Assembly: GCF_001625215.2 (NCBI RefSeq)
Contig: NC_030387.2
Span: forward strand, 33,379,606-33,443,605
Direction of reading: 5' to 3'
DNA: 64,000 bases
Origin: Daucus carota subsp. sativus
Taxonomy: Eukaryota > Streptophyta > Magnoliopsida > Apiales > Apiaceae
The first letter of the stretch is position 1; each line of letters opens with the position of its first letter. The notes under the pieces were generated by a model. The model made no database searches. It was not told the origin of the DNA and saw nothing but the letters and a program-made list of their open reading frames with translations. This document shows, in pieces, positions 1 to 64,000 of this stretch. A program made the translations under genes and the position numbers.

Positions 1-172
1 ATGAAAATTTGCTTAGAGAAAGAATACCGTCTTTTTCTTTACAACTCTTTCACTTCATTTATTAGTTTGGTTTCCAGTACAAGCCTGGTCATACAGTGAT
101 AGTATCGGCCATTCTTGCAATTCATATTAATTGTATAGTTGCCTGATGGTGTGTTAAAAATTATACCTGTAG

Positions 173-1836
173 GCAATTCTAGCTTCATCCTCCTGGGATA
201 AGTCCATTCGCTTATGGGATGTTTTTCAAGGAAAAGGTGTGGTTGAGACATTTTCTCATACCCATGATGTTCTTACTGTTGTTTATCGCCCGGACGGAAA
301 GCAATTGGCTTGCAGCACTTTAGATGGTCAAATCTATTTTTGGGACCCAATTGACGGATTGCTGATGTGTACCATCGAGGGCCGTAGAGATATAGCTGGA
401 GGACGCTTGATGACTGACCGTACGTCAGCTGCTAACTCCACTTCCGGAAAATGCTTCACTAGCTTGTGTTATTCTGCCGATGGAAATTATATATTAGCTG
501 GGGGAAAGAGTAAATACATTTGTATGTATGATGTGGCTGATCAGGTATGTCTTAATGCATTTAACTTCCTCTGTCAATAATTTGGCTTTATCTGCAATAT
601 GTCTCTAGATAATTGCATCTACTGACTACTTGATACAGCGATTTAGTAGTTTTGTAGAACTAAATCAGGCTATTTGTTTTATGTTTCCAAATCAAAAGTT
701 TGGGAACTTCCAGATTTCAGTAATATTATTTTGATATGTGTGATTCGGATGTGGTTTATATTTAGGTCGTTTCCAAATTTCTGTGGGTGAATCACATTGA
801 ATGTAATCGTTATGTGTAGGTGTTGCTGCGAAGATTCCAAATCACCCATAATCTTTCACTAGATGGAGTTCTTGACTTCTTGAATTCAAAGAATATGACA
901 GATGCTGGTCCACTAAATTTAATTGATGATGATAATAGTGATACAGAGGAAGGTGTTGACAACCAAACACGAGGAAATGCAAGTTACAATTTACCAGGAG
1001 CACTGCCTAACAAAGGGAGGCCTGTTATTCAAACTAAGTGCTTGAGAATTGCACCTACTGGTCGGAGCTGGGCTGCAGCAACAACAGAAGGAGTTTTGGT
1101 TTATTCAATAGATGATTCCTTCATCTTCGATCCTACCGATCTAGACATCGATGTGACACCTGAGGTACTTTGAGTTTTATTTTGCAATCATAACTGATAT
1201 GATTTGAACTAGATATCATCTGATTCCTAGACATACGGTGGTTGTAGAGTTTCACCAACCACTTCTCTAAGCAATCCATATTACAATATTTAGCATCTGT
1301 CAAGTTTTAAAGACTTCATTAATTTTCATCTTACACAGGCCGTTGATACAGCTCTGAGTGAAGATCATTTTGATAGAGCTTTAATTCTCAGCTTACGTTT
1401 AAATGAAGATGCCTTGATTAAAAAGTGCATCATATCCGTCTTCCCAGCAGATATACCAGCTGTTATTTCCTCTATCCCTACGAAATATCTACAAAGGTTA
1501 ATTGAGGCATTTGCGGAGCTTCTGGAAAAGTGCCCACATTTGGAATTCATTCTTCGTTGGTGTCAGGTTTGGCTTCACTTGAAATTTAATATATTTACAT
1601 TATTTGCTTTACTGAAACACTCTCTTGCAGCAGCCTTGTGATAATCTTTAATTGGTTTGTCTATTTCACAGGAGTTGTGTAAAGTTCATGGTAATTCCAT
1701 TCAGCAGAATTCTAGAAATTTGCTTCCGGCTCTAAAATCATTACAGAAGGCTATTACGAGGACGCATCAAGATCTGGCAGAGACATGTTCTTCCAATGAA
1801 TATTTGCTTCGATATTTGTGCTCTTCAAGTTCGTAG
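173..1836 (+). CDS. PWP2: PWP2-like WD40 protein of the SSU processome (3' part only)
   Basis: Last four exons of a periodic tryptophan protein 2 homologue; the 5' part lies outside the window. Exons 173-544, 820-1164, 1339-1566 and 1672-1836 (stop TAG 1834-1836), all with GT-AG borders, give 369 residues. The first exon opens in a WD repeat (SSSWDKSIRLWDVF) and contains another (DGQIYFWDP). The last exons form the helical C-terminal Utp12-type region (DHFDRALILSLRLNE, RWCQELCKVHG, LLPALKSLQKAI) that closes PWP2 proteins. In yeast and humans PWP2/UTP1 is a nucleolar UTP-B subunit needed for early 18S pre-rRNA cleavage; that role is inferred here by homology. The next gene downstream on the same strand (UTP5-like) serves the same particle. 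Bases 1-172 look like intron ending in TGTAG. Identification is firm; function is by family. Confidence 0.93.
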
Positions 1837-3321
1837 ACTCAATTTATTAAATTTTCTGTATTTTACTGGTAAGCTTCTCTGATGGGATGTGAATGCTGAT
1901 TTACTGTATTTATAGGCCATTAGTTTGTGATCATTGATCCTTTGGTGATTATTGGTAGTCGCTTAGAAGTTAATGCATAGCATGATTAGTACGCTCGAAT
2001 CTGCCCATAATTCTGCCATAGTTTTTGACTGGTTAAGATGTGGTAAACATGAACATCACCTGCTTTTGAAGGTCAAGCCAGGCTGACTGCGACTACTCCA
2101 CTATATTGTATATTGTATCTATAACTTTTGTTATCAACTTAAGTCAACAACAGAAATTAATGAGGATGATATTCCACTACCTTTTTTTAATCTTACATAT
2201 ACGCACTTTTCTATTTCTAATTTGTTAGTGTTTATGACTAACCAAATCAAGACGAGTTCATGAAGTCTTTTGTGATTTATTTTTGTTTGCAGGGATTTGA
2301 AAGAGATGATGATTAAATGGCATTCCAGCTTATGTTGAAAGATCAATTAGCATCAGTAAAAACTAACCCTGTTTTGTTGTTGGACATGAATGAGAGCATT
2401 ATGAATAGGTCTGTGTCACCTTACAACAGGGGATGGACCTAATATTTGGATAGTCTATGTTCCCAGTGTTTAAAGAATCGGGTGTGAAATTGAAGCCCCT
2501 CTTTAAAAGCATTGCTCTCTAGCAGCTGTTGGCGAGTCTGTATGGGGTCATGTCTGAATATGAGAAATCTCTCTGATTTATAAAGTTTCGTGCTAGCAAT
2601 TTTTCTCCCGGATTGTAGTTCTACTTGGCTGTTTGAAAACAGATGGTCGAATGCAGGGAGAAGTGGTGTTTTGAGGGGAAGTACTGTCCAGTTCCCTGTA
2701 TAATACTTGTTACTGTACTAATTAGAGTCATGAAATTTAGTACTATTGTTTTACAGATATTAAATCAAAATTTATACACCTTTTTTGTCGTGTTATTAGT
2801 TTTTCTTGCATTCGAAGATTATTGTTACACACTGTAAAAGGAAAATACTTTAGAAGGCAGACAATACATTAGAGCCAGAGGGCACATGAAATTCAAATTG
2901 AATGTGAAAATGTACTCGTATGACAATTGACAGCTAGCGATTTTTCAATCATCACCAATTCAAATATAGTACAAATTTCATTTCACTGCACTTTAAATGA
3001 ACACAGTCCAGTAGTGCAAAATTGTGTAATACAGTATTAAGTTTGCAATTATCACTCTAATGTATATTCTCTCGGTCCTTCTCCCTTAGTAGTTTACATG
3101 TGAGAGGTAGTTTACATATGAGAGGACACGGAGACTAGTACATTACATTTAATAATCTGTTTAACAGCAAACAGCAGATTCAAGAAATATTTAAATATAG
3201 AAAGTAGGAGTGATAAAAGAAATTTGATAACGTTCTTATTCCTATTTTGTAATTATACATTCAAATATTGATTGTATTTTAAGATAAAAATTTATATTTT
3301 GATCTTAAATTATATTAATAA
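1837..3321. other. 3' flank of PWP2, no gene seen
   Basis: About 1.5 kb of AT-rich sequence after the PWP2 stop. The first few hundred bases probably include the 3' UTR. Only short, low-complexity open frames occur and none resembles a protein family. The Helitron begins at its right edge. Confidence 0.6.
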
Positions 3322-4501
3322 CTAGCCTTTAACCCGTGCAAAGCACGGGCGCTTATATAACTCGTAATTTATTAATTATAATTTAAATCTTAACCCCATT
3401 TTATTAGTATTTTAGTATTAATAATTTGGATTTTAGTTAAATTATATTAACCAACTGATTATATCTTCTGACGAAAATTTAGCTTTCACAATTTATTATC
3501 TATCTATAATTATTTTTCTGATATTAATATGTGATAGTTTATTATTCAATTAATTTTAAATCAAAATTTTCATATTTCATATATCTTCATATGTTACGTA
3601 ATGGTTCGTGTTTGTAATGAAATAGAACACGTTAGAGTTAAATTTCGAGTAGAATACGTTATAATTAAAAAGTTAGAGTTAAATTTCGAGTAGAATACGT
3701 TATAATTAAAAAGTAGTGTCTCTAATTATTTATATGTATTTTAGACAAAAGATATTCAAAATTGTATATTTATAATTAGTTATACATTTATCTATAAAAT
3801 TTTTTTAATATTAATATTTGTTATTAACAGTAGTTTCATTTTTTTCACCTTTAACCTCGTGCAAAGCACGGGCGTGTATATGATTCGTAATTTATTAATT
3901 ATAATTTAATTCTTAACACCATTTTATTAGTATTTTAGTATTAATGAATTGGATTTTAGTTAAATTATATTAACCAACTCGTTATATCTCCTAACGGAAA
4001 TTTAGCTTTCACAATTTATTATCTATCTATAAATATTTTTCTATATTAATATGTGACAGTTTATTATTCAATTTAAATCAAAATTTTCATATTTCATATA
4101 TCTTCATATGTTACATAATGGCTCGTGTTTGTAATGAAATAGAATATGTAAGTGTTAAATTTCGAGTAGAATATGTTATAATTAAAAAGTAGCGTCTTTA
4201 ATTATTTATATGTATTTTAGACAAAAGATATTCAAAATTGTATATATATGATTAGTTATACGTTTATTTATAAGTAATTTTTAATATTAATATATGTTAT
4301 TAACAGTAGTTTCACCTTTTTTTTAACTAATTATAAATTATATTTAAAAAGATATTAATATACATAAGGAGTGTTTTTAGTATATGAAACTGTTTAATAG
4401 ATATCTATTTGTAGACTTTTAGTTTTAGAGGAGAGTACCAAACCAAAATTTTGTACGACTACAAATTATACCTATGTTGGCTTTTTATAGTATAGTATAG
4501 A
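3322..4501 (-). mobile_element. Complete non-autonomous Helitron, 1180 bp
   Basis: Read on the minus strand, the element starts with TCTATACTATACTATAAA (from 4501 down), the TC-type 5' end of plant Helitrons. It ends with a 17-nt hairpin (CCCGTGC-TTT-GCACGGG, 3333-3349), a short spacer and CTAG (3322-3325). The flanking bases are A before the 5' end and T after the 3' end on that strand, so the insertion lies in an AT dinucleotide without target duplication, as Helitrons do. No Rep/helicase coding sequence is present, so it depends on a helper in trans. A second, diverged 3'-hairpin copy lies inside it at 3855-3872. Confidence 0.88.
3326..4325. repeat. Tandem duplication inside the Helitron
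   Basis: Two adjacent copies, about 3326-3846 and 3847-4325, share most of their sequence, each beginning at the CTTTAACC...GCACGGGCG hairpin and ending near AACAGTAGTTTCA. The first copy is longer because it also holds a short direct duplication (GTTAGAGTTAAATTTCGAG..., about 3629-3712). The copies have since diverged by small substitutions. Confidence 0.85.
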
Positions 4502-4901
4502 TTACAACCAGTTTAATTTTAGTATCGACATAAACTTACCTATATGATATGCGTGTTATGATTATTTTTATATTCTCAGCGTTTGTCTAAAGTTAATTAA
4601 AATTTGTAACTTGAACGAGCATAATAATTGGAATAAACTAAAGAAAATATATAAAATAATTCCTTAATCAAAGATTTAGGTGTTGATCGGGAGAAACTTG
4701 CAGGACCAAAACGTAATAACGCTAATTTGTAGAGACATGTTCGCAATTTGTGTGTAGGAAGTACAGAGGCCCAAACAACCCCTAAAATCCTGCTTAAACC
4801 CTATATTTCTTTCTTTGTTTCTACCCCCTTTGCAGCCGGAAACCACCGATTTTCCTTTTTTCCGGTCAATTTCTTGAGGTGGGTTGCTCGCTGTAATAAC
4901 A

Positions 4902-7900
4902 ATGGCGAAAGACAAGCAGCAAAAATCAGCCATCACATCTTTTACTTCCAGAGGCGACTTCCTTGCTATTCTTTACTCCCAAAGCTACATCAAAGTAATC
5001 TCTCTCTCTCTCCCTCCCTCCCTCTATCTCTCCCTCTATCTCTCTCCCTCCCTCTCCCTCTCCCCGCCCTCCCTCCTTCTCCCTCTCTCTATACACATAC
5101 GTATATTTATTGTATAAACACATACTTATGTTATTCCAATCCCAATTTGAGCTGTTGGGTATTTAATTTGTTGCAAGTAGCCAATTTTGTTGAATTTGAG
5201 CTACAAGAATAATAACAATAGTGTATTGGCTTATAATGTGTTGTATCAATATAATTTTCACTTTATTGCATCATGTTCAAATTTTTATTTACATTTGTTT
5301 AATTACTTGTTTTGAAGCATGTTAACAAAATGCAAGTTTGTGTGCAGTTGTAATATATGGTTGAGTCATGTAAATTTATTTACATACTCATGATTTTCTT
5401 AATAATGTGGCACAGGTATGGAATACACTTGATGGAAGCCTATTTGCAGAGTGGAAACCATCTGATGGAAATGATAGTTATACATTTTCGTCCATGACAT
5501 GTGTTTTCACCGGGAAGAAGGTAGTCTTACACTCCGGTCAAGGCATTTTCTACCATAAATCTGCAATGTGTTTGGTGTAAATATATCTCTTATCTGATCC
5601 TTACATAGCTGTGTTTTTTTCGTACTTCTTTAGCGTAAACCAAAGAAAGGTACTTTTCTTGTGGCCCTTGGCACAGATAATGGAGATGTCCTGGTTATCG
5701 ATATTGTCACCGCTGAGATGAAGTGGAAATCAAGTGCATGCCTTCCAGGGTATGATAGTAATATTCTTATAGGGTATTATATGCATTTCTGTTTGATCAT
5801 ACTAGAGCTTTGTAGCACTACAGGATATTATATGCATTTCTGTTTGATAAATATGTCCATGTGGATTCGTTAAACTTGAATGGAAGTTCTGATTTTGTTC
5901 CATACATCATTTGAATATGAGGTTACGTTTTGCTTTATATTGGGCATAGCTCGGGTCTTTTAATGGTGGATGTATATATGCATTTTTATGCGCAAGTGCA
6001 TATTGACATTGACTTGAAAGGGATGCTACTCGCTTTAACACTTTAAAAAAGATTACTTGAATCTCTGCACAAATACCGACCCATAGATTTACAAGGGCAC
6101 AATTTTTTTACCCACTTTAAAAGATTACTGGCAATCTTATTAGTTGCACTGGTTATTTTAAGATTAATTATGTCCCCTATCTGTTTCATAAGTAATTTCA
6201 GTATATTTTATTTATCTTGAATACAGTTAATAAGGATATTAAATACTTTCGTTGCAATATTAAACACTAAACTGTAAACATATATGAACTGTGTACATTG
6301 CTCCAAACTTTCACACTGGAGCTCCTTATCTTTCTTGGTTACTTTCTTTTTACTGTCTAAGTCGCAGCTACTTGTACATTGACTAATGCTGATTGTCGCT
6401 CTTTCTCTATATTCTTACAGAGGAATTGTCAGCCTCTCTTTTTCAAACGAAGGAAGCAAACTGTATGCAGTTGGTACGAAGGGGATGGTTTCTGATATGA
6501 ACTCAAAAACCGGAGAACTTTTTAAGGTGTTGGAACTTTCTAAAGATTTCATCATTTCATCATCTTTTTGTGGTAAGTTATTAAGTTATTATTGTTTTAG
6601 TTTATTGTGAGTCCTTATGCATGTTCTGTTCTTATACATATTTCATTCTGCACAGACGAGAAAATAGTAACCGCTACAACTTCTGGTGTGCGAGTTTTTG
6701 GTCTGGAAGATGGGAATGAATTGGTCAAGCTCCCTGCTGATTTGGTATATTCAACTCCTTGTCTGTACTTTTTAATTATATATATTAATTTATCAAGTGA
6801 TATATAGTTTATATATGAGATGTCCCTATATCAGGGATCTGTGCGGCATATCTCTATCTCTGATGATGCCAAGGCCATCATTACATCAAATGTTGACGAA
6901 AAACACCTTCAAGTGTGGAAGTGTGGATTGAGCACAGGAACTGTTAACCCTGGCACTATTCTTTTCATGAAAAGCCATCCATTAAATGTTGAATGTAAAA
7001 AAGGTTTCTCTGCAGAAGATGGTGTAGTTGTCCTTTCAGTTTCAGTTTCAGGACCAACGTATATCTGGAATTTAAACACTTCATCCGATAATGAAGTAAA
7101 GCCTACTAAAATTTCAGTCCAAAAGACTGCAAATGAAGTAAATGGCACTCCTGGAAAATCAAGGAAGAATCGTGCTTTGATAGTTGCTGCCAGAATTCAT
7201 GCTTTAAATTCAGATGGTCAGGTGACAGTCCTTGTGGCATACGGTTCTATTAATTCCCCAAAATTTAGTTTCTTGGATATACCTAGAACTGGAGAGGATG
7301 TTGTTATAACTGCTGGGGAGGACACAGTAGAATTGACAACTATTGGTGAACAAAATGGGACTCCTGAAGATAGAGGTAGGGCGGTTATGTTAGTCTCTTG
7401 CCTGATTGTACATTGAAGTTTAATTTTTTTTAATGCTGCATATACTTTCTTGCCTAGTTTGTTCCCTCTATTTTAGTAAATGCTAGCAGTTCACATATTA
7501 AATTATCGCCTATTATACCTAGGAATGGCTTTCGCGAATTGGGGCTCAACTTAGTCATTTATAGAATTTCAAGTCTTGATTATTAGCAATAATTTAAAAG
7601 TTTCTAGCACAAAGTGTAGTTCTAATATTTGAGAAGCTTCTGCTTATTCCAAGTTATTTTAGAATTTGTAAGCCTCATTTTAAAGGCTGTAAACAGCATG
7701 TTTATACACAGAATTTATTTCCTTCATTAGCCCTTGCAGATGCCCAAAAAAGGCAACACAAAAAAAATTAAGGAATCCTGTTAGAGTATGCAGGGGTGAA
7801 TAAGTTCTATGTTCATGGATTTTACTTGTGTTTTTGGATAAGTGACTGGATGAAATGTTGAAATCTGGCATTTAATGTTTATTAATGTCTTTAAAACTGA

Positions 7901-10351
7901 TTCCAGGTTATCTTTTACAGGTGTAGATGAAATAGAAGCTGCAGATGGACTTGTTCAAAAAGCAAAATCTAGTAAAAAAAGAGCCAAAAGGGAACCAGAA
8001 ACTGCTGATATGGAAGCTTTATTAGACCGTGGTAGACTTCATCGCATAGTTTCTCTTATGTAGCGCCTATAAACCACTACTTATCTCTGGATACCCAAAC
8101 TTTATGGCCTGCTATTTTCTGTTTGGCGTACATTTTTGTCTTTTTTTACCATAATTTCTGTGTGTTAAAAGTGCAGTTTATGACTTAGTAAGAAAAACAT
8201 ATCCTGGCTTTTGGGGCCACTTAAAGAAGTTAAATCCAATTAGTACCCTTGAACGGTTGAGAAAGCAAAATTATAGTTTATATTACTAGATAATAGTTCA
8301 CGCGTTCTTTCTTTTTTCCTGTATATATGTTGGCGTGTAGGTTTTTGCATGGACCAAATGGGTTTCTAGTTCTAGTGCTTATTTGAATTGCCTCGTTAAA
8401 AAACCTAATCAAGTGATGCCTCAAACTTTAAATTCTTACAGCATCTCAACATTAAGGTGTCAGTCATCCTGATCTATCTATTCCATTGCCACCTTTCCTG
8501 CTTCCTTTTTTCTTGGGGGCACAAATTTTGGGGCATGTCACCTGCACAGTTACAACTTTAGTGTTATCCTCGCTATGTTTACCTTCGAATAATCTGTCAC
8601 GTTTTTATAGTTAATAACTTCAAATTATATAAAATTATTCTATCAACCAGATATTAACTTAGAATGAAAAAAAAATTACTAACAAGGCCAGCTGAATGGG
8701 TCCATACTAAACACCTGCCCGACCTTGTAAATTCTGGTTTAATATACAGTAATTTTGTATGCTTGGGAACTGGCATATATTTGAAGATAACCTTATTGTG
8801 CTTCTCAAATAGGTCATGGGGAGCCTATGGATGGAGTTGAAGTTGAATATGATTTAAGTGAGCCAACCATGGGTGAGAAACTTGTAGATTTGAATTTATC
8901 AGACGGCAATAAAGTTGAGAATCGTGAGCAGCAACAGTCTCCTCAGACGAAGCTTCCCAGTGCAGACTCGGTTCATCTGTTGCTTAAGCAAGCACTGCAT
9001 GCTGATGATCGAGCTCTACTGTTAGATTGCTTGCATAGGAAAGATGAAAAGGTGCTTATAAACATCATTTGTTTTGTCTTTTTAAACATTAAAATTAGTC
9101 CACAGGTCTGGTTATTAGCCAAAGTAATATGAGTAGCACACCCGAAAATAGCCTTGTTGAGCACTACCAATCTCATTTTTGCTAGCAATATCTTCTTGTT
9201 GCAGGTTGTTGCAAATTCAGTTTCGTTGTTAAATACATCTGATGTTTTGAAGCTTCTGCAGTCTCTTATATCTATTGTCCAGTCACGGTATAACCTTCTT
9301 GTTTCATCTTTTTTTATTATCTCAACTAAAGCATCTGATATCTAAAAGTAGTGCTTCTTGGAGTATATTATATTGGATATACATCAACTTTCCGCACAAG
9401 CTGGTTATTTTTATACTAGCTGCCTTCTGGCTCAAGATTCTCTGCTATTCTTGTGACCTGTCAGTGTCTAATAACTATGAATGTCTTGATAATTCTGCTG
9501 TAACTATTAGCTCATTTTCATTTCAGGGGGGCGGTACTAGCATGTGCACTTCCATGGCTTAGAAGTTTAATCCTTCAACATTCAAGTGGTATAATGTCAC
9601 ATGAATCTTCGTTGGCTGCTTTAAACTCGTTATATCAGGTAAGACAGTAAAACCCAGAACGAAATGGATAAATATAATCAAAATATTCTTTCAAAACTAG
9701 GCTGCATATGTAATTGAGATAAGTTGCAGGGAAAAAGCAGTAAATAAATGCTCAAAAATAGAGGATAATAGGTGCTTACTTGAAACCAATGGTAGAAAAA
9801 CGAATGCTTCTTGTAGGAGTTCAAAACAGGGCACCTTTTTTTGTTTAAAACAGGCTTTGGATTGTGCTTTTCTCCCAAAAAATATGGGTTCTTATTAATT
9901 TTGATATAAATGAGTGGCATGTACATAGATAGTGCAAGTGATTGCCCATGGTGACTATTATTAATTCTTCTAGCTGTTTTACATAATGTTAAAAACACGT
10001 GAACCAGTTCTATCATTTTCTGAATTGATTATGCACCTGCTTCAGCTTATAGAATCTCGGGTTTCAAATTACAATCCAGTGGTACAATTATCAAGCAGCT
10101 TGGACTTGCTTTCTGCTGGGGTAAGTTCAACAGTAATCTGGAACTTTTTTATAGCGATCTGCGGCCAACTTATGCGGTCTGTTTCCATGCAGACTATTGA
10201 TGATGATGCAGATGATGATGATGTAATACCACCAACCATTTACGAGGACAAGGATGAAAGTGATGAAGAGGAATATGAAGATGCTATGGAGACTGACGAA
10301 GAGGATAAAATAGAAGCAAAGACTTTCAGTGATTTCAGCGATAGTGATTAA
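4902..10351 (+). CDS. UTP5: WDR43/UTP5-like WD40 protein, SSU processome
   Basis: Twelve-exon gene: 4902-4994, 5416-5520, 5634-5749, 6421-6572, 6656-6744, 6835-7375, 7921-8031, 8813-9051, 9205-9287, 9527-9638, 10046-10120, 10193-10351; 1875 nt, 624 residues, all introns GT-AG. The N-terminal half is a divergent WD40 propeller (IKVWNTLDGSLFAEWKPS, LVALGTDNGDVLVIDI, LQVWKCG). Around residues 365-400 is a basic linker (KSSKKRAKREPE). Residues about 455-572 form a Utp12 domain (SVHLLLKQALHADDRALLLDCLHRKDE is split by an intron), followed by a strongly acidic tail ending DFSDSD. In yeast, UTP5 belongs to the t-UTP/UTP-A subcomplex that couples rDNA transcription to pre-rRNA processing. The start is the first ATG of the exon, directly before the conserved ITSFTSRGDFLAILY stretch. 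Strong identification; function inferred. Confidence 0.92.
4997..5094 (+). repeat. CT-rich microsatellite in UTP5 intron 1
   Basis: About 100 bases of imperfect (TCTC/TCCC)n just after the exon 1 donor of the UTP5 gene. It produces spurious Leu/Ser/Pro-rich open frames on both strands. Confidence 0.9.
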
Positions 10352-11610
10352 ATGGATTGAGTAAGTTTAGAAGCTGCATTTTGTGGATGACCAGTGGAAG
10401 GAAATGTTGCTTATGGAACGGCCATTCATTTAAATTAGGACCGTCTATCTGGGAAGGATACCAATTTAAGAGCCCGTGAACTGGCAGACATTTATCAAGC
10501 AGTGCTCCAGCCAAATTGCCGTTGCATCATTTATATATGTCAATGCATGGCCCATGGTTTATTTAAGTTCTCAGAAACTGAAATATTGATGAATAATTGT
10601 ACTATTAATGTAGGCATTGTGTTTTTTGAGATGACTGTTTATGGTCTAGTTATTCTTTGTTAATCAATTTCCCATTTTTGAAAGATTTAATATCAGCTGT
10701 TACTTTTTTGTCTGCCTCTCCTTGGCGGCCTTTCAACAGATTGTTATTTTGGCTTTTCTGAAACTATTAATTTTAGTTTACGTTGTCCGAGGGAACTTCA
10801 GTTTTTCCATGAAAGACCAGTTTCTTAATTCAGTGGTCCACACTAGTTAAAGTTTACTTTATATGGTTTATATGAAGAATTTTGTGTAAATACTAATAAC
10901 TCATAAAAACTTAAAGGGGATATATGCTATAGGCATCTGTTTTCACATGTTAGGAGTATGTTATGAGCAGTGTTAAAAAAACGGTAATCAGATATAATCA
11001 ATGAAAACATGGAATAAGAATTAATCAGAAATCAACTAAATGATCAACTAAATAACTGAAGATATCACTGATAATTCGTCACCTTGGTTCATATTAATCT
11101 CCGACTCTTAGTTGTGAGCATCAATTGATCAACGAAAATTGTGAGCATTAATTGGTCAACTTCGTTTACATTATAGTAGGAGTATTCGTCTGTCATTTTG
11201 GAATTTCATGAAAGCGAAAAATTATACCGACTAAATAACTGAAGACGATGCCAACACACAGGCACCATCATTCTTAGGCAAGGTAAATAAATGAAGACAA
11301 AGTCGACCAAATTACTAAATCTAGCAGAACAAAATTCTCATTGCATAATGGTATATCGCCATATCAAGATCCAAATCACAGCTGCAACTTGAATCTGAAT
11401 ATTTTTACCCCCCAATCAATTTACAAAAGCAAGGCAATAACTTAACTGCCAGGCACTACCTACATATTAACTCATACCAAATGAGCCCAAAACAAACATT
11501 CACATATTGTATAAGTCAAAAGATCCAGCATGCTAGATCCATCATGCTGGTACAAAGGGACAACAAGCCAGAACTGACATCAACCCATAGCATCTGATAA
11601 ACATTAATTT
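10352..11610. other. Convergent intergenic region UTP5/BRCC36
   Basis: Holds the 3' UTRs of the two convergent genes. Around 10975-11100 is a CAGTGTTAAAAAAACGG start followed by ATCAGAT/ATCAAT motifs that resembles one end of the hAT-like MITE at 51750, but no matching second end or target duplication was found. No other feature is visible. Confidence 0.5.
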
Positions 11611-14600
11611 TCAGGATGAACTTCTTTTGCTACGACTCCCAGAACCAGAAACGTTTCTCACAATAACAGGCTCAGAAGGACTATAGACGTCCCTGCGACT
11701 AAAGGAACCACTTCCTCTGTGTCCAACATTACGCGGTGAAACTGAACTTGAATCAGTACCTTTGATTACTTCAGCTTCCAACTGCTTCGCTTCTTCAGCC
11801 AGCATTGCTAACTGCTTCCACAAAAGCAATTCAAACTTATAAGATACAATTGAAATTCCACTAAGAAACCACAGGTAAGGTTTACATGTTGTCTTTACAG
11901 CTAAGGTCAATAAAGTTAAAATTTGAGAAAAAGCCAACAGTACAATCACAAATGACAGAACAAGAATATCTTCATATAACAAAGAGGGAAAAACCTCAGT
12001 AATCAACTTTCAACAAAGGCTTAAAAGCACTTATTACTTTTACTAAAAAGCTAATGTGGCCCCTGGTTTATAATACATACCCGGATGTCATTATCTCTCA
12101 ACCGATCCTGAAGAGCAATTATGGAGGGACTTAAACTGGAAACCAAGGTAATCAAGTAAGTATATACAAGCAATAAAGAGATTTAATAGAAAAGTAAATT
12201 ATTTTTTCTAACCAATATTCCATTAATTTGCACATGGAAGCCTGATATGATGATGTGTGATGAACAAAAGTGAGAGGATGTACTTTCCCGTTCCTACATC
12301 AAATGCAAACACGACTCCATGGGTAAAAAATGTTTATAAAATTTCAAAGGCAATAGCCTTGGAAGTGATCACAAGATATATAATATCTTTTATAACCTCA
12401 AATTCTGCAGAACGCCCTGGGTGTATGCAGTCCGCTCCTCTTCGTAAAGCATAGCTTGCAAATCTGTAAATGATCTCAGTGGAGAATCAAGATTGAGAAT
12501 AGACAAGGTTGGCAGAACATTAAGAGGTATTTCCTTCCTGACAAATTCCGCACCGCTGCCATCAGAAAAAAATTTCAATTAATGATTCGTGTGGAACAGT
12601 TTTTGCCAATTGCACAAATCATAGCACAGTGCCCAACTCAGATAAGTAATTGTACAAAAAAGAACAAAAACCAAAATATCATGACTGCCATCTACAGGAA
12701 AAATGAAATTAGAACCAAAACATATAAGAAAGCAAGAGATTAAGTACATACTCATGTATACCTCATCTCCAAATTTGAACGATGCATAGCTTCTTGCATG
12801 CTTTCCGACATATCCATGGGGTCTAAGTCAATGGCTTTCTCTTTGTCAATATGGCTGCTTCCTCCTGTTCTATCTCCCCCAAGAAAGTTGGTGTCAGCAT
12901 TAGCAAAGAAACCTCCCAAATCGGATGATCTCCCACCAACCTGATCATCATTCATAACGGCATATATTTCATTTTGATAAGGTAACGGCAAACAACCTAA
13001 GAGAACTGCCTGCCTACCCATTTCTGGATATAATGAATAATTTGCTAGTCAAGTTTAACATAAGAGAGATACTGCAAATCGACAGACCATCAATAAAACT
13101 AATGTTGTAGTATATTTATTTGATGCAAAAAAAAAACTAGCTTAAAAACAAACATATTTTTTGTGGTAATTTCTACAAATCCATGAATGAATCGGTTATT
13201 TATACCAGTTAAATAAGTTAATAGTTTTAAGGCTCCGGCTCTGCTTGAAACGTTACTTTGTGCAAAAAGTTGACCACATAAATATATACCTTTAAAGCCG
13301 CAGCAGTAGCTCGTGAATCACCAGTATCGTGTTCTAAACTATCAACCCAAGGAGAGCCAGATCTTGATGACAGGTTTTCAGAGGAGCTCGGAGAAAATCC
13401 TATATCAATTACAGGGGTCAGAGAAGCAGGCCCTGGCATGAAATTTTGCTTCCCGTCCTGTGACTGGAATGCTATGACCTGGATTCTTCCGACCTGACAT
13501 CACATTTACAAGTTCGAATTTTCTCGCACTTGGTTTACAAAGGGTGTAAGGAAGTTGTACTTCAGGTCCCCAAGAAGAAACACTAACCTTGTGCACATCT
13601 TCATTAAAACAGGAAAATATCAATCCAATAAAACCTGTATCTAGAAGTTGATACATGGCCTGGGTCCGCACATCTATAAAATCATCAGAAGTGAGTTGAC
13701 ACTAAGATCAATAAGCAGAAGATAGAAAATATCGACAAAACAAGTAGCTTAACTATACGCCTCATAATTCAAATTAAATCACATTATAATATCTACACAA
13801 GGGGAAGATATATTAGTAACTTCAATACTTGCCTACATGAGAAGGAAGAACTGTAATATGAGGATGTGAATGGTACCAGCCAATAACTCTTGTTGTTCTT
13901 CCAGTTTCTGTACTCATTCTGTGCTCTGAAGTTAATTGGACAAATAAAAAAACTTGGTGAAAACATGCCATGCCATACCATTTCGCTTAATTATATCCGC
14001 ACACGAGTCACATATAGATTAACTTTATTAAGCCTACTCCTTTGTCATTCCCTTGCATAAATCATATTATATGTGTCATAGTGTCTCTAAGACTTCAAAA
14101 GAAAAATTAAAGGCTAGGAGGCTAGGACGTTGAAAAATTCTAGATATTTTAACAATTCAACCAAGATCATAGTTTATAAGTAGATCATATTAATTTTATG
14201 CAAAGGACACTTGCTAGTTCTAATGGTCGGTAGCTAAATATCCTCTTCAAAGGACTCCTGATCAGCCTCGCTAATTGTAGTTGTTAATCACAGACGATCC
14301 CCTCCCCTCCCCTCCCCATTTTAGTAAAGAATACATAATCATAAAATCTACCAGAAACAGATCATATACATCATGAAAGAAACAATCAAGCATTGTGGTT
14401 TGCAAATTTTGGCAGTACTTTTAGTCTTTTACCCAGTAAACCTTAAACACTCAAGTCTGCTAATTAAGGAAATAGAGGCCGTACTTTTACCCAGTAAACC
14501 CTAAACACTAAAATCTAGTAATTAAGGAAATAGAAAACATGGACATCTGATTATAACTGAAAAAAGGATATCTCAGCTTGAACTGATGCAGCGGTCAACT

Positions 14601-16103
14601 GCTCAGGGTTGGTCTCTACTCGATCCTTACGCCGATCAGAACGAGGTTGTGGTAGTGCTCCCCAAATCAGAGCAGTCACGCTCCCATTTTTGGAATGCTG
14701 CAAGCAAAAGAAAACCACGACTTAAACCCACAGAAGCGTGATTTATTAGTTTGAAACTTCACAAAAAAAAAAAGGGCAATGTAATTGCACTTGTATCCTG
14801 TGAAAAAAAAGTACACATAATATGCATAACTGAATTTATGAATCAGAACATCTTCATTTAATTTGGAGTGTTGATACCAAGTAGGACAATATCCTATTAA
14901 AAATTCAGCACTCTTTACCACTTTTCAGAAGGACTAAATAATAATACAAACCAAAAGATACTAGTCTAAACTGAAGCTACAACTGGTAAATTAACCATTT
15001 CATAATCCAAAGATAATTGCTGGTATGGCTAGCTAACAAGCCCCATCAGACAGATTGACAATTGACAATCATACCACTCATGGCCAAGCACACTTCAACA
15101 AGCTAAAAGATCAAACTATTATTAAAGGGAGCAGCAGTAACATTTTTATTAATCATGATCTTATCTCTTATCGAACATTGCGATAACATGTTTTCCCAAG
15201 TTACATACTAGATGACAGTTCTTATGCCATCTTAATTCTTAAGTCTGCCACAAACCAAGATTTGACATCGCTCCTGATATATATATCTAGATTCTAATAC
15301 TTCTTGGGAACAAGGTGACAGCAATTTGTTCAACAATCTTACAGCATACTTCAGACACATAATTTAACAGAAAACTTGTATTAAACACAAATTCATAAAT
15401 GAATACAAAACTAGGATATCACATAAATTAATACAAAACTTGGATATCACATAAATTAATACAAAACTAGGATAACACAAACAGTGTCCCAACTTAATAT
15501 TGTTGCCACTTGTTGTGGTAAGCTAAATTTTAAAATGTATCAAGCAGCATGTGGCACCAAACATGGGGAGCAATAACATATTTGATTTAAAGAAAAACCC
15601 ACAAGATACTAACCATATAAACCATAAAAATCGAGTAAATTGCAAATGCAGCCCATATAGTATTAAGAATTGGGAAGCACCTGATAGATGGTTTCCGAAT
15701 AAATGTACCCTAATACAACTGAGAAGCAAGTAAACCAATGGACTTCTTCAAAAACTAAACAAGTGAGGCAAAGAATTAAGCACAGGACACTAAACAACAC
15801 ATTGCAATTCAAAAATGCATAATACAATATACACAAAGAAACCCAAATACCCTGGTAGAAAAACCCAATCACACATCAAAGTTCTCAACTTTGAAAGTAA
15901 AAAAATCAAAAAATAAGATATCATAAAACCTAGTACACAATTGAAGTCCAAACCCTAGAAAAAAGGGGGTGAAATTTAGAAAAGAAATGAACCTGAACAT
16001 CACCAAGAAGAAGACCCATGATCTCTTCAGACTCAGTAGACAATGCATGAGTGACACAAGTTAACCAAACATCCTCTGACATCTTTACACTTGTGAGAGA
16101 CAT
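11611..16103 (-). CDS. BRCC36: BRCC36-like K63-specific JAMM deubiquitinase
   Basis: Nine exons on the minus strand: 15993-16103, 14572-14697, 13833-13920, 13588-13673, 13290-13493, 12762-12940, 12397-12555, 12081-12135, 11611-11811; 1209 nt, 402 residues. The MPN+/JAMM zinc site is complete: Glu in STESEEIMG (about residue 27), then HSHPHITVLPSHVD with H96, H98, S106 and D109. The C-terminal part carries the helical SDLGGFF...DPMDMSESMQEAMHRSN region and a coiled LAMLAEEAKQLEAEV segment, as in plant BRCC36. BRCC36 removes K63-linked ubiquitin and works in BRCA1-A/BRISC-type complexes; in plants it is linked to recombinational repair. The second intron is AT-AC and the third GC-AG (listed separately). 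The left border of exon 6 is less certain: acceptor at 12941-12942 is chosen, but an in-frame acceptor about 80 nt upstream is possible. The start at 16103 gives MSLTSVKMSEDVWL, matching the family N-terminus. Confidence 0.93.
13674..13832 (-). other. GC-AG intron in BRCC36
   Basis: Donor CATGTAG|GCAAGTATT and acceptor TTTTATAG|ATGTGCGG on the minus strand. Joining them gives SHVDVRTQ, splitting the codon of the zinc-ligand Asp of the JAMM motif. AG|GCAAGT is the usual strong GC donor. Confidence 0.85.
13921..14571 (-). other. U12-type AT-AC intron in BRCC36
   Basis: 651-nt intron. On the minus strand exon 2 ends GCTGAG and the intron starts ATATCCTTT, the U12 5' consensus. It ends CCAATTAACTTCAGAGCAC before exon 3 (AGAATGAGT), with a TTAAC branch-like core about 11 nt before the AC. 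No GT-AG alternative keeps the reading frame and the conserved join QAE-RMS. Confidence 0.85.
15403..15478. repeat. 28-bp tandem repeat in BRCC36 intron 1
   Basis: Nearly three copies of a unit reading AATACAAAACTAGGATATCACATAAATT with single-base differences. It lies inside the first intron of BRCC36 and has no evident function. Confidence 0.85.
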
Positions 16104-17148
16104 TTTCAAGAAACACACACTTGTTCTTGTCAAGATTCAATCTTTTTGGTGAAAAAGAGTCGCAACTCTCAGTAGATTCAAAAGGGGTTTTGGTGTAGAC
16201 GGAGAGCAAGATGACTGCAAGAAAAAAACTCAATTTTGTTGTTTTGTTCAGGGGGATCTTTGGGAGCTGCCCCTTTGTGAAAGACTGCTCTGTGAGCGAC
16301 TGCAGAGTGTTATCGTGTACACAGCTAATCCAGGCCCTTTATTAATTTATTCAATTATTTATTCAAAAATTCATTTTAAATATGTAATTTGTCTTTAAAA
16401 AAAATGATTGATAATAAAAGTAATAATAGCCTAGGCCTTATTAATATCTGACAAGAAATAATTATAGCATATAAAATACTCAACAAGAGGATGTTTCATC
16501 GATCATTATGCAATCGTCATTAAAAATACAAATCAATCGAAAGATATTTAAATACATATCTTGTTGATCATAATTATCAAATTAAACAAGAATTTTTAAG
16601 TATTTAATTAGATGAAAGGTAAAAATACATAAATATGAATAATATATTTATTCACATATGAAATTATTCCTCAAAGTGTACCTACTTACGAGTTGGTTGA
16701 ATTTATAATATTCGGTTACCCAATTCAAATCTAATCGATCCTAAAATCTTTTCTTTTTCAAAGATAAAATTAATAACATTTAATATATTTTCATGATAAT
16801 TAGCTTATTATCAAAACCTATTCTTAAACAAAAGCTCATAGCACATGTTATCACATCTATATCCATATATGTTATTTTTTGTCCCAATATAATTATAAAT
16901 ATTATTATCTATGAAGATTTAAAAGTAAAAAAAGTAAAAATCTCTTTTTTTTAAATAAAAAAGTTGAAAGTTTTTTTTTTATGATAAAAAAATTGAAAGT
17001 TAATTCCACCGATAAGATGAGAACAACAAGAAAGACATCCTGTGTAATACAAATACACACACATAGTTGCAGATAGGTACATATACCTGTGCAGGGCTTT
17101 GCTACAAGAAAAGCTCAAGAGTTTCAAACTCTGCGCATAATTGTCAAA
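16104..17148. promoter_or_regulatory. Divergent promoter region BRCC36/BADC
   Basis: Roughly 1 kb separates the two start codons. It contains the 5' UTRs and AT-rich upstream DNA of both genes. No TATA box or named element can be assigned with confidence to either side. Confidence 0.5.
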
Positions 17149-20100
17149 ATGGCTGCTTGTAAGACTCTATCTCGCTCTTTTACTTAGTTTTTCTCGCCTT
17201 GTAAACCCAATTCATTAATTTATCACTTAAGAACTTCTTGAAATTTTAATAATTTTCTTTTGTGATTTTAGTCTAAAGGTCATGTCCTTTGTTTCATTCA
17301 CAAAGTTTGTATATATTTGCGAAATGGTTATTTGGGTGATTAAAAGATTGCATTTTTATGATATTTCTGTCATTGAGTTGCTGAACCAGGTAATTTTGTA
17401 GTTTCAGGTTTAAACTTGTCAAACTTGAAATTGGGTTCTTGTAAAATTGAAGCTTCCCCCCTGGTACCATTGCCCGGCCTTAAAGATCGAAAACATGGTG
17501 TTTTGATATTATCCCAGAGGCCAGCCAGAAAGCTAATTGGTTGCCGGTGTTCATCAAGTGCACAATGTAAGTATTTTTGTTTGCATACCAGCAATAGACC
17601 TTTGGTTTGTAGTTCACAGCATCATTTGTTCCGCCCCGCGGTTTTGATATATATCCTGACAATTACGGTTTATATCCTAATTTACTTATTGGAATGTCCT
17701 AAATAAATGTCATATTTCTATGTTATCACTGATTATTGATATTTTTCTTGAGAACCCTGTAAATACTCTTTATGTTTTCCTGAAAATGAATATAAATGTG
17801 TTAGAAATGTAAAGTTGGTAGAAAAAAAATAATGATAATTGAAATCATAGTTGTGGATTTTGGAGGATAGTGTACACTACTGCAATTTATAAATACCTTG
17901 CAAACAAATTGAATTAGTTGCCAATAATCGTGAAGAAGAAAGGTTAAATGTTGTAGAATTGACATAGATGTCATAATTTTGTGTTGTTTTCCTGCAAAAG
18001 CAAGAAATTTTTTGACAATCAAGATAAAGCTGAATGTTTGATGATTATTTGTTGTGATTCTTTTCTTCACTTTCTATGCTTATTATGAAGTGTGAATATA
18101 AGTATAAAGTTGGCATTTTTGCTTTGAGTTGTGACTGTTCCAGTACATGTGTGTGCTTTCATTGTTATCATAGCAGCACAGATACATTCAGGCGACGGCT
18201 TCGAAGAAAATGAACCTCTTGGCTCAACTAGACAAATTGCTCCAAATGCAGTTGAGGCAAGTTGCTTACTTTATGTGTATATGCTTACCATGTATTAGCT
18301 GTTTTCTGACTGCACAGTAAGAACTGCTGATTATCTTTGTACAGTACTTGACTGCTGTTCTTGAGTGTAATCTGTAAATAAAATTGATTAATTTTGAAAT
18401 ATCAGGACTGTTGTTAAAATTATAAAGGAGTGTTAACTGAAAGACAATATGTAGTCGGATTTAATAATAATTTGTCTTTAAGTTTATTGTAGAAAGTTAT
18501 TTATTTTGCGATGAAAATTGCCCTCTTTATCTTAAAACCTGAGAAGAACCTCAATCTGAGATATTATATATGAAGGTAAGTTTTCATTGGGACCCGTACC
18601 AGATCCTGCTGCTGAGGGAGCCTGTTCACTGGCATGACCTGTACCATGAAATCTTTAGCTTTAAAATGAAACTTGCGAATTCACACTTGTGGCGTTCTAA
18701 TCAAGTTAAATATGTAATAAGTGGTTCACAATATCCTGACCTCATGTGATGGTAGGAAAATGTCCTGTTTTGTCGATTCAGCATAAGTTATAACTCAAAC
18801 ATACTCATTATGAAAATTATGATTAGGGTACAGATAACTTATATTCTTATTAACTATCATTACAGGTGGAGTCTCTCCTCGAAGAAATTTGTGACACTAC
18901 TTCAATAGCAGAATTCGAACTGAAAGTGAGTACTTCTATAGATTTCTGATTTTTGTTTCCATGATTAATTCAGTAAACTCAAGTGAGCCTTACTCGTTAG
19001 TGGCATGATTTAGCATCTGCACTCATTACTCACCAATTAGATAAAAAACCTTGTTAATCACATTCCTATCTCACACTTTTACTCTCTGCTAGTTTGGTGG
19101 ATTTCGGCTATATGTAAGTAGGGACTTAAGTGGCAAAAATGAAGCTCCACAACTTCCAGTTTCTGCTCCTTTGACCAGTACCGCTGTTTCGGTGCCTGAG
19201 CTTAATGGGTCCGCCACTTCAACTTCATTAGCCATTTCTAAACCGGCCCTTACTTCAGGTGGCATACAATCATTCCTTGACAGAGCTGGTGATGATGGGC
19301 TGGTAATATTGCCATCTCCAAAGGTCAGAATGGAATACAATATCCTGCTTATACAGTGAGTATAAAATATCGCAATATATCCTGAGCGATAACTCAAATA
19401 TTTGGTTCAGGTTGGCTATTTTCGGAGGTGTAGAACCATCAAGGGCAAACGTGCACCTCCAGCATGCAAAGAGGTACTCAATTGTGCAATTTTGGGTGTT
19501 AGAGACAAAAACGTTTTATATTTTTTAAAGCATAGATGAATTCAGAAATCACGTTCCCAATGGCAATTATTTTTCTTATTGTAACTATTAGAGTTATTAA
19601 ATGATGTTAGATCTTGCTTTTGTATTGTTCAGACTTCTGAAACATCTATTTTAGTAATGGATATTTCCTCTTCTTATATAAACTTATATATAGCATTAGG
19701 GTGAGATGAAAAATACATGTTGATAATTTCATACGTTTTGGTAATGTTTGTTTGTTACTTCTGTTTCTGAGTTCATAGTAAATAACTGTGTCGTGTTTAT
19801 GAAGCTTAATATGGAGTCGTCATGTAAGAGATATAATTCAGGCATTTAGGTTTACGGTTTACACCATTTTAAGTCATGGAAGACTCACATTATTAGGCCA
19901 GTTCCCTATAAAGCATTAAAAAAAATGTATAATAATGGATTCCAGCATACATTTCAATATATTGTCTCCTGCAGTTCTGCATCATTACAATTTTCAGTAT
20001 GACAGGTTCTCCCTTTCAGTCTGTTGGTAATAATATTTAAATTCTCTTCTGACAGAAGCAAACAGTAAAGGAGGGTCAAGTACTTTGCTTCATCGAACAA

Positions 20101-20729
20101 CTTGGTGGCGAGATCCCGATTGAGGTAAGTATCTGAGAAGTCAAACGAAGCTGTTGAGACTGTTGAGATTATTCTAATGTCATCGATTTATATATACCTA
20201 GTGAAGAAATGAAAGAAAGATCTAAATTGAATTCACTGCAAAAGATATCATCACTCATTCCCAGTACATAACCTAACTATAATACTGATGTAAGTATGTA
20301 ACTATATAAGCCTCAAATCAGCCGCACCACATGCTTTTCATGCCTATCTGCAAGCTGGCACAAATATGAGCAAAACTTACTATTAATACTCAATATGAGC
20401 ATTACTAACTGCATTAGTACCGTCAATTCATGTTCCTTTAATACAGCAGCAGTTGTTGAAATATCTTTTACTATATACACCGTAAATTACAATGTCGTGT
20501 ATTAATTCTGTGATCTACTGATTCTTTTTTCTAGTCGGAGACTTCTGGAGAGGTTATTAGAATACTTAGAGAGGACGGAGGTATGCCTGATGATCACTTG
20601 CTTAATATCTCTTGCATCTTTTTGCTGCTTAGCTTATCTTTTCTGTTTCACTTGACAGATCCGGTTGGATATGGTGATGCTCTGATTGCAATCCTGCCTT
20701 CTTTCCCTGGAATAAAGAAGCTTCAATGA
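17149..20729 (+). CDS. BADC: BADC-type biotin-attachment-domain protein, plastid
   Basis: Nine exons: 17149-17158, 17408-17566, 18174-18256, 18866-18925, 19093-19323, 19411-19473, 20056-20124, 20535-20580, 20659-20729; 792 nt, 263 residues. The N-terminus is Ser/Lys/Arg-rich with few acids, fitting a chloroplast transit peptide. A helical region (VESLLEEICDTTSIAEFELK) and a Ser/Pro/Thr linker precede a lipoyl/biotinyl-like fold (VKEGQVLCFIEQLGGEIPI, GYGDALIAILPSFPG). At the hairpin where BCCP has EAMKL with the biotinylated Lys, this protein has EQLGG, so it cannot be biotinylated there. That is the hallmark of BADC proteins, which replace BCCP in heteromeric acetyl-CoA carboxylase and lower its activity. 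Intron 3 uses a GC donor. The exon 3 acceptor is TAGCAG, which allows two in-frame products. The 10-nt first exon is the least certain part. Confidence 0.88.
18257..18865 (+). other. GC-AG intron in the BADC gene
   Basis: Donor GTTGAG|GCAAGTTGC, acceptor TTACAG|GTGGAG, joining NAVE to VESLL in frame. A GT donor six bases upstream (GCA|GTTGAG) would also stay in frame and drop two residues, but it is a weaker site. Confidence 0.65.
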
Positions 20730-21736
20730 ATATTTTGTGTATTTTCATTAAATTTGCCAGTTCTAAAGAAACAGTTTTGGGGTCGTTTTTTGTTTTTGTC
20801 TTACCAGATTCGGAGTGTTTGTCATGTACATTTGAGCAAAACTTAAAAGTTAGAGTTTGGATAACTGTGCTTCATATTTTATTTTTTTGGCTAAATTTTT
20901 TAAAAAGGGTGCAACACCAAAACTTCCAATCCCATGACTATTCTCGTTCAAGCACGCTTAACTTAATCCGGCCCAACTCGGCCTCAAATTTGATGCCATG
21001 TATATTTATGGTATACGTATATGTGGCTAGTGCAAAGCAGAGGGAATGTTATTTCATCCCGTAAATAATATACAGGAAACATTGTCGTAATTTTATCTAA
21101 TTATATATATTATTTGAAAAAACGGGAAAAAAAACTATATTTTATGCAATTTTTCACTTAAATGTCTCGATAAGTACTATGGATTATAGATCAATAACGG
21201 GCTTTTAGTGGTCCAGTGGGCTTAAGCCCAATATAAGTAGAAAGTTGGCGGTAAAAAGGTAAAAAAGTAAAAGGACACTTTTTTAACGTTACCAATTTAT
21301 CATCACTGTTGCATACAGAGTTGATGCTATATCTGGAAATTTATCCAAGGGCTTTTGATCTTCTCCACCAGCTTCAAATGTAATCAATCTCAGTACACAT
21401 TATTAACATCTTTGTATGCATACATTTACAGCTTGTATCCATCTCCATTTTGTTTTTTACTTTTACCTTTGAAATGGGCTAGTCTTTTTTTTTATTGTGT
21501 TCCAAGTTACACTTTCTTGCTAACAAAGTCTTTTCTTCAATCCCATTTATTTTTTATTTTTTGCTTAGATCTTTAGTTGGGGTTTCATAAATTTGTGTTT
21601 TGTGAAATGGGTTGTTTTGATATTCGAGATTTATGGGGGTTTTGAGATATAAAGTATAAACCCTCAAAATCTTTCTATTTTTCTGCAAAAAAGTTGAGTG
21701 TTTGTACTAAAACCCCTGTTTGAGGCTGTTTTAAGA
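20730..21736. other. BADC 3' flank and zinc-finger gene 5' region
   Basis: Contains the BADC 3' UTR, an AT-rich spacer and the probable promoter and 5' UTR of the CCCH gene. Short open frames here show no family resemblance. Confidence 0.5.
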
Positions 21737-23314
21737 ATGGAAAATATTGAGCAGGCTCGTGACATTCGTGGTAGATTTAGGACTGATGATGAACCATTTG
21801 GAGTTGGTGGTAATGCTGATCATTGTAGATCTTTTAAGAGGCCTAGAGTTTCGGAAAATATAAGGGACTCGAGACTGCCTAATTTGAACAACACATCGAG
21901 GGCAGGCATTTCTTTTAAGAGTCAGCCATGTTGTGATTTTAGAACCCGGGGTTGTAGTTATGGGACTAACTGTCGTTATTCTCATGAGTTTCGCGGAATA
22001 GACCAAGGTGAATTGGTGGCAAAGGAGATTGGACTTGGCTATAATAATGTGTGCAAGTGGTATACCAGTGGGAAACCATGTCCGTATGGCAATAGATGTC
22101 GCTTTCCTCATGAAGATGTTAAGAATGGTGTGGACGAGTTTAGGAAGAGTCATGCCATTAGCATTGCTGGTTATAATCAGGGCTTGAGTTTGAAGCAAGA
22201 CAATAGACTTGGGGGATCAGGTTTTGGGGCTAAACAGGATAATACGCCTGTGGATGTAAGCTTGAGGGCAAACCAAGCACATCAACGACATATGTCTTGG
22301 AAGACGAGGCTGTGTAACAGGTGGGAAACAGTTAAAGAGTGTCCATATGGCTCGAAATGTTTCTTTGCTCATGGATTGGCAGGTACTTTTTCACCTGTAA
22401 TTACTAGTCTTGCTAAGTGCTATGTGTTGTTTATGTTTTAGAATGTGTAGTCTGAGCAGCTGATCTTTCTTAATAATTACGATACAATGGGTCTACTTGG
22501 GAAAGTAATGTATCGAACTCTAGTTGATATGCTAGCACTTTTTGTTTGTTTCTCATTGAGAGTTGATACTCATGTGATGGGATTGCTTGGGGACACTGTT
22601 GCACTTCCTTTTCTGCAAGAAATATGTATATCATATAAACAACATACTATCAGATGCTATTAATATGAAATGGTTAGAGGCTTATGTACTCTGCTATATT
22701 GGGTATTCTCCAGGTTAATAAATGTCAGCATTCAGTTTCATATATGTTTCTAAGGACTGTTAGCAATTTGTAGAAAAAATGTCCGACTTATGGTTTGTTT
22801 AAGGTACTTCTCCTGGTTTAGAATGCTGCTTGAAGTTGGCAGATCACTATGTAATCTTCATCTGGGGTCAATTATATGATTTTGCTCTTCGAAAAACATC
22901 TTTTTTATTGGATGTTAGATCTGGAAATTAGAAATAGGGAAACAAGTTACTTGAAATGTTTTCTTCTTCCAGAATCGGAAGCATATGTGAAATGTACATA
23001 GCTTACACAACGTAAACAATTACCAGGCATTCACTAGGTACGAAAATTGAAATAGCTATTTTGGCTCAATAAACTTAATATTTAAGTAGGTGCCTCATGT
23101 CAGTTATTTGATGGCAGAACTTCTTCCTGGACCAAGCGCAAGAAACAAAAATCAATCTTTAAGATCTGTTGCTGGTATTGCTAAGGATGAAAAGAACGGG
23201 GTTGCTCAGGTGGAAGGTAAAGAAGAATGCTCCATCAGGTGGAAGACAGTGAATAAGCTCGTCGGGATCTATGCTGATTGGATTGAGGATATGCCTTCTC
23301 AGCCTGATATGTGA
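21737..23314 (+). CDS. CCCH zinc-finger protein with three fingers
   Basis: Two exons (21737-22382 and 23118-23314, GT-AG intron) encode 280 residues. Three CCCH fingers are visible: residues 65-83 (C-x7-C-x5-C-x3-H), 106-125 (C-x8-C-x5-C-x3-H) and 193-212 (C-x8-C-x5-C-x3-H). The last finger lies at the exon junction and is followed by a conserved-looking tail, RWKTVNKLVGIYADWIEDMP. This layout matches the small plant C3H group that includes Arabidopsis C3H39-like proteins, probably RNA-binding and nuclear or cytoplasmic; the exact role is not known to me. The start ATG at 21737 is chosen because the frame upstream has no other ATG. Racemase lies convergent downstream, beyond a duplicated segment. 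Confidence 0.88.
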
Positions 23315-23454
23315 TTAGCTATCATTTTGTCGCTTTTTGGTGTCTCCTATGCCCTCTACAACTACCCTGATGAAACACTGGCTTATTTTCAGCTTGCTAA
23401 TGGATATTACTATCTGGGCATTAATATTCTCAGCTTGAAGTACTGAATACTTCA

Positions 23455-23496
23455 AGGACTACTAATTCACCCAAATTTGTCAAGTCCTGTGTTTTG
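23455..23496 (+). pseudogene. Truncated copy of the F-box gene 3' end
   Basis: These 42 bases match the last 13 codons plus stop of the F-box gene at 30242-30283 (GLLIHPNLSSPVF). Homology starts abruptly at 23455 and has no upstream F-box or kelch sequence. It is the left edge of the 1.5 kb duplication. Confidence 0.9.
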
Positions 23497-25021
23497 AAAA
23501 CAAGAGATGGTGTACATAATATGGGTTCTCTTCAAATCATTTTCATGTGTAAAAGTCATTTGTCAATCTTGGCAGATATAGATAGAAATTTCTTTGAATG
23601 CCTAGCTTATATTGTAGAGTACTTTTTTTTGTATCAAGTATGACTTAAAAGCACCAAAATTACTGAGTATTTATGTACTATATAAATACATGGTCCATTT
23701 TGACACTCCTGGTTGAAGAAGAAGGTGAAAAATTTACTATGACCGACCAGTAATCGTAACCAATTACATACATGGCTAAATGCAATAAGCTAAATTATCC
23801 CAAAGTCAACCTTAAACTAACATGTGAAAGAACCTGAGGCTAATATCAAGTCTGAGAAGCATGAATGAGCAAATTATGTTAACAAACATAAGAAAAAAGA
23901 GGATTCTGAAAAAGATTGTCCAGAAAATCGTGGTGTGTTAAACATGCTTGCTAGATTGCTTGAGGATGATTTGCTATCTAAATCAGAAACAAATAACCAA
24001 AGACTCATATTCAGATACAAAATACAAATCATAAACTCAAAATCATACAGTACTGAATACCAAGTATAGAAGGTGTACAGAACTCTCAAGTCATAACCAT
24101 GATAAGCTAAGGAATATGATTATCAAGTTGGGTACTAGTGCATCAGTTTACCATGTTTCGAAAGTAATTACAAATGTAGAAGTTGGACCAAGAAAAAGAA
24201 AGTGAGAAAAGGTTGATCCGTGGGTGAGTATAATTGAGGGTGAAGTTGTAGTCGAGTAGAACAATACCTACTGATTGGATGTTGCATATGCAAAGCTGGC
24301 TTTCCAGAAAAACAGGTTCGGCAGTTCCAGATCCTCCAACTTACAGGTAAGATCACCTTGACCAGTTCTCGCATCAGGAATGTTGGGCTCTTAGGAATGA
24401 CCGAATGAGTCTTCCATATGCCTTATCACATAATGAACCTGATATCTTCAACATCAGAGAATAGGTAACGGTATAGATAAGTTTCAGCTCAATAAAGACG
24501 CGAAATTAAAGATCAGATCATATCCGTACACTGGAGGCTCTTACTTTACAACAGGAAGCAAGATGCAGAATGAAAGATCAGATCCTATCCATAAACTTGG
24601 AGGCTTTTACTTTATTATATGTGGTCTCATCATTGCTCATAATCAGTATTCAGTAGCAGCTACTATTGTGATGTAAATGATTGGCTGATAACAACGGATG
24701 CATATGTGTCTAGTCCACCATTATTTGCACTGATGTAATCCTAATAAGTTCACACATTCCACAATTTGCAACTTAAATTCTGTAACAGATCCTAGTTCAC
24801 AATACATTAGTTCTTTCAACTTTTCATACAGTCCCTCTATGCAGCCCAAATGGTTATAGCTTTTCAACCTATTCTTATAAGTCATTTTTAAGAAGTACAT
24901 AGTTCAAAGTAATATGATTGCAAAAAATATCTGCTATTGAAATTTGTGATATCCATGGATATAAACATATTATAGCTCAATCATAATACAAGCTTTTCCT
25001 AGCAGGATGCAAAAACATCAA
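23455..25021. repeat. Segmental duplication, copy 1 (partner 30241-31760)
   Basis: About 1.57 kb in direct orientation to 30241-31760, highly similar along its length. It starts inside the last F-box codons and ends at GCAAAAACATCAA, after which the two loci differ. Copy 1 has about 50 extra bases near 23645-23690. The shared block also contains a partly open stretch (PENRGVLNMLARLLEDDLLSK in copy 2), too broken to call a gene. Confidence 0.9.
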
Positions 25022-25458
25022 GATGTTAATATAAAATGTATGTAAATCCTCTAACTGATGATGAAGAACTTATATAAGGATGAATGTTCTAATGGAAGAA
25101 AATGTTTTAGAACCACTTACAGGAATGCAAGATAGAGATATATTTGCAGTTGTATATATTAACATATATAGCATATATTAACATATATAGCATTATCATT
25201 TTATACATTGAATTCACTTTGTAGATGTTTCGCCCAATTCATGGAAACGAGCAGGACAGTAGGTAAAAGAAGGTTTGATTCTGTAATTACAGGACTGCTA
25301 TATAATAAGAACTAGTTATGAAACTCAATAGTTTTTTCTTTTATTGCAAATGGATTATGTGAATGTTGAGGCACACTGTAAAAGATTCTTTCTGTATTCT
25401 ATACACATATAGTTGCTGGTTGAGCAGACTTGATTGCAGACCTGGCTTTCTGTACTCT

Positions 25459-26628
25459 TCATGAACATATTTCAGCTGACTGAGCATACTTGATAGTGGA
25501 CCTGGCTAATGCATCCATGGGGTCAATACATTTTTTAAGTAGGGGATCATCTTGAGGTAAAAGTTCTCGCAATTCATCAGACGCCAGGATAACAGTGTTC
25601 ACGGCTCTAACTAATAGTACCTGTAGGGCAATTCTTAGAAGAGTTTGTGCTCCTTCTACATCATTTTTAGTCAGAGCTTCAATTGCAGGGTCTATAGTAT
25701 GCTCCATTGTTGCTTTATCCGGTAGCACAACCTCGAAACCCTGCATATTCAGGATTTCAAAATGAGCAGAAACAATCTATAAGAAATTGCTGTTTGAAAA
25801 CTATCTGAATGTAGCTGAAGCAACATTTAAGTCCACAAAAGTCATGTTGGGTCATTTCTGACAGAAGATTAATAATTTACTTGATAGCAAAAGAAAAAAT
25901 GGGAGCTAGAAATGAAAATTTGCCCAGAAATAAACTAGCAATACCTCATTGTGAAGTTTGTCCTTATAAATGCCTGTCAACAAAGTTGTGCTGGTGGAAA
26001 GAACACCGATCCGTAGAGGACTTCCAGCTTCAAGTGGCCTCAAATTTGCTTCCTTGAGCTCCCTGGCAACACACTCACCCATATGAAGCACTGGAACAGA
26101 ACATCCCTTTGAAACCTCATCATGCCAGAATTGTGATATATGACAAGGTATCGCAATGCAGCAAGCTCCAGAACTTTCAAGGAAAACCCTTTTACTCCTC
26201 AAATTTTCCACAATCGACATGTGATCTAACTTCAAACCTTCTGTTCTAGAAAAAGAACTTCTTTGGTGATGCAATAACTCCTTGTTCAACCCGGGGTCTG
26301 AACACAAAACAAAAGAAAGGCCAGCTCCTGCATCATCTGAACTCAATGCCACGAGTTTCCTGACAAAACTGAGAGTAGAGTCGACGGATACACCTCCAAT
26401 AATTCCCACCCCTTTTCGCTGTTTTAGCAAGAAACCACCTCCAATTGATGAAGCATATGAACCGGAACTCCTTGTAGAGTCGGGTAAACTCTCGTTCTGG
26501 TCCGTTTGCAAAGCTATAGACAACGGCAATGCAACTCGAACCGGATTTATCATATTTCCAGAAAAAGTACTATGTTTTCTGAAATTGCACAAAACATGTG
26601 ACGGATAATTTAATGCACGGAAAGGCAT
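25459..26628 (-). CDS. Asp/Glu racemase family protein, probably plastid
   Basis: Two exons on the minus strand: 25945-26628 and 25459-25740; 966 nt, 321 residues. After an N-terminal stretch of about 70 residues that could be a transit peptide comes the racemase fold start VGIIGGVSVDSTL. The first catalytic Cys is in IPCHISQFW. At the second active-site strand, where bacterial enzymes have GCTE, this protein has LASDEL, so the second catalytic Cys is missing. As far as I recall, the Arabidopsis orthologue (At1g15410) has the same change, so this may be a lineage-wide change of chemistry rather than decay. The C-terminus LLKKCIDPMDALARSTIKYAQ is typical of plant members. The family interconverts L and D amino acids or acts as a lyase; the substrate here is unknown. 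Confidence 0.85.
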
Positions 26629-28760
26629 TTCCCAGCACTTTTAAGTAATGTACATGTTCCAGAAACCAAAGAACAACAAGATGCTGCTTTTCTCTCAGCC
26701 CTTGTGAGTTGTGTAGCCTTGTGAAACAAATATACGTGGTAAATAAGTAGTGAATCCTAAAACAAGAATCGAATTCTACTTTTTAGGACAAGGACAAGAG
26801 GAAGAATGGATGATGATCAAATCCGAGTTCATTTCAACGGGTGCAATGATTTTTATACCAAATGAGTATTTGTTAGGCGAAATGGTCACTTAACAAGTTA
26901 TGATGTAATATCAGATTCTTCGAGAAAAGCCACTTGTTAAAATAATAGTGACTAATGACTAACGAGGACATGAAAAAGAAGACAACAAGTGAAGAACAAG
27001 GAGGAGAAAGACACAGCAGTATCTTTTTCACTGTGTATGGATCTTCCGACATGGTGCATGGGAAGTTGGGTGGTGAGGGTCGGATGTCTGCAACTCCGGA
27101 CACCTAACTAGCAGACAAATCACCATTTCAACCAAACATACATCACCTCACAAATAATATGTACTTCTCGTGTAACATGCAAATTTTGCGAGCCTTTTTC
27201 AGTCAAAGGTTCGATATTTATTAACATCCATCACAAAGTTAACAAAAAGAGGAGGTCATAATAATACCCATTCCATGACCCAGGAGGAAAACAAACTGTC
27301 CTCGTACATCTAACATGATTTGGGCCTCTATCTCCAAGTGAGCAATTGTAAATGTTATGTGACCCACTCTATATACTCTACAGGTATGTAAAATGAATTT
27401 GGTTAGGAAATGTTTGGGCCGAATTTTCCCCATTTTACAAATAGATTCCCTCCGTCTCTATAAATTGATTTCCTCGACAGAATCCGCCCATATTCTAATA
27501 CTCATTCCTTGGGAAGAAGAATTATGTATTTTTAAAAATTGTCGATTAGACTAAAAATGATTGGTTAAATTGTACGGTGTTATGTAAATTTCTAAAAATG
27601 TATGTTATAATTATTTCATCTTATTATAAATAAAATACATTATTCTAGTATAATAATAGATGATGTGGATTCTTGGTATCGGTCTGCGGAAATTGACACA
27701 ACATAAAAGATTGGTTATAATTATAAATAAGAATGTTTTATGAAATCTATATATATTATCTATAAATTTTATTTTTGTCATGCCGCGTAGATTTTTAGTT
27801 AAGAATTTTATGGATGTGGAGGTGCTCACATGATAACTTTTACTTATTTATTCATAATAGATATATTATATTAAATTAAAATATTTATATATATGATAAT
27901 AACTGAAATATTTTTTAGAAAATTATGCGGAAAGTACAAAATGACATGCTTTATAGATGTTTTATTTGTGTTGGTTAATGTACTAATTTTTGTGTACAAT
28001 CAAAAGGAACCCTTTATTATATCTTACTTTATTTTATAGAGTAAGTATAATGTTTATTTTAGCTGAGACCTGAGATTATAAACTTGTATTTTATGATAAT
28101 TTTCACTATATTTGACATTTTTATTTTATCTATTTCCCATGTACAGTTGAGTTCAATGATTTTATTTAAAATATAATATAACATTGTCTAAATATCTGTA
28201 TATATCTCACATATTTCTTATTACTCTTTTTAAAATTATAATTTTCTACAATGTATGGAATTGTTAGAGTAACAGAAGATAAATAATTGCCAAAATTTCT
28301 TTGTATAATTTCAATTCGCGATTATATACGTGTAAAGTTCATGAATGATCGTAGGACTCACAACATTGATGATCGAGGTATAAAAGCAAAAAGGTAAAAG
28401 GTTGCTGACAAAAGAATACAGAGGGATCGATGCTGGAATCTGGATGGGTGGCTGGAGTTTGATGACTAAGTGTTGTCATTTATTATTATTATTATTATCA
28501 TTATTATTAATTTATTAAAATTGGCTCTTCAGCTCTCCATGAACCACCCTCTTCTGTCAAAAACCAAAGATGCAAAAGCGAGGATACACTAGTTACTGGA
28601 ATAGCAACAAAATGTAATCATCATGCACTAAAATACACTGCTCTCGATTCACGAGCCGCGTCACATGTGGGACCGCATCAGTTTCGGTTTTTCACACTTC
28701 CCGTTCCCGATGTCAAATTCCATCCTAATTATTGGTCTCTTTATTAATTCATCCTATGTA
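26629..28760. other. Divergent intergenic region racemase/F-box gene
   Basis: About 2.1 kb of AT-rich DNA. A MITE-like half-end (CCCTCCGTCTCTATAAA) is at about 27449 without a partner. An ATT-type microsatellite is at 28478. No gene is seen. Confidence 0.55.
28478..28512. repeat. (ATT)n microsatellite
   Basis: A short run of ATT/TTA triplets with one interruption (ATCATT). Confidence 0.9.
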
Positions 28761-29072
28761 CTCCCTCCGTCCCAATGAATTGTATACAGTTTTCTTTTTG
28801 GGACGTCCCATCAATTGTATACATTCCAAAAGTAGTAAACTTTTATCATATAAAAAATCATTACACCAACTACTTTCTTCCACTATCTCCATTCTATAAT
28901 AATATAAACACTATTACACCCACTAATTTCCTCCACTATCTCAAATATATCATTAAATATAAATGGGTCCCACCACTATACCCACTTTTCATCTAACTTT
29001 ACTCATTTCTTACACAATTTCTTGGTCTCCGTGTCCCAGTCATTTGTATACAAATGACTGGGACGGAGGGAG
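28761..29072. mobile_element. Stowaway-like (Tc1/mariner) MITE, 312 bp
   Basis: Terminal inverted repeats CTCCCTCCGTCCCA and TGGGACGGAGGGAG, flanked by TA on both sides (28759-28760 and 29073-29074). No coding capacity. The right end lies about 138 bp before the F-box gene start codon, so the element is part of that promoter region. Confidence 0.92.
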
Positions 29073-29209
29073 TATTGTTTCTACCATTAAAATACTACTA
29101 CTACTTGTACTATGTTTATTGTTTAAAGAGTACTCTATACTGCTGGCATGATTTGGTGATGTATGTGACTATGTGAGTTTAACAAGTCTTGTAGTAACAT
29201 AATTGTACC

Positions 29210-30283
29210 ATGTGGAGGAACCTTCCCTCTGATCTCTTAGCTAACATCTTCTCCATCCTCTCCCCAGACTCCTTAGCTCGTGCCATGACGGTGTGCAGGG
29301 AGTGGCACAAGTGCGCCAAGTGCACCCCCTCCCGGCTGCGCCACCCTGCCTGGTTGCTTGCTCTGCCTTGCCACACCCGTAGCAGCCTCTTCTGTTATGT
29401 TCACAACCCAACTCTCCAAACTTGGCACATGCTCTCTTTAAGCTTTGTTCCAACCCCATCTAAAGCGATCGCAACAATCAATGGTTTGGTGCTCTTTAAG
29501 TCCACCACCATAGCCCTTCAATTGTCCGTTTGCAACCCCTTTACTCGCCAATTCAAGTACCTTCCGCTACTCTGCATTGCTCGTACCAACCCCGCCATTG
29601 GCGTCGTAGAAGTTGGCTCCAATCACTTCATGATCTATGTGGCGGGCGGGATGTCGGATGCATCAAAAGCTGGTGGTGCGACGTATGAGCCTACGGTTGA
29701 AATGTATGATTCACAATTCGATACATGGGAAATCATCGGAACAATGCCGGTTGAAATTGCAGTAAGGTTGACAGTTTGGAGCCCAAATGAGAGTGTGTAC
29801 TCAAATGGAGTCTTGTACTGGATCACTTCTGCCAGGGCTTATAGCATAATGGGCTTTCAAGTTCAGACAAACAGGTGGAGAGAATTGAGTGTGCCTATGG
29901 GTGATACACTTGAATTTGCATCATTGATCCCAAGAAGTGGTAAGTTGACACTCGTTGGGGGCAACGTAGACGCCTGGATATGGGAGCTAGGGGTGGAGGA
30001 TGATTGGTGCTTGGTCGAAAAAATGGGATTGGACCTGAAGACGAGATTTTTAGGGGGAAAGGAAAGTTGGGGATGTACAAAATGTGTAGGGGTTGAGGGG
30101 GAAATGTGTTTGTATAAAGAGTCTGGCTTAGATATGTTGGCTTGGAGAAAAGTTGTGGGGGAATGTAGTAAGCGGGAATGGTGTTGGATCAAGGGTTGCA
30201 GTACCATCAAAGATAAGCAAGTGCCAAAATTTACAACCAAAGGACTACTAATTCACCCAAATTTGTCAAGTCCTGTGTTTTGA
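29210..30283 (+). CDS. F-box/kelch-like protein, single exon
   Basis: An intronless frame of 357 residues. Residues 1-40 form an F-box (MWRNLPSDLLANIFSILSPD, then SLARAMTVCREWHKCA), the SKP1-binding motif of SCF ubiquitin ligases. The rest resembles a kelch/FBA-type substrate domain: IATINGLVLFKS, VEMYDSQFDTWEIIGTMP, NGVLYWITS and FQVQTNRWRELSVPM are typical blades. It probably selects proteins for ubiquitination; the target is unknown. The start is the first ATG, directly at the F-box. The final 13 codons and the 3' flank are duplicated at 23455. Its 3' end is convergent with PSF1. Confidence 0.88.
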   Translation: MWRNLPSDLLANIFSILSPDSLARAMTVCREWHKCAKCTPSRLRHPAWLLALPCHTRSSLFCYVHNPTLQTWHMLSLSFVPTPSKAIATINGLVLFKSTTIALQLSVCNPFTRQFKYLPLLCIARTNPAIGVVEVGSNHFMIYVAGGMSDASKAGGATYEPTVEMYDSQFDTWEIIGTMPVEIAVRLTVWSPNESVYSNGVLYWITSARAYSIMGFQVQTNRWRELSVPMGDTLEFASLIPRSGKLTLVGGNVDAWIWELGVEDDWCLVEKMGLDLKTRFLGGKESWGCTKCVGVEGEMCLYKESGLDMLAWRKVVGECSKREWCWIKGCSTIKDKQVPKFTTKGLLIHPNLSSPVF

Positions 30284-31760
30284 AAACAAGAGATGGTGTA
30301 CATAATATGGGTTCTCTTTAAATCATTTTCATGTGTAAAAGTCATTTGTCAATCTTGGCAGATAAGAGATAGAAATTTATTTGAATGCCTAGCTTATATT
30401 GTAGACTACTTGTTTTGTATCAAATATGATGGTCCATTTTGACACTCCTGGTTGAAGAAGAAGGTGAAAAAATTACTGTGACCAACCAGTAATCGTAACC
30501 AATTACATACATAGCTAAATGCAATAAGCTGGGTTATCCCGAAGTCAACCTTAAACTAACATGTGAAAGAACCTGAGGCTAATATCAAGTCTGAGAAGCA
30601 TGAATCAGCAAATTATCATGTCAACAAATATAAGAAAAAAGAGGATTTTGAAAAAGATTGTCCAGAAAATCGTGGTGTGTTAAACATGCTTGCTAGATTG
30701 CTTGAGGATGATTTGCTATCTAAATCAGAAACAAAAAACCAAAGACTCGTATTCAGATACAAAATACAAATCATAAATTCAAAATCATACAGTACTGAAA
30801 CTAAGTATAGAAGGTGTACAGAACACTCAAGTCATAACCATCATGATAAGCCAAGGAATATGATCATCAAGTTGGGTACTAGTGCATCAGTTTACCATGT
30901 TTCGAAAGTAATTACAAATGTAGAAGTTGGACCAAGAAAAAGAAAGTGAGAAAAGGTTGATCCGTGGGTGAGTATAATTGAGGGTGAAGTTGTAGTCGAG
31001 TAGAACAATACCTACTGCTTGGATGTTGCATATGCAAAGCTAGCTTTCCAGAAAAACAGGTTCTGCAGTTCCAGATCCTCCAACTTACAGGTAAGACCAC
31101 CTTGACCAGTTCTCAATCAGGAATGTTGGGCTTTTAGAAATGAGTCTTCCATATGCCTTATCACATGATTAACCTGATATCTTCAACATCAGAGAATAGG
31201 TAACGGTATAGATAAGTTTCAGCTCAATAAAGACGCAGAATGAAAGATCAGATCGTATCCGTACACTGGAGGCTCTTACTTTACAACAGGAAGCAAGATG
31301 CAGAATGAAAGATCAGATCCTATCCATACACTTGGAGGCTTTTACTTTATTATATGTGTTCTCATCATTGCTCATAATCAGTATTCAGTAGCAGCTACTA
31401 TTGTGGTGTAAACGATTGGCTGATAACAACAGATGCATATGATTCTAGTCTACCATTATTTGCACTGATGTAATCCTAATAAGTTCACACATTCCACAAT
31501 TTGCAACTTAAATTCTGTCACAGATCCTAGTTCACAATTTACATTAGTTCTTTCAACTTTTCGTACAGTCCCTCTATGCAGCCAAAATGGTTATAGCTTT
31601 TCAACCTATTTTTATAAGCCATTTTTTAAAAGTACATAGTTCAAATTAATACGATTACAAAAAAGATCTGCTATTAAAATTTGTGATATCCATGGATATA
31701 AACATATTATAGCTCAATCATAATACAAGTTTTTCCTAGCAGGATGCAAAAACATCAAGG
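30241..31760. repeat. Segmental duplication, copy 2 (partner 23455-25021)
   Basis: This copy is continuous with the intact F-box gene, which suggests it is the source and copy 1 the derivative. It includes the F-box stop, its likely 3' UTR, and a 128-codon open frame at 30563-30949 that is disrupted in copy 1 and resembles no family I know. Confidence 0.88.
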
Positions 31761-32121
31761 TGAACCACTCTGTCCTAGTTGAATTGCAATAAACCTGCTA
31801 CAAACAATCTTTTACATCACAATCCACATAACATATATGCATTCCAGGCTTCCAGCTGTAATAATGAAAAGAGCATTACTCAATTAGAGTTTCTTTAAGT
31901 GCAAATTCAAAGTACAAATTACATGTTTCTCGATACAGGCCTATATATCTGCTACTAGAATGGTAAAATTACATGTATAACATTAAGACTGTAAAACTAA
32001 AGATCCTACATATATCTGAATTCTTTTGGAGTCGAGACTAATTATAGAATACCTCAAGCTACTGCTTTATGAAACTCATAAAAAGAAATTAATACCATCA
32101 TGCTACTATAAGAGAACTTGT

Positions 32122-34523
32122 TCAGCTACTGAGCTCTTCCATTAATCCCTGTAGTTCATAAGCAGGAATGATAATTTAGGTCTATGAAATAACCATGCTA
32201 TTATCAAAGAAAGTAAGTAGGCTAAACTACCTGGGAGATATAATGTTCCGCATCAGTTCGCCTAAGGAAGAGAATTGCATGACGAGCAAGGTTTGCAAAC
32301 TGATCACTGAGTACGACATTGCCAATTTCTTCAAGGACTCTCACCTTGATGTAGGGATCCTTTGGGGGAACCATATCCTGATGGATAGGAAGCAAGCCAA
32401 GGTAAATATTTCTTTTGATGCTTAAAGGTATTCTTCATTAACAGACAGTTTCATATTGTTAAATAAAAAATACTCCAGAAAATGGATGGAAATAAACATG
32501 TGACATTTTTTTACTGCACAAGTTCGTATGTTATATGGCTATATCTTTCTTCAATTAGTAGTTTCAAGGTGCAGAATACTAGAGGTTTTTTTCCAAGAAG
32601 TTCCAAGGAGTAATCAGAAGTTCCTCAAACAGGGGTAACAGCAATCAAACATAATTGTCAAGTGATGATAATATAGCTCAGATATAAGAAATGACTAACT
32701 TACAACAGCCAAATCAAGATCCAGTTCAGACATGTATGATTGCAGAGTTGCAGAATGATTCTTAAAATAATCTTTTTCTGGGTTGCTGAGCTTCTCTTCA
32801 ATCTCCTCAGGAAGAACACGCTCAATTGTCCATCCCAGATGTTGAATAACTTCTGCTCGGTTATACCTATTTGTCAAGAAAGAACCAGCAAGAACCACTA
32901 TTGAAAAACTTGATTCAATACTGAATGAAAATATTTGGCAAGAGATGAGTGGTGTTTACACATAGGCCATTAAACAACGCTTATTCCTGACTATTGAAAG
33001 ATGATGCATAAGTGCCCCAAAGTGATCAGCATTTCTTGATGTTTGGTTATCTGGTCCATCTTCTTGCATTTTCCTGTTTGTACACCATATTCAAATTAGA
33101 CGCAACACAGATGGAAGTTAAACAATGCAACAAAGAAAGAGGAGCTTGGACGAAAATCACACAGCACTATTACCAAGTACTGCAGCTACAAACTAGAGAT
33201 ACATTTCAAATAAGTCAAAGTCGACATGAAAAATTTGCACACGCAATTTAAATCAAAAAGACCATAATTATGAGCAAAATCTAATTTGTTCACAATTGAT
33301 ACAATTGTTTATCCAAAATCAAATGAATTTGTAATGATTACGAGCAACTTCTACTTAGTTTAAAATAGATCCGGTTGTTTTAAACGTTTTCAGTAAAATT
33401 TGAAATGGTATATTATACATTGGTAGTTCAAAATGTATCTCTAATTAAATTTTTAGATCTTTGAGTATAGGCAGTGTGATATTTTATGTGTAGGCTCATT
33501 TATAATTGCAGCAGAACCAAACTGCCAATACTATACAAGTACAAAGAACATTCAGCTGGAAACAGGGTGATAAAAAAGAAGAAAAAAACTCCAACCAAAC
33601 ATGAGTTTGAGATATATAATTGGCGCTGCTTCTGAGGAGAATTTGTCAATAGACCAATATATTTTGGAAAAAACATGTAAAATACATAAAAGTTTAAAAA
33701 CATTAGCATGAAAATGAGATGGAAGTAAATTTGAACATTCCATGGGAAGCTACCTCAATAAGGATTGGAGATGAAGGAGATGACCATTACATTCTTCCAG
33801 TACTTGAGAAAAAAGATCATTCTGGAAAAACAAAAAGCGTACAAAATAAAACCAAAGTTAAATTATATATAACTGTGACCATTTCTCGCAAATATAACTG
33901 GTTATTAACCAGGACAAGATCATGCACTGAAGTGGCAACACTTGTATAAGATGATAATTCTGCTATGCTTTAACTGAGATCAATGTTATCAAGAGCAGAT
34001 TCCATTGACCCGAATATGAACAAATTCATTAATATCTATTGAATGCAGTGAAAAACATCAATTTAACTATTAAAGAGCAAGGTAGAATTTAGAACGAGAA
34101 CAAAGCTCACTTAAAACAAGTCCCTTAAATTGGGGAATCTGGACAAGCTAAAAGTAAAGAAAATAACTTGTTCTGTGGAACACAGAAACATACAATTCAG
34201 CCATCGATAGATTAGGTATCATGTCTTGACCAAACATTTTTAAAAAAATCCATTTCATATATACTCCAAAAATTGCTAAATGCTCACTTAATTTGTCGAA
34301 TTGTCCATTACATCAATATCATCTCAAGTTCAAAACCCTAACTTTCAAAGAACAATTTGAAATCATTCCTAAATAGGCATATACGATTGAATTGAAATAC
34401 GACAAACAAGCATAAATTTACAGAATTTTAAAGGATGATGATGCATACATTAAAGGCGGAGAGCTGGCCGGGTTCGCTGCTAGCAAATTCTTTGACCAAT
34501 TCGCTTGCCTTTTTGCCGTACAT
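32122..34523 (-). CDS. PSF1: GINS complex subunit PSF1
   Basis: Six exons on the minus strand: 34449-34523, 33754-33821, 32960-33073, 32704-32866, 32231-32377, 32122-32148; 594 nt, 197 residues, all GT-AG. The N-terminus MYGKKASELVKEF opens the helical A-domain, which continues through NDLFSQVLEECNGH, RNKRCLMAYVYNRAEVI and LPEEIEEKLSNPEKDYF. The small B-domain follows (VPPKDPYIKVRVLEEIGNVV, LFLRRTDAEHYISQGLMEEL). PSF1 joins SLD5, PSF2 and PSF3 in GINS, part of the CMG helicase that unwinds DNA at replication forks. Length fits plant PSF1. The last coding exon is only 27 nt. Its 3' flank holds the intact copy of the segmental duplication. Confidence 0.94.
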
Positions 34524-34867
34524 GTTGAAATTTCAAGATTTGTGGTTGTTTAAATCAGCTGAGACATTTAATCAAACAATTAGAGGGCAGGATAGCTAAA
34601 TTCAAGAAGATTTGTAATTTAGATTAATAAAGATGAGACGATGAAATTACCTAGGGACGGAAGTGTAAATGAGGGGCACTGTGAAAGTGAAAGTGCAGGG
34701 CTGGGAGGCTGATTGTAGGAGGTGCTTTCTGGCGGGAACATTTTAGATGCCAAATGCGCTATTTTAAAATTTTCAAATCTACTTGTAAGTTTTTCATTTA
34801 TTATAGCAACAACCAGTAATAATTTTTTTAAATGAATAAATTATTATTTTTAGCGGAATAGTGTTAA

Positions 34868-36030
34868 GAGCAACTCCAAAGGCTCTCACCCCTTATGTAT
34901 ATCTGACGTGGCTTTGTATATTTACAAAATTGAGCCACTCCAAAACTGCTCCCATATTCTTTAAAATTTTACAAATCTATATATGACTTCTCCAAATTCA
35001 CTAGCCCAGCTCATTTTCTGTAGTCTCTCCACATAGACTCCCGCCTATTCTAAACTCCCGCTCTCTGCCTTTCTTCATTTCCTGGTAAATTTTCGTACTT
35101 TTCTTGAAGACCAACAACTTTCTAATAATTCACATAAGAGCTTCAGGTCTACAGAAAATCTACATCAAGGTATGTTCTTTACAAATTTAATTTCATATTG
35201 TGCATAAAAAAAGAGAAACTAGGGCTATCTTTGTTTTGATTTATTTTTTCTGTTCCTGCAATTGAATATGTAACTGTTAAATTCATGTTTCAATCTTACT
35301 TGTAATTATATATTTTGGGAGATTTCGATTCTGGTTATGTATGTAATTATATATTTGGGGCCTGTGTAATATCATGAACTTGTCTAACTTTGCTTAATTT
35401 GGATTTATAAATTTTATACTATGGATTTGATGCATTTGTTGTAGTCTGTCATCCTAAACCAAGAAAAGAAAATATTGACTCCATAAACAAATTTAGGTAT
35501 AGAAGAAATCAAGAATCTGGTAAAACACCATATTTTCGATACATATGTGCATTTGTGTTTCGTTTACTTTGAATAGTCTAACCTGTAAAACTAGTTGAAC
35601 TTTCATTGTGAAATTGTCGATATTGTTGAACAACAGTAGTCGTTGTTAGCATTTATTCAGCTTCTTCTTCTTAGGCTCTCATCATTTCACGCATTAATCG
35701 GATAATATTTGACATTGTGTTTGCAAGTATAATAAATTTGGATTGAATTGTATCTAAAAATTTACAAGTGGTGATATATATAACATGAAAAAATGGCTGT
35801 TGAAAATATAGCCGTTGGAATTGTAACTGTTAAAAATATAGCCGTTGCAATTATAGCTGTTGAAATTTGAATATGAAATAAAATCGACAGAATATTGATT
35901 TTGAATTACAGATAACTAATATGAAGAATACCATCGGAGACACACACCTTTTTGGTTATCTATAATTTAAAGAATCATTATTATATATTATTTTAGATAA
36001 CCAATATTGAGAATGTGGTTGGAGTTGCTC
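34868..36030. mobile_element. Harbinger-like element with degraded target site, 1163 bp
   Basis: Ends are inverted: GAGCAACTCCAAAGGCTC on the left and the complement of GAGCAACTCCAACCACATTC on the right. TTA follows the right end; on the left TTA is present one base away (TTAA), so the TTA duplication is imperfect. Internally there are repeated ATATAGCCGTTGGAA-like units around 35790-35870. No transposase is seen. Confidence 0.6.
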
Positions 36031-36906
36031 TTAGAGGGTGTTTTGCGGCCGTTAAACCTTGAAGCCTGGACTTTAATGTCATTTTTGATTTTAAATTAAA
36101 AAATATTTGTTATTGTAATAAGTCAGTAAAAATAATATAAAATTTCGAAGGCCCGATTAAAGCGTAGAAAAATTAATTTTATTTGTGACTTTATATGATT
36201 AATGTTAATATCATCGTTCAAATAGATATCGAATCAAATTTATTTTTATTATTATATATCTTATACTTATAAATTACTCGAAATATAAAATCATAGAACA
36301 CACAGAATTATAATTTGCATCTATTGCGTTAAGCTATCTCAAATCTTGATTCATTATTTTAAGTTTATCTCGACGGTCTTTTAATGTTTTGTCATGCTTT
36401 ATTTATTGGCGGGTAAATTTTTGTGAAATCTCATTTTTAATTAAAATGTGAATATATTTTGCTGATAGATTTTATATGTAACAAACTTGACACTTTTTTC
36501 GGATTTTACATCCAACAAACGTTAAAGGAAGATTTAATGAAGCTTGCAAGCAACTACTTATATAAATATTACTCAAAAAAAAAACTACTTATATAAATAA
36601 TTCGTTTCATTTCTTCTTTATATTCTAGATTTTAATTTTGTTCACACTTTCTTCAACATCTGTCCTCTAAAAATTAAAAAGATCCGGTTAGAGCATCTCC
36701 AACCATCGAAAACCTTTGGCTAAAAGGTGAGTTGACATACTTAAAATAAAAAAATTTTGCCAACAGTTCGAAAAACAACTTCAACCATGGTCAGCTGTTG
36801 TCTATAAATTTAGCCAACTTCCTATGGATGGCTAAATTTGACGAACCTCTACAGGTCTGTAAGAATATTACACATCATTTATTACCATATTGAACTGATA
36901 TATTCT

Positions 36907-37399
36907 TCTTTTTTTTTTGATAAAAAGGAATCAATTCATTAATCAAAAGCCATACGGCATCTACAAATATAATCGAAATTGGACAGACGCTGAAGAATAT
37001 CGCTGTTGAATCCTTCCTTCTTGGAGGGGCAACTGAGCGATTTGAAGATGATGAATATATACACTTGTTTCATTGTTTCCATCTGATTGGTTTTCACCTG
37101 ACTGTTCTGAACAATCGACCATAAATGCGATTCCATAATAACCTTCAAGCCTGAATCAAACCCATAAAAATCATGCCGATCTATGACCTCGGTCATGAAG
37201 AACACCAAAACACACCAAAACAAAACAACTCAACTCTCACAAGAAGGAGAGACTAACAAAACCCAAATAAATTGGGAACTTATTGAATGGAAAATACGAT
37301 TGCAAAACAGGAAAATAGAAAAAAGGAATTGGGGCTTTCCACCGGTGAAAGCCGATGGAAGCCCCCTCGAAAATCTTTAATGGAGGCTAGGGTTTTTGA
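36907..37399 (-). mobile_element. Non-LTR retroelement nested in the Harbinger-like element
   Basis: A 14-base direct repeat, AACTGATATATTCT, flanks the segment (36893-36906 and 37400-37413). On the minus strand the insert begins near AAACCCTAGCCTCC and ends in TTTTTATC followed by a short poly(A), seen as poly(T) at about 36909-36918. A long target duplication plus poly(A) indicates target-primed reverse transcription. At 493 bp it is an internally deleted LINE, a SINE-like derivative or a processed copy of an unknown transcript. Confidence 0.72.
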
Positions 37400-37525
37400 A
37401 ACTGATATATTCTATTTTAACAATCTAAAATATTAATAACATACTATTTTTAAATTATAACCAACCAATATAGCCAATACTATTGAAGTAAAATGTCTTA
37501 CAGGTTCATTAAATTTTACATAACG

Positions 37526-37603
37526 TCATATAGGTCTTATTTAGCCAACGATTATAACCAACGCTCATATAGGTCTTATTTAGCCAACGATTATAACCAA
37601 CGC
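37526..37603. repeat. 39-bp direct tandem repeat
   Basis: Two perfect or near-perfect copies of a unit starting TCATATAGGTCTTATTTAGC, close to the right end of the Harbinger-like element. Confidence 0.9.
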
Positions 37604-37620
37604 CGTTGGAGATCCACTTA

Positions 37621-38695
37621 GACGCGAACAAAGTCATGACAGTTTAGTTTTAGACCTATGTCCTAATCTATCAATCGTTCTATAGATTTATAGGTGGATT
37701 GTTTAGATTTTGTCACTAATATTCATATATGAAATTATGTTAGCACTCTTATAATTCTATCACAAGCCAGAAACACAAAAGAAGTTGAAATCGACTCCAA
37801 CTAAAATGAATATGATATTAATTAATTTGTCAATGTTACATATAACAATCGGAAATACACAAGAAGTTGAAAACTAACACCTATTATTATGAATATTGAA
37901 GTTGTGTCTGTAAACCTCATGACACGATGATACCTCTCAAGAAATAATCTCTAAAAAAAAAGCATGAATATCCTATAATTGATTACCACTTGTTGATAGT
38001 TTCGATAACGAAGTTTGTAATATTTAAAAATAGAATGTAAAATTCACGTAAATATCATAAAACCCATTTTTTCTTGTAGAACCAGATCTTATTTCGGACG
38101 AATTATCCAACTATTTTCCTGATATTGTGGAACTATACTCGTTGCAGAAGCCAGCAAAAAGTTTTATAGTTAAAAAAATACAATCCTTGAAATTCTTGTC
38201 CCCGAGTTCATTTTCTGCTGATCACAACGATCATAATGCTAATACTAGACAAATTTCGCCTACTCATTATACTCATTACGCATATAGACATTCTTAAATC
38301 TAACTCCAACCAAAATATTAGGAAAGTCCCGCACAAATTCCGTCAACTCACAAACAGAAAAATAATAATCTATCGATTCTTACACATCCCCGTACCACAA
38401 ACACGATCAATAAGAACTATATCCTCAAAATTTAATGTCAGAATAATATCAGTCTTCCTGGCATAATATTATCGATCTTCGACTCTTCGTTTATGAATCA
38501 ACATTTTGAGAGCCGGCTCTAAAACACTTAGGTCAAATTTGGAATCTTTTTAAGAAATCATGTCGAGCCCAAATTCTAGTTATCATAGGTTTCAAAATAT
38601 ATATTGGTGCACTTAACAATAATTTATAAAAAATAACTCTGCAATTGTATAAGACCTGCTGTTCCTTCTTCTCCATTCATTTTTATATAGTGTCT
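37621..38695. other. AT-rich intergenic DNA
   Basis: About 1.1 kb with no convincing gene or complete element. Confidence 0.5.
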
Positions 38696-38703
38696 ATTTT
38701 GAG

Positions 38704-39607
38704 CATTGTTGTGAAAAGCGCAAATCGGACCTAGGCGGTGAGATTACCTTCTAGCGCTTAAGCGTTAAAGCGGCCGCTTAAGCGGTTTTTAAAGCGGACC
38801 ATTAATCGGATTATAAATAAATATATAATATTTGATTTTTATTAAAAGAAAATTATTCGTATGTTATATAAAATTTACAGGGATATACTACTCCCTTCTT
38901 CCCATTTTAATAGTCCACTTTGCACAAATCACACATTTTAAAACATAGTAAATGTGATATATTGTAATCATTGTAGTCTATTCTATTAAAAATTAACATA
39001 ATTTGCATTTTAAATCATGAAAATTGTATAAATTAATAAATGTTATTATTGAAATTTATAAAAATTGTATTGGACAGAAAAGGACAAATAATGTGAGAAT
39101 TTTTTTTAACAAACAAGATTATTAAAATTTAAAATAAGAAGAAAGTAACATTGCAAAAAAAAAAAAAGATTAATTGAGTAATAATAAAACAAAATATTCG
39201 CTCGTCTTGAACCACCTAAAGCAGTCTTACACCTAACACAACACAGAGTTAACGGAGGCGGTAGGTGGGATGAAACAGCTTCTATACCTTCGTCACCCCA
39301 TCTCTTCTCTCTATCCTTCCACTTCATCGCCACATCTATCTCCTCCCTTCCCCTCCCTCTCTCTTTCTGTCTCTCCACCCAATCTCTCTCTTCTTCCTCG
39401 TCTTCATCGAATCCAAACTCCACCCTTTCCTTCTCTCCCCTTCCCCGTCCCGCTTACCTCGTCTCCGGATCCAATGACGGCTCAGCGGTCAAAGTCCCGC
39501 TTAAGCGGGTCAAAACCCGCTTAATCTCCCAAAACGTTTAATAATCCGATTTAGCTCTAATCGGAGTGTTTCTTAATCGCCCACTTAATGCGCTTTTCAC
39601 AACACTG
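38704..39607. mobile_element. Non-autonomous hAT element, 904 bp
   Basis: Ends CATTGTTGTGAAAAGCGCA and (reverse complement of right end) CAGTGTTGTGAAAAGCGCA differ at two early positions. They are bordered by identical 8-bp duplications ATTTTGAG at 38696-38703 and 39608-39615. Subterminal GCTTAAGCGG motifs recur near both ends, as hAT transposase-binding sites do. The interior holds a pyrimidine-rich stretch (39270-39524) with an 84-codon low-complexity frame, and a lone MITE-like half-end at about 38890. No transposase. Confidence 0.9.
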
Positions 39608-39615
39608 ATTTTGAG

Positions 39616-40799
39616 ACGTCTCTCTTTTTTTATACATTTTAAAAATAATAATTTTTAATATAAATAAATACCACATTAACTACTTTCTTCGAATTTATTT
39701 ATTTCATAGTAATATAAAACGCTATTATACACATTATTTTTTTCTTCGTTATCTCAAATTTATTATTAAATATAAATTGGTCCAATTACTTAACACCTAA
39801 TTTTATTCATTTTTAAATATTTTCTTGATTTCCTTAACCACCATCTGATTATTCTGATATATATAACCGGGTGGACGGGTGAAGTAGTTTTTAACCGGCA
39901 GTGAGACTTCGAGATCAACTCCACAAGTTCAAAAGTAAGCTCCAGACATTTAATCGAATTTGTTATCAATATTGATGTTACTAGATAGTAGATTCCGTTG
40001 AAACCCTTGAATTCGAAAGTAATCGTAATATTGTCACATAGCAACGAGCCAGTCCCCCGTCAAAATAATGCACCACCAAAAGAGAAACCCACATGTTAAT
40101 GAATTGTCACGCAATTATCATTCCAATAATTTGTTCACCCACCGCAAAGTCCACTCATTTCGTTCTACCATGATGATTAATAATTAGTACTTTTTTTTAT
40201 AAGAAGAACTGTATATAATTAATTTTACCAGTTTTGTATTAGTTGACATATTGCGACTTTTTTTATTCTATTAATCTAACCTCAGTGGCCACGATTACAT
40301 GAAACATGTCCAGCTTCCTGGGACACTTATTCTTCATTCGAGGGGTACGCCATTTTGGTTTACTTTATTTTCTGATTTTGAACACACTTTTTTATATATT
40401 GATTTATAATTAAAATTTTCATTTATAAAATATAATTTTATAAACAAAATGTGCTGATCAAAATCTTAATTTATGAAAATTAAATTAACAAGAATAAAAT
40501 AAAGAGAAGTAAATAACTTTCTTACATGGTAGTGTGAGAAAATTTTAAGTAAAGTTTCGTTGCATAATATATTTAGTATATTTATTTTAAATAAATATAG
40601 TAAACTATATCGAATTGTGTGTAGTTGAATGAATCAAGTACTAAGAATCATAAAATAAACTACTTTATCTACAAAATTACAAATTATTTGGAAAAAGTTG
40701 AGAAATCTGTATATAAAAAAGATTTGTAAAAAGAAGGGATAGATACCAATAATGCAGGCTATCTAAATTGGTAGCGTGAAGAACCGATACTGAAAAATA
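39616..40799. other. AT-rich intergenic DNA
   Basis: About 1.2 kb between the hAT element and the MITE pair. No gene or element with two ends was found. Confidence 0.5.
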
Positions 40800-41034
40800 C
40801 TCCCTCCATTCCAAAATAATAGTCGCTTTGACTTTGTACACGTATTTTGAGGTGCAAAAAAAACATACTTCTAAATGTTATTTTTGAAATTTTCTTTTTC
40901 TGAATAAAAATAGAGATGTTAAACTTTTATTCGGAAAAAGAAAATTTCAAAAATAATGTATAGAAGTATGTTTTTTTTACATCTCAAAATACGTGCACAA
41001 AGTCAAAGTGACTATTATTTTGAAATGGAGGGAG
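40800..41034. mobile_element. Stowaway-like MITE A, 235 bp
   Basis: Ends CTCCCTCCATTCCAAAATAA and TTATTTTGAAATGGAGGGAG with flanking TA on both sides. The element is nearly palindromic over its full length. It pairs with MITE B in inverted orientation. Confidence 0.92.
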
Positions 41035-41124
41035 TAGGTGGTTTGTTTGCACCGCCCCAGAGTAAAAACAAGTCCAGATTTAATACAGCAACTGCTACCG
41101 GAAGTCAAGTCTGTCAGTCTCATA

Positions 41125-41359
41125 CTCCCTCCATTCCAAAATAATAATCACTTTGACTTTGTGCACGTATTTTGAGATGTAAAAAAAACATACTTCTATA
41201 CATTATTTTTGAAATTTTCTTTTTCCGAATAAAAGTTTAACATCTCTATTTTTATTCAGAAAAAGAAAATTTCAAAAATAACATTTAGAAGTATGTTTTT
41301 TTTGCACCTCAAAATACGTGTACAAAGTCAAAGCCACTATTATTTTGGAACTGAGGGAG
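41125..41359. mobile_element. Stowaway-like MITE B, inverted copy of MITE A
   Basis: Flanked by TA (41123-41124 and 41360-41361). Its sequence is nearly the reverse complement of MITE A; only a few substitutions separate them. The two are 90 bp apart. Confidence 0.92.
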
Positions 41360-42062
41360 TAACTTACTAAACCTCGTAAGTCAACAACGGTAGACATTAT
41401 TGTCAGAGACACATTCGACTCCTTCATTTTTTATAATAATTAAATTCTTAAAAATAAAATTTATTTAAGTGCAAGAGCATCTAAAAAATTATAAATACTC
41501 AAGATTAACGGGCGAAAGATTATAAGGGAAGATTTATCAATGCAATACATGATTTTATAATCAGAAATAGGATAATCGGTGGAGCTGATTATAAATTAGT
41601 TAAATAATCAGAGATTAATCAAAAAGACTAATTAGATTAAAGTTAAGATACTTAATAATATTATAATAAAATTGTTTGATTTATTATAATAATCTAATAT
41701 TTTAAAAAGTCTATAATAATCAATCGGATTTTAAATCAAAAAGACATCTCGCAAGAGATAAATCAAAAATTAATCATAAATAAGAAAAATAAATCAAAAT
41801 AAATAAATCACCCGCAATCATAACCTAATGCCCTTTATCTCACCACCGATATAACCTATGTTGACAGCACTCTTTAATCCTGGCCGTATAAGTACAAACA
41901 TCATATATCGCTCCCCTCCTCTCGAACATTACAGAATTAAATGAATCTCAAAATTTAAATTGCCTCCACTGCAATAAGCCTCCACTAGTCTAATAATTAT
42001 ACATACAACTATCTGTATCTATATCTACATCCTCTTCAACAGCTCGTTTTGAATCAAATCAA
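41360..42062. promoter_or_regulatory. Upstream region of the MASS-type gene
   Basis: AT-rich DNA with many GATTAAT-type motifs, then a more C-rich 5' UTR-like stretch just before the ATG. A TATA-like CGTATAAGTAC is near 41884. The element is tentative. Confidence 0.4.
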
Positions 42063-42470
42063 ATGGAAGGATTACAGAGATCTGCAGTATCGTTCAGAAG
42101 GCAAGGCTCGTCAGGTCTGATCTGGGACGATAATCTTCTCAAAGCCGAGATTGATCGATTCGATCAGCGTAAAGCTAATCAAGACCAAGCAGATGAAGAA
42201 GCGATGAAGAAGGAAGATGAAAACGACGCCGTTGCGTCTGTTGAGAAAGTCAAAGATGAGATTAAGCCGATAAAGACGGGCGGATCTGGAAGTACGATGG
42301 AGAGGAGCAGATCTAACGGCGGACGCGCGTATCGTACGGGTAAGGTGTCGCCGGCGATTGATCCGCCGTCGCCGAAGGTTTCGGCTTGTGGATTTTGTGG
42401 CGGTGCGTTTGGGAAACGCAAGGAGGCGCGTGCTCAGCGGAAGCCGAGATCTGGTAAGCGTAAGGTGTGA
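42063..42470 (+). CDS. MAPK-substrate-like protein (At1g80180/MASS type)
   Basis: Single exon, 135 residues. The N-terminus MEGLQRSAVSFRRQGSSGLIWDD and the block MERSRSNGGRAYRTGKVSPAIDPPSPKVSA match the small plant family around Arabidopsis At1g80180 and At1g15400, described as MAP-kinase-cascade substrates. SP sites in VSPAIDPPSP would suit MAPK phosphorylation. The C-terminus is Cys/Gly- then Lys/Arg-rich (CGFCGGAFGKRKEARAQRK). No enzymatic domain; a regulatory role in stomatal or developmental signalling is known for relatives only. The coding sequence is clearly more GC-rich than its surroundings. Confidence 0.9.
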   Translation: MEGLQRSAVSFRRQGSSGLIWDDNLLKAEIDRFDQRKANQDQADEEAMKKEDENDAVASVEKVKDEIKPIKTGGSGSTMERSRSNGGRAYRTGKVSPAIDPPSPKVSACGFCGGAFGKRKEARAQRKPRSGKRKV

Positions 42471-45072
42471 TGTTGTGTATATGTAATTGGTGGTTACGCC
42501 GGTGGAATGTTCCGGCGAGGAGTTGTTGAGATGTACTGTGAGTCACCCCTATAATGACGATGATATGAGTATTTTAAATTTTAATTTTGAGTTATTAGTT
42601 GTTGAATGAGTTTTGAATTTCATGTGCATATTATTATAGTTTGCTGATGAGAATTAGTTTATCTGAATTTGAGGATGTATTTATTCATGCCTCTCTTCGT
42701 TTTTTCTAATTTTTTTAATAAATATATAAATTTAGACATTTATTTATTAAAAAAATTAAAAATTGTAATCGAAAGTATATTTTGTGTAATTAAATTAAGT
42801 ACAAAAGGAAAACGGAGGGAATATTAAAGTATGCTTCATTGTCATAGTTATTCATTTATCACGGGGAATTAAAATTGTACTGTAATTTATCACAATCGTC
42901 ATTCACATTTATTATTGGAATTTAGAGGAAATACTAGTAGGAATAATTAATCAAAATCCGCCTAAAGTACTGTATTTGTTGAAAAAGTGGTTACATTGAT
43001 TTCTGTACAGTAACTAAAGCCAAATTAGAAAGCGGGTGTGTCTGCTGTTGATATGCAAAGATAGATGAACATCTACTCTGATTGGAATTGTGAATCATAA
43101 CGGAGCTGCATTATGAAATGGCGGCAAAGAATAACAATGTGACGTGATACTCGATACCTCATGGCTCTCCGGAAAAAACCTTAACCAGTAACCAAAGGTC
43201 CAAGGAGTACTTAACATACAGGAGCCGCGGAACCGGGACTTAAACTTAAGAGGGCTCAAACAGTATTAACCAGGGGTCGTTCGGGTGCGAGGTACGGGAT
43301 CGTGTACATAAAACGTTAGTTATTATGAAACGGGTACGACCGGTGAATCCGGTTCGCGGTTCGATATCTTGATCCCTTTTAGTGATTTTTCACTTAACAA
43401 TATATAGTGTCAAGTTATCTTCTTTTCTTTTATCGCTTAAGTTAAAGGTGGATCGTCAAAATCAGGGAACTCGAACATGATCCCTGGTGATTCGGGTCGA
43501 AGAGGAATCGTGTTCAGGAATATTTCATATGGATGCTTAACCATCACAAACCCTAACATCAAATTATGTTCATCAAACAACGAAACGTCCACATTATGTT
43601 CACCAAAATAGCGGTTTATCAAATTATATACCACTCAATTATTCAAAGTTCAAACTTTAATTCCTGAGAAATCCGAAAACCCCAATTAACAATCTCTTTA
43701 TACAAAATCACAGCACATACAAAAAGATTAAAGAATAACAATTTATCCAAAAATCAATCAAAATACCATAACTTAAAATGTGGAAAGTAAATCTCTCTCT
43801 ATGATATTTATACTATTTCTTCGAGTTCAGGAGGGCTCTAGTATCTCCTAGCCTCCTCTGATTCCGCCACTGACGTACAGATGAGTGTGCCAAATTTTTG
43901 GGACATGGAGCTCTTCAAAAGTTAGTTATTTGATATGTAAGTTATCGGCAAATTCCTAATCTCCTTAAATATTTAAGGTTCATTTATCATCACTCGTAAA
44001 TAAGTAATGGTTAACATATTTCTTATTTGTTTTTTTAATGATTAATATTTATATTTCATTTTTTACATACTATTTCTCACATTTTTATATTTTTCACATT
44101 TTTACGTTATTTTTTAGAAATTGAATTATTTATATATTTAGGCAATCTTGCTGCGACACTACTGACATGCTCTTAATCAATTAATAGATGAATATGAACT
44201 TTCGGTGGAATCGTGGATCAGTGGTTAATCTGTTTTGTTTCATACGACTTTTTTGACGCATGCTTCTAGATGTGATTATATATCAAAAGAATTATTAACT
44301 TTTAAATGTTATTTTAACTAATGTAAGTATAAGAATTTTTATTACTCACAAAAATTTGAAAATAATATTTCTACTACATAACCGAAACATTTACAAAAGT
44401 GTGTAAAAAAAAGAGAGAAGCAATCAACCTGCAAAACAAAACATAGCAGAGCTCATCTTCAATCTTCTGCCAAATAGTTGCACCAATATGTTCATTTCAG
44501 GTAGTTATGCAAGTTCTGCTTGAAGTTTAACTTAAATAATCATAGCAATCGAACTAATAAGCTAAAAACTTTAGGCCCCCAACTGAGCTAAAATGCATAT
44601 TTCGAATAAAAGGATGCTTATATTCCACAGCGCCATCTCTTGTTTAAAAGTACATATTTTGTAAGGCAACGGATTCGAGAAAATGGTCTAACATTGAAGC
44701 TTCAAAGAGTGAATAAAAGTGGACTGAATGCTGATGAATAATCTATCCATTTACAGAATGCTTTGAAGAAAAAATATGCGCAAATATTCTACTTTGAGAA
44801 AAGTTATTTTTTAACAACTAAACAAGCGTAAAAAAATGCTTCTTAACTTTTTACGCAAACGGTACGAATAAATAATTCTAATTTAAAACTCCAGAACAAA
44901 CACCCACTATGTCATGTATTCGTTACTCATAATTTTTGAATATGCTTTTCCGGAACTTTGTTCCGTACTCTTGTATTTATCGATTTTTCCCATTTAAATT
45001 CACTCACCTATATGTGCAGGACTGCAGGGCAGATAAGATAAGATAAAACTAAACGTAGCTGGTCAGTTGGTA
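42471..45072. other. Intergenic region with one unassigned small frame
   Basis: About 2.6 kb. It holds the MASS gene 3' UTR. A 65-codon minus-strand frame at 43437-43634 (ending MFEFPDFDDPPLT) has plausible amino-acid composition but no family I recognise and no visible partner exon. The rest is AT-rich. Confidence 0.45.
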
Positions 45073-45350
45073 CTCCCTCCGTCCCTTTCAATTCTATACA
45101 TTTTCCTTTTCGGGTTGTCCCATTCAATTCTATACATTTCAAAACTTTCCTAAAATAATAAATTTTTATAATATAAAAATCCCACACATCCACTAACTTC
45201 ATCTACTTTTTCAAATCTATCACTTATATATTAATAGGTCCCACCACTTTACCTACTTTTCTTTCTCTTTCTTATTATTTTACCTTACTTTATACACTTT
45301 TAGTCTCCGTGCCCAATACAAATGTATACATCCCAGAGGGACGGAGGGAG
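45073..45350. mobile_element. Stowaway-like MITE, 278 bp
   Basis: Ends CTCCCTCCGTCCCTTTC and AGAGGGACGGAGGGAG with flanking TA at 45071-45072 and 45351-45352. Related to the copy at 28761 (both contain ATTCTATACATT/ATTGTATACA and a CCCACCACTT/TA segment). Confidence 0.9.
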
Positions 45351-45767
45351 TACTTAATTAGGTCTCATCTGTGATTTTGCAGTTAAACAATAATGGCCCA
45401 TCACACACTCACACAACTCACACACATCTGACATTTTTTTGCATCTTTGGAATTGTAAGACTAACGTAAGGTCAGAATAGTGTGTTTACAGGGGTTGTTT
45501 ATTCACACACTATGGATGTTAATTGTTATATGTTGGTTTACACTTTACACTGCATCTCAAGGAATTTATTTAGCTTTTCTTATCAGATAAATATAGGCAG
45601 AAATCAAAAGATAGAGCAACTTACCTGCATCTGTTTCACTATATGAATTACCCTTTTCCGTTCAGCTCAACCACTATACCATCAAAGGTTCCGTTATCCA
45701 AAAATGTAAAAATACACCGAAAAATTGTTTCCTCGTGTTAAACTTGTGAGACTGAGCTATCATATTA

Positions 45768-45842
45768 TGTTAAATGATCAATTCTCCTAAAATCTCGAGA
45801 TGTTAGGAGGAGGGTTTACGAGGATCATATTATATTGTAACA
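45768..45842. repeat. Short TGTTA...TAACA repeat, copy 1
   Basis: Some 75 bases with a central ATTCTCCTAAAATCTCGAG and AGGAGGAGGG block, closely matching 51142-51211. It resembles a tiny solo terminal repeat or MITE; no exact target duplication is visible here. Confidence 0.6.
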
Positions 45843-46145
45843 TACTGTATTACACCATAAACTAAACCACGCAAATGGTTGGAAATCACTGTGAATGGGT
45901 TTTGGGTGGTAAAGATGTAGATATGTCATACATAAAATCCAATCAACTCATTAGCGTGCTGAACCAGAAGTGTCACTAAATCTATGTTATCAGGTCAGTG
46001 GAATACCTAATTCAAACTAAAAACTATGTGGAATATCAAGAAAGCCAAACAGTTCCAGATATTACAGACAATTTACATACTATAAATTTATGTTACAAGC
46101 TGTACAGATTCAGAAGCAAAATATTCTTTTCCTTGAGAAAAATCA

Positions 46146-48225
46146 ATGGCAACTAATATGCTGATAACCGGATTTTGCATAATCACTTTCATCTCAACTC
46201 TGTCTCCAACCCCTACAACTTCCCTGCCTTTCATCGTCTTCCATGGTAATGAAATATACGCGTTAGTGAATGTGATTATGCATACAACAAACACATTTTA
46301 GTAGGTTTTAATGATTTGTGCACTTGTTGAACTTTTTACAGGCATTGCAGATCAATGCAACAGTAAAAGACTCCAGAATTTGACAGCAACTTTAAGTAGC
46401 TTATCTGGTGCTCATGGAGATTGCATGTATGTTTCACTGTATAACTGAAAGGATTCAAATAAATTGTCAGATACTTATTATCAATGCAAACATTTTAATC
46501 ATGTATATGTGGATGCAAAATTCTATACATATTCTCTTTACTGATGCAGCGAGATTGGAAATGGAGTACTAGATTCGTTCTTCATGCCGATTGAGAAGCA
46601 GGTTTGTGGTATCATAAATCTTTTTCGACTGAAACAGATGCAAGGTGATGAATTTGACTTTGTAAATAAGATTTTGTAGATTGAGATCGCCTGTAAGAAG
46701 GTGAAAAACATGAGTAAACTCGCTCAAGGTTACAACTTAGTTGCGGAATCCCAGGTCAGAACACAATTTTTGTACTCAAATAGCCATTCTGCAACCACTG
46801 AGATGTGTACAAAATTCGCAGGGTAACATGGTGGGAAGAGGAGTCATTGAGTTATGTGATGGAGGGCCTCCTGTAAGTACTTTCAATTTTTTGATTAAGA
46901 ATTAATGATTGATCATTATCTTTCAGTAATCATCTTTCATATATCCATATTTACAAGATCAACAGCCTGTGAAAGCAAAAGGAATGATAAATAATTCATC
47001 CAAATCTGTCGTATAATTCTTAGAACATTGCACATATCATATATGGCACTTACAATTTTTTCTTGCCCTTGTGGAAACAGGTGAAGAACTTCATAGCATT
47101 AGCAGGTCCTCATGCTGGAATAGCCTCTCCACCACTCTGTAATGTATGTGCTAAACTCTTTTTTCTTGCTGCACAAAATGTATGCAATACTCGATGAAGA
47201 TTATAACTTTAAATGGGCTTTACCCTTTCTATCATCAAACTGAAAAAGAAAACAAAATTTTCAGAATTATGCGCTGAAGTTTGTGATATGAAGCGTTTTC
47301 TTAAAGTTCGATTATTTCTGCAGGTGACCCGGTCATGTATCATTCAGGCCAGTTTAATCAATCTAGGGGTGTACACTAAGTTTGTCCAGGTTTCGAAATT
47401 AATTCTTTTTATGTGTAGGTAAATTTCACATCTAGTAGTTTTAGCTTATATGTAAGAACTGGGCAGGAACGTTTGGCACCTGCTGGATATATCAGAATCC
47501 CAACTGTGAGTTATAAATTTACATTTGCCGGAAAATAAAAGAACTTTAAACACCATTCAGTCCCAAGAACTAAAAGGGGAAGTACAAAAGCTAAATGTCA
47601 TGAATTTCTCTATCAGGACATCGAGGGTTACAAAGTTGGATGTAAATTTCTGCCAAAACTAAACAATGAAATTGCTGGTCAACGAAACTCAACTTACAAG
47701 GAAAGGTTTTCTAGTTTGCAGAACGTGGTGCTTGTCAAGGCAAGTCTAAACTCACACACCGTCCAAATATTTATGCAACAATTGAAGTGTAACCATTTAT
47801 ACCCTTGTGCTCCCTCTTATTATGCCCCGTCAGTTTGAACAAGATCGCGCATTGGTACCAAGGGAAACATCTTGGTTTGGTCAGTATGAAGATGGATCCT
47901 GGAACAGAATCTTGCCTGTGCAACAGGTAAATGCAAAAAAGCCCCCCCCCCCCCCAATTTTTTTTACCACTTGCATGAAAAACCTGGAAAAAAGTAACTC
48001 AGAAATTGGGAAGGTCCTTGAAGATAACAAAATTTCCATCAAAAGTGAACTTTGGGAATGTAATGGGTGCAGACAAAGCTATATACTGAAGACTGGATTG
48101 GTTTAAGAGCTTTGGACGAGGCTGGAAAAGTGAAATTTGTAAGTGTAACTGGGGATCATCTTCAGTTCTCACTCTCTGATATGCAGAGACACGTAATTCC
48201 TTACTTAATTTCAGTGGAAGAGTAA
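46146..48225 (+). CDS. Palmitoyl-protein thioesterase-like protein
   Basis: Eleven exons: 46146-46245, 46342-46426, 46550-46601, 46680-46754, 46822-46872, 47081-47143, 47334-47399, 47467-47505, 47617-47739, 47834-47926, 48073-48225; 900 nt, 299 residues. A hydrophobic N-terminal signal (MLITGFCIITFISTLS) leads to LPFIVFHGIADQC, the oxyanion strand of PPT1-type alpha/beta hydrolases. The likely triad is S103 (AESQGN), D222 (EQDRALVP) and H278 (TGDHLQFS). Other landmarks are PHAGIASPPLC, NNEIAGQRNSTYKERF and TKLYTEDWIGLRALDEAGK. PPT1 enzymes remove fatty acyl groups from cysteines in lysosome- or vacuole-type compartments. The nucleophile motif is AxSxG rather than the usual GxSxG. Intron 9 is GC-AG; intron 10 has a run of C at about 47943. 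Confidence 0.9.
47740..47833 (+). other. GC-AG intron in the thioesterase gene
   Basis: Donor CTTGTCAAG|GCAAGTCTA, acceptor CCGTCAG|TTTGAAC. It restores the conserved VLVKFEQD join; the nearest GT would delete two conserved residues. Confidence 0.85.
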
Positions 48226-48344
48226 CAACGAAGTAAATTTATACTATACCAGCCGATCTTACACAATGTCTATAAAGTTACACTACAGATGCACACTTGA
48301 AAATTCCCTAAGATGTATTAGTAACATTCTTTGCACACGAGCAT

Positions 48345-48665
48345 GAGTGCATGACTACACATAGAGGAAATTATAAAGTGAATTTGTGTCAGTTGCGAAT
48401 AATCTACATGACTCATTATAGCTAAATTTAAGTGATGCCATAGGCACTGTGCAAGTGTCGATGAACAAAGTTTTCAGTGGACCTAAACATATAATTTCCA
48501 GTAGAGAAAAAAGCTCTCCGTTCCTACGAGGCCAGTTACTTGAACTCAGAGAAGTTACATATTTACGCCAAACACAGCTGGCAAAAATGATCCAAACACC
48601 ACCTACATATGGAGCACCACGTATCCGATTGATCTTAGGTAACTTTACTTGAATCTTGAGGTCGG
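48345..48665 (-). other. Unassigned open frame between convergent genes
   Basis: Between the thioesterase and TRAPPC2 3' ends, the minus strand stays open for about 100 codons (containing RIRGAPYVGGVWIIF and GELFSLLEIICLGPL) without a start near its beginning. The plus strand also has a 67-codon frame here (48449-48652). No family is recognised; it may be a gene fragment or chance. Confidence 0.25.
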
Positions 48666-49142
48666 TTATATTTGTAGATTTCTAATACTGATCCATTCGT
48701 ACGTGTGCAAAGATTTTCCAGTGATTCAATGAATTGCAATACTTCAAATTATAATAAGGAAAAGCATATATATATCTAAGCAGTTGAACATGTAAAAAAT
48801 AATGATACTTTATAACTTAAAATTAGATAAAAAAAATTGAACTGAAAAATAAATATTATTTCAATAAAATTTAACCATGACAATATGGAGAATATGCATG
48901 CCTACCAATATATACTGCTCTTTTAATACCAGCTTCATTGTTTACTATTCAGCGAAAGCAAATATTATTTTGCATCAAAAAGCAAACTATTCTAACTAGA
49001 TTATACGAGAGGCCAACACTTCACAATATCACATAATGAGCCAGAAATGGAGATATTTATTTCATGTCAGAAGAGAATACTGAAGCACTACGCAGCCTCT
49101 ACTTAGGGTAAAGCTCTTTCTCTGGCAGATGACACTCTCAGA

Positions 49143-51645
49143 TCAGAGATATTTTCTTGCAAGAGCTCGAACCTTTGTATTGAAATGGCTGGAGGTAATG
49201 CGTGATCCAGGTAGATACAGTGGATTGAGAAGGATCTGCAAGCAATACGTTAATCAGCAAATGTCATGATGCACAATTCAGATAAACTTACAACAATTTT
49301 CTTTTTTCTCTTCTTTTAACTTAAAACAGTTCTTATTAGTTCAGAATTAAGGTTTAGGTGATGGATTACAGTTACAAAAATAGATATGGTATACAACACA
49401 ATGGATAGTGGTGATTGGTGAAGGTAATCAAGGAATGAACACTGGAAGTAAAAGAACAGAACTTATTGTTATATAATCTACAACAAATAAGGTGTCTCGA
49501 CTCCCCAAGACTTAGGCTGAAAATGGATTCCTTGGAGAGCAGCATCTTTTCCACTGACTCCCGAAATGAAAATGAGAGGGAAAGAAGCTAATATCACTAC
49601 TTTGGCTACTCTGTTTACCTCTAAAACTGAATAAAACAATACTTTAAATGGTGGCCAATCGGTTTTCTGGACCTGGAGTACTTCTAATGAATCCATCCGA
49701 TATTTCCTATTGTTATTACTTCTATTTAATCTACAGAACACCTGATTCTATAATTTCCAATAAAATTGCTATGGCAAGAAGTCAATTTATAAATACATAG
49801 TAATGAACAGTATATCACAAACAGAAAGCAGCTTCCTTATATGTAACGTAGCTATTCTGTTCAAACAATTCTTTGCTAGAGACTTATTAACAGATTGCTT
49901 GATCGGATGCTCCTCATTACAGCATCGTCAGGTTGTTTATTAGAGACTTGTTCCTATACAAGTAGACAGTAATAGGGTACAGTACTGCATTACAGTAGAA
50001 ACTGGAGTACGAGTACCTTTATATAGAGTTCATGAACCTCTTGAAAAAAGCTTCTAATTCCATCATCATTCCGTGGGTCATGAAGCAGCATCAGTCGCGT
50101 ATGTACGGTTTAATTAGTCAAGGAATACATGGTCAAAATCAGCATGCAAAATTGCAAACACATAGTTTTGGCATGATCCAGTGTATAAAATCAAGTGAAC
50201 ATAGTAAGACTTAGAAAGTAAACCGATAGCTGGAAGTGACAGTTTAACCAGATTGAAATACAATAACTAAACTTTATTTTAAATATCACATTCAACTTAT
50301 CTAACTCGGCCAAGCAGCGAAAGCTAGAATGAGAGAAGGTAAGAATGTTCAGCATATCAGAATGCCTTTAATGCTGTTTTTTGTCATATAAAATGAATCT
50401 GACTACCTGATGCTATTTTTTCTGAATAAGATTAATTTATTTAGATTTAGTATGCACTATACATCAACAACTCTTATTTAAGGCATCCTTGTAAAATCAA
50501 TTGTTGCTAGTCATTGAAAAAGTGAGACAAAGCTTATCTCTATATAGGATCATTGCATGCTTATCAATCACTTAAGGACATAATAGGCAGGATATTCCCC
50601 GCCGTCACGTATACTGAAACCACCAAGTCATTAAATCTGTCAATTCCTTTCAAGAACCTGGAAATTTTTGAAGGGAAAGATTGATAAGCCCTTGACAATA
50701 AATGACAGAAACACAGATATATAATTGCATGAAGTGATATAAAAAATTGAGATGAAAATAAAGGAAACCTTCACCATAGCTATATGATCAAGGGGCACCA
50801 ATGAAGCTCTGGTAATCTCAACTGGCTCGGTATGATACAAACAAGAAAAGAAAGGTAATAGACAAGAATCTCACATAGTACTCGTAGTCCATGCGACGTC
50901 CTCGACAATATCCAGTGCTGCATGCAAGATGAACTGGTGCTGTTGCGCAACATCCTCCCTCTTGCAAAGGATATTTCGTAATTACATTAAAATATAATAA
51001 ATGAAGAAATTAAATAAGGCGCATGTGACTGAACTATGATGCCAGCAGGCAGCACTACATAGAAGATAACAAGATGAGCGAATTTCACAAAGCCTCACAT
51101 AGAGGCAATGGATATGTACAGCAGGACATGAGTATAATAACTGTTAAGTGACCAATTCTCCTAAAACCTCGAGGTGTTGGGAGGAGGGCTTACCAGTATC
51201 ATATTCTAACAGTAACTATAAACAAATTTATATGACGAAAGACCAAATGTGGATTTGGCGCAATCCTTTTAGTTACGGCCCTCACAGGTCCTAAAAAATC
51301 AGATGCATAGAGAAAGAGAACATCAAATCTCTCTTCACCGCTAATGTTAATTTAAGAACGCCTTGTCTGGATTCGGAAAAATCGACAAGTAAAACTACAA
51401 CCTTCAACAGCTCAATCCTAACATCTGTCAAATACTTGTGTCAATTAACAAGATATTCCAAATTCAATTCTGTTTGAGTCTAATAATGATGTTCGGCCAG
51501 GAATAAAGGTAAAAATACACAAGAAATGATTGATCAGCATGAATGAAGAAGATATAAGAAAGAAACATACTTTAGGGGCAGCACCGACTTCAGCTTCGTA
51601 GATAGGAATGTCACTCTTGCTAATAATCATAAAGCATGCTGTCAT
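49143..51645 (-). CDS. TRAPPC2: TRAPP complex subunit 2 (sedlin/TRAPPC2)
   Basis: Five exons on the minus strand: 51571-51645, 50875-50960, 50596-50657, 50017-50102, 49143-49235; 402 nt, 133 residues, the usual family length. Landmarks in order: ACFMIISKSDIPIYEAEVG, QQHQFILHAALDIVEDVAW, FNDLVVSVYVTAGNTRLMLL, SFFQEVHELYIKILLNPLYL, and the end TKVRALARKYL. TRAPPC2 has a longin fold and is a core subunit of TRAPP tethering complexes acting in ER-Golgi transport. Intron 3 is an AT-AC intron (listed separately). Intron 1 carries the short repeat at 51142. A small hAT-type MITE lies about 100 bp upstream of the start codon. Confidence 0.92.
50103..50595 (-). other. U12-type AT-AC intron in TRAPPC2
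   Basis: 493 nt. On the minus strand the donor is GGGGA|ATATCCTGCC and the acceptor CCGTAC|ATACGCG. The U12 branch sequence TTCCTTGAC lies 14 nt before the end, a full match to the consensus. The join gives VTAGNTRLMLL in frame. Confidence 0.9.
51142..51211. repeat. Short TGTTA...TAACA repeat, copy 2 (TRAPPC2 intron 1)
   Basis: 70 bases starting TGTTAAGTGACC and ending ATATTCTAACA; near-direct flanks ATAAC/GTAAC. Similar to 45768-45842 in the same orientation. Confidence 0.65.
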
Positions 51646-51749
51646 TGCTGATCAAATCTCTGTATAAAACTCAAATCAAGAAAATTACAGTAATTAAATG
51701 AAGATATGTTATATGTTAATATATATGATTCGCTTAATTAACCTCATAA

Positions 51750-51923
51750 CTCTGTTCTAAAAGTCAATGATTAATCACGATTAATCATTGATTAATCCCT
51801 GTTCCATAGCTCGCCGAACTGATTAAATATCCGATTAATTCCCGACCAATTCAATTAATCCCCGATTAATCCTTGTTCCGTAACTTCACCGACTAAGTCC
51901 GATTCCCGCTTTTTACAACACTG
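51750..51923. mobile_element. hAT-type MITE, 174 bp, in the TRAPPC2 5' region
   Basis: Exact 8-bp duplications CCTCATAA at 51742-51749 and 51924-51931. The right end (reverse complement) reads CAGTGTTGTAAAAAGCGG, nearly the end of the 904-bp hAT element; the left end CTCTGTTCTAAAAGTC is diverged. The interior has repeated GATTAATC/CCGATTAATC motifs. Confidence 0.82.
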
Positions 51924-51931
51924 CCTCATAA

Positions 51932-53064
51932 TCAGAATATTAATTAATCGGGCACTACCAGATCAATGCGAGATTATAGATTCTGTACAGGTTACTCGGA
52001 GACGAGATTCAAACTGATTTGCTAAATACTGCGTCATTTTTTAATCTTTCATACTAATAATTGCAAAAATAAATAAACAATAATAAATTGAAATTTTCGA
52101 AATGTAAATTAGACAGACGCTTTCCGTAGAGAATATTATATGCGCGACAATGACTTAGAAAAATTGGACTTAAACCTGGTTTTTTCCCGATAATTGTAGT
52201 AACCTTTATCTGTTTAGTACACAATATAATTCTTTTCCTGTAATGTTTCTGTGTCATAGCAGGAGGTGTTTAGATGGTGTGCGAGAATAAAATTAGGAAA
52301 TTAGGATAAATGTGAGTGGTCAAATGGGAATGACTTGATATCAGGGGGTGGGTTTTACTTGTTCCTTTAAAAAAATATTGTTCAACCTAAACTTTGCAGA
52401 ACATCCTCCAATATTTTGCCGGTACAACTCTCCTAGGCAGCGAATACAACATAAGGCGGATACAAGATATACTAAATTGACCATCCATTCTATAAAACAA
52501 GCTCAAACAATGCCATGTGAAGATTATCTATATTCTATGTAGCTCCAGAGCTGCCTTTTATGGCATATATCGCCGATACAGTCGCCAACAGAATGCGAAG
52601 AAAACCTTATCTAATTTGCAAATGAAGGGTAGAAAAGGAGACCAAATTATCCTATAATCTCATGAGCCAATTTTTTTTTTTAAATTTTTGCTAAATTAAA
52701 ATTTTATAAAAGGAAGAAAAGAAAACAATTAGAGCAGTTCAACCGAAGGTAGCAAACAAGCTCACCACCAAAAGCAGGACTGCAAGGGCCTAACAATCAT
52801 GTCACCAGGACAAAACTAACCACTAGCTAGTCACTGAGTCTAATATAATATAATCTTACAAATGAGTGGTCGTTTTTAACATGATTTTTAAAGCTATTAC
52901 AAGTAAACAATTTTTCTCACATCATGATCTTCACTTTGCTTAGCAACTGAACAGTAGCAATATCTTTTCCCCTGTTGCCAATTGCCACGAGTAGCATCTC
53001 CAATAGATGTATATTGACGTGGTTTTGTGAATAAAAAAAATTTAAAATGTATGCCTAGTATGTG
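51932..53064. other. Intergenic region TRAPPC2/PDF1A
   Basis: About 1.1 kb with the PDF1A 3' UTR at its right. No gene or complete element is seen. Confidence 0.5.
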
Positions 53065-55033
53065 CTAACGAACGCCAAGCTTGGAGCATCCAGTCGCAAG
53101 GGGTAAATCCAAATTCTCTACAGTCCTAAAAGTTCTTGGGACCATCTTATCAACATAGAGAGTTCCATCTAGGTGATCACATTCATGCTGTAATATGCGG
53201 GCCTGCCAGCCTGATGCATCCACCTTGATGGGCTGGCCGTCTCGATCAAGACCAGTAACTTCAATCTCTAGGTGTCGCTCCACCACAGCTCTGAATCCAT
53301 CAACACTGCAAAGGAAGAAAGGAAGAGGTTGCCCATAGATAAGAGACAAGAAATAGATTATCCATTACAATATTGATGGTGTTCTAAGAAGCAAATTTTA
53401 AATATATGTAGAACTAACACTTATAGCATCTCTATAAGCTTTCGTCTAATCACACAACAATTGACATGATCAACTGATCATTCGATATCACAAAATAAAT
53501 ATAGCTTGTGAATCTTCAACCCAGCAAAAAACCCACTAAAGTATAGGCAGTATTTGTATGGTTCAAAAATTAGTCCCTTAATCGAGAGTCATTCACAAAT
53601 ATTCCTTACCCGTCTATAAAATAGATAAAATAGATGGGGAGTTTATCAGCTTCAGGTAACAACAAAGATTATACCCGCCCTTCACATATGAAAAAAAGGA
53701 AATTAAAATAATTATAAAAAGAAAGTAAAGCATCCTTTGTAGCGCAAAATCCCAATAGTAGCTTAGCTATGTTAAGGAATACACATGCAAAAACAGAACA
53801 GATACAAGCAACATATTTGTGAAGATCATTTATTATTGACAAAAAAATTTACTGTCAAAACCACTTGTTTCTAACCTTAAGCAACCTTCAAAAAACAGTG
53901 CACTTTTGTTGCTTTTCTTTCTAAGCTCTGGGTTGATAATAACCTATATTCAAACGAGGAAATATGACCCAATGTAACATAATTGCATCAAATATTTAAA
54001 TTTGACACTTATGCATACCAAAAGATCAAAAGGTCTTCGATCCTGTTCCTTGATCTCTTCCTTGGGTGCATAACCAATATACTCTTTAGTGTCTTCCAAA
54101 ACAACAATCTGTCAGAAATACAAAGGATCAACCTGCCATTAAACGTTAGGATCACATATAGCACATCAAACTTTCTCAACTGAATTTCCTTACCACCAAC
54201 TAATACTTCACCCTCTTTTTCCTTTGATTTTAAGCGTACTAAGCTACCTTCCACCAATTTAAACCGACAACATTTCAAAGATTGAACTGCCAAACATAGA
54301 TTATCATACTCAAGCCCAGTAAAACTAGCTTGATTTTGCACCACAATACATGTCTTTATATTAAAATCACACACATTTTCGCATACTATAAATTTTATGA
54401 CATATTTACGACTCTCTGATAGAATTTCTCATTTCAAAACTTCCATACAATCTCACATAAAACAATCACCCGTAAACCGACAAATATAAACAGCAATTCA
54501 TAGCATTGTAAAAACATATCAGGCTTCAAAACTTAGCAAAAGCACAGTGCTTAAAGTATTTAAATTTCCGCAATCGACATCCCGAAAATATAGGGAAAGA
54601 ACAAAACCTTTAAGGGAATGCCAATCTGAGGAGCAGCAAGACCAACCCCAGGAGCCTTCCTCATAACTTTGACCATATCATCAATAATCTTCTGGATCCT
54701 ATCCGACCCGATTTCTTCAACAGAAACTTCCCGGGCCGGTTCATGAAGCACCGGGTCACCCGCTTTAACTATATCCGGCATATCGTCCTTCTTATCTTTT
54801 AAACCCAAAAACCAACCCGCCCGAGCCACTGAAGAAGAAGAAGAGTAGCTCTCTTGGCGTCTTATCCCGGGTATTAATGCAACCGGTCTCGGGTTTTTTA
54901 GCGGGTTACGTAATGGGTTCCGGGTATGGGCAAGTGGGTTGACCCGAAGTGACCTGGTAGAGACTGTCTTGAAGCATATTCCGGTAACTGTTGACGGGAA
55001 GAGACGGTGGGTGAGCCTTTGGATACACTCCAT
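53065..55033 (-). CDS. PDF1A: Peptide deformylase 1A, organellar
   Basis: Four exons on the minus strand: 54608-55033, 54019-54108, 53876-53943, 53065-53305; 825 nt, 274 residues, GT-AG introns. All three deformylase motifs are intact: GVGLAAPQ (129-136), EGCLS (191-195, split by intron 3) and HECDH (235-239), giving the metal ligands C193, H235, H239 and the catalytic E236. The first 75 or so residues are rich in Arg, Ser and Pro with almost no acids, as expected for a mitochondrial targeting sequence. The enzyme removes the formyl group from N-terminal fMet of proteins made in organelles. The blocks [20 protein letters not shown] and [19 protein letters not shown] are specific to the plant 1A type. 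High certainty. Confidence 0.95.
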
Positions 55034-56341
55034 TTCGCCTTGGGATTTTCAATTGGACTCAAGTTTGTGTAAAATGTATGGTACTGAGAACCAGGCCTGC
55101 ATATTGATTGGGCTTTTGACTGGATTGTCTCAGTTATGGGCTTTGTTCGACATTGGACTTTAACCCAATGTCTTGGTGAAACCTATTGTTGATGCAAATT
55201 TATGAATGGACCAAAATGAAATGGATTAAAATTTAAATTAATTGAATTATAAGAATATGTTTTAAAGTATTAAAGTTTCGTCTCAATTAACTGAATTATA
55301 AGAATATGTTTTTATGATATATAATATGACCGGTAATTATAATTGTGGAATCGGGACCGACTAATCATCCAAATAATCAAAATACTCTACTGGTTCGATT
55401 TCATGGATCAGATTAATTATAATATGTCTTTAACATTAATATAATAAATTTAGTAAATTAATAGTATTGTATAATTTTAATATATTTGATAAATATGTCA
55501 ATTAATCATTTCATCACTAACTCCACTAAGTAATTCCGATTTCCATATTTTACAAGAACTCGTTCGTGGCGATAAAAATAAACTACTCCTACAAAATTGA
55601 CTTTAGACCAAAAATGACACTGTAGTAATAGATTATTTGACATTTTTGAAAGAAAAAAAATAATAGTTTGACTTTGTGATAGTTTAAAAATAAAGATAGG
55701 AATATTGAGGTAAAGTGTGGGGGGCCGGGGGCTGTAACTTAAAACTAGCGTTACGGGGGTGCATGTGAGGGGGATGGGTTTGCATTAAACCAAACTTCAC
55801 CCGCACGTTCTGACTTTACACTACAACTTTCTTTACAGGTTCGCAGAATCACATTGATCAACTCAAACTCCACACTTATCTTCCCCGATGGCAGAGGGCA
55901 ATCATCTGTTTATTCATGTGCGTATAATACAGATACAATTAAGAAATTAAATAGAATGGTCCGTACATATTTGAAATTCGCTTGTAAATTCATGTTTGCA
56001 GGAACTTGAAAGGATGGCAATTGATCATAAGTTTATATCTTTCTTCTAGTCTTAAGCTGTTCAGGGCGTTAGCTGTGGCCTGTGAGCCTGGTATGAGCTG
56101 TGCCTGTGAACGTTGTTATTGATAAAATATAATTGGAATATAATATGATTCTAGAAGTTCTCTTTCCAATAATCCAGATTTTTGCTCTAAAAAATAATTC
56201 AGATTTTTAATAAAATTGATCCTTTAATATTGCATTGGAGCTTAGAATTAAGAATGCAAAATTATTATGTATGAACATGAATACTAATGTTAAAATACAA
56301 TATAATAATAAGCTTGTTGAAACTCGAGAGATCTGATCGCT
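55034..56341. other. PDF1A upstream region with a possible mini-gene
   Basis: About 1.3 kb. Bases 55320-55560 resemble a decayed hAT-like MITE (CCGATTTCCATATTTTACAAG near the right), without a clear left end. At 55888 an ATG in a more GC-rich setting opens MAEGNHLFIH, then a GT-AG intron (55918-56001) and ELERMAIDHKFISFF with stop at 56049; 25 residues in total. This may be the 5' end of a broken gene or chance. Confidence 0.35.
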
Positions 56342-56344
56342 CAA

Positions 56345-59300
56345 CACTACACCATATGTGGCCTATTGTAACAGCCAAAAAAATGTGAATAAAGGCCAGA
56401 AAGTGTTGCTGAAAGTGAAAAAAAGGGCTATGGTAACACTTTTTCATCAAACAGGATCGTAACTAAAATCGGTGCTACCATAGGGGTCTAAGGTAACACT
56501 TTATCAATTTTCGGTAACACCTGAAAAAGTGTAAGCATAGAACCTCTATGCCTACACTTTTGTTGTTTTGATAACACTAAATGAACTGTAACTATAGACT
56601 TATGGTAACAGCACTATGGTATTTGTTACATCACCTATGGTGTAACCATAAGGCCTATGGTGACACTAGGTAAGCCTTTTCTACCTTTACCAACATTTTT
56701 TAAATATTTACCTACAGTTTTTAGATATTTACCAACAAAGAGATATAAACCATTTACATCAATAGCTACACTTTACAGGACTCTTTACCAACATATTTTG
56801 AAGGCAAAAAAAGGCAATATAACATTTGAAAATAGCACTTCCCATTTCAAAGTTTACCAAACATTCAACAACAAACACAATCCAAGAACCAAAACAATGG
56901 TCCAAGCCTATCAACCACATCAAGATCATGAGTACTAGTGCATGAAATTGAAATTAGCTAGGTACAATATAAAACTCCAATTAAAATTTGAAATTAAAAT
57001 CCGGGCTTGCTTCTTTGTCAAGATCTGCTTGGCACATTCTCCCTAATAGCCTTTGGACACGGTATGACAGAAGACAAGCTGCACCTCTTTGCTTATTGAT
57101 CGGCCCATGTCCATAAAAACCTTCAGAATTAAATTAAAAAGAATGAGAATTTGCTGAGATGACAGACCATATAACAAGAAAATAAAAAAGATATTCAAGT
57201 TGAGCATCAAATGCTTCTAGAGCACCCTACCTTAAGGATATATTTGATACAAAACTGAAATGGAGTTCATAATTTATTTTTAATTACTATGAACAAAGTG
57301 TCAAAATTCTTATACAATCAAACAACAAAAAAATTTTCAGAGTCTATCATGTCCCCCAAATTGGCTAACATTTTCAATCTTTCTGTTGAGTAAAAAGTAC
57401 AATATAGATCAGCTTAAGTGTCTTACTGTGAAACATCTTTAAGAACAATTTTTTATACAATATCAATTATATAGAAACTATTTTATATAATACCAATTAT
57501 ATAAACACTATTTTAATATTGGTTTAGTATTTTAAAGTTTCTTCTCGTCGCTTCTTTTGGAGCCACATTTTTAATTTTCTTGTCATTGCTCACATGAAGC
57601 TCCAAGAAACCAGTTTTGTTCTGGTTAATGCATCCAGTAATGTTAGTTTTGTTTTTGATTTCTTGATATTGGGTCTACTTATTACAACACTGTGATCAGA
57701 GTGATTTTGAAACTGTGATCAGAGTGGTCTGCTGCTAAATGGTTCATATACAAATTCCATAAGTTAACACAGCAATATATAATTAAATATGGGAGCAACT
57801 TACCCAGATAATTTTGTCACTGTTTGATGAGTCTGAGTCCTTTCTGGTCACAGCACTTTGCAGTGCCTGGTATTGTTACTGCTAGAGGCCCTTGAGACAG
57901 CAAACTTCCGTTGAACACAGCAGTCCACGCTAAAAAAGCACAAAACAAGAATATATTCAAATGTGTGGAAAAATTCATTTAGCTCCACTTCCAGTAGTAT
58001 TCAGGTAGTATTACATAACAACTATATAAACTTTCTCAAAGATGAGACAGACCTCAAGTCCCTGATTACATTTCTCTTAAACTCATTAGTTACTTAATTT
58101 TATACCAACCTCTGGTGTAGAAATAGATGCATTTTCAAAAGGCAGTGGCGCATACACTACCAGAACATTTACACCATTCACATAGAGGTCAAAATTGACC
58201 TGAAGATAGCAAAAAACAAATATTATGACCTGAACAGTGAACCAAATCATGGGATCTTTAAATGAATGTACTAGTACCATATAATACCTATAATTGAGAA
58301 GAATGTCATATAATCCATGTACATTTTTGTTCAATCTAATTGCCAGCAAAGATTATGGGTTGTTATCTTCATCAGATAAAGAACTCAGACGACGAGTCTG
58401 CATTTATATTAGCAGAAGCAAAACCAATAAAAACAAGGAGAAACAATATTGAATTTTTAACTATTACAACCAGTGCAGAGAATCACCCTGCTTTTTGTAC
58501 AAACTGAGGCAGGTAGTCAAATATATAACCTCCAAGGTCACACACACAATGCAACTGATGTAAAGTGCATTGTGGACTTCACATTTCCAAATCCAAAAAT
58601 ATGTGGGAATAAAATAATAACATATAAACGCACAGATTTTGACAGTAGCAGGCAAAAACGAGATCTGTATATTGTAACTAGTAAATTTACCAAATTGTTA
58701 TGCATTCTCCATTAGAGGCCATTATAACATCAAACTTCACATTAATATTAATGGTATAGAGAAATCACAGAGAAATTAAGGTATATATACATATGTTAAT
58801 ATATGGGATCATGTTTCTGATGTGAAGCATGAGGGTCTGTCTATCTGACATGCTGACAGATAATCTAGGCCACATCATCGAATAGCCCAAAAAGAAATTC
58901 ATTGTTATCATACCACTGAAAAGATTATCAACCAAGCATCTCAAATTCCAGATCCAAAGTGATACTAGATTGAAAAAGGACTGTGGTTATATACCCAAAC
59001 AAGTAAATGTAGTGATGATATTGATAGCTGCGGCAAATCCAATATCCGCAAATGTAGCCATCTTGATCTGGTTCTTATAAATAAACTCAGAATTTTCCTG
59101 TTGCTAATAATAATCAATTGTCATGAACAAAGTAGAAAAGCCGCAAACAATATCAACTAGTGAGACAGCCTAGAAAGTACAAGAAAATTTAAAGGCTAAA
59201 ATTTCCCTATTTGTGAACCTTAATTTTCTTATCCAGAACATACAGATCATGCTTCAATTGAATCAATTCCCATACTAAATCAAAAGTGTATTAAATACCA

Positions 59301-60498
59301 GAAAGTAATATACACCAACCCAATTTACACCTTCAATTGATTAAACCATGTAAATTAAAGGCGTCTCCAATTTCGAATCACAAATAGCAAGATCACCTTA
59401 AAAAAGCTTCCAACATCACTCAAGTCATTTTTTTTCAAAAGGCACTGAGGTCCTATAATTACAGATTGGATCAGGCAATTTTTATACTCTCCAAAATGGC
59501 AAAAAAGCAAAACTAGAATAAATATAAAAGCAGCTAAAAGTTATGAAATTCAACACAACTTGACAATACACAGATGCAGTCATAACAGTATATTAAATTA
59601 ATGGTCAGCCTTAATTACAATAATGTATATCACTGCAGCAAGAAATCACAGAGAAATCAAGCAACAAAAATTACATAAGAAAAACAAACCTGAAATCGCC
59701 AATTGAAAGTAGGAACAGAGTTATATATGATGACCCCCAACACCCGATTGAAGTCTGATATCCAAGTTGCAACATGAAACCCTAAATCACCTGAAAAACC
59801 CCCAAATTAGCGATATATTACTAAAATTAAAGGATTAATCCCATGTGAAAAGCCCTAATTCCAAGCTTCGAGAAAAAATTGTTAATCACCTGAAAAATAA
59901 GATTTGAAGTCATAATTACTACAAAACCAATGAAATAGTTAAAATATATACCCATCAGAAGAAACTCTTGAAGAACCCACGAATTTGCTCATCCGATTGG
60001 CGAGTGAGTCTTGAGTGCGCGAGTGGGTGATTTTGTTGTGAGATGAGAGAGGTGAGTGAAACGAAAGAGGTGAGTTTGAATAAGTTTGAGTTTGAGGCAG
60101 GTTCGAGAGGTGAGGTGAGGGAGCTGGGTTTGGGTTTGAGGTAAGGTGAACTGAGTGAAATGAGAGAGGAGAGCTTGTGTTTTGTTTTTAGTTTTAGTGT
60201 GTTTTTTTCCCCAACATTTTTGTTTTTAATTATTTTCAATCTCCCGCGCTTGTTTTCATTTCAGCTGCTCAAACAATTCATTTTTTAGTTACATTTTTTT
60301 CAAAACCAACGGTAACACCAAATAAAATGTTACCATAGATGTCACATTATATCTACGATTACACTAAAGTTTACTTATGGTTACACTAAAAAACGGTGTA
60401 AGCATATGTTGATAAAATTCATTTTAAAGCACCTATGGTAACATTTTATCTTGTAACATCAAAATTATTTGTTACAATAGGCCACTTATGATGTAGTG
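56345..60498. mobile_element. Non-autonomous CACTA (En/Spm-type) transposon, 4154 bp
   Basis: Terminal inverted repeats of about 28 bp: left CACTACACCATATGTGGCC, right (reverse complement) CACTACATCATAAGTGGCC, both continuing TATTGTAAC. Target duplications are CAA at 56342-56344 and 60499-60501. The first and last few hundred bases are full of short GGTAACACT/CTATGGTAAC motifs in both orientations, the usual subterminal transposase-binding repeats. No TNPA/TNPD-like coding sequence is present. The interior, on the minus strand, looks like host-gene exons and introns (see the OSCA-like fragment), so this appears to be a gene-capturing copy. Confidence 0.9.
58995..59097 (-). pseudogene. Captured start-codon exon of an OSCA/CSC1-like channel gene
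   Basis: Inside the CACTA element. A CAACAG acceptor at 59098-59099 leads into a short 5' UTR and ATG at 59061, then MATFADIGFAAAINIITTF, which matches the N-terminus of plant OSCA/CSC1-like stress-gated cation channels (typically MATL.DIGV.AAINI). The exon ends at a GTATAT donor. No later OSCA exon follows. Further exon-like pieces on the same strand lie at about 59705-59795, 58110-58200 (VNFDLYVNGVNVLVVYAPLP) and 57810-57930, but their reading frames do not join. Only the start exon could be identified. Confidence 0.55.
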
Positions 60499-60501
60499 CA
60501 A

Positions 60502-61066
60502 TAAGCAAGCCTAAGGATACTCATTAGTATTTGTTCTACATTAAATTCGATGTAGGCGAGAATCAAACTCAAGATTTTGGGGATGACAAACGGATAGTTT
60601 ATATTGAATTACAAACAGCGTACTACATATGGAATAATTAGTTTTCAGTATTATCAGAACATAACATAGAGAATCAATTTTACAGTTTTTAGTACTCCGT
60701 TTTGTTAAAGTTTCAAATTGTTCCAAGAACTCCTGAAAACCGGGTGACAAACAAAGCCTTTCTCCGTCCTGTGATGACATGTTTCCAGATAATCCAAAAC
60801 AAATGATCTAGTTTTAAACAATAATGCAGGGAGCCAAACCCTACATAAACGTAATTATGCAGCCACAGGTTCATTATTTTACAAGTCAGGGGAACCCGTA
60901 CTTGACTATAAATCTATTCTATCCTTAAGAAACGCTTGCATTAGATAAACAATTAAGTACAAATAAACAACGCGGCATCACATGCCCATAATGAATAAGT
61001 ACAAACTACAAAGTAGCTTAGCTCCCCATGCGTTCATACTATTTAATAATACTCGTATCTTTGCCC
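60502..61066. other. Upstream region of the DUF761 gene
   Basis: About 560 bp with no gene. A 79-codon minus-strand frame (60541-60780) has no recognisable features. Confidence 0.5.
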
Positions 61067-61074
61067 TATAAATA
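61067..61074 (+). promoter_or_regulatory. TATA box of the DUF761 gene
   Basis: TATAAATA, 39 bp before the ATG. This would place transcription start roughly 10-15 bases before the start codon, giving a very short 5' UTR. Confidence 0.6.
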
Positions 61075-61112
61075 TCGAATTGTTTTCCTCCAAATAAACC
61101 ACAACTCAAAAA

Positions 61113-61442
61113 ATGAAGAGCTCAATATCTCATCATCATTTCTACACTAACATTAGCAATAAGGTAATCAAAGAAGATGAAGAAGAAGGTATCTATGTTC
61201 TCAAAGATGAAGGCTTCGAAGAGAAGATCACTGGCAATGCAACTGGCACCAGATTATCCCGAGGCGTGGCAACGACGGAGAAGGTGGCGGCGAAAAATGC
61301 AGAAAAGCCGGGTGATAAAAAGAAAGTGGAAGATATAAATGAAAGCGCAGAGGCGTTTATTAAGAAATTCAGGAAGCAGCTGGTGATACAGAGGCTGGAG
61401 TCTATTGAAAATTATGAGAACATGCTTGCTAGAGGAACTTGA
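61113..61442 (+). CDS. DUF761 small protein (cotton-fibre-protein type)
   Basis: Single exon, 109 residues. The C-terminal motif SAEAFIKKFRKQLVIQRLES followed by IENYENMLARG is the DUF761 signature of plant cotton-fibre-expressed-type proteins. The N-terminal part is polar and probably disordered (IKEDEEEGIYVLKDEGF, then a Lys/Ala-rich stretch). There is no signal peptide or membrane segment. The family is plant-specific and of unknown biochemical function. Start is the first ATG after a good TATA box. Confidence 0.88.
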   Translation: MKSSISHHHFYTNISNKVIKEDEEEGIYVLKDEGFEEKITGNATGTRLSRGVATTEKVAAKNAEKPGDKKKVEDINESAEAFIKKFRKQLVIQRLESIENYENMLARGT

Positions 61443-62260
61443 TCTTTATTTTTCTTATTTGCTTATTTCCTGGTACATTCTTTAATTATATGTTTTTCTT
61501 AATACGGGTCGAAGAATGTGCTGCTATATTTATAGAAAATAAATCTTTATTATAATCTTGTTTTAATGTGGTTTGGCTGATTCAGTCGTTTTACGCATAA
61601 TCTGATCTGGTTCTACATCCTTGTACTGATAATATTTGCAATCGAATTAATTTGTGAATACGGAAAAATTATTTATTGATTCTAGTTAAATATAGCAGAC
61701 AAAATAGATACAGAAAGCCGAGATTTTATTACGTAATCAAATTCATAGAAATATGATGCTGAATCGAATTACGAACAGAACTCATGTCGATTATACGACT
61801 TTAGAGATAATATATGTGATTCCTTTGGTAACTGCTGGCCACCGTATTAGAAGATCGTTTGACAAAAAACAAGCTAACATTACAACTAATTTTTATGAGG
61901 CAAGAAAGTGAAAATTAAAGAATATTTGAGTTATTTTTCTCTATATAGGTAAGTTTCAACTAATTTTGTGAAAAATGAAAATTGAAATTAATTGATAAAA
62001 TCATCGCAGCATTGATTAATCCAATTAATCCTAAAAACTAATCAGACATTAATAAGATATATTAAAATACAATAGAATTGATTCAAATTAAAATAGGTTA
62101 TATATTTGAAATTTTTATTAACAAATATATAATATAGATTTTTAAATCATATAAACTGAGTTAAAATGAGTGAGATATTTAAAAGGGCAGAAGGGAGAAA
62201 AGTATTGAAAGTCACGCTGTCCCTCTTTCAAATTATATTTAAAATTACACTTCAACTCTT

Positions 62261-62261
<1 letters not shown>

Positions 62262-62288
<27 letters not shown>
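62262..62288. repeat. (AT)n microsatellite
   Basis: Uninterrupted run of about 13 AT units. Confidence 0.95.
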
Positions 62289-62293
<5 letters not shown>

Positions 62294-62823
62294 GGTCTAA
62301 TATTTATAAAATAATTTTATTTATAATCATATTTACTGTAGTGATCTATGATCAATGAGTCTTGAGATAGTGGATCTAGAAAATATAAATTAAAAATATG
62401 TGTTATTAAATTAATCTTGATAATACAATAATAAATTATATTTGAAAATTAAAGTAGACAATTATTGAAATAATTTTTTCTTTTCAAAATTTGAGATATA
62501 ATTTGAAACCGAAAGTGTATGAAGAATTTTTTATAATTAGCTTTTTTTCTAAAGATCAAGTTAAATATCTAAATTTCCGATACTAAAAATCGAACACAAT
62601 AAAATGTATACGACTCTTTTACCTTTTGTGAACCATCTGCTAATAAAATCACGTGTATTCATATATAATCAACGGTGAAGAGTTGTGTGCCATATGTATA
62701 TGTATTGTGTTTGTACACGTTTTGTTAAGATAAATGGGAGAAGAAAATAGCCATGTCGGTAGTGACAGAAAATTCATGGACCTCGGCAACGACAGAAATT
62801 ACAGAGACAGCTCACCTAGAGAG

Positions 62824-62973
62824 ACAGTGACTGAAGAAAGAAGAACACAAATAAGTTTTTGAGTAAATTATACCGTAGTGGCCAGATGAATAAATTTTAC
62901 AGTGACTGAAGAAAGAAGAACACAAATAAGTTTTTGAGTAAATTATACCGTAGTGGCCAGATGAATAAATTTT
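62824..62973. repeat. 75-bp perfect tandem duplication
   Basis: Two adjacent copies of a 75-base unit beginning ACAGTGACTGAAGAAAGAAG and ending AATAAATTTT. The copies appear identical, so the event is recent or conserved by conversion. Confidence 0.93.
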
Positions 62974-63269
62974 TTGTGCTTTGTTATTGGCCGATGTTGC
63001 AAATTCTATATCTCCGTGGCTGCAACTTACAGTTTTAAACTCCGTCGGTTGATATTGGTCCTGTTTGATAAATAACTGATTGATTAACATTTTATACACA
63101 AACCAAAACTGCTAATCCAAAAAACTCCTCAAAGTAGCTTTTTCCAAAATTAGCTTTTTGGATCCAAACCTCTATTTCAATCCGCTAACTACCAAACACT
63201 AATATTAGTTTATTTTATTGGTCAAACCTCTAAAACACCTAAAACCTCTAATTTTACCTCAAACTTCTA

Positions 63270-63503
63270 CTCCCTCCGTCCCATTTTAACTGCTTTTGAC
63301 TTTATACACGTATTTTAATACGTTAAAAAAATCATATCTAAACATAGTTATTCTTTATAAAATTTATATCAAATTAAAGTTTAGAATCTTAACTTTTATT
63401 TGATATAAGAATTGAACTTTTTTATTGAGTGTAGGTATTATTTTTTTACGCCTCAATATACGCGTTAAAAAGTCAAACATCAGTTAAAATGGGACAGAGG
63501 GAG
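63270..63503. mobile_element. Stowaway-like MITE, 234 bp
   Basis: Ends CTCCCTCCGTCCCATTTTAA and TTAAAATGGGACAGAGGGAG, flanking TA on both sides. It shares the TTTGACTTTATACACGTATTTT type interior with the MITE pair at 40800-41359, so it is the same broad family. Confidence 0.92.
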
Positions 63504-63881
63504 TAACTTTCAAATAGGGTCATTGTAAATTATACTATATTTGAACTTAGAGCCATTATAGTGCAACAATATTTGCAACTTCGGCTATTTGTTTTTGACT
63601 TCTTTCTCAGACACTCTGATCACCTTAGTTTGTTTCTAATTTCTATTTCACTTATTTACTTTATCTGTCAAACATGTAAAGATCGGTAAGCCATTCCACC
63701 TCTATCTCCCTCCATCTGCAAATTGTCTTTGAGAATTAAGATAACGGCTATAGCTAATATGGTTGAAGCAAGTCACCTTTTTGGTTAGCTAAATTTAGCT
63801 AAATATTATTTTATTATAATTTAACTAATGATTATAGCTAATGTGGTTAGACATGCTCTTGTCTCTTGCTTATTTTGTAGA

Positions 63882-64000
63882 CTAGCTTATAGCCCGTGCA
63901 AGGCACGGGTGCTTTTTAATTATTTATAAATTTTTTAAATATATTTTAAATGGTGTGAAGAAATTTAATTTATAAATAATAAATTAAAATTTTCAATAAA
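63882..64000 (-). mobile_element. 3' end of a second Helitron (cut by window edge)
   Basis: On the minus strand: hairpin CCCGTGCCTTGCACGGG (63893-63909), spacer, then CTAG (63882-63885) followed by T. This is the same end type as the element at 3322. The body continues past the right edge of the window. Confidence 0.75.

Follow-up and report, generated by a model that had tools for sequence, protein, structure and literature searches.

A probable Pack-CACTA transposon of carrot with an interior patchwork of host-gene fragments

Gene-carrying CACTA transposons are already known. Tgm-Express1, described from the soybean wp allele (PMC1947982), is a 5.7-kb CACTA element located in the intron of an expressed gene; it contains intron and exon pieces of five unrelated host genes, and chimeric transcripts of it have been cloned. 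In Arabidopsis, rice, and maize, elements of the Pack-TYPE class, Pack-CACTA among them, possess terminal inverted repeats (TIRs) and a target site duplication (TSD), carry no transposase, match coding genes, and have relatives that share their ends (PMC8903248). Subterminal repeats are likewise present in Jozin and other CACTA elements of Chenopodium, which carry short fragments of captured genes (PMC8978399). With regard to the route of capture, descriptions of Pack-TYPE elements, Pack-CACTA included, invoke the fusion of adjacent insertions (PMC8903248, PMC13317346), a 2026 review considers that unlinked genes may be captured by a route yet to be discovered (PMC13317346), and for the Pack-TIRs of animals filler capture with repair and template switching has been argued (PMC8277862).

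The element studied here lies in a 64,000-nucleotide window of the carrot genome (C7:33379606-33443605), which is the whole stretch of DNA that was analyzed. We assign a probability of about 0.93 to the reading that it is a non-autonomous Pack-CACTA transposon, with the ends of a mobile family and a patchwork of host fragments that may have entered as filler; it is a clear new example of the gene-carrying CACTA transposons. Like Tgm-Express1, it carries pieces of unrelated host genes, introns as well as exons, between CACTA ends, in this case from three named or probable genes and two unnamed loci, whereas it is 4.15 kb in length and intergenic. Its TSD is 3 bp, in contrast to the 5 nt given for the rice and maize CACTA set (PMC8903248), and its TIRs begin with CACTACA instead of the CACTAGT of the Chenopodium elements, in which the captured fragments (Neprosin, AP2) are located upstream of the conserved domain in the element's coding sequence (PMC8978399). 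It presumably shares with the animal Pack-TIRs the capture of filler with short microhomology and template switching, although those are animal elements and most of their captures came from nearby DNA of the same chromosome (PMC8277862). It differs from the Pack-CACTA elements of PMC8903248 in that several pieces match four contigs with no inner element ends, and the tandem-insertion route is therefore not indicated. A literature search by TIR-like letters found, among the papers listed (15 of 110), none evidently on the carrot element by title; no paper was found that combined CACTA, transduplication, and subterminal repeats, or that contained both OSCA and a CACTA transposon.

Ends, relatives and genomic setting

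The carrot element displays the features of the CACTA (En/Spm) superfamily, i.e., TIRs starting with CACTA, a 3-bp TSD, and, at both ends, subterminal repeats of the kind (10-20 bp, both orientations) that marks the superfamily (Table 1). Its first letters are CACTACACCATATG, with a matching inverted repeat at the other end, and the two arms, both starting with CACTAC, agree at 27 of 29 positions. When the CACTA...TAGTG pairs spaced 0.2-15 kb apart were compared over the whole window (568 pairs), this pair was the best (27/29, with TSD), the runner-up reaching 18/29 and having no TSD. The subterminal 16-mer CTATGGTAACACTTTT gave 15 matches in the window at up to 4 mismatches: six within the left 356 bp of the element, two within the right 209 bp, none in the 3.6-kb interior, and seven in the other 59.8 kb, the last with 3-4 mismatches apiece. 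A Pfam scan was carried out on 77 of the 84 open reading frames (ORFs) of at least 30 aa, the seven omitted being partly or wholly outside the element; no transposase family was detected in it, and 12 weak matches (E 0.015-0.48) were to unrelated families. An earlier note on this DNA had claimed full TIRs, CAA target duplications, subterminal repeats, and the absence of a transposase, all of which were borne out by these comparisons. No second copy of the element was found in the window by blastn. The TIR pattern gave a single match in genome contigs, to a bacterial MAG (L001), which was judged to be a chance match, and none in viral contigs.

Table 1. Positions of the carrot element and its parts in the window
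Feature	Position	Strand	Remarks
Whole non-autonomous CACTA element	56345..60498	no strand	4154 bp
TSD CAA, left copy	56342..56344		
TSD CAA, right copy	60499..60501		
Left TIR	56345..56373	+	29 nt
Right TIR	60470..60498	-	29 nt
Left subterminal repeats	56428..56670		6 motif matches
Right subterminal repeats	60323..60448		2 motif matches
Older or family-level insert	57184..57435	no strand	81-83% like C7:7076866
Captured piece, probable pyroglutamyl-peptidase gene	57733..57893	-	C2:26712370-26712566 plus 24 bp further on, same exon
Captured piece, unnamed locus	57893..58014	no strand	C5:37800757-37800917
Captured DONSON piece	58037..58759	-	donor C4:45368027-45368747
DONSON exon b	58110..58199	-	internal frame shift; splice sites retained
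DONSON exon a	58288..58397	-	in-frame stop; limits from donor alignment
21-bp direct repeat, left copy	58760..58780	+	adjoins OSCA piece
Captured OSCA/CSC1 piece	58792..59624	-	donor C7:32261031-32262080
Remaining OSCA coding exon	58995..59061	-	53 + 14 bases around deletion
21-bp direct repeat, right copy	59641..59661	+	20/21 identical; adjoins OSCA piece
Exon-like segment, strong splice sites	59690..59790	-	inside recurring stretch 59656-59844
CT-rich leader-like segment	59952..60187	-	read as CACTA-family sequence, not captured

The genome searched (441 Mb in 11 contigs) contains many relatives that have ends in common with the element. Counts of relatives are lower bounds, since 40 of the 93 candidates were scored and 50 matches listed. 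At least 11 relatives (L014 to L024) were extracted with both ends, and identical 3-bp TSDs flank all 11 of them; L025 to L027, in which one end is missing or the layout is abnormal, were kept outside this TSD count. The TIRs of the 11 show 26-29 matches in 29, and their ends are 78-95% identical to those of the element. By its ends, which is a Pack-TYPE criterion, the carrot element is not a singleton and clusters with the 11 relatives. Their interiors differ apart from three close pairs, namely L017/L018 (98.9% identity throughout, duplications GGT vs TAT), L020/L022 (97.7% identity, duplications CAT vs ATA), and L023/L024 (94-97% identity, in pieces); because these pairs share interiors, family members have moved together with them. 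L020-L022 have stretches in common with L021, which contains a 258-aa ORF with a Transpos_assoc domain (PF13963, E 1.6e-17) that probably ties the family to En/Spm, whose transposase is of the Transposase_21 type. In the orientation of the element this ORF runs from the right end to the left, as do the exon-like features of the element.

L017 includes pieces of a thiolase gene and of other loci, and the donor exons of the former match Thiolase_C at E 1.2e-10 and 3.4e-12. Gene capture as a habit of the family rests on two kinds of element, the one described here and L017/L018. The OSCA and DONSON cargo is single-copy, and the genome search found the same cargo in no second insertion; the packFinder definition does not require that cargo be shared by more than one insertion.

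The element is flanked by an ORF with a peptide-deformylase domain (54560-55048, minus strand) and by a DUF761 ORF (61098-61442, plus strand), and is located about 0.6 kb upstream of the first ATG of the latter. It is intergenic and outside the introns of recognized genes. The genes encountered, with OSCA, DUF761, and F-box/Kelch among them, are consistent with a plant.

Host-gene pieces and family sequence in the interior

Fragments of the interior have matches at four or more places, spread over four contigs (C7, C4, C5, and C2), and the donors are still in place. One match is to a gene of the OSCA/CSC1 type on the minus strand of the element's own chromosome, 1.17 Mb distant, with 706 of 798 aligned bases identical and 35 element bases unpaired. 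Three exon ORFs of this donor match RSN1_TM (2.1e-19 and 1.8e-9), PHM7_cyt (1.5e-13), and RSN1_7TM (1e-8), and an Arabidopsis OSCA protein aligns blockwise along the donor and on into the adjoining locus. The captured piece holds sequence that precedes the start codon, the 53 initial coding bases, the final 14 bases of that exon, and the beginning of the next intron; 247 bp of this first coding exon are missing, and as 247 is not a multiple of three, the OSCA frame is lost. The splice donor of the exon is retained (TTGG|GT at 58995/58994) and scores low (4.1, upper tail 0.16), the same site being present in the donor gene. The AG that the element has ahead of the OSCA start is absent from the donor. 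A 23-residue OSCA-like peptide of the element found OSCA1 as its sole match in PDB by phmmer (E 0.87), which by E-value is no better than the chance-level matches of other element peptides (E 0.94, 1.6, and 8.5); a score test with this single query favored OSCA, the score of 59 comparing with maxima of 37 in 300 shuffles and 36 in 12 shuffles, but the query had been picked post hoc. Further phmmer searches of PDB with element peptides gave nothing.

The DONSON piece comprises two exons and the intervening intron, with 642 of 717 aligned bases identical to the donor. The joined exons of the donor gene match Xenopus DONSON (8q6o) at E 3e-11, and the match falls in donor exons adjoining the captured ones. 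In the genome search the OSCA and DONSON pieces gave matches at the element and the donors only, apart from a 62-bp match to an OSCA paralogue on C8.

The piece from C2 is 94-96% identical to its donor, and 167 bp of the donor exon are missing from it. The joined exons of the C2 donor match Peptidase_C15 at E 0.016, under the curated Pfam cut-off, and the gene is for that reason named as probable only; its single exons gave no domain match. The C5 piece is 88-92% identical to its donor and 39 bp shorter internally. The searches yielded no gene name for the C5 donor or for the locus at C7:7076866. The insert similar to the latter is common to siblings L014 and L027 up to 57336, and it is therefore older or family sequence. 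Identities of 88-96% to the donors allow that the true source may have been a since-lost paralogue.

Transduplication of host genes, as proposed in the earlier note, is thus upheld by matches to the OSCA gene (C7), the DONSON gene (C4), the probable pyroglutamyl-peptidase gene (C2), and the unnamed C5 locus: when the interior was compared with the genome, host-gene donors were found and not CACTA copies alone. As in other Pack-TYPE elements, there is no coding for a transposase and the interior matches host coding genes elsewhere.

The right-hand part of the interior is of a different kind. The leader-like segment is present in L015 (95% over 59873-60498) and partly in L023, L024, and L014; five other loci contain the stretch 59656-59844 again, at 71-76%, and two of them show a related CACTA TIR, CACTACACCATAAAAGGG, within 0.6-0.9 kb. 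From these recurrences, both 59952-60187 and 59656-59844 are read as putative CACTA leader sequence. The left part of the element to about 57336 is likewise common to some siblings, and no separate match to 57336-59624 was found in the 11 relatives (E 1e-5). These observations bear on the very improbable alternative that the element arose from an autonomous CACTA transposon by deletion alone (dSpm type), in which case its interior would consist of its own transposition genes with introns. The right-end leader and the left part are indeed family sequence, and the transposase-associated ORF of L021 has the same direction; but 58037-59624 has its matches in the OSCA and DONSON genes and in none of the siblings, and no transposase-type domain occurs among the 77 ORFs. 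Refuted for 58037-59624, this alternative remains true for both ends.

The interior had also been thought to read as plant gene exons with splice sites on one strand, which holds with one correction. The six minus-strand exon-like segments have a G+C content of 0.35-0.48 and the five stretches between them 0.20-0.33, and T exceeds A on the minus strand in four of these five stretches. The OSCA, DONSON, and C2 gene pieces agree with the claim, but the two 'exons' at the right end are CACTA-related. Strong acceptors (score of 8 or more) are commoner on the minus strand than on the plus strand (6 vs 3), but strong donors are not (4 vs 7), so that splice scores alone are only suggestive; it was the genome matches that settled the reading of much of the interior as host-gene DNA. 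Pfam gave no match for ten element peptides or for three exon peptides, and Rfam gave none; protein searches with the element's own peptides did not reach significance. Some candidate exons were rejected: 'exons 1 and 2' as host exons, being CACTA-relative sequence; 'exon 5' (57804-57929), which spans the point where the C5 and C2 pieces meet; and 'exon 6' (57000-57120), which is inside the left part common to some siblings. A 70-codon frame joined by eye from exons 1 and 2 and the OSCA exon had a sole search match at chance level, and it was given no weight because the acceptor it needs is absent from the OSCA donor.

Assembly of the cargo

The C5 and C2 pieces abut with no gap, 22 bases separate the C5 and DONSON pieces, and 32 bases separate the DONSON and OSCA pieces, one copy of the direct repeat accounting for 21 of these 32. 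The two copies that flank the OSCA piece are the sole direct 21-mer pair in the element with at most one mismatch, and the closest sequence to the 21-bp repeat within the donor loci of the OSCA and DONSON pieces differs from it at 7 positions. At the deletions relative to the donors, the C2 piece shows an overlap of 4 bp and the C5 piece one of 2 bp, and the thiolase-gene piece of L017 has deletion overlaps of 5 and 4 bp; no microhomology is visible at the OSCA deletion in the donor alignment. No element-end motif was found between the captured pieces at up to 4 mismatches; former inner ends could have been lost.

This arrangement suggests, as a somewhat favored route, that the cargo was acquired by repair and filler synthesis over fusion of two neighboring elements: broken element DNA would have been repaired from ectopic templates, and template switching during the repair would have copied gene fragments in as filler. 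It appears doubtful that host DNA was enclosed between two adjacent elements which then transposed as a unit, according to the local-hopping model for Arabidopsis Pack-CACTA. Descriptions of that process exist for Pack-TYPE elements, Pack-CACTA among them (PMC8903248, PMC13317346), and the OSCA donor and the element are on one chromosome, yet the pieces match four contigs and abut with no element-end motifs between them. A single enclosure cannot yield a four-contig patchwork, although successive rounds could, had they left no ends behind.

Possible transcription and significance

Any RNA of the element's own would run on the minus strand from a start near 60.2 kb, inside the leader, and all three gene pieces of known sense (OSCA, DONSON, and C2) read with that leader. 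Since every such piece is damaged, they are pseudo-exons. If transcribed, the captured pseudo-exons could become part of spliced chimeric RNAs that are truncated or do not code for protein, or could feed siRNA production; the element itself would be mobile only if transposase were supplied by another element.

A stronger proposal, under which the element serves as an exon trap that is expressed and, through chimeric spliced RNA or siRNA, affects its donor genes, we consider unlikely. The common sense of the three pieces is consistent with it, as are the retained splice sites of DONSON exon b, the retained splice donor of the OSCA exon, and the chimeric transcripts shown for Tgm-Express1 (PMC1947982). 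On the other hand, the OSCA exon is frameshifted, DONSON exon a contains a stop, agreement of three out of three pieces in sense has a probability of 1 in 8 by chance, and the element is not within an intron of a recognized gene. Equally improbable is its extension to the whole family as a repeated exon trap, in which template switching during repair would gather pieces from unlinked donors, those that persist would have the sense of the leader and retain their splice sites, and spliced chimeric RNA would modulate the donors. In the present element these donors would be a gene for an osmosensing channel and one that acts at the replication fork.

As the donors are present in the same assembly, a multi-gene CACTA element can here be followed at single-base resolution through its deletions and junctions. 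The pieces from four contigs together with the 21-bp duplication bracket make the Pack-CACTA element described here a good test case for gene acquisition by CACTA transposons, in which the question of filler during repair versus fusion of neighbors can be addressed. If it is transcribed, the element would naturally supply RNA against two genes of carrot, one encoding an OSCA channel and the other DONSON.

Repeats in the window

Inspection of the sequence showed that both fold-back repeats have the termini TACTCCCTCC...GGGAGTA, ends that we take to resemble those of Stowaway-type MITEs. The flanks of the direct repeat, when inspected, did not have the look of LTR ends, and the start of its second copy is overlapped by an F-box/Kelch ORF.

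Coordinates of window repeats and of related loci in the same genome
Feature	Location	Observation
Direct repeat (1.58 kb), copy 1	window 23454-25025	92% identity between copies
Direct repeat, copy 2	window 30240-31762	
F-box/Kelch ORF	window 29198-30283	
Fold-back repeat	window 40798-41361	self-complementarity about 88%
Fold-back repeat	window 63268-63505	self-complementarity about 75%
Tandem duplication	window 62824-62973	75-bp unit, perfect
Related-family TIR	L032, position 911	
Related-family TIR	L034, position 670	
L017	C3:33327722-33331320	98.9% identical to L018
L018	C6:3941913-3945509	
L021	C9:1318981-1324609	5.6 kb
Thiolase gene	C2:40068289-40069311	

Relatives of the CACTA element

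The TIR CACTACACCATAAAAGGG of a related CACTA family was found in loci L032 and L034, close to their copies of the main-element region 59656-59844. The relative L021 contains a Transpos_assoc ORF and appears to be a partial or decayed family member bearing transposase.

Mobility of captured DNA

L017 and L018 are two copies of the same related element with different target duplications, and the cargo of L017 comprises pieces matching a thiolase gene together with pieces of other loci; captured DNA has thus moved within the CACTA family of the main element.
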